The translations under genes were made by a program, and so were the position numbers. A stretch of DNA of 43,062 bases from Candidatus Poribacteria bacterium (lineage in GTDB: Bacteria; Poribacteria; WGA-4E; PCPOR2b), in NCBI GenBank assembly GCA_022822005.1, contig JAJECO010000015.1:1-43062 (forward strand). Direction: 5' to 3'. Position 1 is the stretch's first letter. Each line of letters starts with the position of its first letter. The notes below the pieces were generated by a model. The model saw only the letters and a list, made by a program, of their open reading frames with translations. It was not told the DNA's origin and searched no databases. Below, piece by piece: positions 1 to 43,062 of this stretch.

Positions 1-191
1 ACTATTGGCTCTTCGGTGCCTTTAGCCCCGGAGGGGCGACATGTTTATAGCACACGCATAAACAAATACCCCAAAGCCCCAGAGGGGCGACATGTGCAGC
101 CGAAGGGTAGAACCAATGAATTACCCTAATGAATCAATGAACGTTTCAACAATGTGGGGAAGACCCTCTCACTAACTAGCACCAAAGGTTA
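1..191. repeat. REP-like intergenic repeat, copy 1
   Basis: This stretch shares its start (ACTATTGG), its core (AGCCCC, GGGGCGACATGT) and its end (CACTAACTAGCACCAAAGG) with 2371-2535. The core is duplicated inside this copy, near 24-44 and 75-95. AGCCCC and GGGGC can form a short hairpin. No ORF is convincing here. It lies at the very left edge of the window, which suggests the sequence was cut at a repeat. The mobilising enzyme is not in the window. Confidence 0.6.
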
Positions 192-236
192 ATATGTATA
201 TTTATTTGTATTGTTCACCATAAAAAGGAGAAGAAT

Positions 237-1058
237 ATGCCAGTTTTAAACGCAGCAGATATAGATTTTTGGGAAGAGAATGGCTATGTCGTTGTTCACG
301 ACGCGGTGCCGCCGGAAAACTGTAAGGCAGCAGAGCGGGCGATCTGGGACTTCCTTGAAATGGATACAGACGACCCAGAGACTTGGTATCCAGACCCGCC
401 GCGCCGGGGTATCATGGTCGAGATTTATCAGCATCAGGCGTTGTGGGACAATCGGCAATACCCCCGTATCCACCAAGCTTTTTCTGAGATTTGGGACACG
501 GAGAAGCTATGGGTCAGCTTTGATCGCGGCAGTCTGAACCCGCCGGAGCGAGCGGATTTTAAATTCCCAGGTCCCCACCTCCATTGGGATATGTCGCTGG
601 ATATGCCGTTTGGACTCAAGGTGCAGGGCGTGTTATACCTGACCGATACGCCTGCCAATCAGGGCGCATTTACCTGTATACCGGGATTCCACCATAAACT
701 GGAGGATTGGCTCAACGATCTTCCAGAGGATGCAGATCCACGGCGGCTTATCAAGCAGAGAAATGCCGATGCCGTACCGGTTGCGGGGAAAGCGGGAGAT
801 CTGGTTATCTGGCACAGTGCCCTGCCGCACGGGAGCAGTCCGAACAGCGGCGATCGTCCTCGGATCGTACAGTATATCACCATGTCGCCTGCTCCGAAGG
901 ACAATGAAGAAGGGCGTCAGAAACGGATCACCGGCTGGCGAGAACGGTTGACAGGGCTGGGCAAGGAGGAGAAGGAGAAGGAACACCTCCAGGGCGAGAC
1001 AGCGGAGTTGACTCCGCTCGGACGCAAACTGTTGGGTTTGGATTCTTGGGAAGATTAG
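237..1058 (+). CDS. Phytanoyl-CoA dioxygenase (PhyH) family protein
   Basis: This 273-aa protein is probably an Fe(II)/2-oxoglutarate-dependent oxygenase that hydroxylates a small organic substrate in the cytoplasm. The facial triad is visible: HWD gives His116 and Asp118, and the distal His198 lies in LPHGSS, followed by an arginine (GDRPR) that would hold 2-oxoglutarate. The start is supported by AAGGAG a few bases upstream of the ATG. The C-terminal 40 residues are charged and glutamate/lysine rich. Next downstream is a Gfo/Idh/MocA oxidoreductase, and oxygenases of this family often accompany such enzymes in poribacterial-type genomes. The family is clear; the substrate cannot be read from the sequence. 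Confidence 0.9.
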   Translation: MPVLNAADIDFWEENGYVVVHDAVPPENCKAAERAIWDFLEMDTDDPETWYPDPPRRGIMVEIYQHQALWDNRQYPRIHQAFSEIWDTEKLWVSFDRGSLNPPERADFKFPGPHLHWDMSLDMPFGLKVQGVLYLTDTPANQGAFTCIPGFHHKLEDWLNDLPEDADPRRLIKQRNADAVPVAGKAGDLVIWHSALPHGSSPNSGDRPRIVQYITMSPAPKDNEEGRQKRITGWRERLTGLGKEEKEKEHLQGETAELTPLGRKLLGLDSWED

Positions 1059-1080
1059 GAGCTAAGTTGGGCCAATCACC

Positions 1081-1150
1081 GCTCGCAGTGGATTGACAAA
1101 TCCACTGCATATCTGTGCACGCGGCTTGGATATGTCTATCCAAGCCGAGC
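1081..1150 (+). repeat. 70-nt double-hairpin repeat, copy 1
   Basis: Two perfect 10-bp hairpins stand side by side. The first has stem GCAGTGGATT (1085-1094 with 1099-1108) and loop GACA. The second has stem GGCTTGGATA (1123-1132 with 1137-1146) and loop TGTC. The outer ends GCTC and GAGC pair, closing a three-way junction. The two loops are reverse complements of each other. The element follows the PhyH stop codon by about 20 nt. A terminal sequence shared with other copies (TAGCAACTTAGGTTA) lies at 1219-1233, so the full element probably reaches 1233. Confidence 0.85.
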
Positions 1151-1267
1151 AGAGCTATTGAGTTGTTAGTACTATATTAGAGTAAGATAGGGTGCAAAAT
1201 ACCCCAATTTTCGATAGGTAGCAACTTAGGTTATCTTATTTTCGATTGCAATTTACGGAGGATTATC

Positions 1268-2308
1268 ATGTATAAATGTGCATTTTTGGGTTGTGGCGGA
1301 CGGGCGCGTGCCCATGCTCACGCGTACGAACATATCCAACGTGGTGAAATTGTCGCACTCTGCGATATGAACGAGGAGCTGCTTAATAGCTTTGGTGATG
1401 ATTTTGGAATCGAAAAGCGGTACACGGACCTCCATGAGATGTTGGATAGAGAACGTCCCGATCTACTGCATATCGTGACCGCGCCGGTGTTGCGCGGCTC
1501 GAACGAATTGATCCGCTACCCGCTGATGAATATTGCATCGGAACATGAGGTGCCGGCTGCTATCGTTGAAAAGCCGATTGCGGTGATGGGGGAAGATTGG
1601 CGTCAACTGAGCGACTTATGCCAGAATACGAAGACCAAATTCGCGGTGAATACGCAGCTCAATTTCCATCCGCCGAATCTAAAACTAAAAGCCGACGTCG
1701 CTGCTGGGGCAATTGGGGACCTCGACTTTATCGATGCCAGCGCCCGTTCAACGCCGATTGATCAGGGCCCCCATGTGCTGCAATTGGTCTCCTCGTACAT
1801 CGACAATTCGCGTCCGGTCAAGGTTTTCGGTCAGGTTGCAGGCGGGGAACATCTGGATACCGCCCAACCGTCGCCCGACCACGCCACGGCTTCGATTACG
1901 TATGCCAACGGGGTTCGTGCGTTGGTCACGTTTGGCACCAAAGGCTCGCCCGAAATTAGCGATCACGAATCGGTGTTCCAGCACAAACGGGTCCGTGTTT
2001 TTGGGAAGCGCGGGTTTGTCCACTGGTGGATGTATGGATGGGAGCGCAACACACCGGCGGACGGCTATAGCAGTGGAGCACACGAGTACGGCGAGCAGGA
2101 TCTCTTGGGACAGGCGGGACTTACCGACGCGATGCTCGATTGGCTTGACGATGACGAGAAGGTGCATCCGACCCATTTGGAGCAGTCACTTGCGGAGTTT
2201 AATGCGATCTTGGGTATCTATCATAGCGCATTGACGCACGAACCGGTTGAACTCCCCTTTGATCCTCCAGATGGGTTGATTGAATCTCTCAAAGGGTTGC
2301 TGTTGTGA
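1268..2308 (+). CDS. Gfo/Idh/MocA family oxidoreductase
   Basis: This 346-aa protein is predicted to be an NAD(P)-dependent dehydrogenase of sugars, inositols or related polyols. The N-terminal Rossmann fold begins with a glycine-rich turn (LGCGGRARAHA). The family's EKP signature is at Glu101-Pro103 (AIVEKPIAV), followed by the usual C-terminal alpha/beta substrate domain. The start is supported by GGAGG at 1257-1261, 6 nt before the ATG. It is one of three paralogues in the window (also 3048 and 38444). It follows a PhyH gene and precedes a second family member and a DegT enzyme, which suggests modification or catabolism of an unusual sugar. The substrate is unknown. Confidence 0.92.
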   Translation: MYKCAFLGCGGRARAHAHAYEHIQRGEIVALCDMNEELLNSFGDDFGIEKRYTDLHEMLDRERPDLLHIVTAPVLRGSNELIRYPLMNIASEHEVPAAIVEKPIAVMGEDWRQLSDLCQNTKTKFAVNTQLNFHPPNLKLKADVAAGAIGDLDFIDASARSTPIDQGPHVLQLVSSYIDNSRPVKVFGQVAGGEHLDTAQPSPDHATASITYANGVRALVTFGTKGSPEISDHESVFQHKRVRVFGKRGFVHWWMYGWERNTPADGYSSGAHEYGEQDLLGQAGLTDAMLDWLDDDEKVHPTHLEQSLAEFNAILGIYHSALTHEPVELPFDPPDGLIESLKGLLL

Positions 2309-2370
2309 AATAGGTGAGGCTTATAAAACGATAGTGCTAATTTGCAGTTGTTGATGACGTGATACGTGAA

Positions 2371-2535
2371 AACTATTGGTTCATCGTTTTGCTTAGCCCC
2401 AGCGGGGCGACATGTGTATCCGAAGGGTGGAACCTAAGAAGAATGAATGAACTAGTGGACACCCCGATAAATCGGGATCCAAAGCGGCTTGAACAATGTG
2501 GAAACGACTTTCTCACTAACTAGCACCAAAGGTTA
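2371..2535. repeat. REP-like intergenic repeat, copy 2
   Basis: This is the second copy of the element at 1-191. It begins AACTATTGGT, carries AGCCCCAGCGGGGCGACATG, then a GGGTGGAACC segment, and ends at CACTAACTAGCACCAAAGG. It also contains a small hairpin (CCCGATAAATCGGG) near 2463. No coding potential is seen. It fills most of the gap between the Gfo/Idh/MocA gene and the HicB-like gene. Confidence 0.65.
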
Positions 2536-2548
2536 TAAAATGTTCGTC

Positions 2549-2576
2549 GTAGGGAATAACGATCGTTATTCCCTAC
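2549..2576. repeat. Perfect 28-bp palindrome upstream of hicB-like gene
   Basis: The half-site GTAGGGAATAACGA is followed directly by its exact reverse complement. The palindrome ends 25 nt before the HicB-like ATG, where an autoregulatory operator could sit. A near-identical palindrome (GTAGGGAACAAC arms) occurs at 40702-40729 in an unrelated context, so a dispersed repeat is at least as likely as an operator. Confidence 0.7.
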
Positions 2577-2601
2577 ATAATCCTCGAAGGAATGAAACAC
2601 A

Positions 2602-3006
2602 ATGGCACTTGAGTATCCGTTTATTACAAGCGTGTTGCCAGAAGCAGAAGGCGGCGGATATTTAATCGAATATCCTGACCTGCCAGGCTGTATGTCCGAT
2701 GGGGAAACAATCCAAGAAGCTATAGAGAACGGCAGGGAGGCAGTACGGTGTTGGATAGAGACCGCAAGAGCACATGGGGATGAAATTCCTGCGCCGGGTT
2801 CATCGAGCGGATCAAGTGGGCGTTGGGTTCAACGTGTCCCCAAAAGTTTTCACACACGGTTGGCTCAACGAGCAGAACATGAGGGTGTTAGTCTGAATGC
2901 CTTGGTTATTTCGTTACTCGCCGAAGGATTGTGGGACGAAAGGACGTGTTCTCTCCTGAACGAGAGGCTCAACTGTGATCTTAGATCACATCGGCAACAA
3001 AGATAA
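2602..3006 (+). CDS. HicB-like antitoxin, orphan
   Basis: This 134-aa protein has the HicB layout. An N-terminal degenerate RNase H-like fold (about residues 1-60) carries YLIEYPDLPGCMSDGET and then the helix ETIQEAIENGREA. A serine/glycine linker follows, then a C-terminal ribbon-helix-helix segment (RVPKSFHTRLAQRAEHEGVS). HicB proteins normally neutralise the mRNA interferase HicA and repress their own operon. No HicA-like small double-stranded-RNA-binding ORF lies on either side; the flanks are repeats and a dehydrogenase gene. It may be an orphan regulator or the remnant of a toxin-antitoxin pair. A weak GAAGGA precedes the ATG. Confidence 0.8.
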   Translation: MALEYPFITSVLPEAEGGGYLIEYPDLPGCMSDGETIQEAIENGREAVRCWIETARAHGDEIPAPGSSSGSSGRWVQRVPKSFHTRLAQRAEHEGVSLNALVISLLAEGLWDERTCSLLNERLNCDLRSHRQQR

Positions 3007-3047
3007 AAAAATAGATCTGTATATATTTAGTATCATGGAGGTGTTAG

Positions 3048-4088
3048 ATGGCACAAAAAACATGTTTAATGATTGGTGGCAGCGGTATGGCAGGCGGTTG
3101 GATCCGAAACTTTGTCGATAACTTCGGCGATCGGATCAAAATTATTGGCTTGGCGGATGTGCTGCCGGACGTGTTGCAGGAGCAGGGAGCGGCGCTCGGT
3201 CTCAGCGAAGATCAGTTGTTCTCGGACTTTAACGAGGCGTGCGCGACGGTCAAGGCGGACTTCTGTGGTGTTGCGACACCCCCGCCGTTCCACAGTCCCG
3301 CAGCGATCGCTGCGATGGAGAACGGAATGCCGGTGATCTGCGAAAAGCCGATCGCGGACACGCTTGAAGCGGCGAAGGCAATGGTGACTACCGCCCAGAA
3401 AACCGGGATGCCGTGCGCGATTATCCAAAATTATCGCTATGCGAGGAACAAGCAGGAGTTGGTTCGGATTCGGGAGGAAGGACGGCTGGGACGGCTCCAG
3501 CATATTGTGGGACGGTACGCCTGTGACTATCGCCAGTATCAATCGTGGGGAAAGGCGTGGCGGCACGATATGGATTTCAGCCTGCTCTTTGAAGGTTCTG
3601 TCCACCATCTCGATATGCTGCGCTTCCTCTCCGGCGGCGACTGCGAGACGCTGGTCGGGTTCGGTTGGAATCCGGAATGGTCCAGCTTTAAGCACTTTTC
3701 CAGTGGACTGTACCTGATGCAGATGGACAACGGGGTGCATACCTGCTACGAGGGGAATAGCTCTGCCGCGGGTATCGTCAACTGTTGGCATAACGAACAC
3801 TATCGCGCGGAATTTGAGGATGGGTGTGTCGAGATCGAGGGCGAAGCGGAGGTTACAATTCATCGGGTGGGGCAGGAGCCGGAGATGTATGAAGCGCCGG
3901 AGATACCCCGCTTCGGTCATGAACATCTGTTCGACGAATTTATCAACTGGCTTGATGGCGGTTCACCGTCTGCCACGCGAATTGAGGACAATATCAAGAG
4001 TTTCGCATTGGTGATTGCGGCGATGGAGACAAGCGTTGACGGACAGCCGAAACGGATTGCGGACTACTTGAACGGACTGAATCTCTAA
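3048..4088 (+). CDS. Gfo/Idh/MocA family oxidoreductase
   Basis: This 346-aa predicted NAD(P)-dependent dehydrogenase is the second of three in the window. The Rossmann turn reads MIGGSGMAGGW, and the EKP motif is at Glu99-Pro101 (VICEKPIAD). The C-terminal half carries the typical beta-sheet substrate domain with a conserved-looking histidine segment (EGSVHHLDML). The start is fixed by GGAGG 6 nt upstream of the ATG. The next gene, 51 nt downstream on the same strand, is a DegT/DnrJ aminotransferase. A dehydrogenase plus aminotransferase is the usual pair for turning a hydroxyl into an amine on a nucleotide sugar or cyclitol, so a joint role is likely but not proven. Confidence 0.92.
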   Translation: MAQKTCLMIGGSGMAGGWIRNFVDNFGDRIKIIGLADVLPDVLQEQGAALGLSEDQLFSDFNEACATVKADFCGVATPPPFHSPAAIAAMENGMPVICEKPIADTLEAAKAMVTTAQKTGMPCAIIQNYRYARNKQELVRIREEGRLGRLQHIVGRYACDYRQYQSWGKAWRHDMDFSLLFEGSVHHLDMLRFLSGGDCETLVGFGWNPEWSSFKHFSSGLYLMQMDNGVHTCYEGNSSAAGIVNCWHNEHYRAEFEDGCVEIEGEAEVTIHRVGQEPEMYEAPEIPRFGHEHLFDEFINWLDGGSPSATRIEDNIKSFALVIAAMETSVDGQPKRIADYLNGLNL

Positions 4089-4139
4089 TCCATCGACTCA
4101 GGTTTAGAGCGAGCGCGTAAACCTACAAGGAGAACAAAC

Positions 4140-5342
4140 ATGGCGAATTTAGCGATCAACGGCGGCACACCCGTCCGGACCGAAGCGTATCCCTCGTGGC
4201 CTACCTTTGACGACAGTGACCTCAAAACCTTTGAGGAGATCTACCGGAGCGGGGTATGGGGCACCAACGGATCAAAGGTTCCTGAGTTTGAGGAGCGTTT
4301 CGCTCAGTTCCAAGGGGTAAAGTATGGCATCTGCGTGAATAGTGGGACAGCAGCGTTGTACGTCGCGCTCAAGGCTGCGGGTGTCGGGCTTGGCGATGAG
4401 GTCATCACAACGCCATATACTTTTCAGGCGACGGTGGTGTCAATTCTGATGGCGAATGGGACGCCGGTCTTTGTCGATACGCTCCCAGACGGTTTTAATA
4501 TTGACCCATCAAAAATTGAAGCCGCGATAACGCCCAGGACCAAAGCGGTGCTGCCGGTGCATATTGCAGGCTATCCTGCCGATATGGATGGGATTCTGGA
4601 AGTTACCAAGCGGAACAATCTTGTTGTAGTCGAGGACTGTGCCCAAGCGCACGGAGCGGAGTGGCGGAACAGAGGGGTTGGCGGTTGGGGACATCTCGGC
4701 TGCTTCAGTTTCCAATCTTCCAAGAACCTCTGTGCGGGCGAAGGCGGTATTGTTCTGACCAACGATCGAAAACTGTATGAACGTGCGTGGGCGATCCATA
4801 ACTGCGGACGTGCGCCGTCCGATTCTGAATTTGAGGTAGAAGCGTTCGGCGGAAATTTCCGTATGACGGAGTGGCAGGGTGGATTACTGCTCTCACGTCT
4901 TGAGCGGTTGGATGGTGAGGTCAACCTCCGCAATGCGAATATGCGCGCTCTGGATGCGGGGTTGGGAGAAATTCCCGGTATCAAGGTGGTGCCGCTCGAT
5001 TCACGCGCAACCCGCGGCGGTTGCCACGGTTACAAAGCGATCTTCGACCCAGAGGAGTTTGAGGGAATCTCCCGCGAAACGTTCATCAAGGCGATGAGCG
5101 CGGAGGGGATACCGATGCGGCATTGGTACACGACACCGATGTATCGGGAATCGTTTATGGAATCGGAGCTCCTAAGTGCGAAGCCTGACTATTCAAAGGT
5201 CTCCTGCCCAGAGACGGAAAAGCTATGCAAGAACGGTTTGGCACTCAGTCAGAGCATTCTGATGGGCACTGAGGAAGACATGGCAGATATCGTCACTGCG
5301 GCGACAAAGATCCGCCGCTATGTAGGCGAATTGAACTCGTGA
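4140..5342 (+). CDS. DegT/DnrJ/EryC1 family PLP-dependent aminotransferase
   Basis: This 400-aa enzyme of fold-type I would transfer an amino group to a keto-sugar or cyclitol. Visible motifs are the phosphate-binding NSGTAALYVAL, the cofactor Asp and neighbouring glutamine/histidine in VVEDCAQAHGAEW, and the Schiff-base Lys195 in FQSSKNLCAGEGG. Length is typical of the family. AAGGAG stands just before the ATG. It follows a Gfo/Idh/MocA dehydrogenase by 51 nt and is followed closely by a small zinc-finger protein, so all three are probably one transcript. The sugar substrate cannot be inferred. Confidence 0.93.
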   Translation: MANLAINGGTPVRTEAYPSWPTFDDSDLKTFEEIYRSGVWGTNGSKVPEFEERFAQFQGVKYGICVNSGTAALYVALKAAGVGLGDEVITTPYTFQATVVSILMANGTPVFVDTLPDGFNIDPSKIEAAITPRTKAVLPVHIAGYPADMDGILEVTKRNNLVVVEDCAQAHGAEWRNRGVGGWGHLGCFSFQSSKNLCAGEGGIVLTNDRKLYERAWAIHNCGRAPSDSEFEVEAFGGNFRMTEWQGGLLLSRLERLDGEVNLRNANMRALDAGLGEIPGIKVVPLDSRATRGGCHGYKAIFDPEEFEGISRETFIKAMSAEGIPMRHWYTTPMYRESFMESELLSAKPDYSKVSCPETEKLCKNGLALSQSILMGTEEDMADIVTAATKIRRYVGELNS

Positions 5343-5378
5343 AGCGCTGTGGTGTGAATAAAAACGAAGACCGATGCA

Positions 5379-5918
5379 ATGCCCCAAGAACTCACCTATA
5401 AGCTCGCTCAGTGCTGTTCACCAGAGACGGGGGACGGCATCATCGGGTATTTTAAGGAAAATGGAACAGTTACTGTCCACCGGTCCGATTGTGCCTCCGT
5501 TCCGCACCTACGAGTTGAACGGCTTCTTGATGTAACATGGCGTGAAATTCGCGCAGCGCAAACGCCCACCGATGCAGAAACAGAAGATCCAACGTTTGAT
5601 CGACTTGATGAAGTGGATTACCTTATCTTGAAACATCATCAGGAATTTGGACTGGACTATTCAATTGTCGTCTCCGAGATGCTCGGTCTGCCTCTTGAGG
5701 AGACCCATGATCGCCATCGGAAATTGCGAGAGTTGGGTGGCTTGAAGCGTGTGGAGAAACGGATGATTCAGTACCGCAAGAACATTGTGAAGGGGAAGTG
5801 GATCAAACACCGCAACCATACCTATTATGAATTGACCCCCAAGGGAGATCGGTGGGTACGCTCGTTTGAGGAGAAAACAGAGGCGATCGCATCACAAAAT
5901 TTGTCGGACGCGAAATAA
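5379..5918 (+). CDS. RelA-type zinc-finger domain fused to winged-helix (DUF2250-like) domain
   Basis: This 179-aa protein has two parts. Residues 5-53 (LAQCCSPETGDGIIGYF, then TVTVHRSDC) match the zinc-finger/RIS module normally found near the C terminus of long RelA/SpoT (p)ppGpp enzymes; Cys12, Cys13, His34 and Cys38 fit its zinc ligands. Residues 70-170 look like a winged helix with a helical reader (DEVDYLILKHHQEFGLDYS) and a basic wing ending HRNHTYYELTPKGDRWV. I recall this second part from DUF2250 proteins, mostly archaeal. There is no synthetase, hydrolase or TGS domain. A regulatory, nucleic-acid-binding role is plausible, but the function is unknown. It lies 36 nt after the DegT gene and 23 nt before the MATE gene. 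Confidence 0.75.
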   Translation: MPQELTYKLAQCCSPETGDGIIGYFKENGTVTVHRSDCASVPHLRVERLLDVTWREIRAAQTPTDAETEDPTFDRLDEVDYLILKHHQEFGLDYSIVVSEMLGLPLEETHDRHRKLRELGGLKRVEKRMIQYRKNIVKGKWIKHRNHTYYELTPKGDRWVRSFEEKTEAIASQNLSDAK

Positions 5919-5941
5919 ACAGAATGACCTAGGAGAGTGGA

Positions 5942-7312
5942 TTGCAACAAAATGTAGAAAGTCGGGGTGTAAAGGGAGGGGTACAGGGACCCGGTGGCTA
6001 CCGAGAGGTTTGGCTATTAGCATATCCGATCGTTATCACGATGTTATCGCGCACAGCGATGATGTTTGTGGATGCGGCGATGGTCGGACGTTTGGGCGCG
6101 ACAGAATTGGCAGCTGTCGGATTGGCGGGGGTATTGACATGGACACTATTTACCTTTTTTCAGGGATTTCTGGGTAGCGTCAACACCTTCGTCGCGCAAC
6201 GCTACGGAGCGGGGAATCGACAAGGAATCACCGTTGCGGCGTGGCAAGGGATTTATCTCGCGCTCGCCTCGTATCTCGTTCTACTGTTGATGAACCAATT
6301 CACAGTACCTGCGTTTGCCCTGATGAAACCCTCTCCAGAGGTTCAACGTCTGGCGAGCATCTACACGGAAATTCGGTTGTATGGTGGCATTACAGTCTTC
6401 ATCTCGTTTGGGTTGGCAAGCTACCTACGAGGCATCGGCGACACGAAGACACCGATGCGGATTGAGATCCTCGCAAATCTGGTTAACCTGCTCCTCGACT
6501 ACCTGCTAATCTTTGGAAAATTTGGCTGTCCCAGGCTTGAGGTTGTTGGCGCGGCAATTGCCACGTTGATCGCGGGTGTGGTTGCAGCGATTTGCTATCT
6601 CGCTGTTTTCCTCTCACGGAAGTCCAATCAGGCGTTCCAAACCCGATCCCATTTCCAGATTGATGTCCGTGATCTCCGCCGGATGCTGCGGATTGGTTTA
6701 CCGATGGGCGTCCACAATTTGATGGATTTGGGAAGTTTTACAGTCTTTACCGCTCTGATTGGGCGAATGGGCGATGTCGCGCTCGCAGCAAATAACGCTG
6801 GTATTACGCTGATTTCGACATCGTTTATGCCTCTGTTTGGAATTTCTATGGCGGCGACGACACTGGTCGGGCACTACATCGGCTCCGGTCAACTCCAGTA
6901 TGCGCGTAGGAGTGGCTACACAGCGATAAAGTTAGGGGTTGTATATACTTTTTTCGTTGCCGTTGTGTTTTTTGCAGTGCCTGAGTTTCTAATTTCCTTG
7001 GTTACACCGGACCCGGAGGTGATTCGCCTTGGAACACGGGTCCTGTTTTTCGCAGCGCTCTTTCAACTCTCTGACGGGTTTGGCATCTGTGCGTCAGGCG
7101 CACTTAAGGGAGCCGGCGATACCTTTTTCACAATGTGTGTTAGTATTGGCTATGCGTGGCTGCTCTTCCTTCCGCTCTCATACATTTTAGGATTTTGGTT
7201 GGGGTATGGAGTCCCTGGCGCGTGGTGTGGTGCAACGATCTATATCATTTTGGCAGGCACAACCTTTTTCCTCCGTTTTCGCAGCAACCGGTGGGAACGG
7301 ATTCGGATCTAA
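5942..7312 (+). CDS. MATE family efflux transporter
   Basis: This 456-aa polytopic inner-membrane protein has about 12 hydrophobic segments in two homologous halves, the layout of MATE/NorM cation-coupled exporters of drugs or metabolites. The first half carries VWLLAYPIVITMLSRTAMMF and GRLGATELAAVGLA. The second half starts near residue 240 with LRRMLRIGLPMGVHNLM. The start is TTG at 5942, chosen because AGGAGAG (5931-5937) sits 4 nt upstream and no in-frame ATG lies before the conserved region. The gene is closely packed behind the zinc-finger gene. Its substrate is not predictable. Confidence 0.9.
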   Translation: MQQNVESRGVKGGVQGPGGYREVWLLAYPIVITMLSRTAMMFVDAAMVGRLGATELAAVGLAGVLTWTLFTFFQGFLGSVNTFVAQRYGAGNRQGITVAAWQGIYLALASYLVLLLMNQFTVPAFALMKPSPEVQRLASIYTEIRLYGGITVFISFGLASYLRGIGDTKTPMRIEILANLVNLLLDYLLIFGKFGCPRLEVVGAAIATLIAGVVAAICYLAVFLSRKSNQAFQTRSHFQIDVRDLRRMLRIGLPMGVHNLMDLGSFTVFTALIGRMGDVALAANNAGITLISTSFMPLFGISMAATTLVGHYIGSGQLQYARRSGYTAIKLGVVYTFFVAVVFFAVPEFLISLVTPDPEVIRLGTRVLFFAALFQLSDGFGICASGALKGAGDTFFTMCVSIGYAWLLFLPLSYILGFWLGYGVPGAWCGATIYIILAGTTFFLRFRSNRWERIRI

Positions 7313-7381
7313 ACATTGATCTGAATCCTGTATTTCAACGATATGACGACCTTCGTGAGCATCAAAGAGAGGGACGGACAA

Positions 7382-8608
7382 ATGCTTCAACAATATACGG
7401 ACCTTAACAAGGTTCGGCGGCGGTCGGCGATACTGGTCGCTGTAATCTTGCACATGATTATCGGAATTGTCTACGTCTTAACTCCGCATAGGGAAGCGGT
7501 CAGAGATCGAGACCCTATCTGGGTGGAGTGGGTGAAAGAGCCGCCAAGGCCCGAGGTGAAAACAGTCAAGATCAAGCCGCCACTGAAGATGGAGGTTCGT
7601 AAGCCTGACGAAGATTTGGCACTCAGATCGAAGAAAAAAATGCTTGAGTCCTCACGCCACAAGCTGACAGAGGTTGCCCGTCTCAGCCAACGGATGGTAC
7701 GCGAGAATCTGGATGTAACCACAGCACCACTCACTGAGGAGCTGCCGGACGCAATGACAGATGCGGACTTACGGGAGTCCGAAAGGTCAGATATTAGTCG
7801 CACGGTTTCAGTTCGGGCGGACGGTCAGGGCGAGGTCACAGGACGGATGCGAGTTCGTGGACAGCGCACCGGGCTTGATATGGTTGATTCGTCAGGGGAC
7901 TCAAAAAAAGGGTTGGTTGGTGGCGGTGGATCACCCGGCAACCTGAAAAAGTTGAAGAGATTACCGAAGGACAAGTTGAAGAAAATACCGAAAGACAGGT
8001 TGGGTATCATCGAATTCATTGAGAGAGCGGAGGGACCCCAACAGGTTGTTTTCTGTCTCGATGTTTCTGCCAGTATGCAGGCGGTGGGACTTAGGAAACT
8101 GGAGTTGGCGATTGAGGCGATTAAAGAAGCCTTACCGTCGCTTGATGCGGATGACTCTTTCAATATCATCACCTTCCACGCGAGTGCCAAGATAGGGAAG
8201 GGTAAGCTGGCACCGGTAACAGAGAAGAATATCGAGACGGTATCGAAGTATCTGGACCGGTTCACGCCTGAGAGAATCGCAGGGTATCAAGGAACGAACC
8301 TCCTTGACGCCATTGAAACGGCGCTTGAGGTCAATCCATCAATTATTGTGTTGGTCACCGACGGTTTGCCCACAACAGGGCGCCATACAAATATTGAAAT
8401 TGATTCGGCAAAGATTCTGGAGGCCGTCAGGACGAAAAATGTCAATAATGCAAGCATCTATCTTGTGGCACTTGAAATAGATCTGGAGCATTCGCCCGGC
8501 GCTGAGCTTCTCCGTGATCTGGTTGAGCAGAACAGCGGAGAGATAAAAGTTGTCGATTATAAGCAGCTCCTGAGACTTGCGGAGGAGGACTTGAGTACGC
8601 AGAATTGA
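7382..8608 (+). CDS. Membrane-anchored von Willebrand factor A domain protein
   Basis: The protein is 408 aa from the preferred start. One transmembrane segment (about residues 14-33, SAILVAVILHMIIGIVYVL) is followed by a proline/lysine-rich periplasmic stalk (WVKEPPRPEVK), reminiscent of TonB-like proteins. The C-terminal VWA domain has a complete metal-ion-dependent adhesion site: DVSAS with Asp227, the GTNLLDAIE threonine and LVTDGLP. Such domains bind protein partners through a divalent metal. The ATG at 7382 is preferred over an in-frame ATG at 7343 because GAGGG (7369-7373) lies 8 nt upstream, while the earlier ATG has no ribosome site. The partner protein is unknown. Confidence 0.87.
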   Translation: MLQQYTDLNKVRRRSAILVAVILHMIIGIVYVLTPHREAVRDRDPIWVEWVKEPPRPEVKTVKIKPPLKMEVRKPDEDLALRSKKKMLESSRHKLTEVARLSQRMVRENLDVTTAPLTEELPDAMTDADLRESERSDISRTVSVRADGQGEVTGRMRVRGQRTGLDMVDSSGDSKKGLVGGGGSPGNLKKLKRLPKDKLKKIPKDRLGIIEFIERAEGPQQVVFCLDVSASMQAVGLRKLELAIEAIKEALPSLDADDSFNIITFHASAKIGKGKLAPVTEKNIETVSKYLDRFTPERIAGYQGTNLLDAIETALEVNPSIIVLVTDGLPTTGRHTNIEIDSAKILEAVRTKNVNNASIYLVALEIDLEHSPGAELLRDLVEQNSGEIKVVDYKQLLRLAEEDLSTQN

Positions 8609-8662
8609 TGACAGATTTGGATTAAGGCGGGAAGTCGGTAAACATAACAGTGTTATGTCATA

Positions 8663-8804
8663 CTAGTACACTGTCAGACAAATGCTAATGGTCCTGCTCG
8701 TAGTGGATTGACAAATCCACTACACCCTCACAAAGATGGCTTGGATATGTCTATCCAAGCCGAGCGGTGAGTGACTTATCACGATTTATTTGACAGAGCA
8801 CTAG
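8663..8804 (+). repeat. MITE-like element with 70-nt double hairpin, copy 2
   Basis: Imperfect 20-bp terminal inverted repeats (left CTAGTACACTGTCAGACAAA, right ending TGACAGAGCACTAG) enclose the 70-nt double-hairpin core at 8696-8765. The first stem here is GTAGTGGATT paired with its complement. Compared with copy 1, one C has become T and its partner G has become A, a compensatory change that supports real base pairing. With the promoter to its right, this accounts for nearly all of the gap between the VWA gene and the BMP gene. Confidence 0.8.
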
Positions 8805-8828
8805 ATTCGTTGACACACTAAAATGGAG

Positions 8829-8857
8829 TTGACAGTCCAGTCGGACTTCCATATAAT
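8829..8857 (+). promoter_or_regulatory. Consensus sigma-70 promoter for the BMP gene
   Basis: TTGACA at 8829-8834 and TATAAT at 8852-8857 are separated by exactly 17 nt, a perfect housekeeping consensus. Transcription would begin near 8864 and leave a leader of about 90 nt before the BMP ATG. The leader contains a short hairpin (GACAAC, GTTGTC) at 8883-8898. Confidence 0.75.
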
Positions 8858-8956
8858 TTGCACCGATTTAGGTCGAATGGTAGACAACAAACGTTGTCCC
8901 GTACTTTAGAGATTGTTGTAAACACTAACCCATTAAATTGATTGTTGAGGTGTTTT

Positions 8957-9946
8957 ATGTTCAAGAAAAACTGGATTATTTATAGCTTACTTTTGCTGTC
9001 GTTTGGATTCACTATCGGTACGGCAGATGCAGCGAAGTTCAAAGTTGCCTTGCTGACACCCGGCTCAATCAGTGATGCCGGATGGAACGCGCTGGCTTAT
9101 GAGGGACTTCAGCGCATTGAGAAGGAGTTGGGCGTTGAGGTCAGCCATGTCGAAAGCAAAGCCCCGTCTCAGTGGGAGGAACATTTTCGCTTCTATGCGA
9201 GTAAAGGGTACGGTCTGGTTTTCGGACACGGATTTGAATATCAGGAGGCAGCAAAAGCAGTCGCGCCCGATTTCCCAGATACGGTGTTCATCACAACCTC
9301 TGGGAATACAGTTTTGGATAATGTGGCATCAATTGTTTTTGAACTTGAAGAGGTGACCTATCTGCTGGGGGTCATCGCCGGCACGATGAGCCAGACGGGC
9401 AAGATAGGGCTTATCGGCGGTATGAATATCCCACCGATCAACAGCACTTTCCATGCCCTTGAAGAAGGGGCGAAATCCGTCAATCCGAATATTAAAATAT
9501 CCAGTTCCTATGTCGGAGATTGGGAGAACATCGGAAAAGCGAAGGAGTTGGCGTTGTCTCAAATCACGGAAGGGGTTGATTTTATCTTCCACAACGCGGA
9601 TGCCGCTGGACGTGGGGTTTTTCATGCTGTCGAAGAGAGCCGCAAAGCCGGTAAGAATATTTACGCTTTCGGATCAAACCTCGATCAGAACGACATCGCC
9701 CCCGATGCGATACTTGCCAGCGCCGCCATTGATACCAAAGCCTTTGTATACGCCGCCGACTTAGTGCAAACGGGCAAATTTGAACCCCAGGTGATGTGGA
9801 TGGGGATGTCGCTGAATGAGACTGTGAAGCTGGTTTACAACCCGAAACTGAAAGATCGTATCCCTGAAGATCTCCTTGCCAAGGTTGAGAAAATTCGCCA
9901 GGATATTCTCGCCGGTAAGTTTAAGGCACCCCGCGTGAAGTTTTAG
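8957..9946 (+). CDS. BMP family ABC transporter substrate-binding protein
   Basis: This 329-aa protein is predicted to be an exported binding protein of the BMP/Med family, whose known members bind nucleosides, purines or similar small molecules. It has a signal peptide (Lys-Lys, a hydrophobic core, then TADA-AK) and begins its mature fold with KVALLTPGSISDAGWN. The family segment EEVTYLLGVIAGTMSQTGKIG is clear. ATG at 8957 is preferred over TTG at 8942 because GAGG (8947-8950) lies 6 nt upstream. The ABC ATPase at 11249 is the matching subfamily, but the two permease genes expected with it are absent. A consensus promoter lies upstream. Confidence 0.92.
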   Translation: MFKKNWIIYSLLLLSFGFTIGTADAAKFKVALLTPGSISDAGWNALAYEGLQRIEKELGVEVSHVESKAPSQWEEHFRFYASKGYGLVFGHGFEYQEAAKAVAPDFPDTVFITTSGNTVLDNVASIVFELEEVTYLLGVIAGTMSQTGKIGLIGGMNIPPINSTFHALEEGAKSVNPNIKISSSYVGDWENIGKAKELALSQITEGVDFIFHNADAAGRGVFHAVEESRKAGKNIYAFGSNLDQNDIAPDAILASAAIDTKAFVYAADLVQTGKFEPQVMWMGMSLNETVKLVYNPKLKDRIPEDLLAKVEKIRQDILAGKFKAPRVKF

Positions 9947-10067
9947 AAGTCTATCCTGCCGGTACAAGAAATGACGGAATGTGCGTTGCTACCTGAAGAG
10001 GTCCCCACGCACCCATGGGACAATCCTTGCGCATCGGGAGCGCGGTAGGAAGAAACAGGCTCTATCT

Positions 10068-11180
10068 ATGAAAATTACCGAAATTGAAGCCTTGCATCTG
10101 CGTTTGCCTGTTGTTCAAGAGGTCGCCGACGGCACCCAAGACTGTCTCATTGTACGAGTGCACACCGACGCCGGACTCACCGGGTTGGGAGAGGTGGTCT
10201 CCTGCTCGTATGTCGCTCGATCGGTTATTGAGGCTCCACGCTCCGCGCCTTTTCGGCACGGTCTGGCTTCCATTGTCAAGGGTATGGACGCGAAAGATAT
10301 AGATGCCGTGTTCCGGGCAATGGTCGAAGGCACCGCTTGGTACGGTCCCGGTGGCGTTACCCGACAGGCAATGAGTGGGATCGATATGGCGCTGTGGGAT
10401 CTCCGTGGTAAGGCGATGGATAAGCCCGTCCGTGCGCTACTTAGCGATACTCCGGTTGACGCAATACCGTGTTATGCCAGCGTTCTCTGGCCCGAACGTC
10501 CAGAGTTGGTGGATGCGTCTGCGCAGGGGTTCTTGGAGCAGGGGTACGAAGCAGTGAAATACGGTTGGGCGCCGATGGGACCAGACCCGAACCTCGATGA
10601 GGCGTTGGTCGCCGCTGCCCGTGACGCGCTGGGACCTGACATAAACCTGATGGTCGATGCGGGTCGCGCTTGGGAAGTGGGGACGGCGCTGGAGCGCGTC
10701 GAGCGGTTCCAGAAATACGATGTTTTCTGGCTCGAAGAGCCATTGAATCCCTACGACACGGTAGGGTATAGGACGCTCTCTGAATCCTCATCAATACCGA
10801 TTGCTGCGGGCGAGGCGCTGACGTTAGTCGAGGAGTACGAGACGTTGCTCAGAGACGGCGGTATACAGGTGGTTCAGCCGGATCTGGGACGCGTTGGAGG
10901 CGTTACCGGGGGAAAACAGATTGCGGCTTTGGCGGAAGATACCGGTGCGTGGGCTGTCCCCCATGCCTTTGGCACTGGTGTCCTGCTCGCCGCCTCTGCC
11001 CAATGGGCTGCCTCTTTCAAAAAACCGATGACCGAATTTACTCGCGCTCCGTCTCCGTTGGCGCAAGACTTGGTTAAGCATAGCATGAGTTTCCGCGACG
11101 GGGAATTGCATCTAACCGATGCTCCGGGACTGGGTGTGGAATTAGATGCACAGGTTGTAGAAGCATATCGGGTGAAATAG
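10068..11180 (+). CDS. Enolase superfamily protein (mandelate racemase/muconate lactonizing type)
   Basis: This 370-aa enzyme is predicted to abstract a proton next to a carboxylate, using Mg2+ in a TIM barrel. Metal ligands are visible in order: Asp in LMVDAGRAW, Glu in WLEEPLNP, and Glu in PIAAGEAL. The C-terminal general-base candidate is the His in AVPHAFGTG. The barrel lysine motif reads AVKYGW, with a single lysine instead of the common Lys-x-Lys. The ATG at 10068 gives the standard family N terminus (MKITEIEALH); an upstream in-frame start at 9981 would add unrelated residues. It lies between two genes of one ABC system, so its substrate may be what that system imports. Confidence 0.9.
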   Translation: MKITEIEALHLRLPVVQEVADGTQDCLIVRVHTDAGLTGLGEVVSCSYVARSVIEAPRSAPFRHGLASIVKGMDAKDIDAVFRAMVEGTAWYGPGGVTRQAMSGIDMALWDLRGKAMDKPVRALLSDTPVDAIPCYASVLWPERPELVDASAQGFLEQGYEAVKYGWAPMGPDPNLDEALVAAARDALGPDINLMVDAGRAWEVGTALERVERFQKYDVFWLEEPLNPYDTVGYRTLSESSSIPIAAGEALTLVEEYETLLRDGGIQVVQPDLGRVGGVTGGKQIAALAEDTGAWAVPHAFGTGVLLAASAQWAASFKKPMTEFTRAPSPLAQDLVKHSMSFRDGELHLTDAPGLGVELDAQVVEAYRVK

Positions 11181-11248
11181 CGCATCGCGATAGAAGCGAT
11201 ATTTTCGCTGAGCATCACTCGGGCGCTGAATGAAGGGAAATTTAGCCA

Positions 11249-12790
11249 TTGGCATCACTCGCACTTGAACTGCACGGTGTTACCAAAGCGTTTGGGAACA
11301 ACATTGCCGTGGACAGCGTGGACTTCGCGCTGGAGCGGGGAGAGATTCATACCTTACTTGGCGAGAACGGGGCGGGTAAGTCCACGTTGATGAACCTGAT
11401 CTACGGCTTGTATCAACCCGATGCCGGGGAGATTCTGATAGATGGAGAGCCGTGCATTATTGATTCCCCAAAGACGGCGATTGCCTTGGGGTTGGGCATG
11501 GTGCATCAGCATTTTATGTTGGTGCCTTCGTTGAGTGTGGCTGAAAATATCGCGCTTACTTCTGGGCGTGGCAAATTCCGATTTCACCGATCCGAAGCGG
11601 AGGAACATGTCCAGCAGCTTTCCACCCGTTACGGTCTGTCTATCTCGCCGCAAACCAAGGTCTGGCAGCTTTCAGTCGGGCTTCAGCAGCGGGTCGAGAT
11701 CCTCAAGGCACTTTCAGCGGATGCGGAAATCCTTATCCTCGACGAGCCGACTGCGGTGCTATCCCCACAAAAGATTACGGAACTGTTCACCATCCTCCGT
11801 CGTCTCAAGTCTGACGGACATTCCATTATCTTCATCAGCCATAAGCTGAAAGAGGTGATGGAAATCAGCGATCGGATTACCGTGTTGCGTCTCGGCAAGA
11901 AGGTCGCTACGACAAAGGTTGCTGGCACCTCTCCCACCGAACTGGCGAAACAGATGGTCGGACACGAGCTGCCAGAGATACAGCGAAGCACCCAAGCCCC
12001 CGGTTCCCCAATCCTTGAAATCCGGAAATTAATTGCTGCCGACCACGACGGCCGACAAGTCGTTGGTGGTCCGTCATTTGATGTTCGCGCTGGCGAGATT
12101 GTAGGGATCGCTGGCATTGATGGCAATGGACAGATCGAACTTGCCGAAACGATTGTTGGACTCCGCAGGTCTCAGAGTGGCAGCGTCCGTTTTAACGGAC
12201 AACCGATCACCAATCTTCCGACGAGCAAAAGTCGTCCGTTGGGATACGGCTATGTTCCCGAAGACCGACAGACTGAAGGGCTCATCCTGAGTTTCACAGT
12301 CGCGGAAAATCTGATTCTCAACGTTCATCAACTCAAGGGGTATCGGTCAAAACTGTTGAAGGGTTGGGAAGCGTTTTTGGATCTTAAACGGATCGACGCT
12401 GATAGCGAGGCGCTCATCCGAAGCTATGACGTGCGCACAACCCACACCCATGCGCCGGCGGGTTCGTTATCCGGCGGAAATCAGCAGAAGGTTGTTATCG
12501 CACGAGAGCTCTCACAAGAGCCGCAACTGTTGTTGGCTGTTAATCCGACCCGTGGGTTGGACATCGGCGCCGCTGACTACACACATCAGCAATTTCTTGA
12601 GCAACGTCGGCAGCAACGCGCTGTCTTACTTATATCCACCGAACTTGATGAGATCTTGGCGTTGAGCGACCGAATCTTTGTGATGTATAGAGGTGGATTA
12701 ACTGAGGCGACGGCGTTTCGGGATGACCTGTCCAAAATCGGACTGTTGATGACAGGGAATTGGCAACATGAACTGGACCAAGTGAGTTAA
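11249..12790 (+). CDS. ABC transporter ATP-binding protein, two-domain sugar/nucleoside type
   Basis: This 513-aa protein has two fused nucleotide-binding domains, as in the ATPases that work with BMP-type binding proteins. Domain 1 has an intact Walker A (GENGAGKST) and Walker B with LILDEPTA, but a weak signature (LSVGLQQR). Domain 2 has a good signature (LSGGNQQK) but a degenerate Walker A (GIDGNGQIE), a usual asymmetry in this subfamily. The start is TTG at 11249: an in-frame stop lies 3 nt before the preceding codon, and AAGGGA is about 10 nt upstream. It should power import with the BMP protein, but no permeases are encoded nearby. Confidence 0.92.
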   Translation: MASLALELHGVTKAFGNNIAVDSVDFALERGEIHTLLGENGAGKSTLMNLIYGLYQPDAGEILIDGEPCIIDSPKTAIALGLGMVHQHFMLVPSLSVAENIALTSGRGKFRFHRSEAEEHVQQLSTRYGLSISPQTKVWQLSVGLQQRVEILKALSADAEILILDEPTAVLSPQKITELFTILRRLKSDGHSIIFISHKLKEVMEISDRITVLRLGKKVATTKVAGTSPTELAKQMVGHELPEIQRSTQAPGSPILEIRKLIAADHDGRQVVGGPSFDVRAGEIVGIAGIDGNGQIELAETIVGLRRSQSGSVRFNGQPITNLPTSKSRPLGYGYVPEDRQTEGLILSFTVAENLILNVHQLKGYRSKLLKGWEAFLDLKRIDADSEALIRSYDVRTTHTHAPAGSLSGGNQQKVVIARELSQEPQLLLAVNPTRGLDIGAADYTHQQFLEQRRQQRAVLLISTELDEILALSDRIFVMYRGGLTEATAFRDDLSKIGLLMTGNWQHELDQVS

Positions 12791-12806
12791 TAGGAGGAAT
12801 ATCTAA

Positions 12807-13469
12807 ATGTTACTAACACAGAAGGTCGCTAGTGAAAACATAGAAATGCAAGCATTTAGATGGGCGTTACAGTTGACCGCATTTACGATCGGCTATAATT
12901 TCCTGGAAGGGACAGTTTCAACCTTGCTGGGGTTTCAGGATGAAACGCTCGCACTTTTCGGCTTTGGAGTAGATAGCTTTATTGAGGTAATTTCAGCAAT
13001 CGGTATTGCGCATATGATTACTCGAATCCGCCGTTTTCCAGATGTATCAAGGGATAGATTTGAAATCACTGCGCTACGGATTACGGGAACCTGTTTCTAT
13101 CTACTGACGGCGGGGCTTGTCATTACTGCCGTTCTCAATATCGTTCAGGGTCATCAACCTGAGACAACCTTCTGGGGCATTGTTATCGCAATAACTTCAA
13201 TTGTCACCATGTGGATTCTAATTGTTTTGAAGATGAGGGTTGGCAAGCAGTTAGATTCTCAACCCATCATCGCTGATGCGAAATGCACCAAAGTATGTCT
13301 TTACATGTCATTTGTCCTATTAGGGTCAAGCCTCATCTATGAACTGACACATATAGGCTACTTAGATAGCATAGCTGCCTTGGGAATCGCATATTTTTCG
13401 GCAAGGGAAGGAAAGGAGTCATTTGAAAAGGCACAGGGTAAAGCCGCGTGCTGTGATTGTGAAGAATAG
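12807..13469 (+). CDS. CDF-like metal cation transporter with CxxxC second metal site
   Basis: This 220-aa integral membrane protein has about five or six hydrophobic segments, resembling the membrane part of cation diffusion facilitators. The first metal site is present as Asp56-x3-Glu60 (GVDSFIEV). At the place where the family usually has His-x3-Asp, this protein has Cys160-x3-Cys164 (DAKCTKVC), and it ends with AACCDCEE. Soft-metal specificity is possible. It lacks the cytoplasmic C-terminal domain of full CDF proteins (roughly 290-300 aa). Its stop codon TAG is also the first three bases of an inverted-repeat element, so the tail may have been cut by an insertion. AGGAGG stands before the ATG. 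Confidence 0.75.
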   Translation: MLLTQKVASENIEMQAFRWALQLTAFTIGYNFLEGTVSTLLGFQDETLALFGFGVDSFIEVISAIGIAHMITRIRRFPDVSRDRFEITALRITGTCFYLLTAGLVITAVLNIVQGHQPETTFWGIVIAITSIVTMWILIVLKMRVGKQLDSQPIIADAKCTKVCLYMSFVLLGSSLIYELTHIGYLDSIAALGIAYFSAREGKESFEKAQGKAACCDCEE

Positions 13470-13657
13470 GACTTACGTAGCGCGTTCATAAGCCCCCTGA
13501 CAAGTTTCCCCCCTGACAAGGGGGGCTAGGGGGGTTAGGGGATTTAGGGGGTTAAAAATCAAGGCTCATATAAAAAGAGAGTGCAAAGCGTGAAGATAAA
13601 CCGAGTTTTTTCTTGAAAACTCGGTTTCTGTTACACGACTGAAGTGCGTAACTCCTA
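13467..13657. repeat. MITE, TAGGACTTACGCA family, 191 bp
   Basis: Terminal inverted repeats TAGGACTTACGTA (13467-13479) and TGCGTAACTCCTA (13645-13657) bound the element. Inside are a CCCCCTGACAAG/TTAGGGGG block (13493-13554) shared with 37579-37633, a 28-bp unit (13562-13589) shared with 26771-26798, and a 12-bp hairpin (13598-13627). The left terminus overlaps the stop codon of the CDF-like gene. It looks like a composite of several small repeats, and no transposase is seen. Confidence 0.75.
13598..13627. terminator. Possible bidirectional terminator hairpin
   Basis: A perfect 12-bp stem, AAACCGAGTTTT with its complement, has a 6-nt loop between two convergent genes (the CDF-like gene on + and the alpha/beta hydrolase on -). 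Flanking T-runs are short, so it is not a textbook intrinsic terminator. It is also part of a repeat element. Termination is inferred from position only. Confidence 0.4.
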
Positions 13658-13663
13658 TCCGGC

Positions 13664-14671
13664 TCAAGCGGTCTTGTCTGCCAAGAATTGCCTAAACCAT
13701 TCGACCATCCACTCAAAATATTTGGGGAGAAAGCGATGATTACCATCCGGCTGGTAGACCTTGAATCGCGCCGGGTGTCCCGCCGATGTATAGACCGGTG
13801 CCACAACCTGAATTAGTTCATCTACCCCCGTGCGGGGCATATCCTCGTCCTGCGTGGGGGCAACCATCATGAGCGGACGCGGTGCTATACAGGCAGTGAC
13901 AACCTCCGGATGGTCAAAGTAGCGGAGCATGTGGGGAATGAAAAAGTAGGCGCTGTGGCGTCGGATGTCTCCGTCGTGGATAACGGTTGCCATACGTCCC
14001 AAGCCGCCGCAGATTGGTGCACCCGCCCGGATCCAAGGCGCAGCTGCCATCGCGTACCACGTCGCATTCCCCCCGAGTGACATGCCGGTAATCCCAATCC
14101 TATCTGAATCGACCCTGTCGTTTGCTGCGAGAATACGCGCTGCCCGCAGCGTTTCTTCGACAAGGATTCCCATCTGTGGACGACCGTAAGGCGTGAGAAG
14201 TTTGCCTTCAAGATTCCAGTGTTCGATGTCAGGGCGTCGGGTGACGCTGCCCTTGGGTGAAATCGCTAACGTTGCGAAGCCGCGCCGTGCCAGTTCAAGT
14301 GCCCAACCAATCAACATCCCGGACGGTGCTTCCGCCTGATAAAACTGTTGATCGGCAATCTTCTCAGCAGAGCCGCCTGTTCCGGGTATGCAGACGACAC
14401 CGGGCAGTTTCTGATTCGATCCGTTGAGCGGGGTTATGATAAACCCCGGAACTGCCTCACCGAGTGAGTTCGCGTATGTCATTTGCGTGACGCGAATGCC
14501 CGCTTCCTCTCCGTGCCGAGGGTCCAAGACCTGCGTCGTTCCCTCCGAGAAGTCGACCGCTTCGGGGATTTCGTCCAAACCCAGCAGCTCTAATAGTTTT
14601 GAACGCACCAAATCTTTCGGAACATCCACCGGAAACGCCGGTCGGATGCCCTTTGGAATAACGTCAGACAT
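13664..14671 (-). CDS. Alpha/beta hydrolase, acetyl xylan esterase-like
   Basis: This 335-aa predicted serine esterase or related hydrolase has a nucleophile elbow GMSLGG, preceded by the helix region of an acetyl-xylan-esterase/dienelactone-hydrolase fold. A catalytic Asp is likely in VAPTQDED, and the His is in PDGNHRF near the C terminus. The oxyanion-side motif CIPGTGGSAEK is also present. No signal peptide is seen, so it probably acts in the cytoplasm. The start has GGAGAGGG just upstream. It is the last gene of a three-gene unit (AKR-like, PhyH, hydrolase) read leftward, 34 nt behind PhyH. The substrate is unknown. Confidence 0.87.
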   Translation of the reverse strand: MSDVIPKGIRPAFPVDVPKDLVRSKLLELLGLDEIPEAVDFSEGTTQVLDPRHGEEAGIRVTQMTYANSLGEAVPGFIITPLNGSNQKLPGVVCIPGTGGSAEKIADQQFYQAEAPSGMLIGWALELARRGFATLAISPKGSVTRRPDIEHWNLEGKLLTPYGRPQMGILVEETLRAARILAANDRVDSDRIGITGMSLGGNATWYAMAAAPWIRAGAPICGGLGRMATVIHDGDIRRHSAYFFIPHMLRYFDHPEVVTACIAPRPLMMVAPTQDEDMPRTGVDELIQVVAPVYTSAGHPARFKVYQPDGNHRFLPKYFEWMVEWFRQFLADKTA

Positions 14672-14705
14672 TCACCCTCTCCCACAGAAACCGCTCTCTG
14701 ATACG

Positions 14706-15449
14706 CTACTTCAGTCGAAGGATCTCACGCTGCTCCTCTGACAAGCCATCCATGACGTGATCGCTAAAGACCAAGCTCTGGCCGCCCCAATCGGGCATGT
14801 AGCCGATACTGTAGCAGTAGTAAAGCGTACGGCGCGGACGCTCCGAGGTGTTCACGACTGAACCGTGTGTTAAGGCTTCGGTGAAAATAATCGCGTCACC
14901 CGCTTTGGCGGGGATAGGTGTCAATACCGGATTTTCATCGGGGTGGCTGCCCCAAGGTCTGACAAAGTTGCTCTTGTGTGCTCCCGGAATGACGGCAAAG
15001 CATCCATCCTCGACATCGCAATCCAGCAGCGGAAATACGGCTTTGGTCAGCGTTGAAACCATTTGACCGTTGCGGCAATGGTACTGGCATTTGGGGATGA
15101 TTGGGGTGCCGTGCATGTGCAGCCCTGTATAACCGCCGCCCCACCGATAGATTGTGTAGGTATGGTTGAGTCGGTATGGACCGCCGGTTACACCTTCAAC
15201 GACATCTAACACTTCGGGAAGGTCGATCAGTGGATTAAAAACAGGATCGACTTCGAGAATATTGGAGATGTAGAGTTCCTGTTCTGTCTTAGGTGTGCCG
15301 AGACAGAGCGGCGGTGGATAGTCTTCTGGCGGCATATTTTCCAGGAGATCTAACGCCTTGTTGCACGCTTTTACCGCGGACTGAGGTACCACATCCTCCA
15401 AGACAATATAACCTTGTAGGTCAAATAGATATTTTTGTTCTTCTGTCAT
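14706..15449 (-). CDS. Phytanoyl-CoA dioxygenase (PhyH) family protein
   Basis: This 247-aa protein is of the Fe(II)/2-oxoglutarate oxygenase type. The distal part is clear: VEDGCFAVIPGAHKSNF, then THGSVVNTSERPRR with the distal His and the 2-oxoglutarate arginine. The proximal ligand motif reads GLHMHGTP, so the usual His-x-Asp is replaced by His-x-His. Some PhyH-like branches lack the Asp, so this does not prove inactivity. AGGAGG precedes the ATG. It lies between the AKR-like gene (80 nt) and the esterase (34 nt) and is probably co-transcribed with them. It is only distantly similar to the PhyH at 237-1058. Confidence 0.85.
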   Translation of the reverse strand: MTEEQKYLFDLQGYIVLEDVVPQSAVKACNKALDLLENMPPEDYPPPLCLGTPKTEQELYISNILEVDPVFNPLIDLPEVLDVVEGVTGGPYRLNHTYTIYRWGGGYTGLHMHGTPIIPKCQYHCRNGQMVSTLTKAVFPLLDCDVEDGCFAVIPGAHKSNFVRPWGSHPDENPVLTPIPAKAGDAIIFTEALTHGSVVNTSERPRRTLYYCYSIGYMPDWGGQSLVFSDHVMDGLSEEQREILRLK

Positions 15450-15529
15450 CTTCTCCGCCTCCTTAGCTATTGGTTGTTATCTTCGTGAATTGATTTCGAT
15501 TTGATGCGCTTTTCCCTTCCTTATGACCG

Positions 15530-16384
15530 TTAGGGCCACTGCGTTTCAAAGGCATCTGTCCCGTCCCCGTATACCAGTTTGCCGTACGCCTCCCAAAGTG
15601 AAAGATTTTCTGGCGGCTGTGCTGTGCCTTTTAAGGCGATCAGGTTCTCTTGCAGCTGTGCTGGTGTTGTTGGTGCGGTCAAGGCGATGTCGACGGCGGG
15701 ATGGTGCAGAACATATTGATAGCAATCTGCAGCGGTTGGCACGGGACCGTCCCAATCTCGATGTCCTGTCAGCAACGACCCCCACCGTGTGCACGTAAAT
15801 GCAACGACCGGAACCCCAGCGTTGAGCGCTGCGGGGAGTACCTGCTCTTCCGCGCCTCGATGCGCCATGTTATACCGGTGCATAAGTACATCAATGCGGC
15901 CGCTCTCTATCAGTTCTACTGCCATTGGTCGGTTGTGCGTTGTGGCGCCAACGTAACGGATGCGCCCCTCAGTTTTCCACCGGTGGAGTTCGTCAAACAC
16001 GCCCCCTGCGCCGAGCAGCGTTTCCATGTCATCACCGGGAGAGACATACTCCGCGTAGAAGATATCCACTGTGTCTACCTCCAGTTCATCGCACACCTGA
16101 TCGAGGTAGGAGCCCAATGTTTTGAGATTGCGGGATTCGCTTCCTGTTGCTATGGCTACCGATTCTCGATTGTCGCGTAGCAGGGATTTCAGTTCACCGA
16201 TGAGTCTTGGATATGATTGGTTGTAGAAGAAGAAGTAGTTGATACCCGCATCGTAAGCGGTGGCAACGCAACCTTTCTCCATGTCTGGATTGCCAGCCAG
16301 ACCGAGTGGCTGCACCGGTTGGTTCATTAGGGTTGTTATCTTGGCAGTTTTTTCCATAGGCTGCTCCCAGTTTCTTGTTGTCAC
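15530..16384 (-). CDS. Aldo/keto reductase-like protein with altered catalytic residues
   Basis: This 284-aa protein fits the aldo/keto reductase barrel: TAYDAGINYFFFYNQSY near the N terminus, LEVDTVDIFYAEYV, IRYVGATTHNRP, and a helical tail. In active members the catalytic Asp lies after GIN-aromatic (DTA) and the catalytic Lys in a TK strand. Here those places read FFFYN and ATGSES, so both appear missing while a tyrosine remains. It may be a non-reductase or bind another cofactor. The GTG at 16384 is chosen because AGGAGG (16390-16395) is 5 nt upstream; an ATG at 16357 is an alternative. A consensus promoter precedes it. Confidence 0.8.
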   Translation of the reverse strand: MTTRNWEQPMEKTAKITTLMNQPVQPLGLAGNPDMEKGCVATAYDAGINYFFFYNQSYPRLIGELKSLLRDNRESVAIATGSESRNLKTLGSYLDQVCDELEVDTVDIFYAEYVSPGDDMETLLGAGGVFDELHRWKTEGRIRYVGATTHNRPMAVELIESGRIDVLMHRYNMAHRGAEEQVLPAALNAGVPVVAFTCTRWGSLLTGHRDWDGPVPTAADCYQYVLHHPAVDIALTAPTTPAQLQENLIALKGTAQPPENLSLWEAYGKLVYGDGTDAFETQWP

Positions 16385-16408
16385 AATAGCCTCCTATCGG
16401 GCGTTTCC

Positions 16409-16436
16409 ATTATATACCTTTGCGTTCCTATGTCAA
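16409..16436 (-). promoter_or_regulatory. Consensus sigma-70 promoter for the AKR-PhyH-esterase unit
   Basis: On the minus strand TTGACA (16431-16436) and TATAAT (16409-16414) are separated by 16 nt. Transcription would start near 16402, leaving a leader of under 20 nt before the GTG start at 16384. Nothing else in the gap explains this match. Confidence 0.75.
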
Positions 16437-16506
16437 CCAAAATTTTCTATACATCGACTTAGAGGTATGGTAACATAGCCGGGGTGGAAGCGAAGCGGGA
16501 GATGAT

Positions 16507-18036
16507 TCATAGTTCCCTACTATTTTCCAAGTCCGCCACGTAAAAGACAAGCCCAACAATAAACCAAAACATTAGCAGTGATCGTTGGTGGAAAATCTGA
16601 TCTGCGAGACCGTAGACAAGGACGGAAATCAGGAAGCCGCTGCATCCAACAAACAGACCGAAACGCCAAAAGTCGTCCCTTTTACGTAGGGAAAAAAGCT
16701 GGCGGAAGATGAGGAAGAGTATCGCTAAAAACAGAATTAGCGATGGAATCCCCTGTTCAACAGCGATGTGCAGATAGATGTTATGGGCGTGGTACGGTTT
16801 GTGATGGGTCCCTTCCGGCGCGTGTAATTGATATTCATGACGGAACCGTCCTAATCCGATCCCGGTGATTGGATACTTTGTTATCAATTGGACGGACGTG
16901 TTCCACCATTGGGGACGCTCACTCATAAAGCCAGATGGACGTTGGCGCATCGTCTCGAAACGATCCTTGACAGCTTGGGGCATTAAGAAGGGGGATAGGA
17001 GCGCGACGGCCAGTACCCCCCAGAGTAGCTTCCGCTGAAAATAGATTGCGATATAAATCGTCGCAGCAAACACGCCAATCCATGCAGCGCGCGTGAGTGT
17101 GAGGACGAGGTTAGCGCCCATCACGCATAAGAGTCCCCCAAGGACAGCAATGGATTTCCAGTTTTGGGATACACGCCAATTTCGTTCCGATCCCGATTTT
17201 CGAGGACTCTGGTCGGATCGGAAAAGTCCGAGACTCGCAACAAAATAGCCTATTGTTATCGGTAGGATGATCACCAGGTACGCCCCCAAATCGTTGGGCA
17301 TCTTGAAGGTGCCAGCGAGCCGAGGTTCAATCATATAAACTTTGAGCTGTCCCTCGCTTTTCCTGACTGCGTACTTGCGGTCGTTACTATTGTCTACTAT
17401 CAGCCAATCCCCCTGTTTTTTCGTGGGAAAAACGGTCGCATTTTGCGAGAGTTTTCTGCCATTGTTCTGGTAAACTTGCCGCAAATCCTCCGAGACCTTA
17501 ACGCCTTCATCGTGGCGGGATGCATCGCTGAAATAACTTTCTAACCTTGCTTCCACGTCGAACATATAAGCCGTTCCCATGTGTGTGCCGGTTGCGTAAA
17601 AGTATAGACCAAGAACAGCGGAGAACCCTCCAGCAAACACAAAGGTAATGATAAGGTGACGCCAACGATCCCCCAGCCGACTGTGAACCACCGCATAAAA
17701 CAGTAATACGGCTCGAAGCAGCTTCCAGAAGTATCCTAAACTGCTTGTTGCTGGGTGCGGTGCGAAGAGTGAAGCAACAAGCCCAAGGAGAAGAAAGACA
17801 GCAATCGGGATGTCCAGCGGTGTTTTTATCCATTCAAATCGACGTTCGTGGCAGATACGCCCTACCCACCCAAACAGTACGAGCAGTAGACTTATATTCA
17901 AGATTGGTGTTGCATAGCCAAATGGGAGGATGAACACGAAAAGCAGAAAGCCGGCGTAGATGGCGAGATTAAAGCAATCGCTTGGGCGGCGATAGTATTG
18001 GGTTGCGGTTTGTCGAATTTTGTATAGCATAGGCAT
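16507..18036 (-). CDS. O-antigen ligase / Wzy polymerase-like membrane protein
   Basis: This 509-aa polytopic membrane protein has about 11-12 hydrophobic segments and one large external loop (about residues 150-250). A second loop holds the family-type sequence ITGIGLGRFRHEYQLH followed by HAHNIYLHIAVEQG; the histidines there match the conserved region of Wzy_C proteins, which polymerise or ligate glycan chains from a lipid carrier in the periplasm. The ATG at 18036 has no obvious ribosome site; a second ATG lies two codons later. No other glycan-assembly genes are adjacent, so its role in O-antigen, exopolysaccharide or another glycan is open. Confidence 0.87.
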   Translation of the reverse strand: MPMLYKIRQTATQYYRRPSDCFNLAIYAGFLLFVFILPFGYATPILNISLLLVLFGWVGRICHERRFEWIKTPLDIPIAVFLLLGLVASLFAPHPATSSLGYFWKLLRAVLLFYAVVHSRLGDRWRHLIITFVFAGGFSAVLGLYFYATGTHMGTAYMFDVEARLESYFSDASRHDEGVKVSEDLRQVYQNNGRKLSQNATVFPTKKQGDWLIVDNSNDRKYAVRKSEGQLKVYMIEPRLAGTFKMPNDLGAYLVIILPITIGYFVASLGLFRSDQSPRKSGSERNWRVSQNWKSIAVLGGLLCVMGANLVLTLTRAAWIGVFAATIYIAIYFQRKLLWGVLAVALLSPFLMPQAVKDRFETMRQRPSGFMSERPQWWNTSVQLITKYPITGIGLGRFRHEYQLHAPEGTHHKPYHAHNIYLHIAVEQGIPSLILFLAILFLIFRQLFSLRKRDDFWRFGLFVGCSGFLISVLVYGLADQIFHQRSLLMFWFIVGLVFYVADLENSREL

Positions 18037-18051
18037 TTTTATTCAAAACTG

Positions 18052-18117
18052 ACCGCCGAGGCGCAGAGGACACAGAGAAAAACAATTCTTGTCTACGTTT
18101 TTCCGTATCTCTGCGGT
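18052..18117. repeat. Small imperfect inverted-repeat element
   Basis: ACCGCCGAGGCGCAGAG on the left and CTCTGCGGT on the right form imperfect inverted ends about 66 bp apart. It lies directly upstream of the O-antigen ligase-like gene. Similar 'CGCAGAG' elements recur in other bacterial genomes from memory, but no second copy is in this window. Confidence 0.4.
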
Positions 18118-18148
18118 TGATTTTAGCTAATAACAGCTTATTGCCTAA

Positions 18149-18262
18149 TAGGAGTTACGCACTTCAGCCGCAAGGGTAACCACAAGGGTTACCCCTACAA
18201 AGGTCCAATCCAATGTAGGGGCGGGTCTTGTACCTGCCCAACTCCCAACTGCGTAAGTCCTA
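18149..18262. repeat. MITE, TAGGACTTACGCA family, 114 bp
   Basis: Termini TAGGAGTTACGCA (18149-18161) and TGCGTAAGTCCTA (18250-18262) differ at one position. The interior holds a hairpin (GGGTAACC, GGTTACCC) and a GTAGGGGCGGGT segment. With the element at 18052-18117 it fills most of the 315-nt gap between the divergent O-antigen ligase and WD40 genes. No promoter stood out in the gap. Confidence 0.8.
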
Positions 18263-18351
18263 CCTAATTTACAGTGGTCGTCCGTCCATAAATGTAACAT
18301 ATCAGGTATACAAAGAACGAGCAAAAATGATTCGATAACCGGAGGTGCGTC

Positions 18352-19371
18352 GTGAAGAGATTTAGGTTATTGTTGCTGCTTGTTTGCGCTGGTTTCTTAG
18401 CATCCAACATATGTGCGGAACAGAACAGAACGATAATTCCCCAATTGTCCTTCCACTTTGGTGTGAGCCAGCAGCCGCCGGGCGATCGTATGCTACCGAG
18501 AGTTGCTCGGCGGCTTGTCTTCAGCTCGGATGACACCAAAATCATCTCCAAAATGGAGGATGGGAGCGTGGTGAAGTGGGATTTAGAAACCCGGGACGAA
18601 AAACATATTGCTACGACCACAGACCTATTTGCATACTCACCGGCTCGCAATCTGCTCTTGGTTAAAAAAGAGAACGATGATGTTACCCTTATTGCTCTGG
18701 ACACGAATCAAGAGACGATCCTAACAAATGGTGGGTTTGAAAACGGGAGTCTGTCCACAAACGGGAAGTTTGTCGTGCTATCACACGGGGATAAGGCGAT
18801 AGACATCTGGGATGCAGACCAAAAACTGCTGATAAAACGTCTAAAGGCAGTTGAGCCGGTTAGAAACGGTTTAGCGATCTCCCACGATGGAGGGTACGTT
18901 GCGGCGGCGGAAGGCACATACCGGGATGGAGAAGGGCATCGCACGAAGGTCGAGGTGTGGGATATCACGAGAGATACTCCGGCGGATCTGATTGATACGG
19001 GTATCATCTTGGGGGTGTGGAACCTGCATTTTTCTCCTGACGCTTCGATGCTGGCTGTTGATAGTCAAATAGAAGCTAAGGCTGGGATTCGTGTTTGGGA
19101 TAGAAGTACAAAAGAGCCATTGGTTGCTTTAGACGACTTGGAGGCGTATTGGGCGCGTGCCGTCACGTTTGCACTCGATGGCAAATACATTGCGCTGGGC
19201 GATGAATCGGGAGTGCTAATACTTTCTAATATCAAGGAAGATGCAGAGGTGTTTGCACTGAGAGTTGATACCGGAATTGAATCCCTCGCGTTTTCTCATG
19301 ATGGGAGATATATGGCGGTTGGTCTTTTCGATTCGACGGTTCAGATCTGGGAACTCAAATCCGATCTATAG
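18352..19371 (+). CDS. Secreted WD40-like beta-propeller protein
   Basis: This 339-aa protein has a signal peptide (MKRFRLLLLLVCAGFLASN, cleaved near ICAEQ). The rest is repeats of about 40-50 residues with WD40-like features: DGSVVKWDLETRD, DKAIDIWDADQ, TKVEVWDITRD, GIRVWDRSTKE and STVQIWELKSD, many preceded by blade starts such as FSHDGRYMAVG. That gives roughly six or seven blades, a scaffold probably displayed outside the inner membrane. The GTG start has GGAGG 6 nt upstream. The partner is unknown. An intact MITE follows the stop codon. Confidence 0.85.
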   Translation: MKRFRLLLLLVCAGFLASNICAEQNRTIIPQLSFHFGVSQQPPGDRMLPRVARRLVFSSDDTKIISKMEDGSVVKWDLETRDEKHIATTTDLFAYSPARNLLLVKKENDDVTLIALDTNQETILTNGGFENGSLSTNGKFVVLSHGDKAIDIWDADQKLLIKRLKAVEPVRNGLAISHDGGYVAAAEGTYRDGEGHRTKVEVWDITRDTPADLIDTGIILGVWNLHFSPDASMLAVDSQIEAKAGIRVWDRSTKEPLVALDDLEAYWARAVTFALDGKYIALGDESGVLILSNIKEDAEVFALRVDTGIESLAFSHDGRYMAVGLFDSTVQIWELKSDL

Positions 19372-19388
19372 TATTATCTTGAAATTCC

Positions 19389-19500
19389 AGGACTTACGCA
19401 GCCAACCGTAGGCGGGGCATCTTGCCCCGCACCACCTATGCTGAAATGGGTTAGTCTGTAGGCGGGGCATCTTGCTCCGTCCTGAAATGCGTAAGTCCTA
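19389..19500. repeat. MITE, TAGGACTTACGCA family, 112 bp
   Basis: Perfectly matching termini AGGACTTACGCA (19389-19400) and TGCGTAAGTCCT flank two copies of a GTAGGCGGGGCATCTTG unit. The first is a hairpin (GCGGGGCA, TGCCCCGC); the second carries a changed base (TTGCTCCG). The same unit recurs in a partial copy at 36505-36547. Confidence 0.85.
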
Positions 19501-19529
19501 AATTCTTATAAATTGGGGGCAAATCTGTT

Positions 19530-20039
19530 ATGGGTCCAAAAGGTGACACATCATATACCGATCAGAAAGGTCGCACCCGTTGGCGACGCAATGACGAAAT
19601 CGCAGACAAACTCAAGCAGCTCCACGATATCCTCATCATTGGCGGTTACGAAGAATCTCATGCTACACGGTATTCGAGATTAGCCTACACTATTTCGCGC
19701 CACCCAGAATCCGTAGAAGCACTGCATGATGAGGGGCGTTTATCGGCAATCTCCGGCGTCGGTGAAACGATTGCTGAGATTATCGGTGAGTTTATTGAGA
19801 CGGGTACATGCAACAAGCTGGAGGAGTTCGCTGAGCACACACCGAAAACTGTGCTGGAGTTGACAGCACTTCCTGGTGTCGGCATCAAGACCGCAAAGGC
19901 GTTGTACGATGAACTTGGCATAGATAGCCGCGCTTCTCTTGGTGAAGCACTCGATGAAGGGAAGCTCGAAGGGTTCAAACTCATGACAAAAGGGACACAG
20001 GCGAAGGTTCGGCAGCTCATCAACGAGGATCTCAAATAA
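19530..20039 (+). CDS. Stand-alone helix-hairpin-helix protein, PolX N-terminal-like
   Basis: This 169-aa protein resembles the N-terminal 8-kDa plus HhH part of family X DNA polymerases. The helical start is NDEIADKLKQLHDILIIGG, then YSRLAYTISRHP. There are two HhH motifs, LSAISGVGETIAEII and LTALPGVGIKTAKALYDELG. The polymerase palm and the PHP exonuclease domain are absent. It probably binds single-stranded or gapped DNA in a sequence-independent way; a link to repair is an inference from the fold. The ATG at 19530 follows a weak purine stretch. The C terminus (TQAKVRQLINEDLK) looks complete. Confidence 0.8.
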   Translation: MGPKGDTSYTDQKGRTRWRRNDEIADKLKQLHDILIIGGYEESHATRYSRLAYTISRHPESVEALHDEGRLSAISGVGETIAEIIGEFIETGTCNKLEEFAEHTPKTVLELTALPGVGIKTAKALYDELGIDSRASLGEALDEGKLEGFKLMTKGTQAKVRQLINEDLK

Positions 20040-20133
20040 CAACGCCGCGTATTTATCCACAGATTGATATCTTGTGGGTATGGAGCATAGACAACGGACT
20101 CCAACGCAAACAGCGATAGAGGAGGCAGCAAAT

Positions 20134-20961
20134 ATGCAGGAACAGGATCAGGCGTCTCAGTCTACACCAGAATCTTCCCGCCGACTTGCCGACAAGGTGA
20201 CAGCGATTACCGGTGCGGGTCAGGGGATCGGTAGAGAAACCACCCTACGGTTGGCGCGGGAGGGAGCGTCGGTCTTTGCCAGTGACATCCGAGAAGATCT
20301 GCTGGAGGAATTGGAGAGTGAAGTCAAGGCGACTGGTGCCACCATCGCTACAGGAATCTTCGATGCAGCCAAGGCAGCGGATGCCCCACCTTTTGTTCAG
20401 GCGGTCCTTGATCACTATGGGCGCATTGATGTTATGGTCAATAATGCTGGGGGTATACGGACACAGCCGTTTCCAGATGTCACAGAAGAGACATGGGACT
20501 GGACGCTCAATTTGAACCTCAAGGGTCCATATTTTTATATGCAGGAAGCCGCAAAACCGATGATAGAGCAAAAAAACGGCACAATTATCAACATCGCCTC
20601 GGTGGCTGGAATTGCTGGGGGGATGACCTACTCGCCGCCCTATGCAGGGAGCAAGGCAGCGATCATTAATCTCACCAAGGTGGCTGCCGCTAACCTCGCG
20701 GAGCACGGAGTGACTGTCAACGCTATTGCGCCCGGCATTGTAGAGACCGCTTTTAACTGGACACTCGATGACCTGATAGGGGTTCAGCAGATGGGACTGT
20801 CCCCCGGCGAGTTTATGGAACGTCGTCGCGACTCTATCCCGCTGGGTCGGCTTCAGCAACCGCAAGACATTGCCAACGTTGTGGCTTTTCTGGCAGGTCC
20901 AGATGCGTCCGAGATGACAGGTGAGACAATCGTTGTCTCCGGTGGGTTGGTAACGCGGTGA
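20134..20961 (+). CDS. Short-chain dehydrogenase/reductase (SDR)
   Basis: This 275-aa classical SDR is an NAD(P)-dependent oxidoreductase of a hydroxyl or keto group. The cofactor motif TGAGQGIG is at residues 26-33, NNAGG follows, the catalytic serine is in INIASVAG, and Tyr170/Lys174 lie in YAGSK. The C terminus carries TGETIVVSGG. The start at 20134 is preferred over an upstream in-frame GTG because GGAGG (20121-20125) sits 8 nt before it. The CocE-type hydrolase starts 18 nt after its stop, so the two are probably one transcript. The substrate is unknown. Confidence 0.92.
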   Translation: MQEQDQASQSTPESSRRLADKVTAITGAGQGIGRETTLRLAREGASVFASDIREDLLEELESEVKATGATIATGIFDAAKAADAPPFVQAVLDHYGRIDVMVNNAGGIRTQPFPDVTEETWDWTLNLNLKGPYFYMQEAAKPMIEQKNGTIINIASVAGIAGGMTYSPPYAGSKAAIINLTKVAAANLAEHGVTVNAIAPGIVETAFNWTLDDLIGVQQMGLSPGEFMERRRDSIPLGRLQQPQDIANVVAFLAGPDASEMTGETIVVSGGLVTR

Positions 20962-20979
20962 TCATCTAAAGGAGAAACC

Positions 20980-22737
20980 ATGATCAAAGAATCAGTATTA
21001 TCAAAACCTCAGTATGAGACGATCCATAAAAAGAACCAAGAAGCCACCATGCGGGACGGCACAATTCTTCGTGCTAACATTACCCGCCCTAATGTTGATG
21101 GCAAGTTCCCGGTTCTGATAGAACGTACGCCGTATAACAAGGAGGCTGGATCCGAGAATGGGGTGGGATCCCCTCAATTCTTCGCACAGAGAGGATACGC
21201 TGTGGTTATCCAAGATGTGCGCGGCAGGTTCGCCTCTGACGGCGACTTTTATCCGTTTCGGGACGATGGCGCAGGGGTAAACCGCGATGGCTATGATACC
21301 GTCGAGTGGGCGGCGGCGCAACCGTGGTCTGACGGCAATGTAGGGACGATTGGCGGTTCCTATTCGGGCGCGACTCAGTACAGGAACGCGCTCAGTCGTC
21401 CGCCCCACCTGCGAGCCATGTTTGTTCGTGAATCTTCCGCGGACTACTATCAGGAATGGGTGTACCGAAGTGGTGCATTTGAGCTTGCATTCAACATGGC
21501 TTGGGCGCACGGCGTGACGTTAAACAATCTCGCGCACCTCGCAGAAGGGGAGGAATTTGATCGACAGAAAGGTATACTCGAGAAGGTTCAAGAAGATATG
21601 GAGGACTGGTATGCGCGACTTCCAGTGCATCCATGTCCATTCTTTGAGGGTTTGAGTGATTGGTTTAATGAGTGGCTTCAACACCCGACGGATGATGGAT
21701 ATTGGGACACCTTCAACATGGATAAATTCCACGATCAGGTAGAAACGCCTATGTACCATTTGGGTGGCTGGTTTGACATCTTCTTGACGGGGACGTTCAA
21801 GCACTATATGGGCATCAAGCAGCGCGGTCGCACGGAAAAAGCGCGTCGGAGCCAAAAACTGATTGTTGGACCATGGGTGCACGGTCCTGGAGCTATCAAC
21901 ACCCAATCTGCGGGAGAGTTTGATTTCGGATCTGATGCCGCTAAGGATTTCAACGAATTACGTCTCCCTTGGTTCGATTACTGGCTCAAGGGGATTGACA
22001 CAGGGATTATGGAAACGCCACCGGTGCGCGTCTTCGTGATGGGGCGTAATGAATGGCGTGATGAATCCGATTGGCCCCTGCCCGACACGCAATACACGAA
22101 CTATTATCTGCACAGCGGACAGAGCGGCTCTATCAAATCGTTGAACGATGGAACACTATCGCTGCAGCCTCCTGAAGGGAGTGAGAATCCGGACAGTTTT
22201 GTGTATGACCCGCTCCAGCCTGTTCCTACCCGCGGAGGCAACACATTAAATGTGCCCGGCGGTGTCTATGACCAGCACGAGGTTGAGGAACGGTGTCTCA
22301 CCTTCACCGGCGAGCCGCTGACGGAAGAGCTTGATGTCACAGGTCCTGTGAAGGCGGTGATATATGGACTGTCCTCTGCGCCGGATACCGATTGGGTTGT
22401 ACGGCTCACTGATGTGCATCCGGACGGTTACTCGCGACTGTTATGTGACGGCATCCTTCGGGCACGATACAGAGATTCTTTCCAGCACCCTGAGTTGTTG
22501 GAGATCGGTAAGGTCTACCGATATGAGATTGATCTGTGGTCAACAAGCAACGTTTTCCTACCGGGACATCGAGTCCGCGTATCGGTCACGAGTAGTTGTT
22601 TCCCTCGGTTTGACCGCAATCTCAATACAGGCGGGTCCATTCACAACGAGGCTGCCGGACAGGTTGCTATTAACACAGTTATGCACGATGAAATGAGACC
22701 ATCTCATATTGTGTTGCCTGTCATTAGGCGGACATAG
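20980..22737 (+). CDS. CocE/NonD family hydrolase (X-Pro dipeptidyl-peptidase S15-like)
   Basis: This 585-aa predicted serine hydrolase of the CocE/glutaryl-7-ACA acylase/S15 group cleaves esters or amides. The N-terminal alpha/beta domain begins with the family start (MRDGTILRANITRP) and has VIQDVRGRF. The nucleophile elbow GGSYSG contains Ser127, and the Asp/His region lies around GWFDIFLTG and VGPWVHG. From about residue 390 a beta-rich PepX_C-like domain follows (EPLTEELDVTGPVKAVIY, FLPGHRVRVSVTSS). No signal peptide is present. AAGGAG precedes the ATG. It follows the SDR gene by 18 nt. Confidence 0.92.
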   Translation: MIKESVLSKPQYETIHKKNQEATMRDGTILRANITRPNVDGKFPVLIERTPYNKEAGSENGVGSPQFFAQRGYAVVIQDVRGRFASDGDFYPFRDDGAGVNRDGYDTVEWAAAQPWSDGNVGTIGGSYSGATQYRNALSRPPHLRAMFVRESSADYYQEWVYRSGAFELAFNMAWAHGVTLNNLAHLAEGEEFDRQKGILEKVQEDMEDWYARLPVHPCPFFEGLSDWFNEWLQHPTDDGYWDTFNMDKFHDQVETPMYHLGGWFDIFLTGTFKHYMGIKQRGRTEKARRSQKLIVGPWVHGPGAINTQSAGEFDFGSDAAKDFNELRLPWFDYWLKGIDTGIMETPPVRVFVMGRNEWRDESDWPLPDTQYTNYYLHSGQSGSIKSLNDGTLSLQPPEGSENPDSFVYDPLQPVPTRGGNTLNVPGGVYDQHEVEERCLTFTGEPLTEELDVTGPVKAVIYGLSSAPDTDWVVRLTDVHPDGYSRLLCDGILRARYRDSFQHPELLEIGKVYRYEIDLWSTSNVFLPGHRVRVSVTSSCFPRFDRNLNTGGSIHNEAAGQVAINTVMHDEMRPSHIVLPVIRRT

Positions 22738-22809
22738 AGGTGCCTGTGCTGTTGGTGTGGAGGGAGGAGAATCGTCTTTCGGGTGGTGAGGCGTGTAACG
22801 GTAAGTAGA

Positions 22810-23970
22810 TTAATCGTCTGATTGCTCACGGAACTGTTGAGGGTGTGTCAACTCGGCTGTCAATGCCTCAATGGACTGACTGAGTACTAAGTCTTCCTTG
22901 AGCAGCGCTTCGATCCGTTGGCAGCTTCGCACAACTGTTGCCCGACTCTGTCCGAATCCTTGATTGATTTCTTTCAATGAGAGCGGGGTCAATTGACGTG
23001 CAAGGTACATTCCGACTTGTCGAGGGAGTACAAACCGCCGTCCGCGCTTTCGGGAACATAGCTCTGACAAGGTGAGGTGGAAATACCGGGCAACGGCTTC
23101 CTGAATATGTTCGAGCGTGATTGTGTCAGATGGGGGTCGATCCGGGGTTTTACTCTCTAACACATGATGAACAGCTTGGAGCGTCAAGGGGGATCCCAAA
23201 CGTACCTCTGCCATCAGTCGGTTGAGCGCTCCTTCAAGTTGACGAATGTGCTGTGTTAGATGCTTTGCCAAATAACGGAGGACTTTCAACGGTACGGGTC
23301 CAGAATCACGTTCTTTTAATTTCTGCTTCAGAATCGAAACCCGCAAATCAAACTCTGGTGCAGAAATTTCAACGGCGCGCCTCTGCGTGAGACTATCGGT
23401 CGATCTCCAAAACTCCTGCAGAAATTGCGGCAAGCGATCGCAGGTGCATACGAGCCGTTGACCCCGTTCACTTAAGCAGTTGAGTAGATGGAAAAACTCT
23501 TCTTGGATCTTTTGTTCTGGCGATAAAAATTGAATATCGTCAATTAGCAAAAGATCTACGTGCCTATACTGGCGCCGCAGTGCGGCGGCTTTCTGGGGGG
23601 TGGCAATGGATCGAAGCCATTCACGCATAAACGCCTCTGCTGACGAGCAGTACACCGTGCGATTCAGCTGCCCCTGGCGGAATTGGTTCCCAATTGCATG
23701 TAACAGGTGGGTTTTACCGAGTCCGACACCTCCGTGTATGATCAATATGCCTTCCATTTTTCCAACCCCATTCGTCAAGCTTTTTGCTGCGTCGAACGCT
23801 TCTTGATTGCTTTGCCCAACGACGAACCGATCAAAGGTTAGCGCTGGATTCAGTCCTGAGTTGGCAGGTAGACGCGGTGCTGAAGTTGGTATACCGGTAG
23901 GTAATTCGGCTGGCTGGGATGCTGGAGACTGGGAAGAACGATCATCGCTGCCGCCGTTCGAGTGATTCAT
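22810..23970 (-). CDS. DnaA-like AAA+ ATPase, divergent, lacking domain I
   Basis: This 386-aa relative of the replication initiator DnaA starts with a short serine/proline-rich tail (residues 1-40) instead of domain I. The AAA+ core has Walker A GGVGLGKTHLL (residues 80-90) and Walker B LLLIDDIQFL. Domain IV is present (RQVGMYLARQLTPLSLKEI), but the box-contacting loop reads GFGQSRATVVRS where typical DnaA has FGGRDHTTVxHA, so the Asp-His-Thr triad is lost. It may bind a different site, act as a DnaA paralogue, or be this lineage's own initiator. AGGA lies 9 nt before the ATG. Era is upstream on the same strand. Confidence 0.85.
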   Translation of the reverse strand: MNHSNGGSDDRSSQSPASQPAELPTGIPTSAPRLPANSGLNPALTFDRFVVGQSNQEAFDAAKSLTNGVGKMEGILIIHGGVGLGKTHLLHAIGNQFRQGQLNRTVYCSSAEAFMREWLRSIATPQKAAALRRQYRHVDLLLIDDIQFLSPEQKIQEEFFHLLNCLSERGQRLVCTCDRLPQFLQEFWRSTDSLTQRRAVEISAPEFDLRVSILKQKLKERDSGPVPLKVLRYLAKHLTQHIRQLEGALNRLMAEVRLGSPLTLQAVHHVLESKTPDRPPSDTITLEHIQEAVARYFHLTLSELCSRKRGRRFVLPRQVGMYLARQLTPLSLKEINQGFGQSRATVVRSCQRIEALLKEDLVLSQSIEALTAELTHPQQFREQSDD

Positions 23971-24237
23971 TGCCGTTGTCCTATGATTGGGGATTAAATA
24001 TCTTTTGCTGATACTAAATCTGGATCCAAATGTTGCAAAGACGCCTAGGTAGGGGCGAGTGGAATCGCGCTTTCGTTGCGTAATGTTATAACATGTTGAT
24101 CGAGAAGTTACTTGGGGTTTTGTCGTCCTCTACTACAATAAAATTGAGGAGGCAATCTGGGTAGGCGAATAGTCTATCAAAAAATCAAGATGAGTTCAAC
24201 CCCTTTTTCCGATTTTTTTCAACATTTTTGTATTTTT

Positions 24238-25134
24238 TTAGATATATCCCATATCCTTCAATTGCCGCTCATCGCGTCGCCAATCCGCTTTAACGGACAC
24301 ACGCAAATCTAGAAATACGGTTGCGTCCAAGAACCCCTCAATCTCCGCACGAGCAAGCTGACCGATCCTTTTAATTGTCTTACCACCTTTTCCCACAAGG
24401 ATCCCTTTCTGCGATTGTCGTTCAACATAAAGCATCGCACTGATGTAGATCTTTCCGTTTGGACGTTCTTTGAATTCTTCGACCACGACGCTGGAGGCAT
24501 AGGGAATCTCTTGGCTGGTTCTGAGGAAAATCTGCTCTCGTATCGTTTCCGAGATAAAGAACCGTTCTGGTAGGTTACTGAGCTGGTCGGGCGGGAAATA
24601 GGCAGGACCTTCGGGAAGGTGCGTGATGACGGATTCTTGGAGGTGGGACACTCCATCGCCCGTTGTTGCTGAGATAGGGATGAGCTCCAGGAAAGGGAAT
24701 TTTTCCTGATAGCTGGCGATAATTGGCAGAAGTGCTGGGTTGGGTATGAGGTCGATTTTGTTAATTACAAGTATGACTGGCTGTGCAGCCTTTTTAAGTG
24801 CGTCGAGGATTTTTTCTTCGATGCCGGAGTTTCGGCTGCTCGCATCGATCATGTAGAGTACAAGGTCTGCGTCTATGATTGCGCTATATGCGGCTTTGAC
24901 CATCTGGTCGTGCAGGCGATATTTTGGGGTAAGGACTCCGGGCGTGTCTAAGAAGATGACTTGGTAAGAATCGGTTGTGAGAATTCCTGTGATCTGGTTC
25001 CGTGTCGTCTGCGGCTTGGGTGTGACGATTGCGATCTTCTCGCCCATCAGCGCATTCAGCAGCGTTGATTTTCCGACATTCGGCTCACCGATGATGCTAA
25101 CGTATCCAGATTTGAATGAAGCTTGTTCTTGCAT
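24238..25134 (-). CDS. era: GTPase Era
   Basis: This 298-aa GTPase is of normal Era length and helps assemble the small ribosomal subunit by binding 16S rRNA. GTPase motifs are G1 GEPNVGKST (residues 16-24), the switch TTRNQI, G3 DTPG (63-66) and G4 NKID (125-128). The C-terminal KH domain carries GILVGKGGKTIKRIG. The motif order and KH domain leave little doubt. It is read leftward towards the DnaA-like gene with a 267-nt gap. The proteasome cluster behind it ends in its own terminator, so Era probably has its own promoter, which I could not identify. Confidence 0.96.
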   Translation of the reverse strand: MQEQASFKSGYVSIIGEPNVGKSTLLNALMGEKIAIVTPKPQTTRNQITGILTTDSYQVIFLDTPGVLTPKYRLHDQMVKAAYSAIIDADLVLYMIDASSRNSGIEEKILDALKKAAQPVILVINKIDLIPNPALLPIIASYQEKFPFLELIPISATTGDGVSHLQESVITHLPEGPAYFPPDQLSNLPERFFISETIREQIFLRTSQEIPYASSVVVEEFKERPNGKIYISAMLYVERQSQKGILVGKGGKTIKRIGQLARAEIEGFLDATVFLDLRVSVKADWRRDERQLKDMGYI

Positions 25135-25182
25135 TTGAGGAGTCCGTGCCTATTTGGGGGAAGAGGCTTGATTTGATGGCAC

Positions 25183-25207
25183 AAAAAAAGCGATGTATTG
25201 ACATCGC
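25183..25207 (-). terminator. Intrinsic terminator of the proteasome cluster
   Basis: Read on the minus strand, GCGATGT (25207-25201), a 4-nt loop and ACATCGC (25196-25190) form a perfect 7-bp stem followed directly by seven Ts (25189-25183). It stands about 55 nt after the PafA-like stop and separates the proteasome cluster from era. Confidence 0.85.
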
Positions 25208-25262
25208 CTTTTGGCTGATTCAGGTCTCTCTTTTATTTTAAAGTCTTCTGTGTTTCCTTGTC

Positions 25263-26723
25263 TCATTCTCGTCTTAACCGGATGCGTGTCTGCCTTGAAA
25301 CCGGGCGGGGCTGTTCGCTTAATCGCTTCAACAGTTCTTCGACCTCCGCATCGTAGGTATCGAATGGATCTTTCATTTCAAAGGGTTCTTCGTGCGAAAA
25401 ATAGATCTGATTCCAATCGATAATACAGGGCAAGCGATTCTGAGACAGATAGCGCATTACATAGGAGCGGGCTTTTGCCCTTGTATTTTCAGGGGCATTT
25501 CGGATTGCCGCCTCAATCTGTTCATCCGTTGTCACCCGTCTCACATGTCCTTCGCGTTCAAGTTCGTAAAACAGTCCCTTCTCGCTGTTAAGGTGGTGGT
25601 ACTCAAGATCGAGACTCTCGATCCACGGATCATCCCACTGCAACCCTTCCTCTTCCATGAAAGCCTCAAGCAGCCATTTCTTTGTCACCCAATCGACGCG
25701 ATCGATTAGACGTTCTGGGTCTGCTTCCAAGTCGTCCAGAACCGCTTCCCATTCGGTCAATACCCAGTCCGTATCTTCATCCCTGCCTGCTAAGACTTTC
25801 TGGGCGAGATCGAGGTATTCACGCTGTAGATCTATCGCTGAGATGGTGCCGCCAGAAGCCAGTTCGACAATCCACTGGAATGACTGATCGCGTGAGATAT
25901 CTTTAATATCGTGCACCGGGTTGACTAAGCTCATATCGCGGGGACGATGCCCGTCCTCAAGAAGATCAAGTATCAGCGAGGTGGTTCCAACTTTCAAAGC
26001 CGCTGCAAATTCGGACATGTTGGAATCGCCGACAAGCAGATGGAGGCGTCGATACTTGGTGTAGTCGCCGAGCGGTTCGTCCCGCGTATTGATAATCGCT
26101 CGGCTGAACTGTATCCACTCGTAGATTTCTGTGACGATGTGATCCGCGCGCTGAGAGATCTGAAAGCCCACGAAATCGTCCCGTCGATGGTGGGAATCCC
26201 CGAATTCAAGAATCTCTTCGTGTCCACCAACACGCCCCGCACCAGCAAAAATCTGTCGTGTGACAAAGAACGGGAGCAGCGTAGGAATGACGACTTTGTA
26301 GAAGGGAACGTCCCGCCGGAGTTGATAATTTTCATGGCAGCCGAAAGTCGCTCCGGTAAAGTGATCGATGTTGTTTTTGAAGAAGGAGATATCGTCTTTC
26401 AGCCCGACATCGTCGAGGATTGTGATGATTAGCTGCTCGATGGCTCTATCGTAAGCGATCAGATCGAAGAGGCTGATACACTCCGGCGTGGCATACTCAA
26501 GATGGCCCATGTCGATGTAAAGCCTACCACCGTTGAACAGAAATCCGCCGTTGCCGGGCGGTTCTCCCCAATCTCGGTAGTGCATATCCGACATGCCAAG
26601 TTTTAGCTCGTGAAAAATATAGTCTCTCACGAGCGCAGCTGTCCCCTCCGAAGAGCCGAGAGAGCCGTCCGAGTCTGCCATGCATCCGAATTCGGTTTCT
26701 ATACCAAAAATACGTCTACTCAC
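25263..26723 (-). CDS. pafA: Pup/UBact-protein ligase PafA-like
   Basis: This 486-aa enzyme of the glutamine-synthetase-like PafA/Dop family would join the C-terminal glutamate side chain of a Pup-like tag to target lysines using ATP. It begins with the ATP/Mg2+ motif RRIFGIETEFG. Asp71 in RLYIDMG matches the catalytic aspartate, and FKNNIDH, GCHENY, FVTRQI and TRDEP are conserved. The C-terminal KDPFDTYDAEVEELLKRL is PafA-like, and the long N-terminal Dop loop is absent; both favour ligase over Dop. The start is GTG with GAGG about 11 nt upstream. It follows the alpha subunit gene after a 104-nt gap and ends the cluster. Confidence 0.9.
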   Translation of the reverse strand: MSRRIFGIETEFGCMADSDGSLGSSEGTAALVRDYIFHELKLGMSDMHYRDWGEPPGNGGFLFNGGRLYIDMGHLEYATPECISLFDLIAYDRAIEQLIITILDDVGLKDDISFFKNNIDHFTGATFGCHENYQLRRDVPFYKVVIPTLLPFFVTRQIFAGAGRVGGHEEILEFGDSHHRRDDFVGFQISQRADHIVTEIYEWIQFSRAIINTRDEPLGDYTKYRRLHLLVGDSNMSEFAAALKVGTTSLILDLLEDGHRPRDMSLVNPVHDIKDISRDQSFQWIVELASGGTISAIDLQREYLDLAQKVLAGRDEDTDWVLTEWEAVLDDLEADPERLIDRVDWVTKKWLLEAFMEEEGLQWDDPWIESLDLEYHHLNSEKGLFYELEREGHVRRVTTDEQIEAAIRNAPENTRAKARSYVMRYLSQNRLPCIIDWNQIYFSHEEPFEMKDPFDTYDAEVEELLKRLSEQPRPVSRQTRIRLRRE

Positions 26724-26739
26724 TGTTTTTTTGCCTCAG

Positions 26740-26759
26740 GGACAAACTGGGGTTTGTCC
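26740..26759. other. Hairpin between prcA and pafA
   Basis: GGACAAAC and GTTTGTCC form a perfect 8-bp stem with loop TGGG. On the minus strand it is followed not by a T-run but by the GAGG ribosome site of the PafA-like gene, so it is not a standard terminator. It could slow transcription, protect mRNA ends or affect PafA translation; none of these is shown. Confidence 0.5.
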
Positions 26760-26770
26760 GTATTCGTGTT

Positions 26771-26798
26771 AGGCTCATATAAAAAGAGGGTGCAAAGC
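26771..26798. repeat. 28-bp dispersed repeat inside the proteasome cluster
   Basis: AGGCTCATATAAAAAGAG followed by GGTGCAAAGC matches 13562-13589 at 27 of 28 positions. It lies between the alpha subunit and PafA-like genes and shows that a mobile or repeated unit reached this operon. Confidence 0.7.
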
Positions 26799-26827
26799 AC
26801 AAACGATTTCTTAACATGAGTGTCGTA

Positions 26828-27622
26828 TCAGAGCCAGTCTGCGATGGCCGTATCAATTTCGTCCGAAGTCAAAAGTCGAAACTTGCTATTGGTCCGACGC
26901 GAAGTTTCCAATACTGCCCCTTCAATTTCTCCTGTCTGCAATTCGTCTCTAAGGACTTCGTGTAGCCGTTCTTTGTCCGTGGTCAATTCCGAACCTTCGT
27001 TTGCGTCCTCATCTGAATCAGCGTCCGCTTGTTGCAATCCCAACTCCCAACCAACCACCCAAGTCTCTAACGCCAACTGCAAGGAATCGGTGAGCGAAGA
27101 CCCGGACGTGTCAGCGGCAGACAGGTAATTCTGCATCGCCGTTTCGGCTTCGTGGGTGCCGCCGATAACTTCCCTATCTGGATTCGATTGTAGGGTGCCA
27201 TCATAGTTCAGGGCGACAAATCCATCTCCCTCACCGCGCACACCGAGTTCCGCCATCAGCATTTTAATGATGTAGGCGGAGCCAAAGATGGCTTCAAAGG
27301 ATTGCTTGATAGTGGGTCCCAGCACGAAATTTGTCAGGCGATGGAGGGTAACGTCATCAACTGAGCTCTGAAAACCTTGCACGGATGCGGTGTCAGTTGC
27401 CATCATGCGCAGCCGTTCAATATCGGCACTATGTCCTATAGCTGAGAGTGCGATTCGGTCATGTACCTCAAAGGTTTTACGCTGTCCTCGTCCAATGGTC
27501 ACAAGTAAAAGACCATCTTCATATCTTAGCCCGACAACGGGGCTGCCACCGCGAAGCTGGTCTTCGATATAGTCGCGTCGGTTATTAACGGCTTCAAGCC
27601 ACCGATATGGTTCATCTAGCAT
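26828..27622 (-). CDS. prcA: 20S proteasome alpha subunit
   Basis: This 264-aa protein has the alpha-type N-terminal region (YRWLEAVNNRRDYIEDQLRGG), then the proteasome fold with SPVVGLRYEDGLLLVTI and HDRIALSAIGHSADIERLR. It lacks an N-terminal catalytic Thr and would form the outer gate rings. The C-terminal 50 residues are acidic (DADSDEDANEGSE) and longer than a minimal core, ending IADWL. Its ATG overlaps the end of the beta gene by 11 nt, which implies translational coupling. Assignment rests on the adjacent beta gene as well as on the fold. Confidence 0.88.
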   Translation of the reverse strand: MLDEPYRWLEAVNNRRDYIEDQLRGGSPVVGLRYEDGLLLVTIGRGQRKTFEVHDRIALSAIGHSADIERLRMMATDTASVQGFQSSVDDVTLHRLTNFVLGPTIKQSFEAIFGSAYIIKMLMAELGVRGEGDGFVALNYDGTLQSNPDREVIGGTHEAETAMQNYLSAADTSGSSLTDSLQLALETWVVGWELGLQQADADSDEDANEGSELTTDKERLHEVLRDELQTGEIEGAVLETSRRTNSKFRLLTSDEIDTAIADWL

Positions 27623-28421
27623 AGGTTGTCTCTACAGATTCAGCATAAATCTCTTGGAGTCTTTCGACAGAGAGATCTTGAATTCCGTCCTTCGTAATTG
27701 TTTTTACGGTTGGATAGATATTTGATTTTGGGTTATAGCCGCTCGTTGCTGAGTCATATTCTGCCGCTGCATCGAGTAGGCGCAAAACGGTAACAGTGGC
27801 TTCTTGTTCGTCCATATCAGCAAGTGGTTTCTCGCCCCAACGGTTCTGATAGAACAAGATCCCGCGAATCCACACAGAGCCGGATCCAGAGGTCGCAAAA
27901 TCGGCACTCTCGAAGTGGGCACCAAGTGCGTCATAGAAAAAGATTTTGCCGCCGTTTTCATCTTCGTTCAGCAGGTCGTAGACCGCAAAGATCGGTATCA
28001 CGCCCCCGATACCTTGCAATGTCATAGGCAGGTTTTCGCGGATTAGGCGGGACAGTGTGCGCAGTTTGCCTTCGAGGCTCAATTCTTGGAGTTGGCTTCG
28101 GCGGAAATATTGGAACGAATGTTCGAGGACACGCGCCATTTCATAAGCCATGGCAGGAGAGCCTGCGATCGCGAGGACGGAGTGCTCGTCAATCTGGAGC
28201 AGCTTGTCCGCGCGGTCATACATGACGACATTACCCGCCGTTGCCCGTCGGTCTCCGCCGATGAGGACGCCATCCTTATAACGCACGGCAAGGACAGTGG
28301 TGCCTTCTGTTTCTTGTATGGCAGGCGCAGCCCCATTTCCAGATGTTGCGGGAAGATCCAGTTGAATCTGGCACTCGTTCGCTTTCAAGAGGTCGAGGAA
28401 ATTCCCCTTGTGATTTGTCAT
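27612..28421 (-). CDS. prcB: 20S proteasome beta subunit (catalytic)
   Basis: This 269-aa precursor of an N-terminal threonine hydrolase has a propeptide of about 40 residues ending EGTTVLAVRY. Cleavage between Gly40 and Thr41 would free the nucleophile. The catalytic partners keep the canonical spacing: Asp57 (position 17 of the mature chain) in GGDRRATAG and Lys73 (position 33) in RADKLLQI. SGSGS is also in place. It starts 3 nt after the UBact stop, and its ribosome site AGGTGAG is made of the last UBact codons. It overlaps the alpha gene at the 3' end. Confidence is high. Confidence 0.95.
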   Translation of the reverse strand: MTNHKGNFLDLLKANECQIQLDLPATSGNGAAPAIQETEGTTVLAVRYKDGVLIGGDRRATAGNVVMYDRADKLLQIDEHSVLAIAGSPAMAYEMARVLEHSFQYFRRSQLQELSLEGKLRTLSRLIRENLPMTLQGIGGVIPIFAVYDLLNEDENGGKIFFYDALGAHFESADFATSGSGSVWIRGILFYQNRWGEKPLADMDEQEATVTVLRLLDAAAEYDSATSGYNPKSNIYPTVKTITKDGIQDLSVERLQEIYAESVETTYAR

Positions 28422-28424
28422 GGG

Positions 28425-28622
28425 TTACTCACCTGTTCGTTGGCGATAACGCCTGGATTGGTCTTTATCGACGCGGCGCATCCGTCTAACCAGATTTCTC
28501 GTGTCCGGTCTGGTGACGTCCGGACGTTTGGGACCGTCATCGTCTCCGCCGTCGTCCGGTCCCGTCGGTTTCACCGGTCTTTGAATCCGATCGCGTAGAT
28601 AAATCAAATGTTGTGCTGTCAT
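28425..28622 (-). CDS. ubact: UBact: Pup-like protein modifier ending in Gly-Glu
   Basis: This 65-aa, highly polar, probably disordered protein has an Asp/Gly/Pro-rich middle (GPDDGGDDDGPKRPDV) and a basic C-terminal third with RRMRRVDKDQSRRY and final RQRTGE. I recognise the arginine-rich tail and the terminal Gly-Glu as the pattern of UBact, described in Gram-negative phyla as a Pup counterpart. Because the last residue is already Glu, no deamidation by Dop is needed before ligation. Three internal lysines (18, 32 and 53) could accept chains. AGGAGG precedes the ATG. Its place between dop and prcB is where Pup or UBact is expected. Confidence 0.9.
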   Translation of the reverse strand: MTAQHLIYLRDRIQRPVKPTGPDDGGDDDGPKRPDVTRPDTRNLVRRMRRVDKDQSRRYRQRTGE

Positions 28623-28659
28623 GGTAATAACCTCCTGTAAGAGAATAGATTTGGGGGTT

Positions 28660-30183
28660 TTATTTGCTAAGTTCTAAATTTTCAACTAACGCTTCAACCG
28701 TCTGCGATTGGTCGAGGATGCGATTGTACTTTTCTGCCATCTCTGCATCCGCGAGTTGATTCATGCTCACCGAAACCGGGCTTCTTTTGCCCTTTAGGTT
28801 GAACGTCACGTTATCCCATTGGATCGATTTGACTTGTGGACGGAATTTGTCCAACGATTTGCCTCGAAAATATGCACGGGTATCGGCAGGTGGATTGTGG
28901 ATAGCGCTTTCAATTTGCTGATCGGTGACAAGCCTGCGCACCAATCCGCTCGCTTCAAGTTCATAATATAACCCCGCCTCCTGATCGATGTTGTGATATT
29001 CGAGATCGAGGCTCTGTAGCCATGGGTCGTCCCAAGTAAGCCCTTCCTCATCAATAAACGTTTCCAATAGCCATTTCTTGGCGACCCAATCCAACCGATC
29101 TGCGAGATCCGTAGGGTCTTTTTCGAGCGCATTGAGAGTAGATTCCCACTCAACGAGGACCCAGTCGGTATCGTCGCGTTCTCCGTTGAGGTGCTTTTGG
29201 GCGAGAGCAAGATATTCTCGCTGCAAATCGATTGCGGAAATACTCTTACCGTTGGCTAACTTGAACCGCCACTGGTAGGTCTGGTCACGGGAGATTTCCT
29301 TAATTGCGTGGAGTGGGTTTTGCAAGGCAAACCAACCGGGGACGCGCTTCTGCTCAATAAGATTGATGACGAGGGCGGTTGTGCCGACCTTGAGCGCTGT
29401 CGCGTACTCGGACATATTGGCGTCACCGACAATACCGTGTAGCCGACGATATTTTGCGGGATCTGCGTGTGGCTCGTCGCGCGTGTTCACAATCGGACGG
29501 TTGTGCATGGTATCGACGCTGACCTCGACATGGAAAAAGTCGGATCGTTGTGCAATCTGGAAAAAACCGGCGGAGGTTAATCCTGATTCGGTTTCGATTC
29601 CCACCTTTCCCGTCCCGGCAAAGATCTGTCGTGTCACAAAAAATGGCATGATACCCGCTTTAAGGTCATCAAACGGAATGTCCCGCGACATTAGGTAGTT
29701 GTCGTGGCAGCCGTAGCTGTGGCCATGGAAGTCGGTGTTATTTTTGTACAGTAGAACACGCTTGCCTAATTTTTCGCTTCGTCTTACCGCACACTGCTGA
29801 AGTATGCGTTCTCCCGCTTTATCGTGGGCGACCAATTGAAAAAGGCTGCAACATTCTGGGGTGGAGTATTCGGGGTGGGCGTGGTCGTTATATAAACGGG
29901 CACCGTTGGTCAGGATCAAATCGCTTTTGATCTCAGCGAAGGAAAGATTACGCTGGCGATCGGCTTTCTGGTGTTCCAACTCGTCGGGGTGTTCCTGCAA
30001 GGCTTTTGCACGGAACCCGCGCTCGTCTTGGAACGGGTCTTCGCTGCTATAATCCCACATCGGTCGAAAATCGTCCTGCCGGTAACTCTTAATTAATTCG
30101 ACAGATTGATTGACGGGATCAACGTGTTCCTCTGACTCTAACGTGATTCCGTATTCGGTTTCGATTCCAAAAAGTCTTTGCAT
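28660..30183 (-). CDS. dop: Dop-like depupylase/deamidase homologue
   Basis: This 507-aa PafA/Dop family member starts MQRLFGIETEYG. It carries the long insertion typical of Dop at about residues 40-85 (WDYSSEDPFQDERGF) that PafA lacks. Asp100 in RLYNDHAHPEYS is the catalytic aspartate, with GCHDNYLMSRDIPF, FFVTRQIFAGTGKVG, NTRDEPHAD and ADTRAYFRG following. In Pup systems Dop deamidates the C-terminal Gln and removes tags; here the tag ends in Glu, so removal is the likely main role. It begins 12 nt after the ATPase stop and ends 37 nt before the UBact start. Assignment as Dop rather than PafA rests on the insertion and C terminus. Confidence 0.92.
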   Translation of the reverse strand: MQRLFGIETEYGITLESEEHVDPVNQSVELIKSYRQDDFRPMWDYSSEDPFQDERGFRAKALQEHPDELEHQKADRQRNLSFAEIKSDLILTNGARLYNDHAHPEYSTPECCSLFQLVAHDKAGERILQQCAVRRSEKLGKRVLLYKNNTDFHGHSYGCHDNYLMSRDIPFDDLKAGIMPFFVTRQIFAGTGKVGIETESGLTSAGFFQIAQRSDFFHVEVSVDTMHNRPIVNTRDEPHADPAKYRRLHGIVGDANMSEYATALKVGTTALVINLIEQKRVPGWFALQNPLHAIKEISRDQTYQWRFKLANGKSISAIDLQREYLALAQKHLNGERDDTDWVLVEWESTLNALEKDPTDLADRLDWVAKKWLLETFIDEEGLTWDDPWLQSLDLEYHNIDQEAGLYYELEASGLVRRLVTDQQIESAIHNPPADTRAYFRGKSLDKFRPQVKSIQWDNVTFNLKGKRSPVSVSMNQLADAEMAEKYNRILDQSQTVEALVENLELSK

Positions 30184-30195
30184 AAACGCTTCACC

Positions 30196-31947
30196 CTAAA
30201 TCACGCTGCTCGCAGCTTTTCTGCGCGTTGATTTTTCTGGACGGATTGGGGTGACTTTGACGACGTTTTCTGGGTCGTAATCGAGCAGCTTAAGCCAATC
30301 CTCGACGGTGTCTGTCGGGGGGAAGATATCGTTCTCGCGATATTCTGACAATGCGCCTTCCAACAGGTCCTCAACCCGAATGCCAACCCCATCTGTGGTG
30401 CCTTCTATCGCACGTTTGATTGCGGACTCTTTTGCGCGTTGGACAATGGAATCGACAATAGCGCCGCTACATAGATCGCCACGGTATATAGTATCGCGAC
30501 GGCCGCTTCGGAGGGCGACCTCCAAGAACCTGTTGTCTTCATTCCGTTGGAACAGTTCATCGGTGACCTGATCAATGAGATAGGAGACTGCTGCCTCTGC
30601 ATCGCCGTTATGAGCATCAAGGACTTCTGGGTGGAGCGGTAAATCTGGTGTGAGATAAATGCGGAAAATCGCCTGCGATGCTTCTTTATCGGGACGGGTG
30701 ACTTTAATCTTCCTATCAATTCTGCCGGGGCGTAAAATCGCGGGATCAATAAGATCGGGACGGTTCGTCGCAAGGATGATTACGACATCTTGCAAGGACT
30801 CAATCCCGTCCATTTCAGCACAGAACATCGGGACTACGGTATTGGAGATGTTATGAGAGCGGAATGAACGGCGCGTTCCTAAGATCGATTCTGCTTCGTC
30901 AATAAATACAAAGGGTAGGTAACCTTCTTTGCTCTTTTCACGCGCTATCTGGAAGATTTCACGGACTTTGCGCTCCGACTCGCCAAGCCACATATTCAAG
31001 ATTTCGGGTCCCTTGATGTGGAGGAAACACCCTTCCACATCAGCCCCTTCCTCTTCGCTCAAGCGTTGTGTCAGATTGTGCGCTGTCGCCTTCCCAATGA
31101 GTGTTTTTCCACAACCCGGTGGGCCGTGTAGGAGAAAACCTTTTGGGGGCGCGTATTGAAATGTATCGAAGAGTTCTGGATGTAAAATAGGAAGTTCGAT
31201 GGTATCTTTTATGAGTTCAATGGTATCGTCTAATCCGCCTACCTTCGACCAAGGCAGATCTGGCACGGCTTCGAGGTAGTAGTCCTGTGCTTCTTGTATT
31301 TCTAAGCGTTCTAGTGCCACTTTGGAGTTCGGGTCCATGCGGATTTCGTCGCCGACTTTAAGTTTTGCATTGGCTAAATCGGTGGAGCGTTGCAAAATAA
31401 TCGATTGCAATCCAGCGGGTTCACCGCCAACACGCAGCCGCCCGTCAGGCATCAGATCAGCGATTTTCGCGATAGATCCAGAGGTGTTATATCCCAATTC
31501 ACCGACGATAACGTAAGCGTCATTAAGGAGTACACTAAAGCCAATTTTGAGGGCTGCGGGATCCAGTTGTGGGTCAATATTTGCATAGTATTCGGATCCA
31601 CCGATAATGACGTGAGCAACCTCCTTTTTCGGCATTCCGAGCAGCGTCCCGATCCGGTTCGCAGGGGAGGTCAACTTTTCGATTGTCTCCTGCATTTCGA
31701 CGATGGCTTCCCTCGCTTCTTGGAAGGTCATTTCATCTTCCACAATTGCCCGCCGAAGTTGAAACAGCAATGGTCGCCGGCGATCGTCCTCTTGGGTCGC
31801 ATAAATAAGCCGATCCACTAACATCAGGGAACGAGGGGTGCCCACCTGATCCTCATCGTCTTCAATTTCGTCCTCAAAGTCGTCAAATAGCCGGAAATCG
31901 TCTTCTGGTATCGTCTCAGGTCGCCTTCTATCGTTCTTGTCACGCAT
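30196..31947 (-). CDS. arc: Proteasome-associated AAA+ ATPase ARC/Mpa-like
   Basis: This 583-aa unfoldase would recognise the tag and thread substrates into the proteasome. Order: an acidic N-terminal tail; a coiled coil at about residues 55-95 (FQEAREAIVEMQETIEKL), which binds Pup in Mpa; OB-fold region 100-215; AAA+ domain with Walker A GPPGCGKT (275-282), Walker B FVFIDEAES (346-354) and RPGRIDR (406-412). The C terminus ends AASSVI rather than the Q-Y-L type tail with which Mpa docks on the 20S. ATG at 31947 is preferred because GAGGAGGGG is 4 nt upstream; a longer ORF from 31962 would run through that site. First gene of the cluster. Confidence 0.92.
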   Translation of the reverse strand: MRDKNDRRRPETIPEDDFRLFDDFEDEIEDDEDQVGTPRSLMLVDRLIYATQEDDRRRPLLFQLRRAIVEDEMTFQEAREAIVEMQETIEKLTSPANRIGTLLGMPKKEVAHVIIGGSEYYANIDPQLDPAALKIGFSVLLNDAYVIVGELGYNTSGSIAKIADLMPDGRLRVGGEPAGLQSIILQRSTDLANAKLKVGDEIRMDPNSKVALERLEIQEAQDYYLEAVPDLPWSKVGGLDDTIELIKDTIELPILHPELFDTFQYAPPKGFLLHGPPGCGKTLIGKATAHNLTQRLSEEEGADVEGCFLHIKGPEILNMWLGESERKVREIFQIAREKSKEGYLPFVFIDEAESILGTRRSFRSHNISNTVVPMFCAEMDGIESLQDVVIILATNRPDLIDPAILRPGRIDRKIKVTRPDKEASQAIFRIYLTPDLPLHPEVLDAHNGDAEAAVSYLIDQVTDELFQRNEDNRFLEVALRSGRRDTIYRGDLCSGAIVDSIVQRAKESAIKRAIEGTTDGVGIRVEDLLEGALSEYRENDIFPPTDTVEDWLKLLDYDPENVVKVTPIRPEKSTRRKAASSVI

Positions 31948-32255
31948 TGAACCCCTCCTCAAACGGGATAATCAGTCGTATTGGATGGTATTTCAGAATT
32001 AATCTCTTCTGCCGTAGGGAAAGCGCGGGAAGGTTTCCCTAAAAAAATATTCTTAATACGGAGCATTCAGTTGCTTACATTTCCTTGAATAACCGGTTGA
32101 GTGAGATAGTAACTGTCGTTAGAAAGAGAGTTGCGTCAGACCGGCTGAGAGCTTGGATGCCCAAGGCAAATCGGGAAATGGGCGAGAAATGAGAAAATGT
32201 TAGCTGGCAAAAGTATGGCATCTATCAAATCGCTCATCATGTTAAGTATGTTTGT

Positions 32256-32284
32256 ATTCTATCACATCGGTAGGCAAACATCAA
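32256..32284 (-). promoter_or_regulatory. Candidate promoter of the proteasome cluster
   Basis: On the minus strand TTGATG (32284-32279) and TAGAAT (32261-32256) are 17 nt apart. The start would fall near 32249, giving an untranslated leader of about 300 nt to the arc ATG. It is the best match found by eye upstream of arc; a closer promoter is not excluded. Confidence 0.45.
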
Positions 32285-32368
32285 CACAAAAAGTGGAGCT
32301 TCCCCACGAGGACCGTTCTTAGGCGTTGAAAATTTCCGGCAAAAAGCTGAATCAACCGTTCATAATTA

Positions 32369-32397
32369 TTGCCTTCCCCTGCTAGTTTTGGTATAAT
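32369..32397 (+). promoter_or_regulatory. Candidate promoter upstream of radC
   Basis: TTGCCT (32369-32374) and TATAAT (32392-32397) are 17 nt apart. The predicted start lies about 370 nt before radC, with a repeat element in between, so the link to radC is uncertain. Confidence 0.45.
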
Positions 32398-32444
32398 CTG
32401 CCTTACATTTTTCCACTTTAAATGAATAAGATATCCTAAATATG

Positions 32445-32607
32445 CCTAAGTTGCTAGTTGTCAGACTTGCTCGGCTTGGATAGACATATCCAAGCCATCC
32501 TTATACGTATACAGTGGATTTGTCAATCCACTGCGAGCGGTGATGGTCTCTATTCAGTGTCCATTCTTCTGTTCCATGACATTTTTCATAAATAGCAACT
32601 TGCGTTA
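32445..32607 (-). repeat. MITE-like element with 70-nt double hairpin, copy 3
   Basis: The element is bounded by CCTAAGTTGCTAG on the left and TAGCAACTTGCGTTA on the right, an inverted pair. The double-hairpin core (32469-32538) is inverted relative to copies 1 and 2. The GGCTTGGATA stem is perfect; the other has one unpaired end base. It shares both termini with the copy at 38158-38325. Confidence 0.85.
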
Positions 32608-32771
32608 AATACAGTAAATCCTAAAAACAGATTAGGTATGGTAGGCGCTGTTTCCAACTGCGCCGATGCGGTTCGTCTTCTCCCCATCCCTACCGGGTTT
32701 GAGGGCAATGCAGTTCGGTTTGGAGTGTCTCATTAATTCTAAGATCTACTTTAGTTACTAAGGCGGTGATA

Positions 32772-33482
32772 ATGGAACCAACAGAATACAGACTGCGAAT
32801 CAAAGACCTTCCCGAAGACGAGCGACCGCTCGAAAGGCTTTACAAATATGGTCCGCAGGCGCTCAAAACATCGGAACTGATTGCGATTATTATTCGGACG
32901 GGAACGGGCACTGCAACGGCTGTTCAGGTTGCAGAACAGCTGCTTCAGAAATATAACGGCAACTTGAAGCGGTTGGCGGATAATAGCGAGCGGCAGATTG
33001 CGGACGGTATTAAGGGGTTGGGCACGGTGAAGGTGGGACAGATTAGGGCAGCTTTTGAGTTGGGCCGACGGATGGCGGCTTTTCTGGAAGAGAAACCACA
33101 AATTAGTTCGCCCAGCGATGTTGTGCATGTTGCGCGAATGGCGATGCCTTCGATGCGAGATCTGCGAAAGGAAGAGCTTCATGTTTTTTGCCTCGACACG
33201 AAGAACTATGTGACCAAGCATCGCCGCATCTTTGAAGGAAGCTTAAATGCGAGCATCATTCACTCCCGTGAAGTCTTCCGATTTGCAATAGAGGAAGCAG
33301 CAGCGTCGATTATTCTTGTGCACAACCATCCCTCCGGTGATCCCGCGCCCAGTCCGGAGGATATTCACGCGACGCGACAGTTGGTCAAGGCGGGAGAGTT
33401 GCTCGATATCCGTGTGACAGATCATGTTATTATCGGCGATGGTAGCTATATTAGTATGAGGGAAGAAGATATAATTAAGTGA
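32772..33482 (+). CDS. radC: RadC family JAB-domain protein
   Basis: This 236-aa protein of the RadC/UPF0758 family starts with a helix-hairpin-helix type region (LKTSELIAIIIRTGTG, ADGIKGLGTVKVGQI). A JAB/MPN metal site follows: His184 and His186 in VHNHPSGD and the downstream Ser-x-x-Asp (SPED). The family is common and often linked to mobile DNA or recombination, but its biochemical role is unsettled. The ATG at 32772 is preferred over GTG at 32766, with AAGG about 8 nt upstream. The DUF362 gene follows after 48 nt. Confidence 0.93.
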   Translation: MEPTEYRLRIKDLPEDERPLERLYKYGPQALKTSELIAIIIRTGTGTATAVQVAEQLLQKYNGNLKRLADNSERQIADGIKGLGTVKVGQIRAAFELGRRMAAFLEEKPQISSPSDVVHVARMAMPSMRDLRKEELHVFCLDTKNYVTKHRRIFEGSLNASIIHSREVFRFAIEEAAASIILVHNHPSGDPAPSPEDIHATRQLVKAGELLDIRVTDHVIIGDGSYISMREEDIIK

Positions 33483-33530
33483 CTTTGTATCACGGATGTC
33501 TACCATCTACAATCGAATAGGAGATTTAAT

Positions 33531-34742
33531 ATGTCCGAAGAGAAAGCGTATAAAGTTCGTGCGATTCATTGTAGTCATAAAGCCTCGCAGGAAGAAATCT
33601 ACGAAAGGCTTAAAACAATTACCTTACCGCTGACGCGTTCATGGGAAAAGATCGAAAAAGCCCGTAAAGTTGGTATCAAGGTGAACATGCAGATGCGTAC
33701 GGACAATATCCGTCGTATCGGCGGACGACGGCAGGAACTGGTTGACGATGATGTCCTTCGCGCATCGCTTCGTCTGTTGCGCGAGCGCACCGATGCGGAT
33801 ATCTTCGTGTTGGATACCAGCATGGTGCCAGCGGGAGAGCGCCCCGGTGATGATTTTAATATGCGCCCGATTTTTGAGGAGTTTGACATCCCTTATATCG
33901 AAGCCGGCGATCCTCCCTTTACGAAATACAAGGTTCCCGGCGGCGGTATTATGTTCTCTGAATACCAACTCTCCGCTTCGATCGGAGAAGCGGATGCTTT
34001 TGTCTCCATCGCTAAGATGAAGAACCACGCCTTTATGGGCATCACACTGTGTCTGAAAAATCTCTTTGGTTTGCCACCGATACCGCCTCATGGTCGAGTG
34101 AGGACCTACTTCCACCATGTGATTCGGTTGTCGTACGTCCTGCCCGACCTTGGTTTGATTACCCAACCTTGCCTCAATATCATCGACGGCTTGACGGGAC
34201 AAGCGAGACGGGAGTGGGGCGGAGAAGGACGTATCTGTGATGCGCTGATTGCCGGTGACCACGTAATCGCCACGGATGCCTGCGGCAGTTACCTAATGGG
34301 TACTGACCCGCGCCTCGATTGGCCCAATCCGCCATTCCGCCGTGATCGGAGTCCGGTTGCAGTGGCTGCGGAACACGGATTTGGGACTGTGAATCTGGAG
34401 GAGATCGACTTTGATATGGGAGAGCTACAGCCGCCCCTCGCCGAGTTTGACTCGGAGGAGACGGATCCCACCGAAAAAATCGCCAGTCTGCGTCAAACCG
34501 CGTCCCAGCAGGCGCTATTTTATCGGGAAAACCAAGATCGGTTGGTGAGTGGTCACGCTGGTTCCTATATCTATCTGCAAGATGGGGAAGTGATCTGGAG
34601 CGGTCCTCACCCGGATCAGGCGGGCGCTGTCCATCAGCTCAGCGGCGAGCGAAAGGATCAGGCGGTATGGCTCAAGCTGGTCGATCCGGAGGAGACGGAA
34701 GGGGAACGGATGCGTGTGTATGAGCGGATTTTAGCGGCGTAA
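33531..34742 (+). CDS. DUF362 domain-containing protein
   Basis: This 403-aa protein matches DUF362 by pattern: KVGIKVNMQ near the N terminus, DTSMVPAGERPG, then AFVSIAKMKNHAFMGITLCLKNLFGLPP and the C-terminal half DALIAGDHVIATDACGSYLMG. Members often stand alone or fused to ferredoxin modules; no cysteine-rich iron-sulfur motif is present here. Molecular function is unknown. GGAG precedes the ATG. It lies 48 nt downstream of radC on the same strand, but the pairing may be chance. A MITE follows. Confidence 0.85.
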   Translation: MSEEKAYKVRAIHCSHKASQEEIYERLKTITLPLTRSWEKIEKARKVGIKVNMQMRTDNIRRIGGRRQELVDDDVLRASLRLLRERTDADIFVLDTSMVPAGERPGDDFNMRPIFEEFDIPYIEAGDPPFTKYKVPGGGIMFSEYQLSASIGEADAFVSIAKMKNHAFMGITLCLKNLFGLPPIPPHGRVRTYFHHVIRLSYVLPDLGLITQPCLNIIDGLTGQARREWGGEGRICDALIAGDHVIATDACGSYLMGTDPRLDWPNPPFRRDRSPVAVAAEHGFGTVNLEEIDFDMGELQPPLAEFDSEETDPTEKIASLRQTASQQALFYRENQDRLVSGHAGSYIYLQDGEVIWSGPHPDQAGAVHQLSGERKDQAVWLKLVDPEETEGERMRVYERILAA

Positions 34743-34772
34743 ACACTCTTGATATCTGTGTGTAAGTCGGTG

Positions 34773-35002
34773 TAGGTTGGGTTGAACGGTTAAAAGCGAA
34801 TTTTTATCAAGGACAATAGAACTTCCGCTTTTTAACAACACTGTTTTATAGATGGATACAGTGAAACCCAACACTTCAGTTGATGCGCTGATTATTAAAC
34901 GTTGGGTTTCACTATATTTGCAAGATTTCAAACAGAATTGAACATCGAAATCCCAAGTGTAATGCTTGGTATTTTTCATCGATTCCGTTCAACCCAACCT
35001 AC
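34773..35002. repeat. MITE with perfect 18-bp terminal inverted repeats, 230 bp
   Basis: GTAGGTTGGGTTGAACGG at 34773-34790 is matched exactly in inverse at 34985-35002. A second inverted pair, AGTGAAACCCAAC (34860-34872) and GTTGGGTTTCACT (34901-34913), lies inside. No transposase ORF is present, so this is a non-autonomous element. It fills most of the 327-nt gap between the DUF362 and sulfatase genes; nothing else was seen there. Confidence 0.92.
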
Positions 35003-35069
35003 GTGTTACTAACCGTCGAGGCGATCATCCTGATACATCGGGATGCCACTAGATTATATAAGGAATAGT

Positions 35070-36491
35070 ATGTCTCAGCAAAAACCCCATGTGCTGCTGC
35101 TAATCAATGACGAACATCGTCCGGACGTGTTACCCGTCGAAGGCGACCAGCAGGTTCGCACGCCCACGTTGGACAGGTTTATCAACGAGGGAACCTACTT
35201 TCGCAATGCGTACACGCCCTCGCCTATCTGTGTGCCCGCACGGCAGAGTTTTATCTCCGGACTCTATCCACGTAACTGTGGGAGTCTCAACTTCGGGGAT
35301 CCGATGCCTACCGAGGTACGAACCATTCCGGGGCATCTGGGCAACTACGGCTATTACTCGTGTGCGGCGGGGAAGATGCACTTCGTCGGCAAAGATGTGA
35401 TGCACGGTTGGCGGGAGCGGGTTGGTCGGGACATTGTGGGTGATAACGGCTATCCTTACCCAGCCGTTGATAATAAACATACCGCCCAATTTCAGCGAGA
35501 GCCGGGCACCGGTTCTAAGCAGAACAAGGTCATCCAAGAGATTCGCGATGCCCAGCCCGGAATGGGGTATTGGATGCTCCACGACCGGTACGCCGTAGAT
35601 GGCGCGTTGCTGTTCCTTGAGGAGTATTTTGTCGACGCCTCCTACGATCGGTACACGCCGAATCCGCTGTGCATGGCGGTGAGCCTCTGGTGCCCGCACT
35701 ATCCGTATCAATGTCCACTCGACCTATTCACCTATTACATGCAGCGTATCGAGCCGATCATTGAGGCGCCGAACGATAAATTTGAGTGCAGCGATTTCTT
35801 CAGGGTCCGCTTTGGTGAGGATGTGACCCACCGTCAGGCGCACCGTGCCACCGCCGCTTACTACGGCATGATCGACTGGATGGACCAGCAGTTTGGTCGT
35901 GTAATCGAAAAGTTGGAACACCTCAACGTCCTCGACGATTTCATCATTGTATTTCTCTCGGACCACGGCGAGATGCTCGGCACGAAAGGGTTGTGGGAGA
36001 AACAGAGTTTCTTTGACGCGTCTGCACGCGTGCCGTTTTCTATCTGGAATCCGAAGCGATTTGGACGGGAGCCACAGGTGATTGAACAGAATGTATCGTT
36101 GGTAGACCTGTTTCCGACGCTATGCGATCTGGTTGACATCCCTGCTCCGGATGAACTTGATGGTCGCTCGTTAGTACCGCTCATCGAAGGTCGCGCTGAT
36201 GATTGGCACAATACAGCCTACAGCGAACTCTGGCGCGTTCATAATGGTCCGTCTGTTATGATCAAGCAGGATGACCTGAAGTATTTTCGATTCGATAACG
36301 GTGCCGGTTGGCCCGAACAGTTGTTCGATTTGTCAAACGATCCCGATGAATGCGACAATCTGATTGACAACCCCGCCTATGCCGAAGGGCTTGCACGGTT
36401 ACGCGGTAAAGTGGATGCATTGCCTCCACCACGACGCAAGGATGCGGCCAATCGCTTTATTGATCCGTATCGTCCAATGGATGGCGGTTAA
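35070..36491 (+). CDS. Sulfatase (type I, formylglycine-dependent)
   Basis: This 473-aa enzyme is predicted to hydrolyse sulfate esters. The activation motif CVPAR places Cys54 as the residue converted to formylglycine. Metal ligands are likely in NDEHRPD (N terminus) and FLSDHGEMLG. Other family blocks are GLYPRNCGSL and LGTKGLWEKQSFFDASARVPF. There is no signal peptide from this start, which suggests a cytoplasmic enzyme, unlike many polysaccharide sulfatases. The ATG at 35070 is preferred over 35043 because AAGGA lies 5 nt upstream. No sulfatase-maturating enzyme is in the window. The substrate is unknown. Confidence 0.93.
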   Translation: MSQQKPHVLLLINDEHRPDVLPVEGDQQVRTPTLDRFINEGTYFRNAYTPSPICVPARQSFISGLYPRNCGSLNFGDPMPTEVRTIPGHLGNYGYYSCAAGKMHFVGKDVMHGWRERVGRDIVGDNGYPYPAVDNKHTAQFQREPGTGSKQNKVIQEIRDAQPGMGYWMLHDRYAVDGALLFLEEYFVDASYDRYTPNPLCMAVSLWCPHYPYQCPLDLFTYYMQRIEPIIEAPNDKFECSDFFRVRFGEDVTHRQAHRATAAYYGMIDWMDQQFGRVIEKLEHLNVLDDFIIVFLSDHGEMLGTKGLWEKQSFFDASARVPFSIWNPKRFGREPQVIEQNVSLVDLFPTLCDLVDIPAPDELDGRSLVPLIEGRADDWHNTAYSELWRVHNGPSVMIKQDDLKYFRFDNGAGWPEQLFDLSNDPDECDNLIDNPAYAEGLARLRGKVDALPPPRRKDAANRFIDPYRPMDGG

Positions 36492-36613
36492 TTTCAACTG
36501 TAGCAGGACTTATGCAGCCAGCCGTAGGCGGGGCATCTTGCCCCGCCGTAGCCTCAACCGGAAGATCGAGCTACGGGAGAATTAAATGACCCTAAGGTTG
36601 ATTTCAACTGTAG
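36491..36613. repeat. Partial MITE flanked by 13-bp direct repeats
   Basis: ATTTCAACTGTAG occurs at 36491-36503 and again at 36601-36613. Between them is AGGACTTATGCA (36505-36516), a left end of the TAGGACTTACGCA family, followed by the GCGGGGCA/TGCCCCGC hairpin. The right terminus of the family is missing. The arrangement could be a decayed insertion with its direct repeats, though they are longer than usual target duplications. Confidence 0.55.
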
Positions 36614-36629
36614 ACGAAAATGGAGTCAA

Positions 36630-37463
36630 ATGATGGAATTTAGGCAGAGATGCTCATGTATGGGAATTGGTTTCTTGTTTGTGGTGCTTTATACAGTTTT
36701 TGTCCTGAGCTATGAGGGACGTAGCGAGGCGGAGGAAGCGAAAACGGCACCGGCAAGTGAGACCTCCGTAAAGCCGAAAGAATTTACCTTTGAACTGGTC
36801 GAAAGTATAAAGTTCGCCGATGGTACTGAAGTAAAGTCCATCACCAAAGCGGATATTGAAACCCTTCGAGATCTGCCCATTGATATGGGGGGGAACAAAA
36901 CGGACGGCGTAACACTAACGAAGCGCAGAAACGACAAAATCCATGTGCGTACGTGTAGGGAATATGATGCTGCACTTGAGGCTGGTTACTATCCCTCCTC
37001 AACTTACGACATCTCAATGGCATCATGGTTCAAATATCCATGCGGAACCCTTAACTTACTTGAGAGAGCAACAATTCCACAACGAAGCTTTCTCCCAACC
37101 GCCAAAAAGGGGATATTCGATCTAAAATTGATTCCCCTTTCGTTATTTCCTGTCGTGACCGATTTTGAGCAGGCATACGGATATAACATTGAGAATTTGA
37201 CATATCAAGATCAGGTGGAGAAGGGGCTACTCGAGGTGACGGACAAAGGTCAAAACTGGTTCAGCTGCGAGGACGATGGGCTGCGTCAACATTTGACTGA
37301 AGTGGCACGCGCTGACTTTAATAGCGACGGCATCGAAGACCTCCTGCTCTCCGAGGCGGTCCATGCCACACAGGGTACATACCGTACCTACGATCTTATC
37401 ATTTTGACTCGGAATTCAACGGAGGACAAGTTTGAAAAGGTGGAACCGGATGATTCCAAATGA
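36630..37463 (+). CDS. Unrecognised exported protein with calcium-loop-like motif
   Basis: I do not recognise a family for this 277-aa protein. Residues 9-28 (CMGIGFLFVVLYTVFVLSY) form a signal anchor or signal peptide, so the remainder is probably periplasmic. An early mature segment is lysine/threonine/glutamate rich. Near the C terminus DFNSDGIEDLLL resembles the Asp-x-Asp/Asn-x-Asp-Gly calcium loop of FG-GAP or dockerin-like repeats, but only once. Cysteines at CREYD, YPCGTL and FSCEDD could form disulfides. Two adjacent ATGs (36630 and 36633) are possible starts; GGAG lies just before them. A membrane/coiled-coil protein follows. Confidence 0.75.
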   Translation: MMEFRQRCSCMGIGFLFVVLYTVFVLSYEGRSEAEEAKTAPASETSVKPKEFTFELVESIKFADGTEVKSITKADIETLRDLPIDMGGNKTDGVTLTKRRNDKIHVRTCREYDAALEAGYYPSSTYDISMASWFKYPCGTLNLLERATIPQRSFLPTAKKGIFDLKLIPLSLFPVVTDFEQAYGYNIENLTYQDQVEKGLLEVTDKGQNWFSCEDDGLRQHLTEVARADFNSDGIEDLLLSEAVHATQGTYRTYDLIILTRNSTEDKFEKVEPDDSK

Positions 37464-37578
37464 CCGGATGAGACTAAGGGGGGTTGAAGGTTATAGCATC
37501 GTATATTGGGTTTATAGTGAATTATAGAAATAAATGGACACTTATCAATAGCTCCGCCCTTTGAGAAGTTGCCAAAGT

Positions 37579-37633
37579 CCCCCTGACAAGTGGTACATCC
37601 CGATTTATCGGGGGCGGGATTTAGGGGGTTAGG
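37579..37633. repeat. CCCCCTGACAAG / TTAGGGGG repeat
   Basis: A CCCCCTGACAAG start and a GGGATTTAGGGGGTTAGG end match the block at 13493-13554, with a different hairpin (CCCGATTTATCGGG) between them. It lies in the 234-nt gap between two genes. No function is assigned. Confidence 0.6.
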
Positions 37634-37697
37634 TGTACATCGAAGGTGTATAAGTAATTCTAAAATATACCATAATTGGAGGCGAGGAGGATAGCAC

Positions 37698-38114
37698 ATG
37701 AGGGGACGAAGTTCCACCCTACAGATGGTTGGCTTCACCCTCGTGCTACTCTTCGCCGTGGGGCTGCTGTTGACGGGGCTCGGTGTGTTCGGTGTTCCGA
37801 GCGCAAACGACTTGCGAGATTGGGATAAGTACTATGAAAAACGTGATACGCTTGAGGCGGAATGGGATAAATTGATCTGGGAATCCAAAAAACTGCGTCG
37901 AGAACTTGAGCCGTTTATATCCCGTTACGTTGATAATTCTAACAGTTCTGTTGAAACACCAGAGGAAAGAGCCGCCTTGATGGGGCTATTAGACAAACTG
38001 GAAGCACAACAGTCCAGATTCAAGGCTTTGCAGCGAAAATCTGATAAATTGGATCGACAATATCCTCCTGAACTCGTTTCCAAATACGCGCCCCATCCCA
38101 GCTACGATCGTTAG
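37698..38114 (+). CDS. Small membrane-anchored coiled-coil protein
   Basis: I do not recognise a family for this 138-aa protein. One transmembrane segment (about residues 11-31, VGFTLVLLFAVGLLLTGLGVF-like) is followed by a mostly helical, charged region with heptad-like spacing (DKYYEKRDTLEAEWDKLIW, then LLDKLEAQQSRFKALQRKSD), probably a coiled coil outside the membrane. A short serine/asparagine turn divides two helices. GGCGAGG lies about 10 nt before the ATG. It may interact with the exported protein encoded upstream, but this rests only on adjacency. Confidence 0.72.
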   Translation: MRGRSSTLQMVGFTLVLLFAVGLLLTGLGVFGVPSANDLRDWDKYYEKRDTLEAEWDKLIWESKKLRRELEPFISRYVDNSNSSVETPEERAALMGLLDKLEAQQSRFKALQRKSDKLDRQYPPELVSKYAPHPSYDR

Positions 38115-38157
38115 TGACCGTTGGATATAGGTGCGCAATGAATTGCGCTACTATTTA

Positions 38158-38325
38158 CCTAAGTTGCTAGTTGTCCAGTCTGCTCGGCTTGGATAGACAT
38201 ATCCAAGCCATATTCGTATATGTGCAGTGGATTTGTCAATCCACTGCGAGCCGTGAGGCGCCCAATTCAGTTCAGTTCCTATTTTCCCGTTTCGTGACAT
38301 TTCACATCACTAGCAACTTGCGTTA
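38158..38325 (-). repeat. MITE-like element with 70-nt double hairpin, copy 4
   Basis: Termini CCTAAGTTGCTAG and TAGCAACTTGCGTTA match copy 3. The core is at 38182-38251 with both 10-bp stems perfect, loops GACA and TGTC, and the outer GCTC/GAGC pair. Another hairpin, GCGCAAT/ATTGCGC, lies just to the left near 38133. The element takes up half of the 329-nt gap before the Gfo/Idh/MocA gene; no promoter was clear in the rest. Confidence 0.88.
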
Positions 38326-38443
38326 CTATTTTACTTGAACCAAAAATAATAACTGTGATTTTGGGCAGCGACGGAGAGATTGACATGTTTTTCCCGTCCC
38401 ATTTCTCGCATATATTCAAAACTAAACATACTGAGGTGTAATT

Positions 38444-39463
38444 ATGTCGAATTATTCAAAGACTTACCGTGTAGGGCTCGTTGGGAGCGGTGGCATTGCA
38501 CGGGCGCACGGCACCGCCTGTCAAGCACTCGACGGTGCTGACCTTTCCGCTATCTGCGACGTTTCGCAGGACGCATTAGATAATTATGGCGAACAGTTTG
38601 GCGTTCCGAACCGATACCTCGACTTAGACGATATGCTTGAGGACGCAAACTTGGATATCGCCATCCTCTGTAACTGGGGCGCAGTCCACGCTGAAACCGG
38701 GATTCAGATTGCCAAATCACGGAAGGTACGAGCCATCCTGTGCGAAAAACCGTTCACCAACAATGCGGCTGAGGCAAGAGAGATGGTCGCTGCGGCGCAA
38801 GAGAACGGTATCCTTCTCGCGGAAGCGTTCAAGTTCCGCCATCATCCGATGCACCTCAAAGCGAAGGAGTTGGCGGATGCGGGCGCGATTGGCGATGTGC
38901 TGACCATTCGCAGCACGTTCTGTTCAGGCGGCAGCGGTGCCGGTCCTGAAACGCGGAAGCCGGAGAACAATTGGCGCTTTAACAAGGCAAAGGGCGGCGG
39001 TAGTGTCTACGACCTCGCCTGTTATTGCATCCATCAGGCGCGGTTTATGTTTGGTGCCGATCCGGTTCGAGTCTTTGCTTCTTCACAGCCGGGCTTAGAG
39101 GTTGATGACGCTATGTACATCCTGCTCGTCTTTCCGAACGACCGTACGGCTCAGATTTCTGTTGGGTTCAATACGGCGACCGCGCAGTACGTTGAGATCT
39201 GTGGGAGCGGGGGAATGCTCCGAATCGAAATCGCTTGGAACAACGAAAATCGGTCTGTAGATCTGGAACACCGAACCCCTGATGGAACGGAGTTCATCAA
39301 CTTCGAGCCGATCCATCAATTCACGAATCAGCTCGCGCATCTGTGTGACTGCCTTGAAACGGGACAGCCGCACCGAATACCGCCGGAGAACAGCATCAAC
39401 CAGATGCGGACGATTGATGCGATCTTCGAATCAGCGGCGACGGGCAAGGTAGTAGAGATGTAA
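38444..39463 (+). CDS. Gfo/Idh/MocA family oxidoreductase
   Basis: This 339-aa protein is the third member of its family in the window. The Rossmann turn is GLVGSGGIARAHG, the EKP motif is at Glu101-Pro103 (ILCEKPFTN), followed by EAFKFRHHP and KGGGSVYDLACYCIHQ in the substrate domain. It is more like classical sugar dehydrogenases with an HxxHP-type loop than the two upstream paralogues. GAGGTG precedes the ATG. The amidohydrolase starts 16 nt after its stop, so the two are almost certainly co-transcribed. Substrate not predictable. Confidence 0.93.
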   Translation: MSNYSKTYRVGLVGSGGIARAHGTACQALDGADLSAICDVSQDALDNYGEQFGVPNRYLDLDDMLEDANLDIAILCNWGAVHAETGIQIAKSRKVRAILCEKPFTNNAAEAREMVAAAQENGILLAEAFKFRHHPMHLKAKELADAGAIGDVLTIRSTFCSGGSGAGPETRKPENNWRFNKAKGGGSVYDLACYCIHQARFMFGADPVRVFASSQPGLEVDDAMYILLVFPNDRTAQISVGFNTATAQYVEICGSGGMLRIEIAWNNENRSVDLEHRTPDGTEFINFEPIHQFTNQLAHLCDCLETGQPHRIPPENSINQMRTIDAIFESAATGKVVEM

Positions 39464-39479
39464 AAGGGAGTGCATAAAA

Positions 39480-40577
39480 ATGGAAGAGACGAAGACATTT
39501 AAGGGAGACGAGGTGGGACGAACCCGGCGGAGATTCCCGGTTATCGATTGTGATATACATAATACCCTGTCTTCAGAGACGGTGTTGTATCCGTATCTCT
39601 CTGAGCGTTGGCGTCGGCATCATCAGATGCTGGGGGCGCCCGATCGTGTGGGTGGGTATGTACCGCGCGGTATGCCCTACGGCGCGCGTTACGATGCTTG
39701 GACCCCCTCCGGTCATCGTCCGGGCTCAGATTTAAACTTTCTTCAGGAACAATTGCTCGATCTGTGGGACATTGAGTACGGCATCCTGAACTGCTTGACC
39801 CCTGTTTGTGAGATGCCCAATCTGGAGTACGCTGCGGCATTTGCACAGGCGGTCAACGATTGGCAGATCGAGAACTGGCTGGATCCAGACCCGAGGCTGC
39901 GGGCGTCGATGATCGTCGTCTGTGACGATGGTAAGTTCGCATCGGAGGAGATTAATCGGCTCGCCAAAGATTCGAGATTCGTCCAAATATTGCTGCTCGC
40001 CCGCACAATGGAACCGTTGGGACGCCGTAAATACTGGGGGGTGTACGAAGCCGCCGTGAGCCATGATCTGCCGATTGGGATTCACTTCACCGGGGTTGGT
40101 GTGGGTCCAATTACCGCTGTCGGTAAACCCTCTCACTACATCGAAGATCACACTGGTATGACGCAGGCGTTTCAGACGCAGGTGACCAGTCTGGTTTGCG
40201 AGGGGGTTTTCGAGCATTTTCCCACGCTCAAGGTTGCCCTGATTGAGGGCGGTTTTGCGTGGCTACCGCCGCTGATGTGGCGGCTTGATCGTGCGTGGAA
40301 GAAGCTACGCGATGAGGTGCCTTACCTCAAGCGGTTGCCTTCGGAGTATATCCGTGACCATTTCTGGATGACGACACAGCCGATCGAGGAACCGCCCAAA
40401 CCGGAATACTTTCAGCAGCTGCTTCAACATATCAATGCGGATGAGAGGCTGATGTTTGCTACCGATTATCCCCATTGGGACTTTGATTCTCCCGATCGGA
40501 CCCTTCCGACGAATCTCGCTCCAAAGTTGAAGCGGAATATCATGGCAGAGAACGCTCGTGCGTTCTATCAACTTTAG
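39480..40577 (+). CDS. Amidohydrolase family protein (Amidohydro_2 / ACMSD-like)
   Basis: This 365-aa metal-dependent TIM-barrel enzyme is predicted to be a hydrolase or decarboxylase. The first ligand motif reads VIDCDIHN (Asp-x-His form). A barrel histidine is in IGIHFTGVG, another region is LIEGGFAWLPPLMWRLD, and the last-strand aspartate is in LMFATDYPHWDFD. These are the features of the amidohydrolase_2 group, which includes ACMSD-like decarboxylases. The start is close behind the oxidoreductase, suggesting consecutive steps on one aromatic or sugar-acid substrate; the reaction is not fixed by the sequence. Confidence 0.9.
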   Translation: MEETKTFKGDEVGRTRRRFPVIDCDIHNTLSSETVLYPYLSERWRRHHQMLGAPDRVGGYVPRGMPYGARYDAWTPSGHRPGSDLNFLQEQLLDLWDIEYGILNCLTPVCEMPNLEYAAAFAQAVNDWQIENWLDPDPRLRASMIVVCDDGKFASEEINRLAKDSRFVQILLLARTMEPLGRRKYWGVYEAAVSHDLPIGIHFTGVGVGPITAVGKPSHYIEDHTGMTQAFQTQVTSLVCEGVFEHFPTLKVALIEGGFAWLPPLMWRLDRAWKKLRDEVPYLKRLPSEYIRDHFWMTTQPIEEPPKPEYFQQLLQHINADERLMFATDYPHWDFDSPDRTLPTNLAPKLKRNIMAENARAFYQL

Positions 40578-40608
40578 AGGTAATAACGGTGCACTCAACG
40601 GCTTATAT

Positions 40609-40729
40609 TAACGCAAGTTGCTAGGGGGCGTGTCGACATTTTACAAATGGAATGGAGATCTCCGTTCCCTACGAAATATAAGAGGTTCCATGCCCTGCTT
40701 CGTAGGGAACAACAATCGTTGTTCCCTAC
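40609..40729. repeat. Cluster of palindromes and a solitary MITE end next to the integrase
   Basis: TAACGCAAGTTGCTAG (40609-40624) equals one terminus of the double-hairpin elements at 32.5 and 38.2 kb. It is followed by the palindrome GGAATGGAGATCTCCGTTCC (40649-40668, one mismatch) and a 28-bp palindrome with GTAGGGAACAAC arms (40702-40729) related to 2549-2576. The last ends 4 nt beyond the integrase stop codon. No T-run follows on either strand. Confidence 0.7.
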
Positions 40730-40733
40730 AGTG

Positions 40734-41642
40734 TCATTTCCCGTATTTGAACCGTGCAATCGCGCCTTGTTCTATTAATTCTGCACGCGCGTAATGCGCT
40801 GGCATCTGAGGCGATTTCCATCGTCCCGCAACCTGCATATTCACAACAGACGCCCCCGCTTGAGCGAGCGAAATAGCAGAGCCGATACGCAGCGAGTGTC
40901 CGGAGATTTTGCCTTCGATACCTGCCTCGCGTGCCCTGCGCTTGATAATTTTTCTTACGCCATCAACCGTTAGCCTGCCATCGCTGATGTGATCACCGCG
41001 TCGAACCCACCGAAAGAGTGGACCTTCTGTGATATTTCCCGCCTCACAATACTGCTTTATCGCCTCTTGCGTGGGCTCACCGATATACAGCGTCACATCC
41101 GGGAGGCCTGCCGTACCCGGGTGGGTCTTCGACTGACGAATCCTCAATGCACTACCAACATCCGCTACATCTACCGCGACCGCTTCGCTGATTCGTAACA
41201 GACAATCACTCATCAATCGAATCATCGCCGAATCTCTCAATCCAGCGATAGTTCCCTTCGTTTCAGCAAGGGCGCAAATCTGATCAACCTCCTCCCACGT
41301 GATGCCATCCACCTGTCCTCGTCCTCTGCCCTTACCCTTACGCCGAATGCCAGCGAGTGCCTTGTCCGTGATCTCAAAGGGGATTCCTACGCCTTGATTT
41401 TTTACCGTCCATTTGACCGCAGCGACAATTTTATTGATTGTCGCCGGTGACTTTCCGTCTTGATACAACTCTGTGATATAAGTTGCAAGCAGATTATCGC
41501 TCAGTGTACGTTCATCCAACCAGATTTCCAACTGTTCCATTGCGAGCCGATATGTCTCGACGGTGCTTGGTGCAAGACTCGCTTTAACCAATTCCTCCGT
41601 TTCGTCGCTGATAATGACTTGATTCCAAGTTGATGCATTCAT
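40734..41642 (-). CDS. Tyrosine recombinase / integrase
   Basis: This 302-aa site-specific recombinase has an N-terminal SAM-like core-binding domain (about residues 15-90: SLAPSTVETYRLAMEQLEIW). In the catalytic domain Arg is in DCLLRISEAVAV, Lys in IRQSKTHPG, His-x-x-Arg in GHSLRIGSA, a Trp at the second-His position in VAGRWKSPQM, and the tyrosine nucleophile probably in PAHYARAEL. Length is normal. GGAG lies 9 nt before the ATG and a promoter-like pair upstream. No att site, phage or transposon cargo was recognised, so its element is unknown. Palindromic repeats crowd its 3' end. Confidence 0.9.
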   Translation of the reverse strand: MNASTWNQVIISDETEELVKASLAPSTVETYRLAMEQLEIWLDERTLSDNLLATYITELYQDGKSPATINKIVAAVKWTVKNQGVGIPFEITDKALAGIRRKGKGRGRGQVDGITWEEVDQICALAETKGTIAGLRDSAMIRLMSDCLLRISEAVAVDVADVGSALRIRQSKTHPGTAGLPDVTLYIGEPTQEAIKQYCEAGNITEGPLFRWVRRGDHISDGRLTVDGVRKIIKRRAREAGIEGKISGHSLRIGSAISLAQAGASVVNMQVAGRWKSPQMPAHYARAELIEQGAIARFKYGK

Positions 41643-42169
41643 GATCTTTTCTCCATTCTGAGTCTGTAAGTTCTTTATGATTCTATTGAAGTGTTATTCT
41701 ATATAATTATAATCGGTATTGTCAAGGCTTTTTTACTAATTATTTTTTTTAGAAAAGGAGCGATGATAAGTATACGATTGTTCCTCAAATGCCGATAAAC
41801 ATTGACGAGAGCGTCGGAGGTCGCCCCAACAAATCGGGCTTTACATCCATTCACCTCAAATGGAAAATGGTTTAATATCGCTGTTAGTAGAAAATCGCAC
41901 ACCAAATCAACAAACCTTGGACCTGATGGTTAAAATCCAAGCTACCAGTGGGTTTTTGACAGGGGACGATTAATGGATTACCTACATAGAATAACACATG
42001 TAACGCTTTATTTGTTTCTAAAGCGAATTCCCTAACAGAATACCAACGCATTCCATTAAACTCATATCTCAACGCTGAAGTTGTAGTTTGATGACTCATC
42101 GCCCGTCATAGGACGTATCGGAAAAATTACTGACATTCACCATCAACTGAATACAAGGAATTAAAACTA
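41643..42169. other. 527-nt intergenic region, AT-rich, possible decayed ORFs
   Basis: It contains the integrase promoter candidate and two overlapping minus-strand ORFs of 68 and 71 codons (41699-41905 and 42099-41884) read toward the integrase. Neither has a strong ribosome site or a recognisable family. They could be small accessory proteins, or fragments of one gene split by a frameshift. The base composition is lower in G+C than in neighbouring genes, as is common around integrated DNA. Confidence 0.4.
41696..41725 (-). promoter_or_regulatory. Promoter candidate for the integrase
   Basis: On the minus strand TTGACA (41725-41720) is followed after 18 nt by TAGAAT (41701-41696); an overlapping TATAGA with a 16-nt spacer is an alternative -10. 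The predicted start lies about 47 nt before the ATG. Confidence 0.55.
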
Positions 42170-43062
42170 TTGAAAAAACAAACGATTGGTTTCCTCCTGC
42201 TATTTTTGATTTGTACATTGATGCCGTTGGGGGCAACGGCGGCATTATCGATAGTTGTGATACATTATCCCGGCTCCACTGACCCCGGTGGCACAATGAC
42301 ATTTCTCGTTGAGGTTCGGGAGGACGGAAGTCCTGTGTCAGGGGGTCAATCAGTGACGTTTAGCATCACGTCGGGCGATGGAAATGCCTGGATCGGTTAC
42401 GTAGGCACGGCGACGACTCGCAGCACAACGACTAGTAGCAACGGACGTGCCTCCGCCACAATAAGGTTAGGAAGCAAGGCGACCGGTTCATACACGATAA
42501 CCGCGTCAGCTGGAAGTGCATCTGTGAGTGTGACCGCAAAATCTAATACGCCATCACCACCACCGCCACCGCCGCCATTGATCATAAGTGTAGCAAGTTT
42601 TCCCGGATCAGGCGACCCCGGCGATTCGTTGACATTTACTGTTAAGGTTACTGAGGGTGAGAGTCCTGCATCAGGGAAAACAGTGACGTTTAGGATCACT
42701 TCAGGAGATGGAAATGCGTCGCTGAGTCCCACAAGTGCAACGACCGGTAGCAACGGACAGGCCTCCACGACAGTGACACTTGGGAGCGGTGCCTCCGGTT
42801 CATACAGGATTAGAGCCTCGGTTGGTGGCAAGTCTCTAGCTGTGTATGCGAGTGTTACATCCTCAACGGAACCTGAGCCCGAACCGGATCCTGAACCACC
42901 GCCACCCCCACCACCCCCACCGCCGCCACCGCCACGGGATTTTTCGATAGTTTGGATACATTATCCTTGTGCGGTAACTTATCCCTGTTCCATCGACCCC
43001 GGTGATACAATGACATTTTTGGTTGAGGTTCGGGAGGACGGAAGTCCTGTGTCAGGGGGTCA
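42170..43062 (+). CDS. Secreted Ig-like (Big_1/invasin-type) repeat protein, partial at the right edge
   Basis: The reading frame stays open to the end of the window (297 codons). The TTG start has AAGGAA 9 nt upstream and is followed by a signal peptide (KKQTIGFLLLFLICTLMPLG, cleaved near ATAA). Then come Ig-like repeats of about 100 residues, each with DPGGTMTFLVEVREDGSPVS, SVTFSITSGDGNA and SNGRASATIRLGS type segments. They are joined by proline linkers at about residues 128-137 and 234-256, the second with Glu-Pro repeats. A third repeat begins at 257. Such proteins are adhesins or surface structural proteins. Its full length, C-terminal anchor and function are not visible. Confidence 0.88.
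   Translation, partial: MKKQTIGFLLLFLICTLMPLGATAALSIVVIHYPGSTDPGGTMTFLVEVREDGSPVSGGQSVTFSITSGDGNAWIGYVGTATTRSTTTSSNGRASATIRLGSKATGSYTITASAGSASVSVTAKSNTPSPPPPPPPLIISVASFPGSGDPGDSLTFTVKVTEGESPASGKTVTFRITSGDGNASLSPTSATTGSNGQASTTVTLGSGASGSYRIRASVGGKSLAVYASVTSSTEPEPEPDPEPPPPPPPPPPPPPRDFSIVWIHYPCAVTYPCSIDPGDTMTFLVEVREDGSPVSGG

Follow-up and report, generated by a model that had tools for sequence, protein, structure and literature searches.

A UBact-proteasome operon and a second, Pup-type set in the genome of a Poribacteria bacterium

In the known chemistry of the bacterial tag-proteasome family, a tag is ligated via its terminal Glu and removed by Dop, and the ARC ATPase captures it ahead of breakdown in the core. 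So far, UBact has been seen as the counterpart of Pup in Gram-negative bacteria, with hardly any biochemical work on it, and the UBact-proteasome system of Gram-negative bacteria was reportedly described by Lehmann et al. in 2017 (BBRC 483:946). The naming of UBact is dated to 2017 (cited in PMC12751074). According to Barandun et al. 2012 (PMC3511204), Leptospirillum ferrooxidans has two complete sets, L1 and L2, in the same gene context and of very different sequence, and the L2 tag is without the terminal GGE. A 2020 phylogeny (PMC7947786), which used a single Dop and a single PafA from each genome, makes no mention of Poribacteria. A limited search by title and abstract returned no paper apparently about a proteasome or pupylation system in Poribacteria, which is not proof of novelty.

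We analyzed a stretch of 43,062 nucleotides, here called the window, that contains a six-gene operon of this family. With the known UBact-proteasome system (PF20513, NF033388) the operon shares the tag model, the -RTG[EQ] end, and the gene set and order, and we see no essential difference. The Pup-proteasome of Actinobacteria and Leptospirillum is also alike in gene order, enzyme families, catalytic residues, and a small tag with a C-terminal Gly-Glu/Gln. However, the window tag is basic and lies outside the Pup model, the window ATPase ends in -VI rather than GQYL, and the window ATPase, beta, alpha, and PafA proteins fall under the curated Pup-type cut-offs. The member of the Pup-proteasome family in this genome is a different cluster, on contig C54. 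The UBact operon alone is of a known kind, and the interest of the finding is its pairing with Pup. As far as the available sources reach, what is added to the known UBact system is a Pup set nearly always present alongside it in Poribacteria and Nitrospirota. The Leptospirillum twin, as reported in 2012, concerned one species and predated the naming of UBact, whereas the pairing here is phylum-wide and extends to most of the UBact-bearing Nitrospirota sampled.

The UBact operon of the window

The features of the operon are as follows.

25183..25207, minus strand: intrinsic terminator of the operon, with an 8-bp stem, a CAAT loop, and a T7 tract
25263..26723, minus strand: PafA-type ligase (U type), 486 aa, net charge -37; PF03136 2.5e-140
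26828..27622, minus strand: 20S proteasome alpha, 264 aa, divergent; TIGR03691 2.7e-20, PDB PrcA 8.5e-11
27612..28421, minus strand: 20S proteasome beta, 269 aa, with a propeptide of ~40 residues; PF00227 3.8e-24, TIGR03690 175 bits
28425..28622, minus strand: UBact tag, 65 aa, net charge +6; PF20513 8.8e-19, NF033388 1.6e-20
28660..30183, minus strand: Dop-type depupylase (putative UBact remover), 507 aa; PF03136 3.6e-173, TIGR03688 509 bits, above the cut-off
30196..31947, minus strand: ARC/Mpa-type AAA+ ring ATPase (U type), 583 aa; Pfam AAA 2e-32, Prot_ATP_ID_OB_N 1e-14, OB_C 6e-11

The initial annotation had proposed six UBact-proteasome genes on one strand, ending in an intrinsic terminator, with every expected part present and the catalytic Thr/Asp/Lys intact, and all of this was borne out. 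The six genes occupy 25263-31947 of the minus strand in the order ARC/Mpa, Dop, UBact, beta, alpha, PafA, and Pfam/NCBIfam profiles identify a proteasomal AAA ATPase, UBact, 20S beta, 20S alpha, and two members of the Pup-ligase family. From ARC to PafA, the intergenic gaps are 12, 37, 3, -11, and 104 bases, the negative value being an 11-base overlap of the alpha and beta reading frames. The ARC start is the ATG at 31947, with GAGGAGGGG just upstream; the longer TTG start in the list of open reading frames would overlap this Shine-Dalgarno sequence. The UBact gene likewise has an upstream Shine-Dalgarno sequence, AGGAGG. About 55 bases downstream of the PafA stop lies the terminator hairpin, GGCGATGT-CAAT-ACATCGC followed by T7 and spanning 25207-25183, the fold of which (-15.2 kcal/mol over 61 nt; z -2.3) is better than that of 194/200 shuffles, with 6/200 as good. 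A terminator consensus scan alone gave no excess of terminators. The gene arrangement is far beyond chance because further Poribacteria loci and about 50 Nitrospirota loci show the same order.

Around the operon, no match to Rfam families and no tRNA was found in the window. Some 800 bases (31963-32765) between the operon start and a divergent radC are gene-free and without an Rfam match. A DnaA-like protein of 386 aa (22810-23970, minus strand) is without the usual N-terminal region; its match to the DnaA model begins at position 99 and scores 326 bits, just below the cut-off.

The tag is identified by both UBact models, at 67.5 bits against a cut-off of 27.8 (Pfam) and 73.1 against 35 (NCBIfam), and matches neither of the Pup models PF05639 and TIGR03687; the 65-aa protein thus fits the profiles on which the initial reading depended. 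It ends in -YRQRTGE. Given that the terminal Glu is already encoded, deamidation would be unneeded. The ending YRQRTG[EQ] holds almost throughout the UBact loci compared, the last residue being Glu in every Poribacteria row read and Glu or Gln in Nitrospira. In the latter, even closely related genomes can differ in having Glu or Gln here (loci L031-L081), and this switch is a natural comparison for the role of Dop as a deamidase. One earlier expectation has to be amended: the remnant left on lysines had been given as Gly-Glu, whereas the predicted trypsin remnant of the window tag is Thr-Gly-Glu. Calculated from the sequences, the predicted mass shift is +287.11 Da for the UBact remnant, TGE, and +243.09 Da for the Pup remnant, GGE.

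Of the window set, only Dop and UBact reach their NCBIfam cut-offs, and the other members were identified by additional evidence. The ARC protein scores 475 bits with TIGR03689 (cut-off, 505) and matches Mpa in the PDB at 2e-113; it combines a helical N-terminal region of acidic character with two OB domains and an AAA module, and its C terminus is -SSVI, not GQYL. The beta subunit matches Rhodococcus beta in the PDB (1e-33), and its Thr1/Asp17/Lys33, which had been called intact, are present in the alignment and invariant in 68 rows. Alpha is weak in Pfam (7e-4, under the cut-off). Its AlphaFold model has a pLDDT of 89, and the top Foldseek match is the M. tuberculosis 20S proteasome (TM-score of 0.73 by query and 0.88 by target); this resemblance of the predicted fold settles the identity of alpha. 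All catalytic residues tested in the operon proteins are present.

Both PafA/Dop-like proteins fall in the Pup-ligase family rather than in other carboxylate-amine ligase families. The window Dop has the Dop loop, the conserved Trp, and the catalytic Asp; in the alignment, the Dop-loop Trp occurs in all Dop rows and in zero PafA rows, and the catalytic Asp is conserved. The window PafA has the catalytic Asp/Glu/Arg/His and is assigned as the ligase because the Dop loop is missing. In NCBIfam it scores 366 bits as PafA (cut-off, 551) versus 356 as Dop, below both cut-offs. In the tree it groups with the U-type PafA proteins of Nitrospirota (support of 100); a single PafA clade that includes actinobacterial PafA was not recovered, yet it was not rejected (AU p 0.23). 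The earlier ligase call holds as to family and the absent loop; with near-equal PafA and Dop bits and this AU result, orthology to actinobacterial PafA is a possibility.

A Pup-type set in the same genome, and the pairing in two phyla

Pup_ligase, Proteasome, and Pup profile searches of the window's own genome revealed a second complete tag-proteasome set (C54:94595-101219; locus L125, 6596-13220, minus strand), the gene order of which is identical to that of the window: ARC, Dop, Pup, beta, alpha, PafA, on one strand. Its proteins are an ARC of 606 aa ending in -GGAYL, a Dop of 496 aa, a Pup of 65 aa ending in -IQRGGE, a beta of 295 aa, an alpha of 236 aa, and a PafA of 452 aa. The pup gene (C54:97690-97872), between dop and beta, encodes the sole PF05639 match in the genome (61 bits versus a cut-off of 27), and the ARC, with its GQYL-like tail, scores 729 bits versus 505. 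The ATPase, Dop, beta, alpha, and Pup proteins exceed the NCBIfam cut-offs; PafA is just under. Since this Pup and the window UBact both end in Glu, the deamidase step of Dop would be unneeded for either tag in this species. The models support the reading of the window operon as a UBact-proteasome system, but in this genome UBact does not take over from Pup. The same genome also encodes HslV (C87:40478-40987; locus L126), which, besides the two 20S sets, makes three proteasome-fold proteases in one genome.

Could the second set be an assembly or binning error, in an organism that has UBact only? In its favor, the draft to which the window belongs is in 97 contigs, and its contamination is estimated at 2.8%. 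However, both full clusters occur in six single-contig Poribacteria chromosomes, with the tag genes 0.85-1.2 Mb apart, and for the phylum this excludes contamination as the source. The PafA and Dop copies also show nearly the same within-phylum branching, and G+C is 0.508 versus 0.505. We give this explanation almost no credence.

The window operon belongs to a known family and is nothing unusual within it: among 85 Poribacteria genomes, UBact is present in 76, Pup in 78, and both in 71. The only two of these genomes with neither tag are those whose shared classification goes no deeper than the phylum. Searching species genomes for Dop yielded 29 loci in Poribacteria and about 50 in Nitrospirota, and nearly all that were long enough have the order ARC-Dop-tag-beta-alpha-PafA. 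In an even draw of 148 Nitrospirota genomes, 53 have UBact, 66 have Pup, 47 have both, and 6 have UBact only. That is, Pup accompanies UBact in 47/53 UBact-bearing Nitrospirota (Fisher p 1e-16, with genomes counted as independent and relatedness uncorrected). Searches of viral contigs found no relative. Co-occurrence, like gene content, gene order, and catalytic residues, is here a direct observation.

In Nitrospirota, the second cluster was found in all 15 loci read, with pup displaced from it in 12. In these Nitrospira-type loci, the other Pup-cluster genes are in place, except for an unrecognized alpha in L233. The pup gene lies outside the cluster in L204-L207, L209-L215, and L218-L221, at a distance of roughly 35-75 kb where the contig is shared. 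An orphan Pup in Nitrospira, with no enzymes within 7 kb, had been considered and was rejected, as the genomes hold a full second cluster elsewhere. Three genomes (G024, G030, and G066) have only two Pup_ligase genes each, which fits the loss of a whole set at once, although gaps in the drafts are possible. In L066 (4142-13218), Dop-UBact-beta-alpha-PafA pieces occur twice in tandem after a single ARC; either the locus was duplicated or the assembly may be wrong. At the protein level, the end of Poribacteria Pup varies between GGE and GGQ, whereas UBact there ends in Glu in every row read.

Separate lineages, opposite charges, and different ATPase tails

Eight clean and well-supported clades were recovered when 66 PafA and Dop sequences were placed in one tree, in which PafA and Dop each divide into a U (UBact) and a P (Pup) type, each with a Poribacteria half and a Nitrospirota half. 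Within Poribacteria, branching is nearly alike for the U and P copies of PafA and Dop. For ARC, beta, and alpha, a fully supported branch divides the U from the P proteins; some of the groupings within are weak, and the beta and alpha trees contain branches flagged as long. With Actinobacteria represented by one genome (Nonomuraea), these quick trees are read without a root or a direction of transfer; by the AU test, the PafA/Dop split may be either older or younger than the U/P split. The U and P clades do not mix across the two phyla, the sets share 28-44% identity, and the two tags are without detectable BLAST similarity.

The tags are opposite in charge in 18/18 genomes, UBact ranging from +3 to +8 and Pup from -6 to -22. 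U-type PafA is more acidic than P-type in 17/17 paired genomes, and U-type Dop in 15/16 pairs, the exception being the window's own genome (-23 versus -29). ARC follows the expected direction in 12/16 pairs, hardly so in Nitrospirota; its N-terminal part, which by analogy to Mpa should be the tag-binding region, is mostly -9 to -15 in U-type and -6 to +4 in P-type proteins of Poribacteria, with a small contrast in Nitrospirota. Whole-protein net charge only roughly reflects that of the tag-binding groove. Five columns in PafA and Dop are charge-swapped, and we draw no claim on the tag groove from them.

Do these observations still leave room for one pathway with two tags, in which both kinds of ligase and ATPase feed a shared core pool and the second set adds redundancy or dosage but no specificity of its own? 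The two sets do not differ in the alpha pocket Lys or in any beta catalytic residue, and the apparent whole-set losses noted above are what redundancy would allow. Yet the divergence of the sets, the dissimilar tags with opposite charges, and the unmixed clades all speak against a common pool, and retention of both sets in most Poribacteria genomes is unexpected under simple redundancy. We consider a shared pool unlikely.

The ATPase tails differ as well. U-type ARC proteins end in -VI, -II, or, once, -IV, with a penultimate aromatic residue in none read, and P-type tails are -[YF][LF]. In mycobacteria, GQYL is needed for docking on the core (PMC8755798; PMC12288473). The alpha Lys equivalent to M. 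tuberculosis PrcA Lys52, which pairs with the ATPase tail, is present in 67/67 rows and thus conserved in both U and P core types. Because this Lys is kept, the -[VI]I end would most simply be a different docking code. We also weighed whether the UBact set mainly tags and unfolds, with degradation secondary, the U-type ATPase perhaps not docking stably and instead remodeling tagged targets as in Corynebacterium, a genus that lacks the 20S core. Such a role would fit the absence of the penultimate aromatic from every U-type tail read, the requirement of GQYL for core opening in mycobacteria, and the pupylation without proteolysis of Corynebacterium (PMC12288473). In contrast, alpha and beta are encoded in the same operon, the beta catalytic triad is intact, the alpha pocket Lys is in all U-type rows, and the conserved hydrophobic end itself suggests a docking code of its own; we judge a primarily remodeling role highly improbable. 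The clades, charges, and tails described in this section are likewise observed directly.

Two channels in one cell

In total, the genome encodes two complete tag-proteasome systems, that of the window among them, and we think it probable that they operate as largely separate channels in the same cell; activity, expression, and insulation between the channels are what we infer. In this model, the PafA-type ligase would join UBact via its terminal Glu directly to target lysines, as the PafA family suggests, and the Dop-type enzyme would take it off. The ARC ring would capture the tag, unfold the target, and feed it to the 20S core, where beta Thr1 would cut, and the C54 set would handle Pup by an equivalent route. 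The basic UBact would be served by more acidic enzymes and the acidic Pup by less acidic ones, each ATPase having its own C-terminal code for docking on the core. Given that the alpha Lys is conserved in both core types, an ATPase tail might dock on either core, and cross-talk or mixed cores between the two sets could conceivably occur.

That the pairing holds phylum-wide suggests degradation along two parallel routes within a cell. More broadly, Poribacteria and many Nitrospirota may have two insulated channels, with opposite-charge tags, cognate ligases, erasers, and ATPases, and distinct docking codes, such that UBact would be a companion of Pup and not its Gram-negative replacement; on this wider proposal our judgment is evenly balanced. 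If UBact is nearly always found beside a complete Pup system, then why are there two tags and two proteasomes, and what separates them? The tag remnants on lysine should differ in mass, and both modified proteomes should therefore be readable from one sample.
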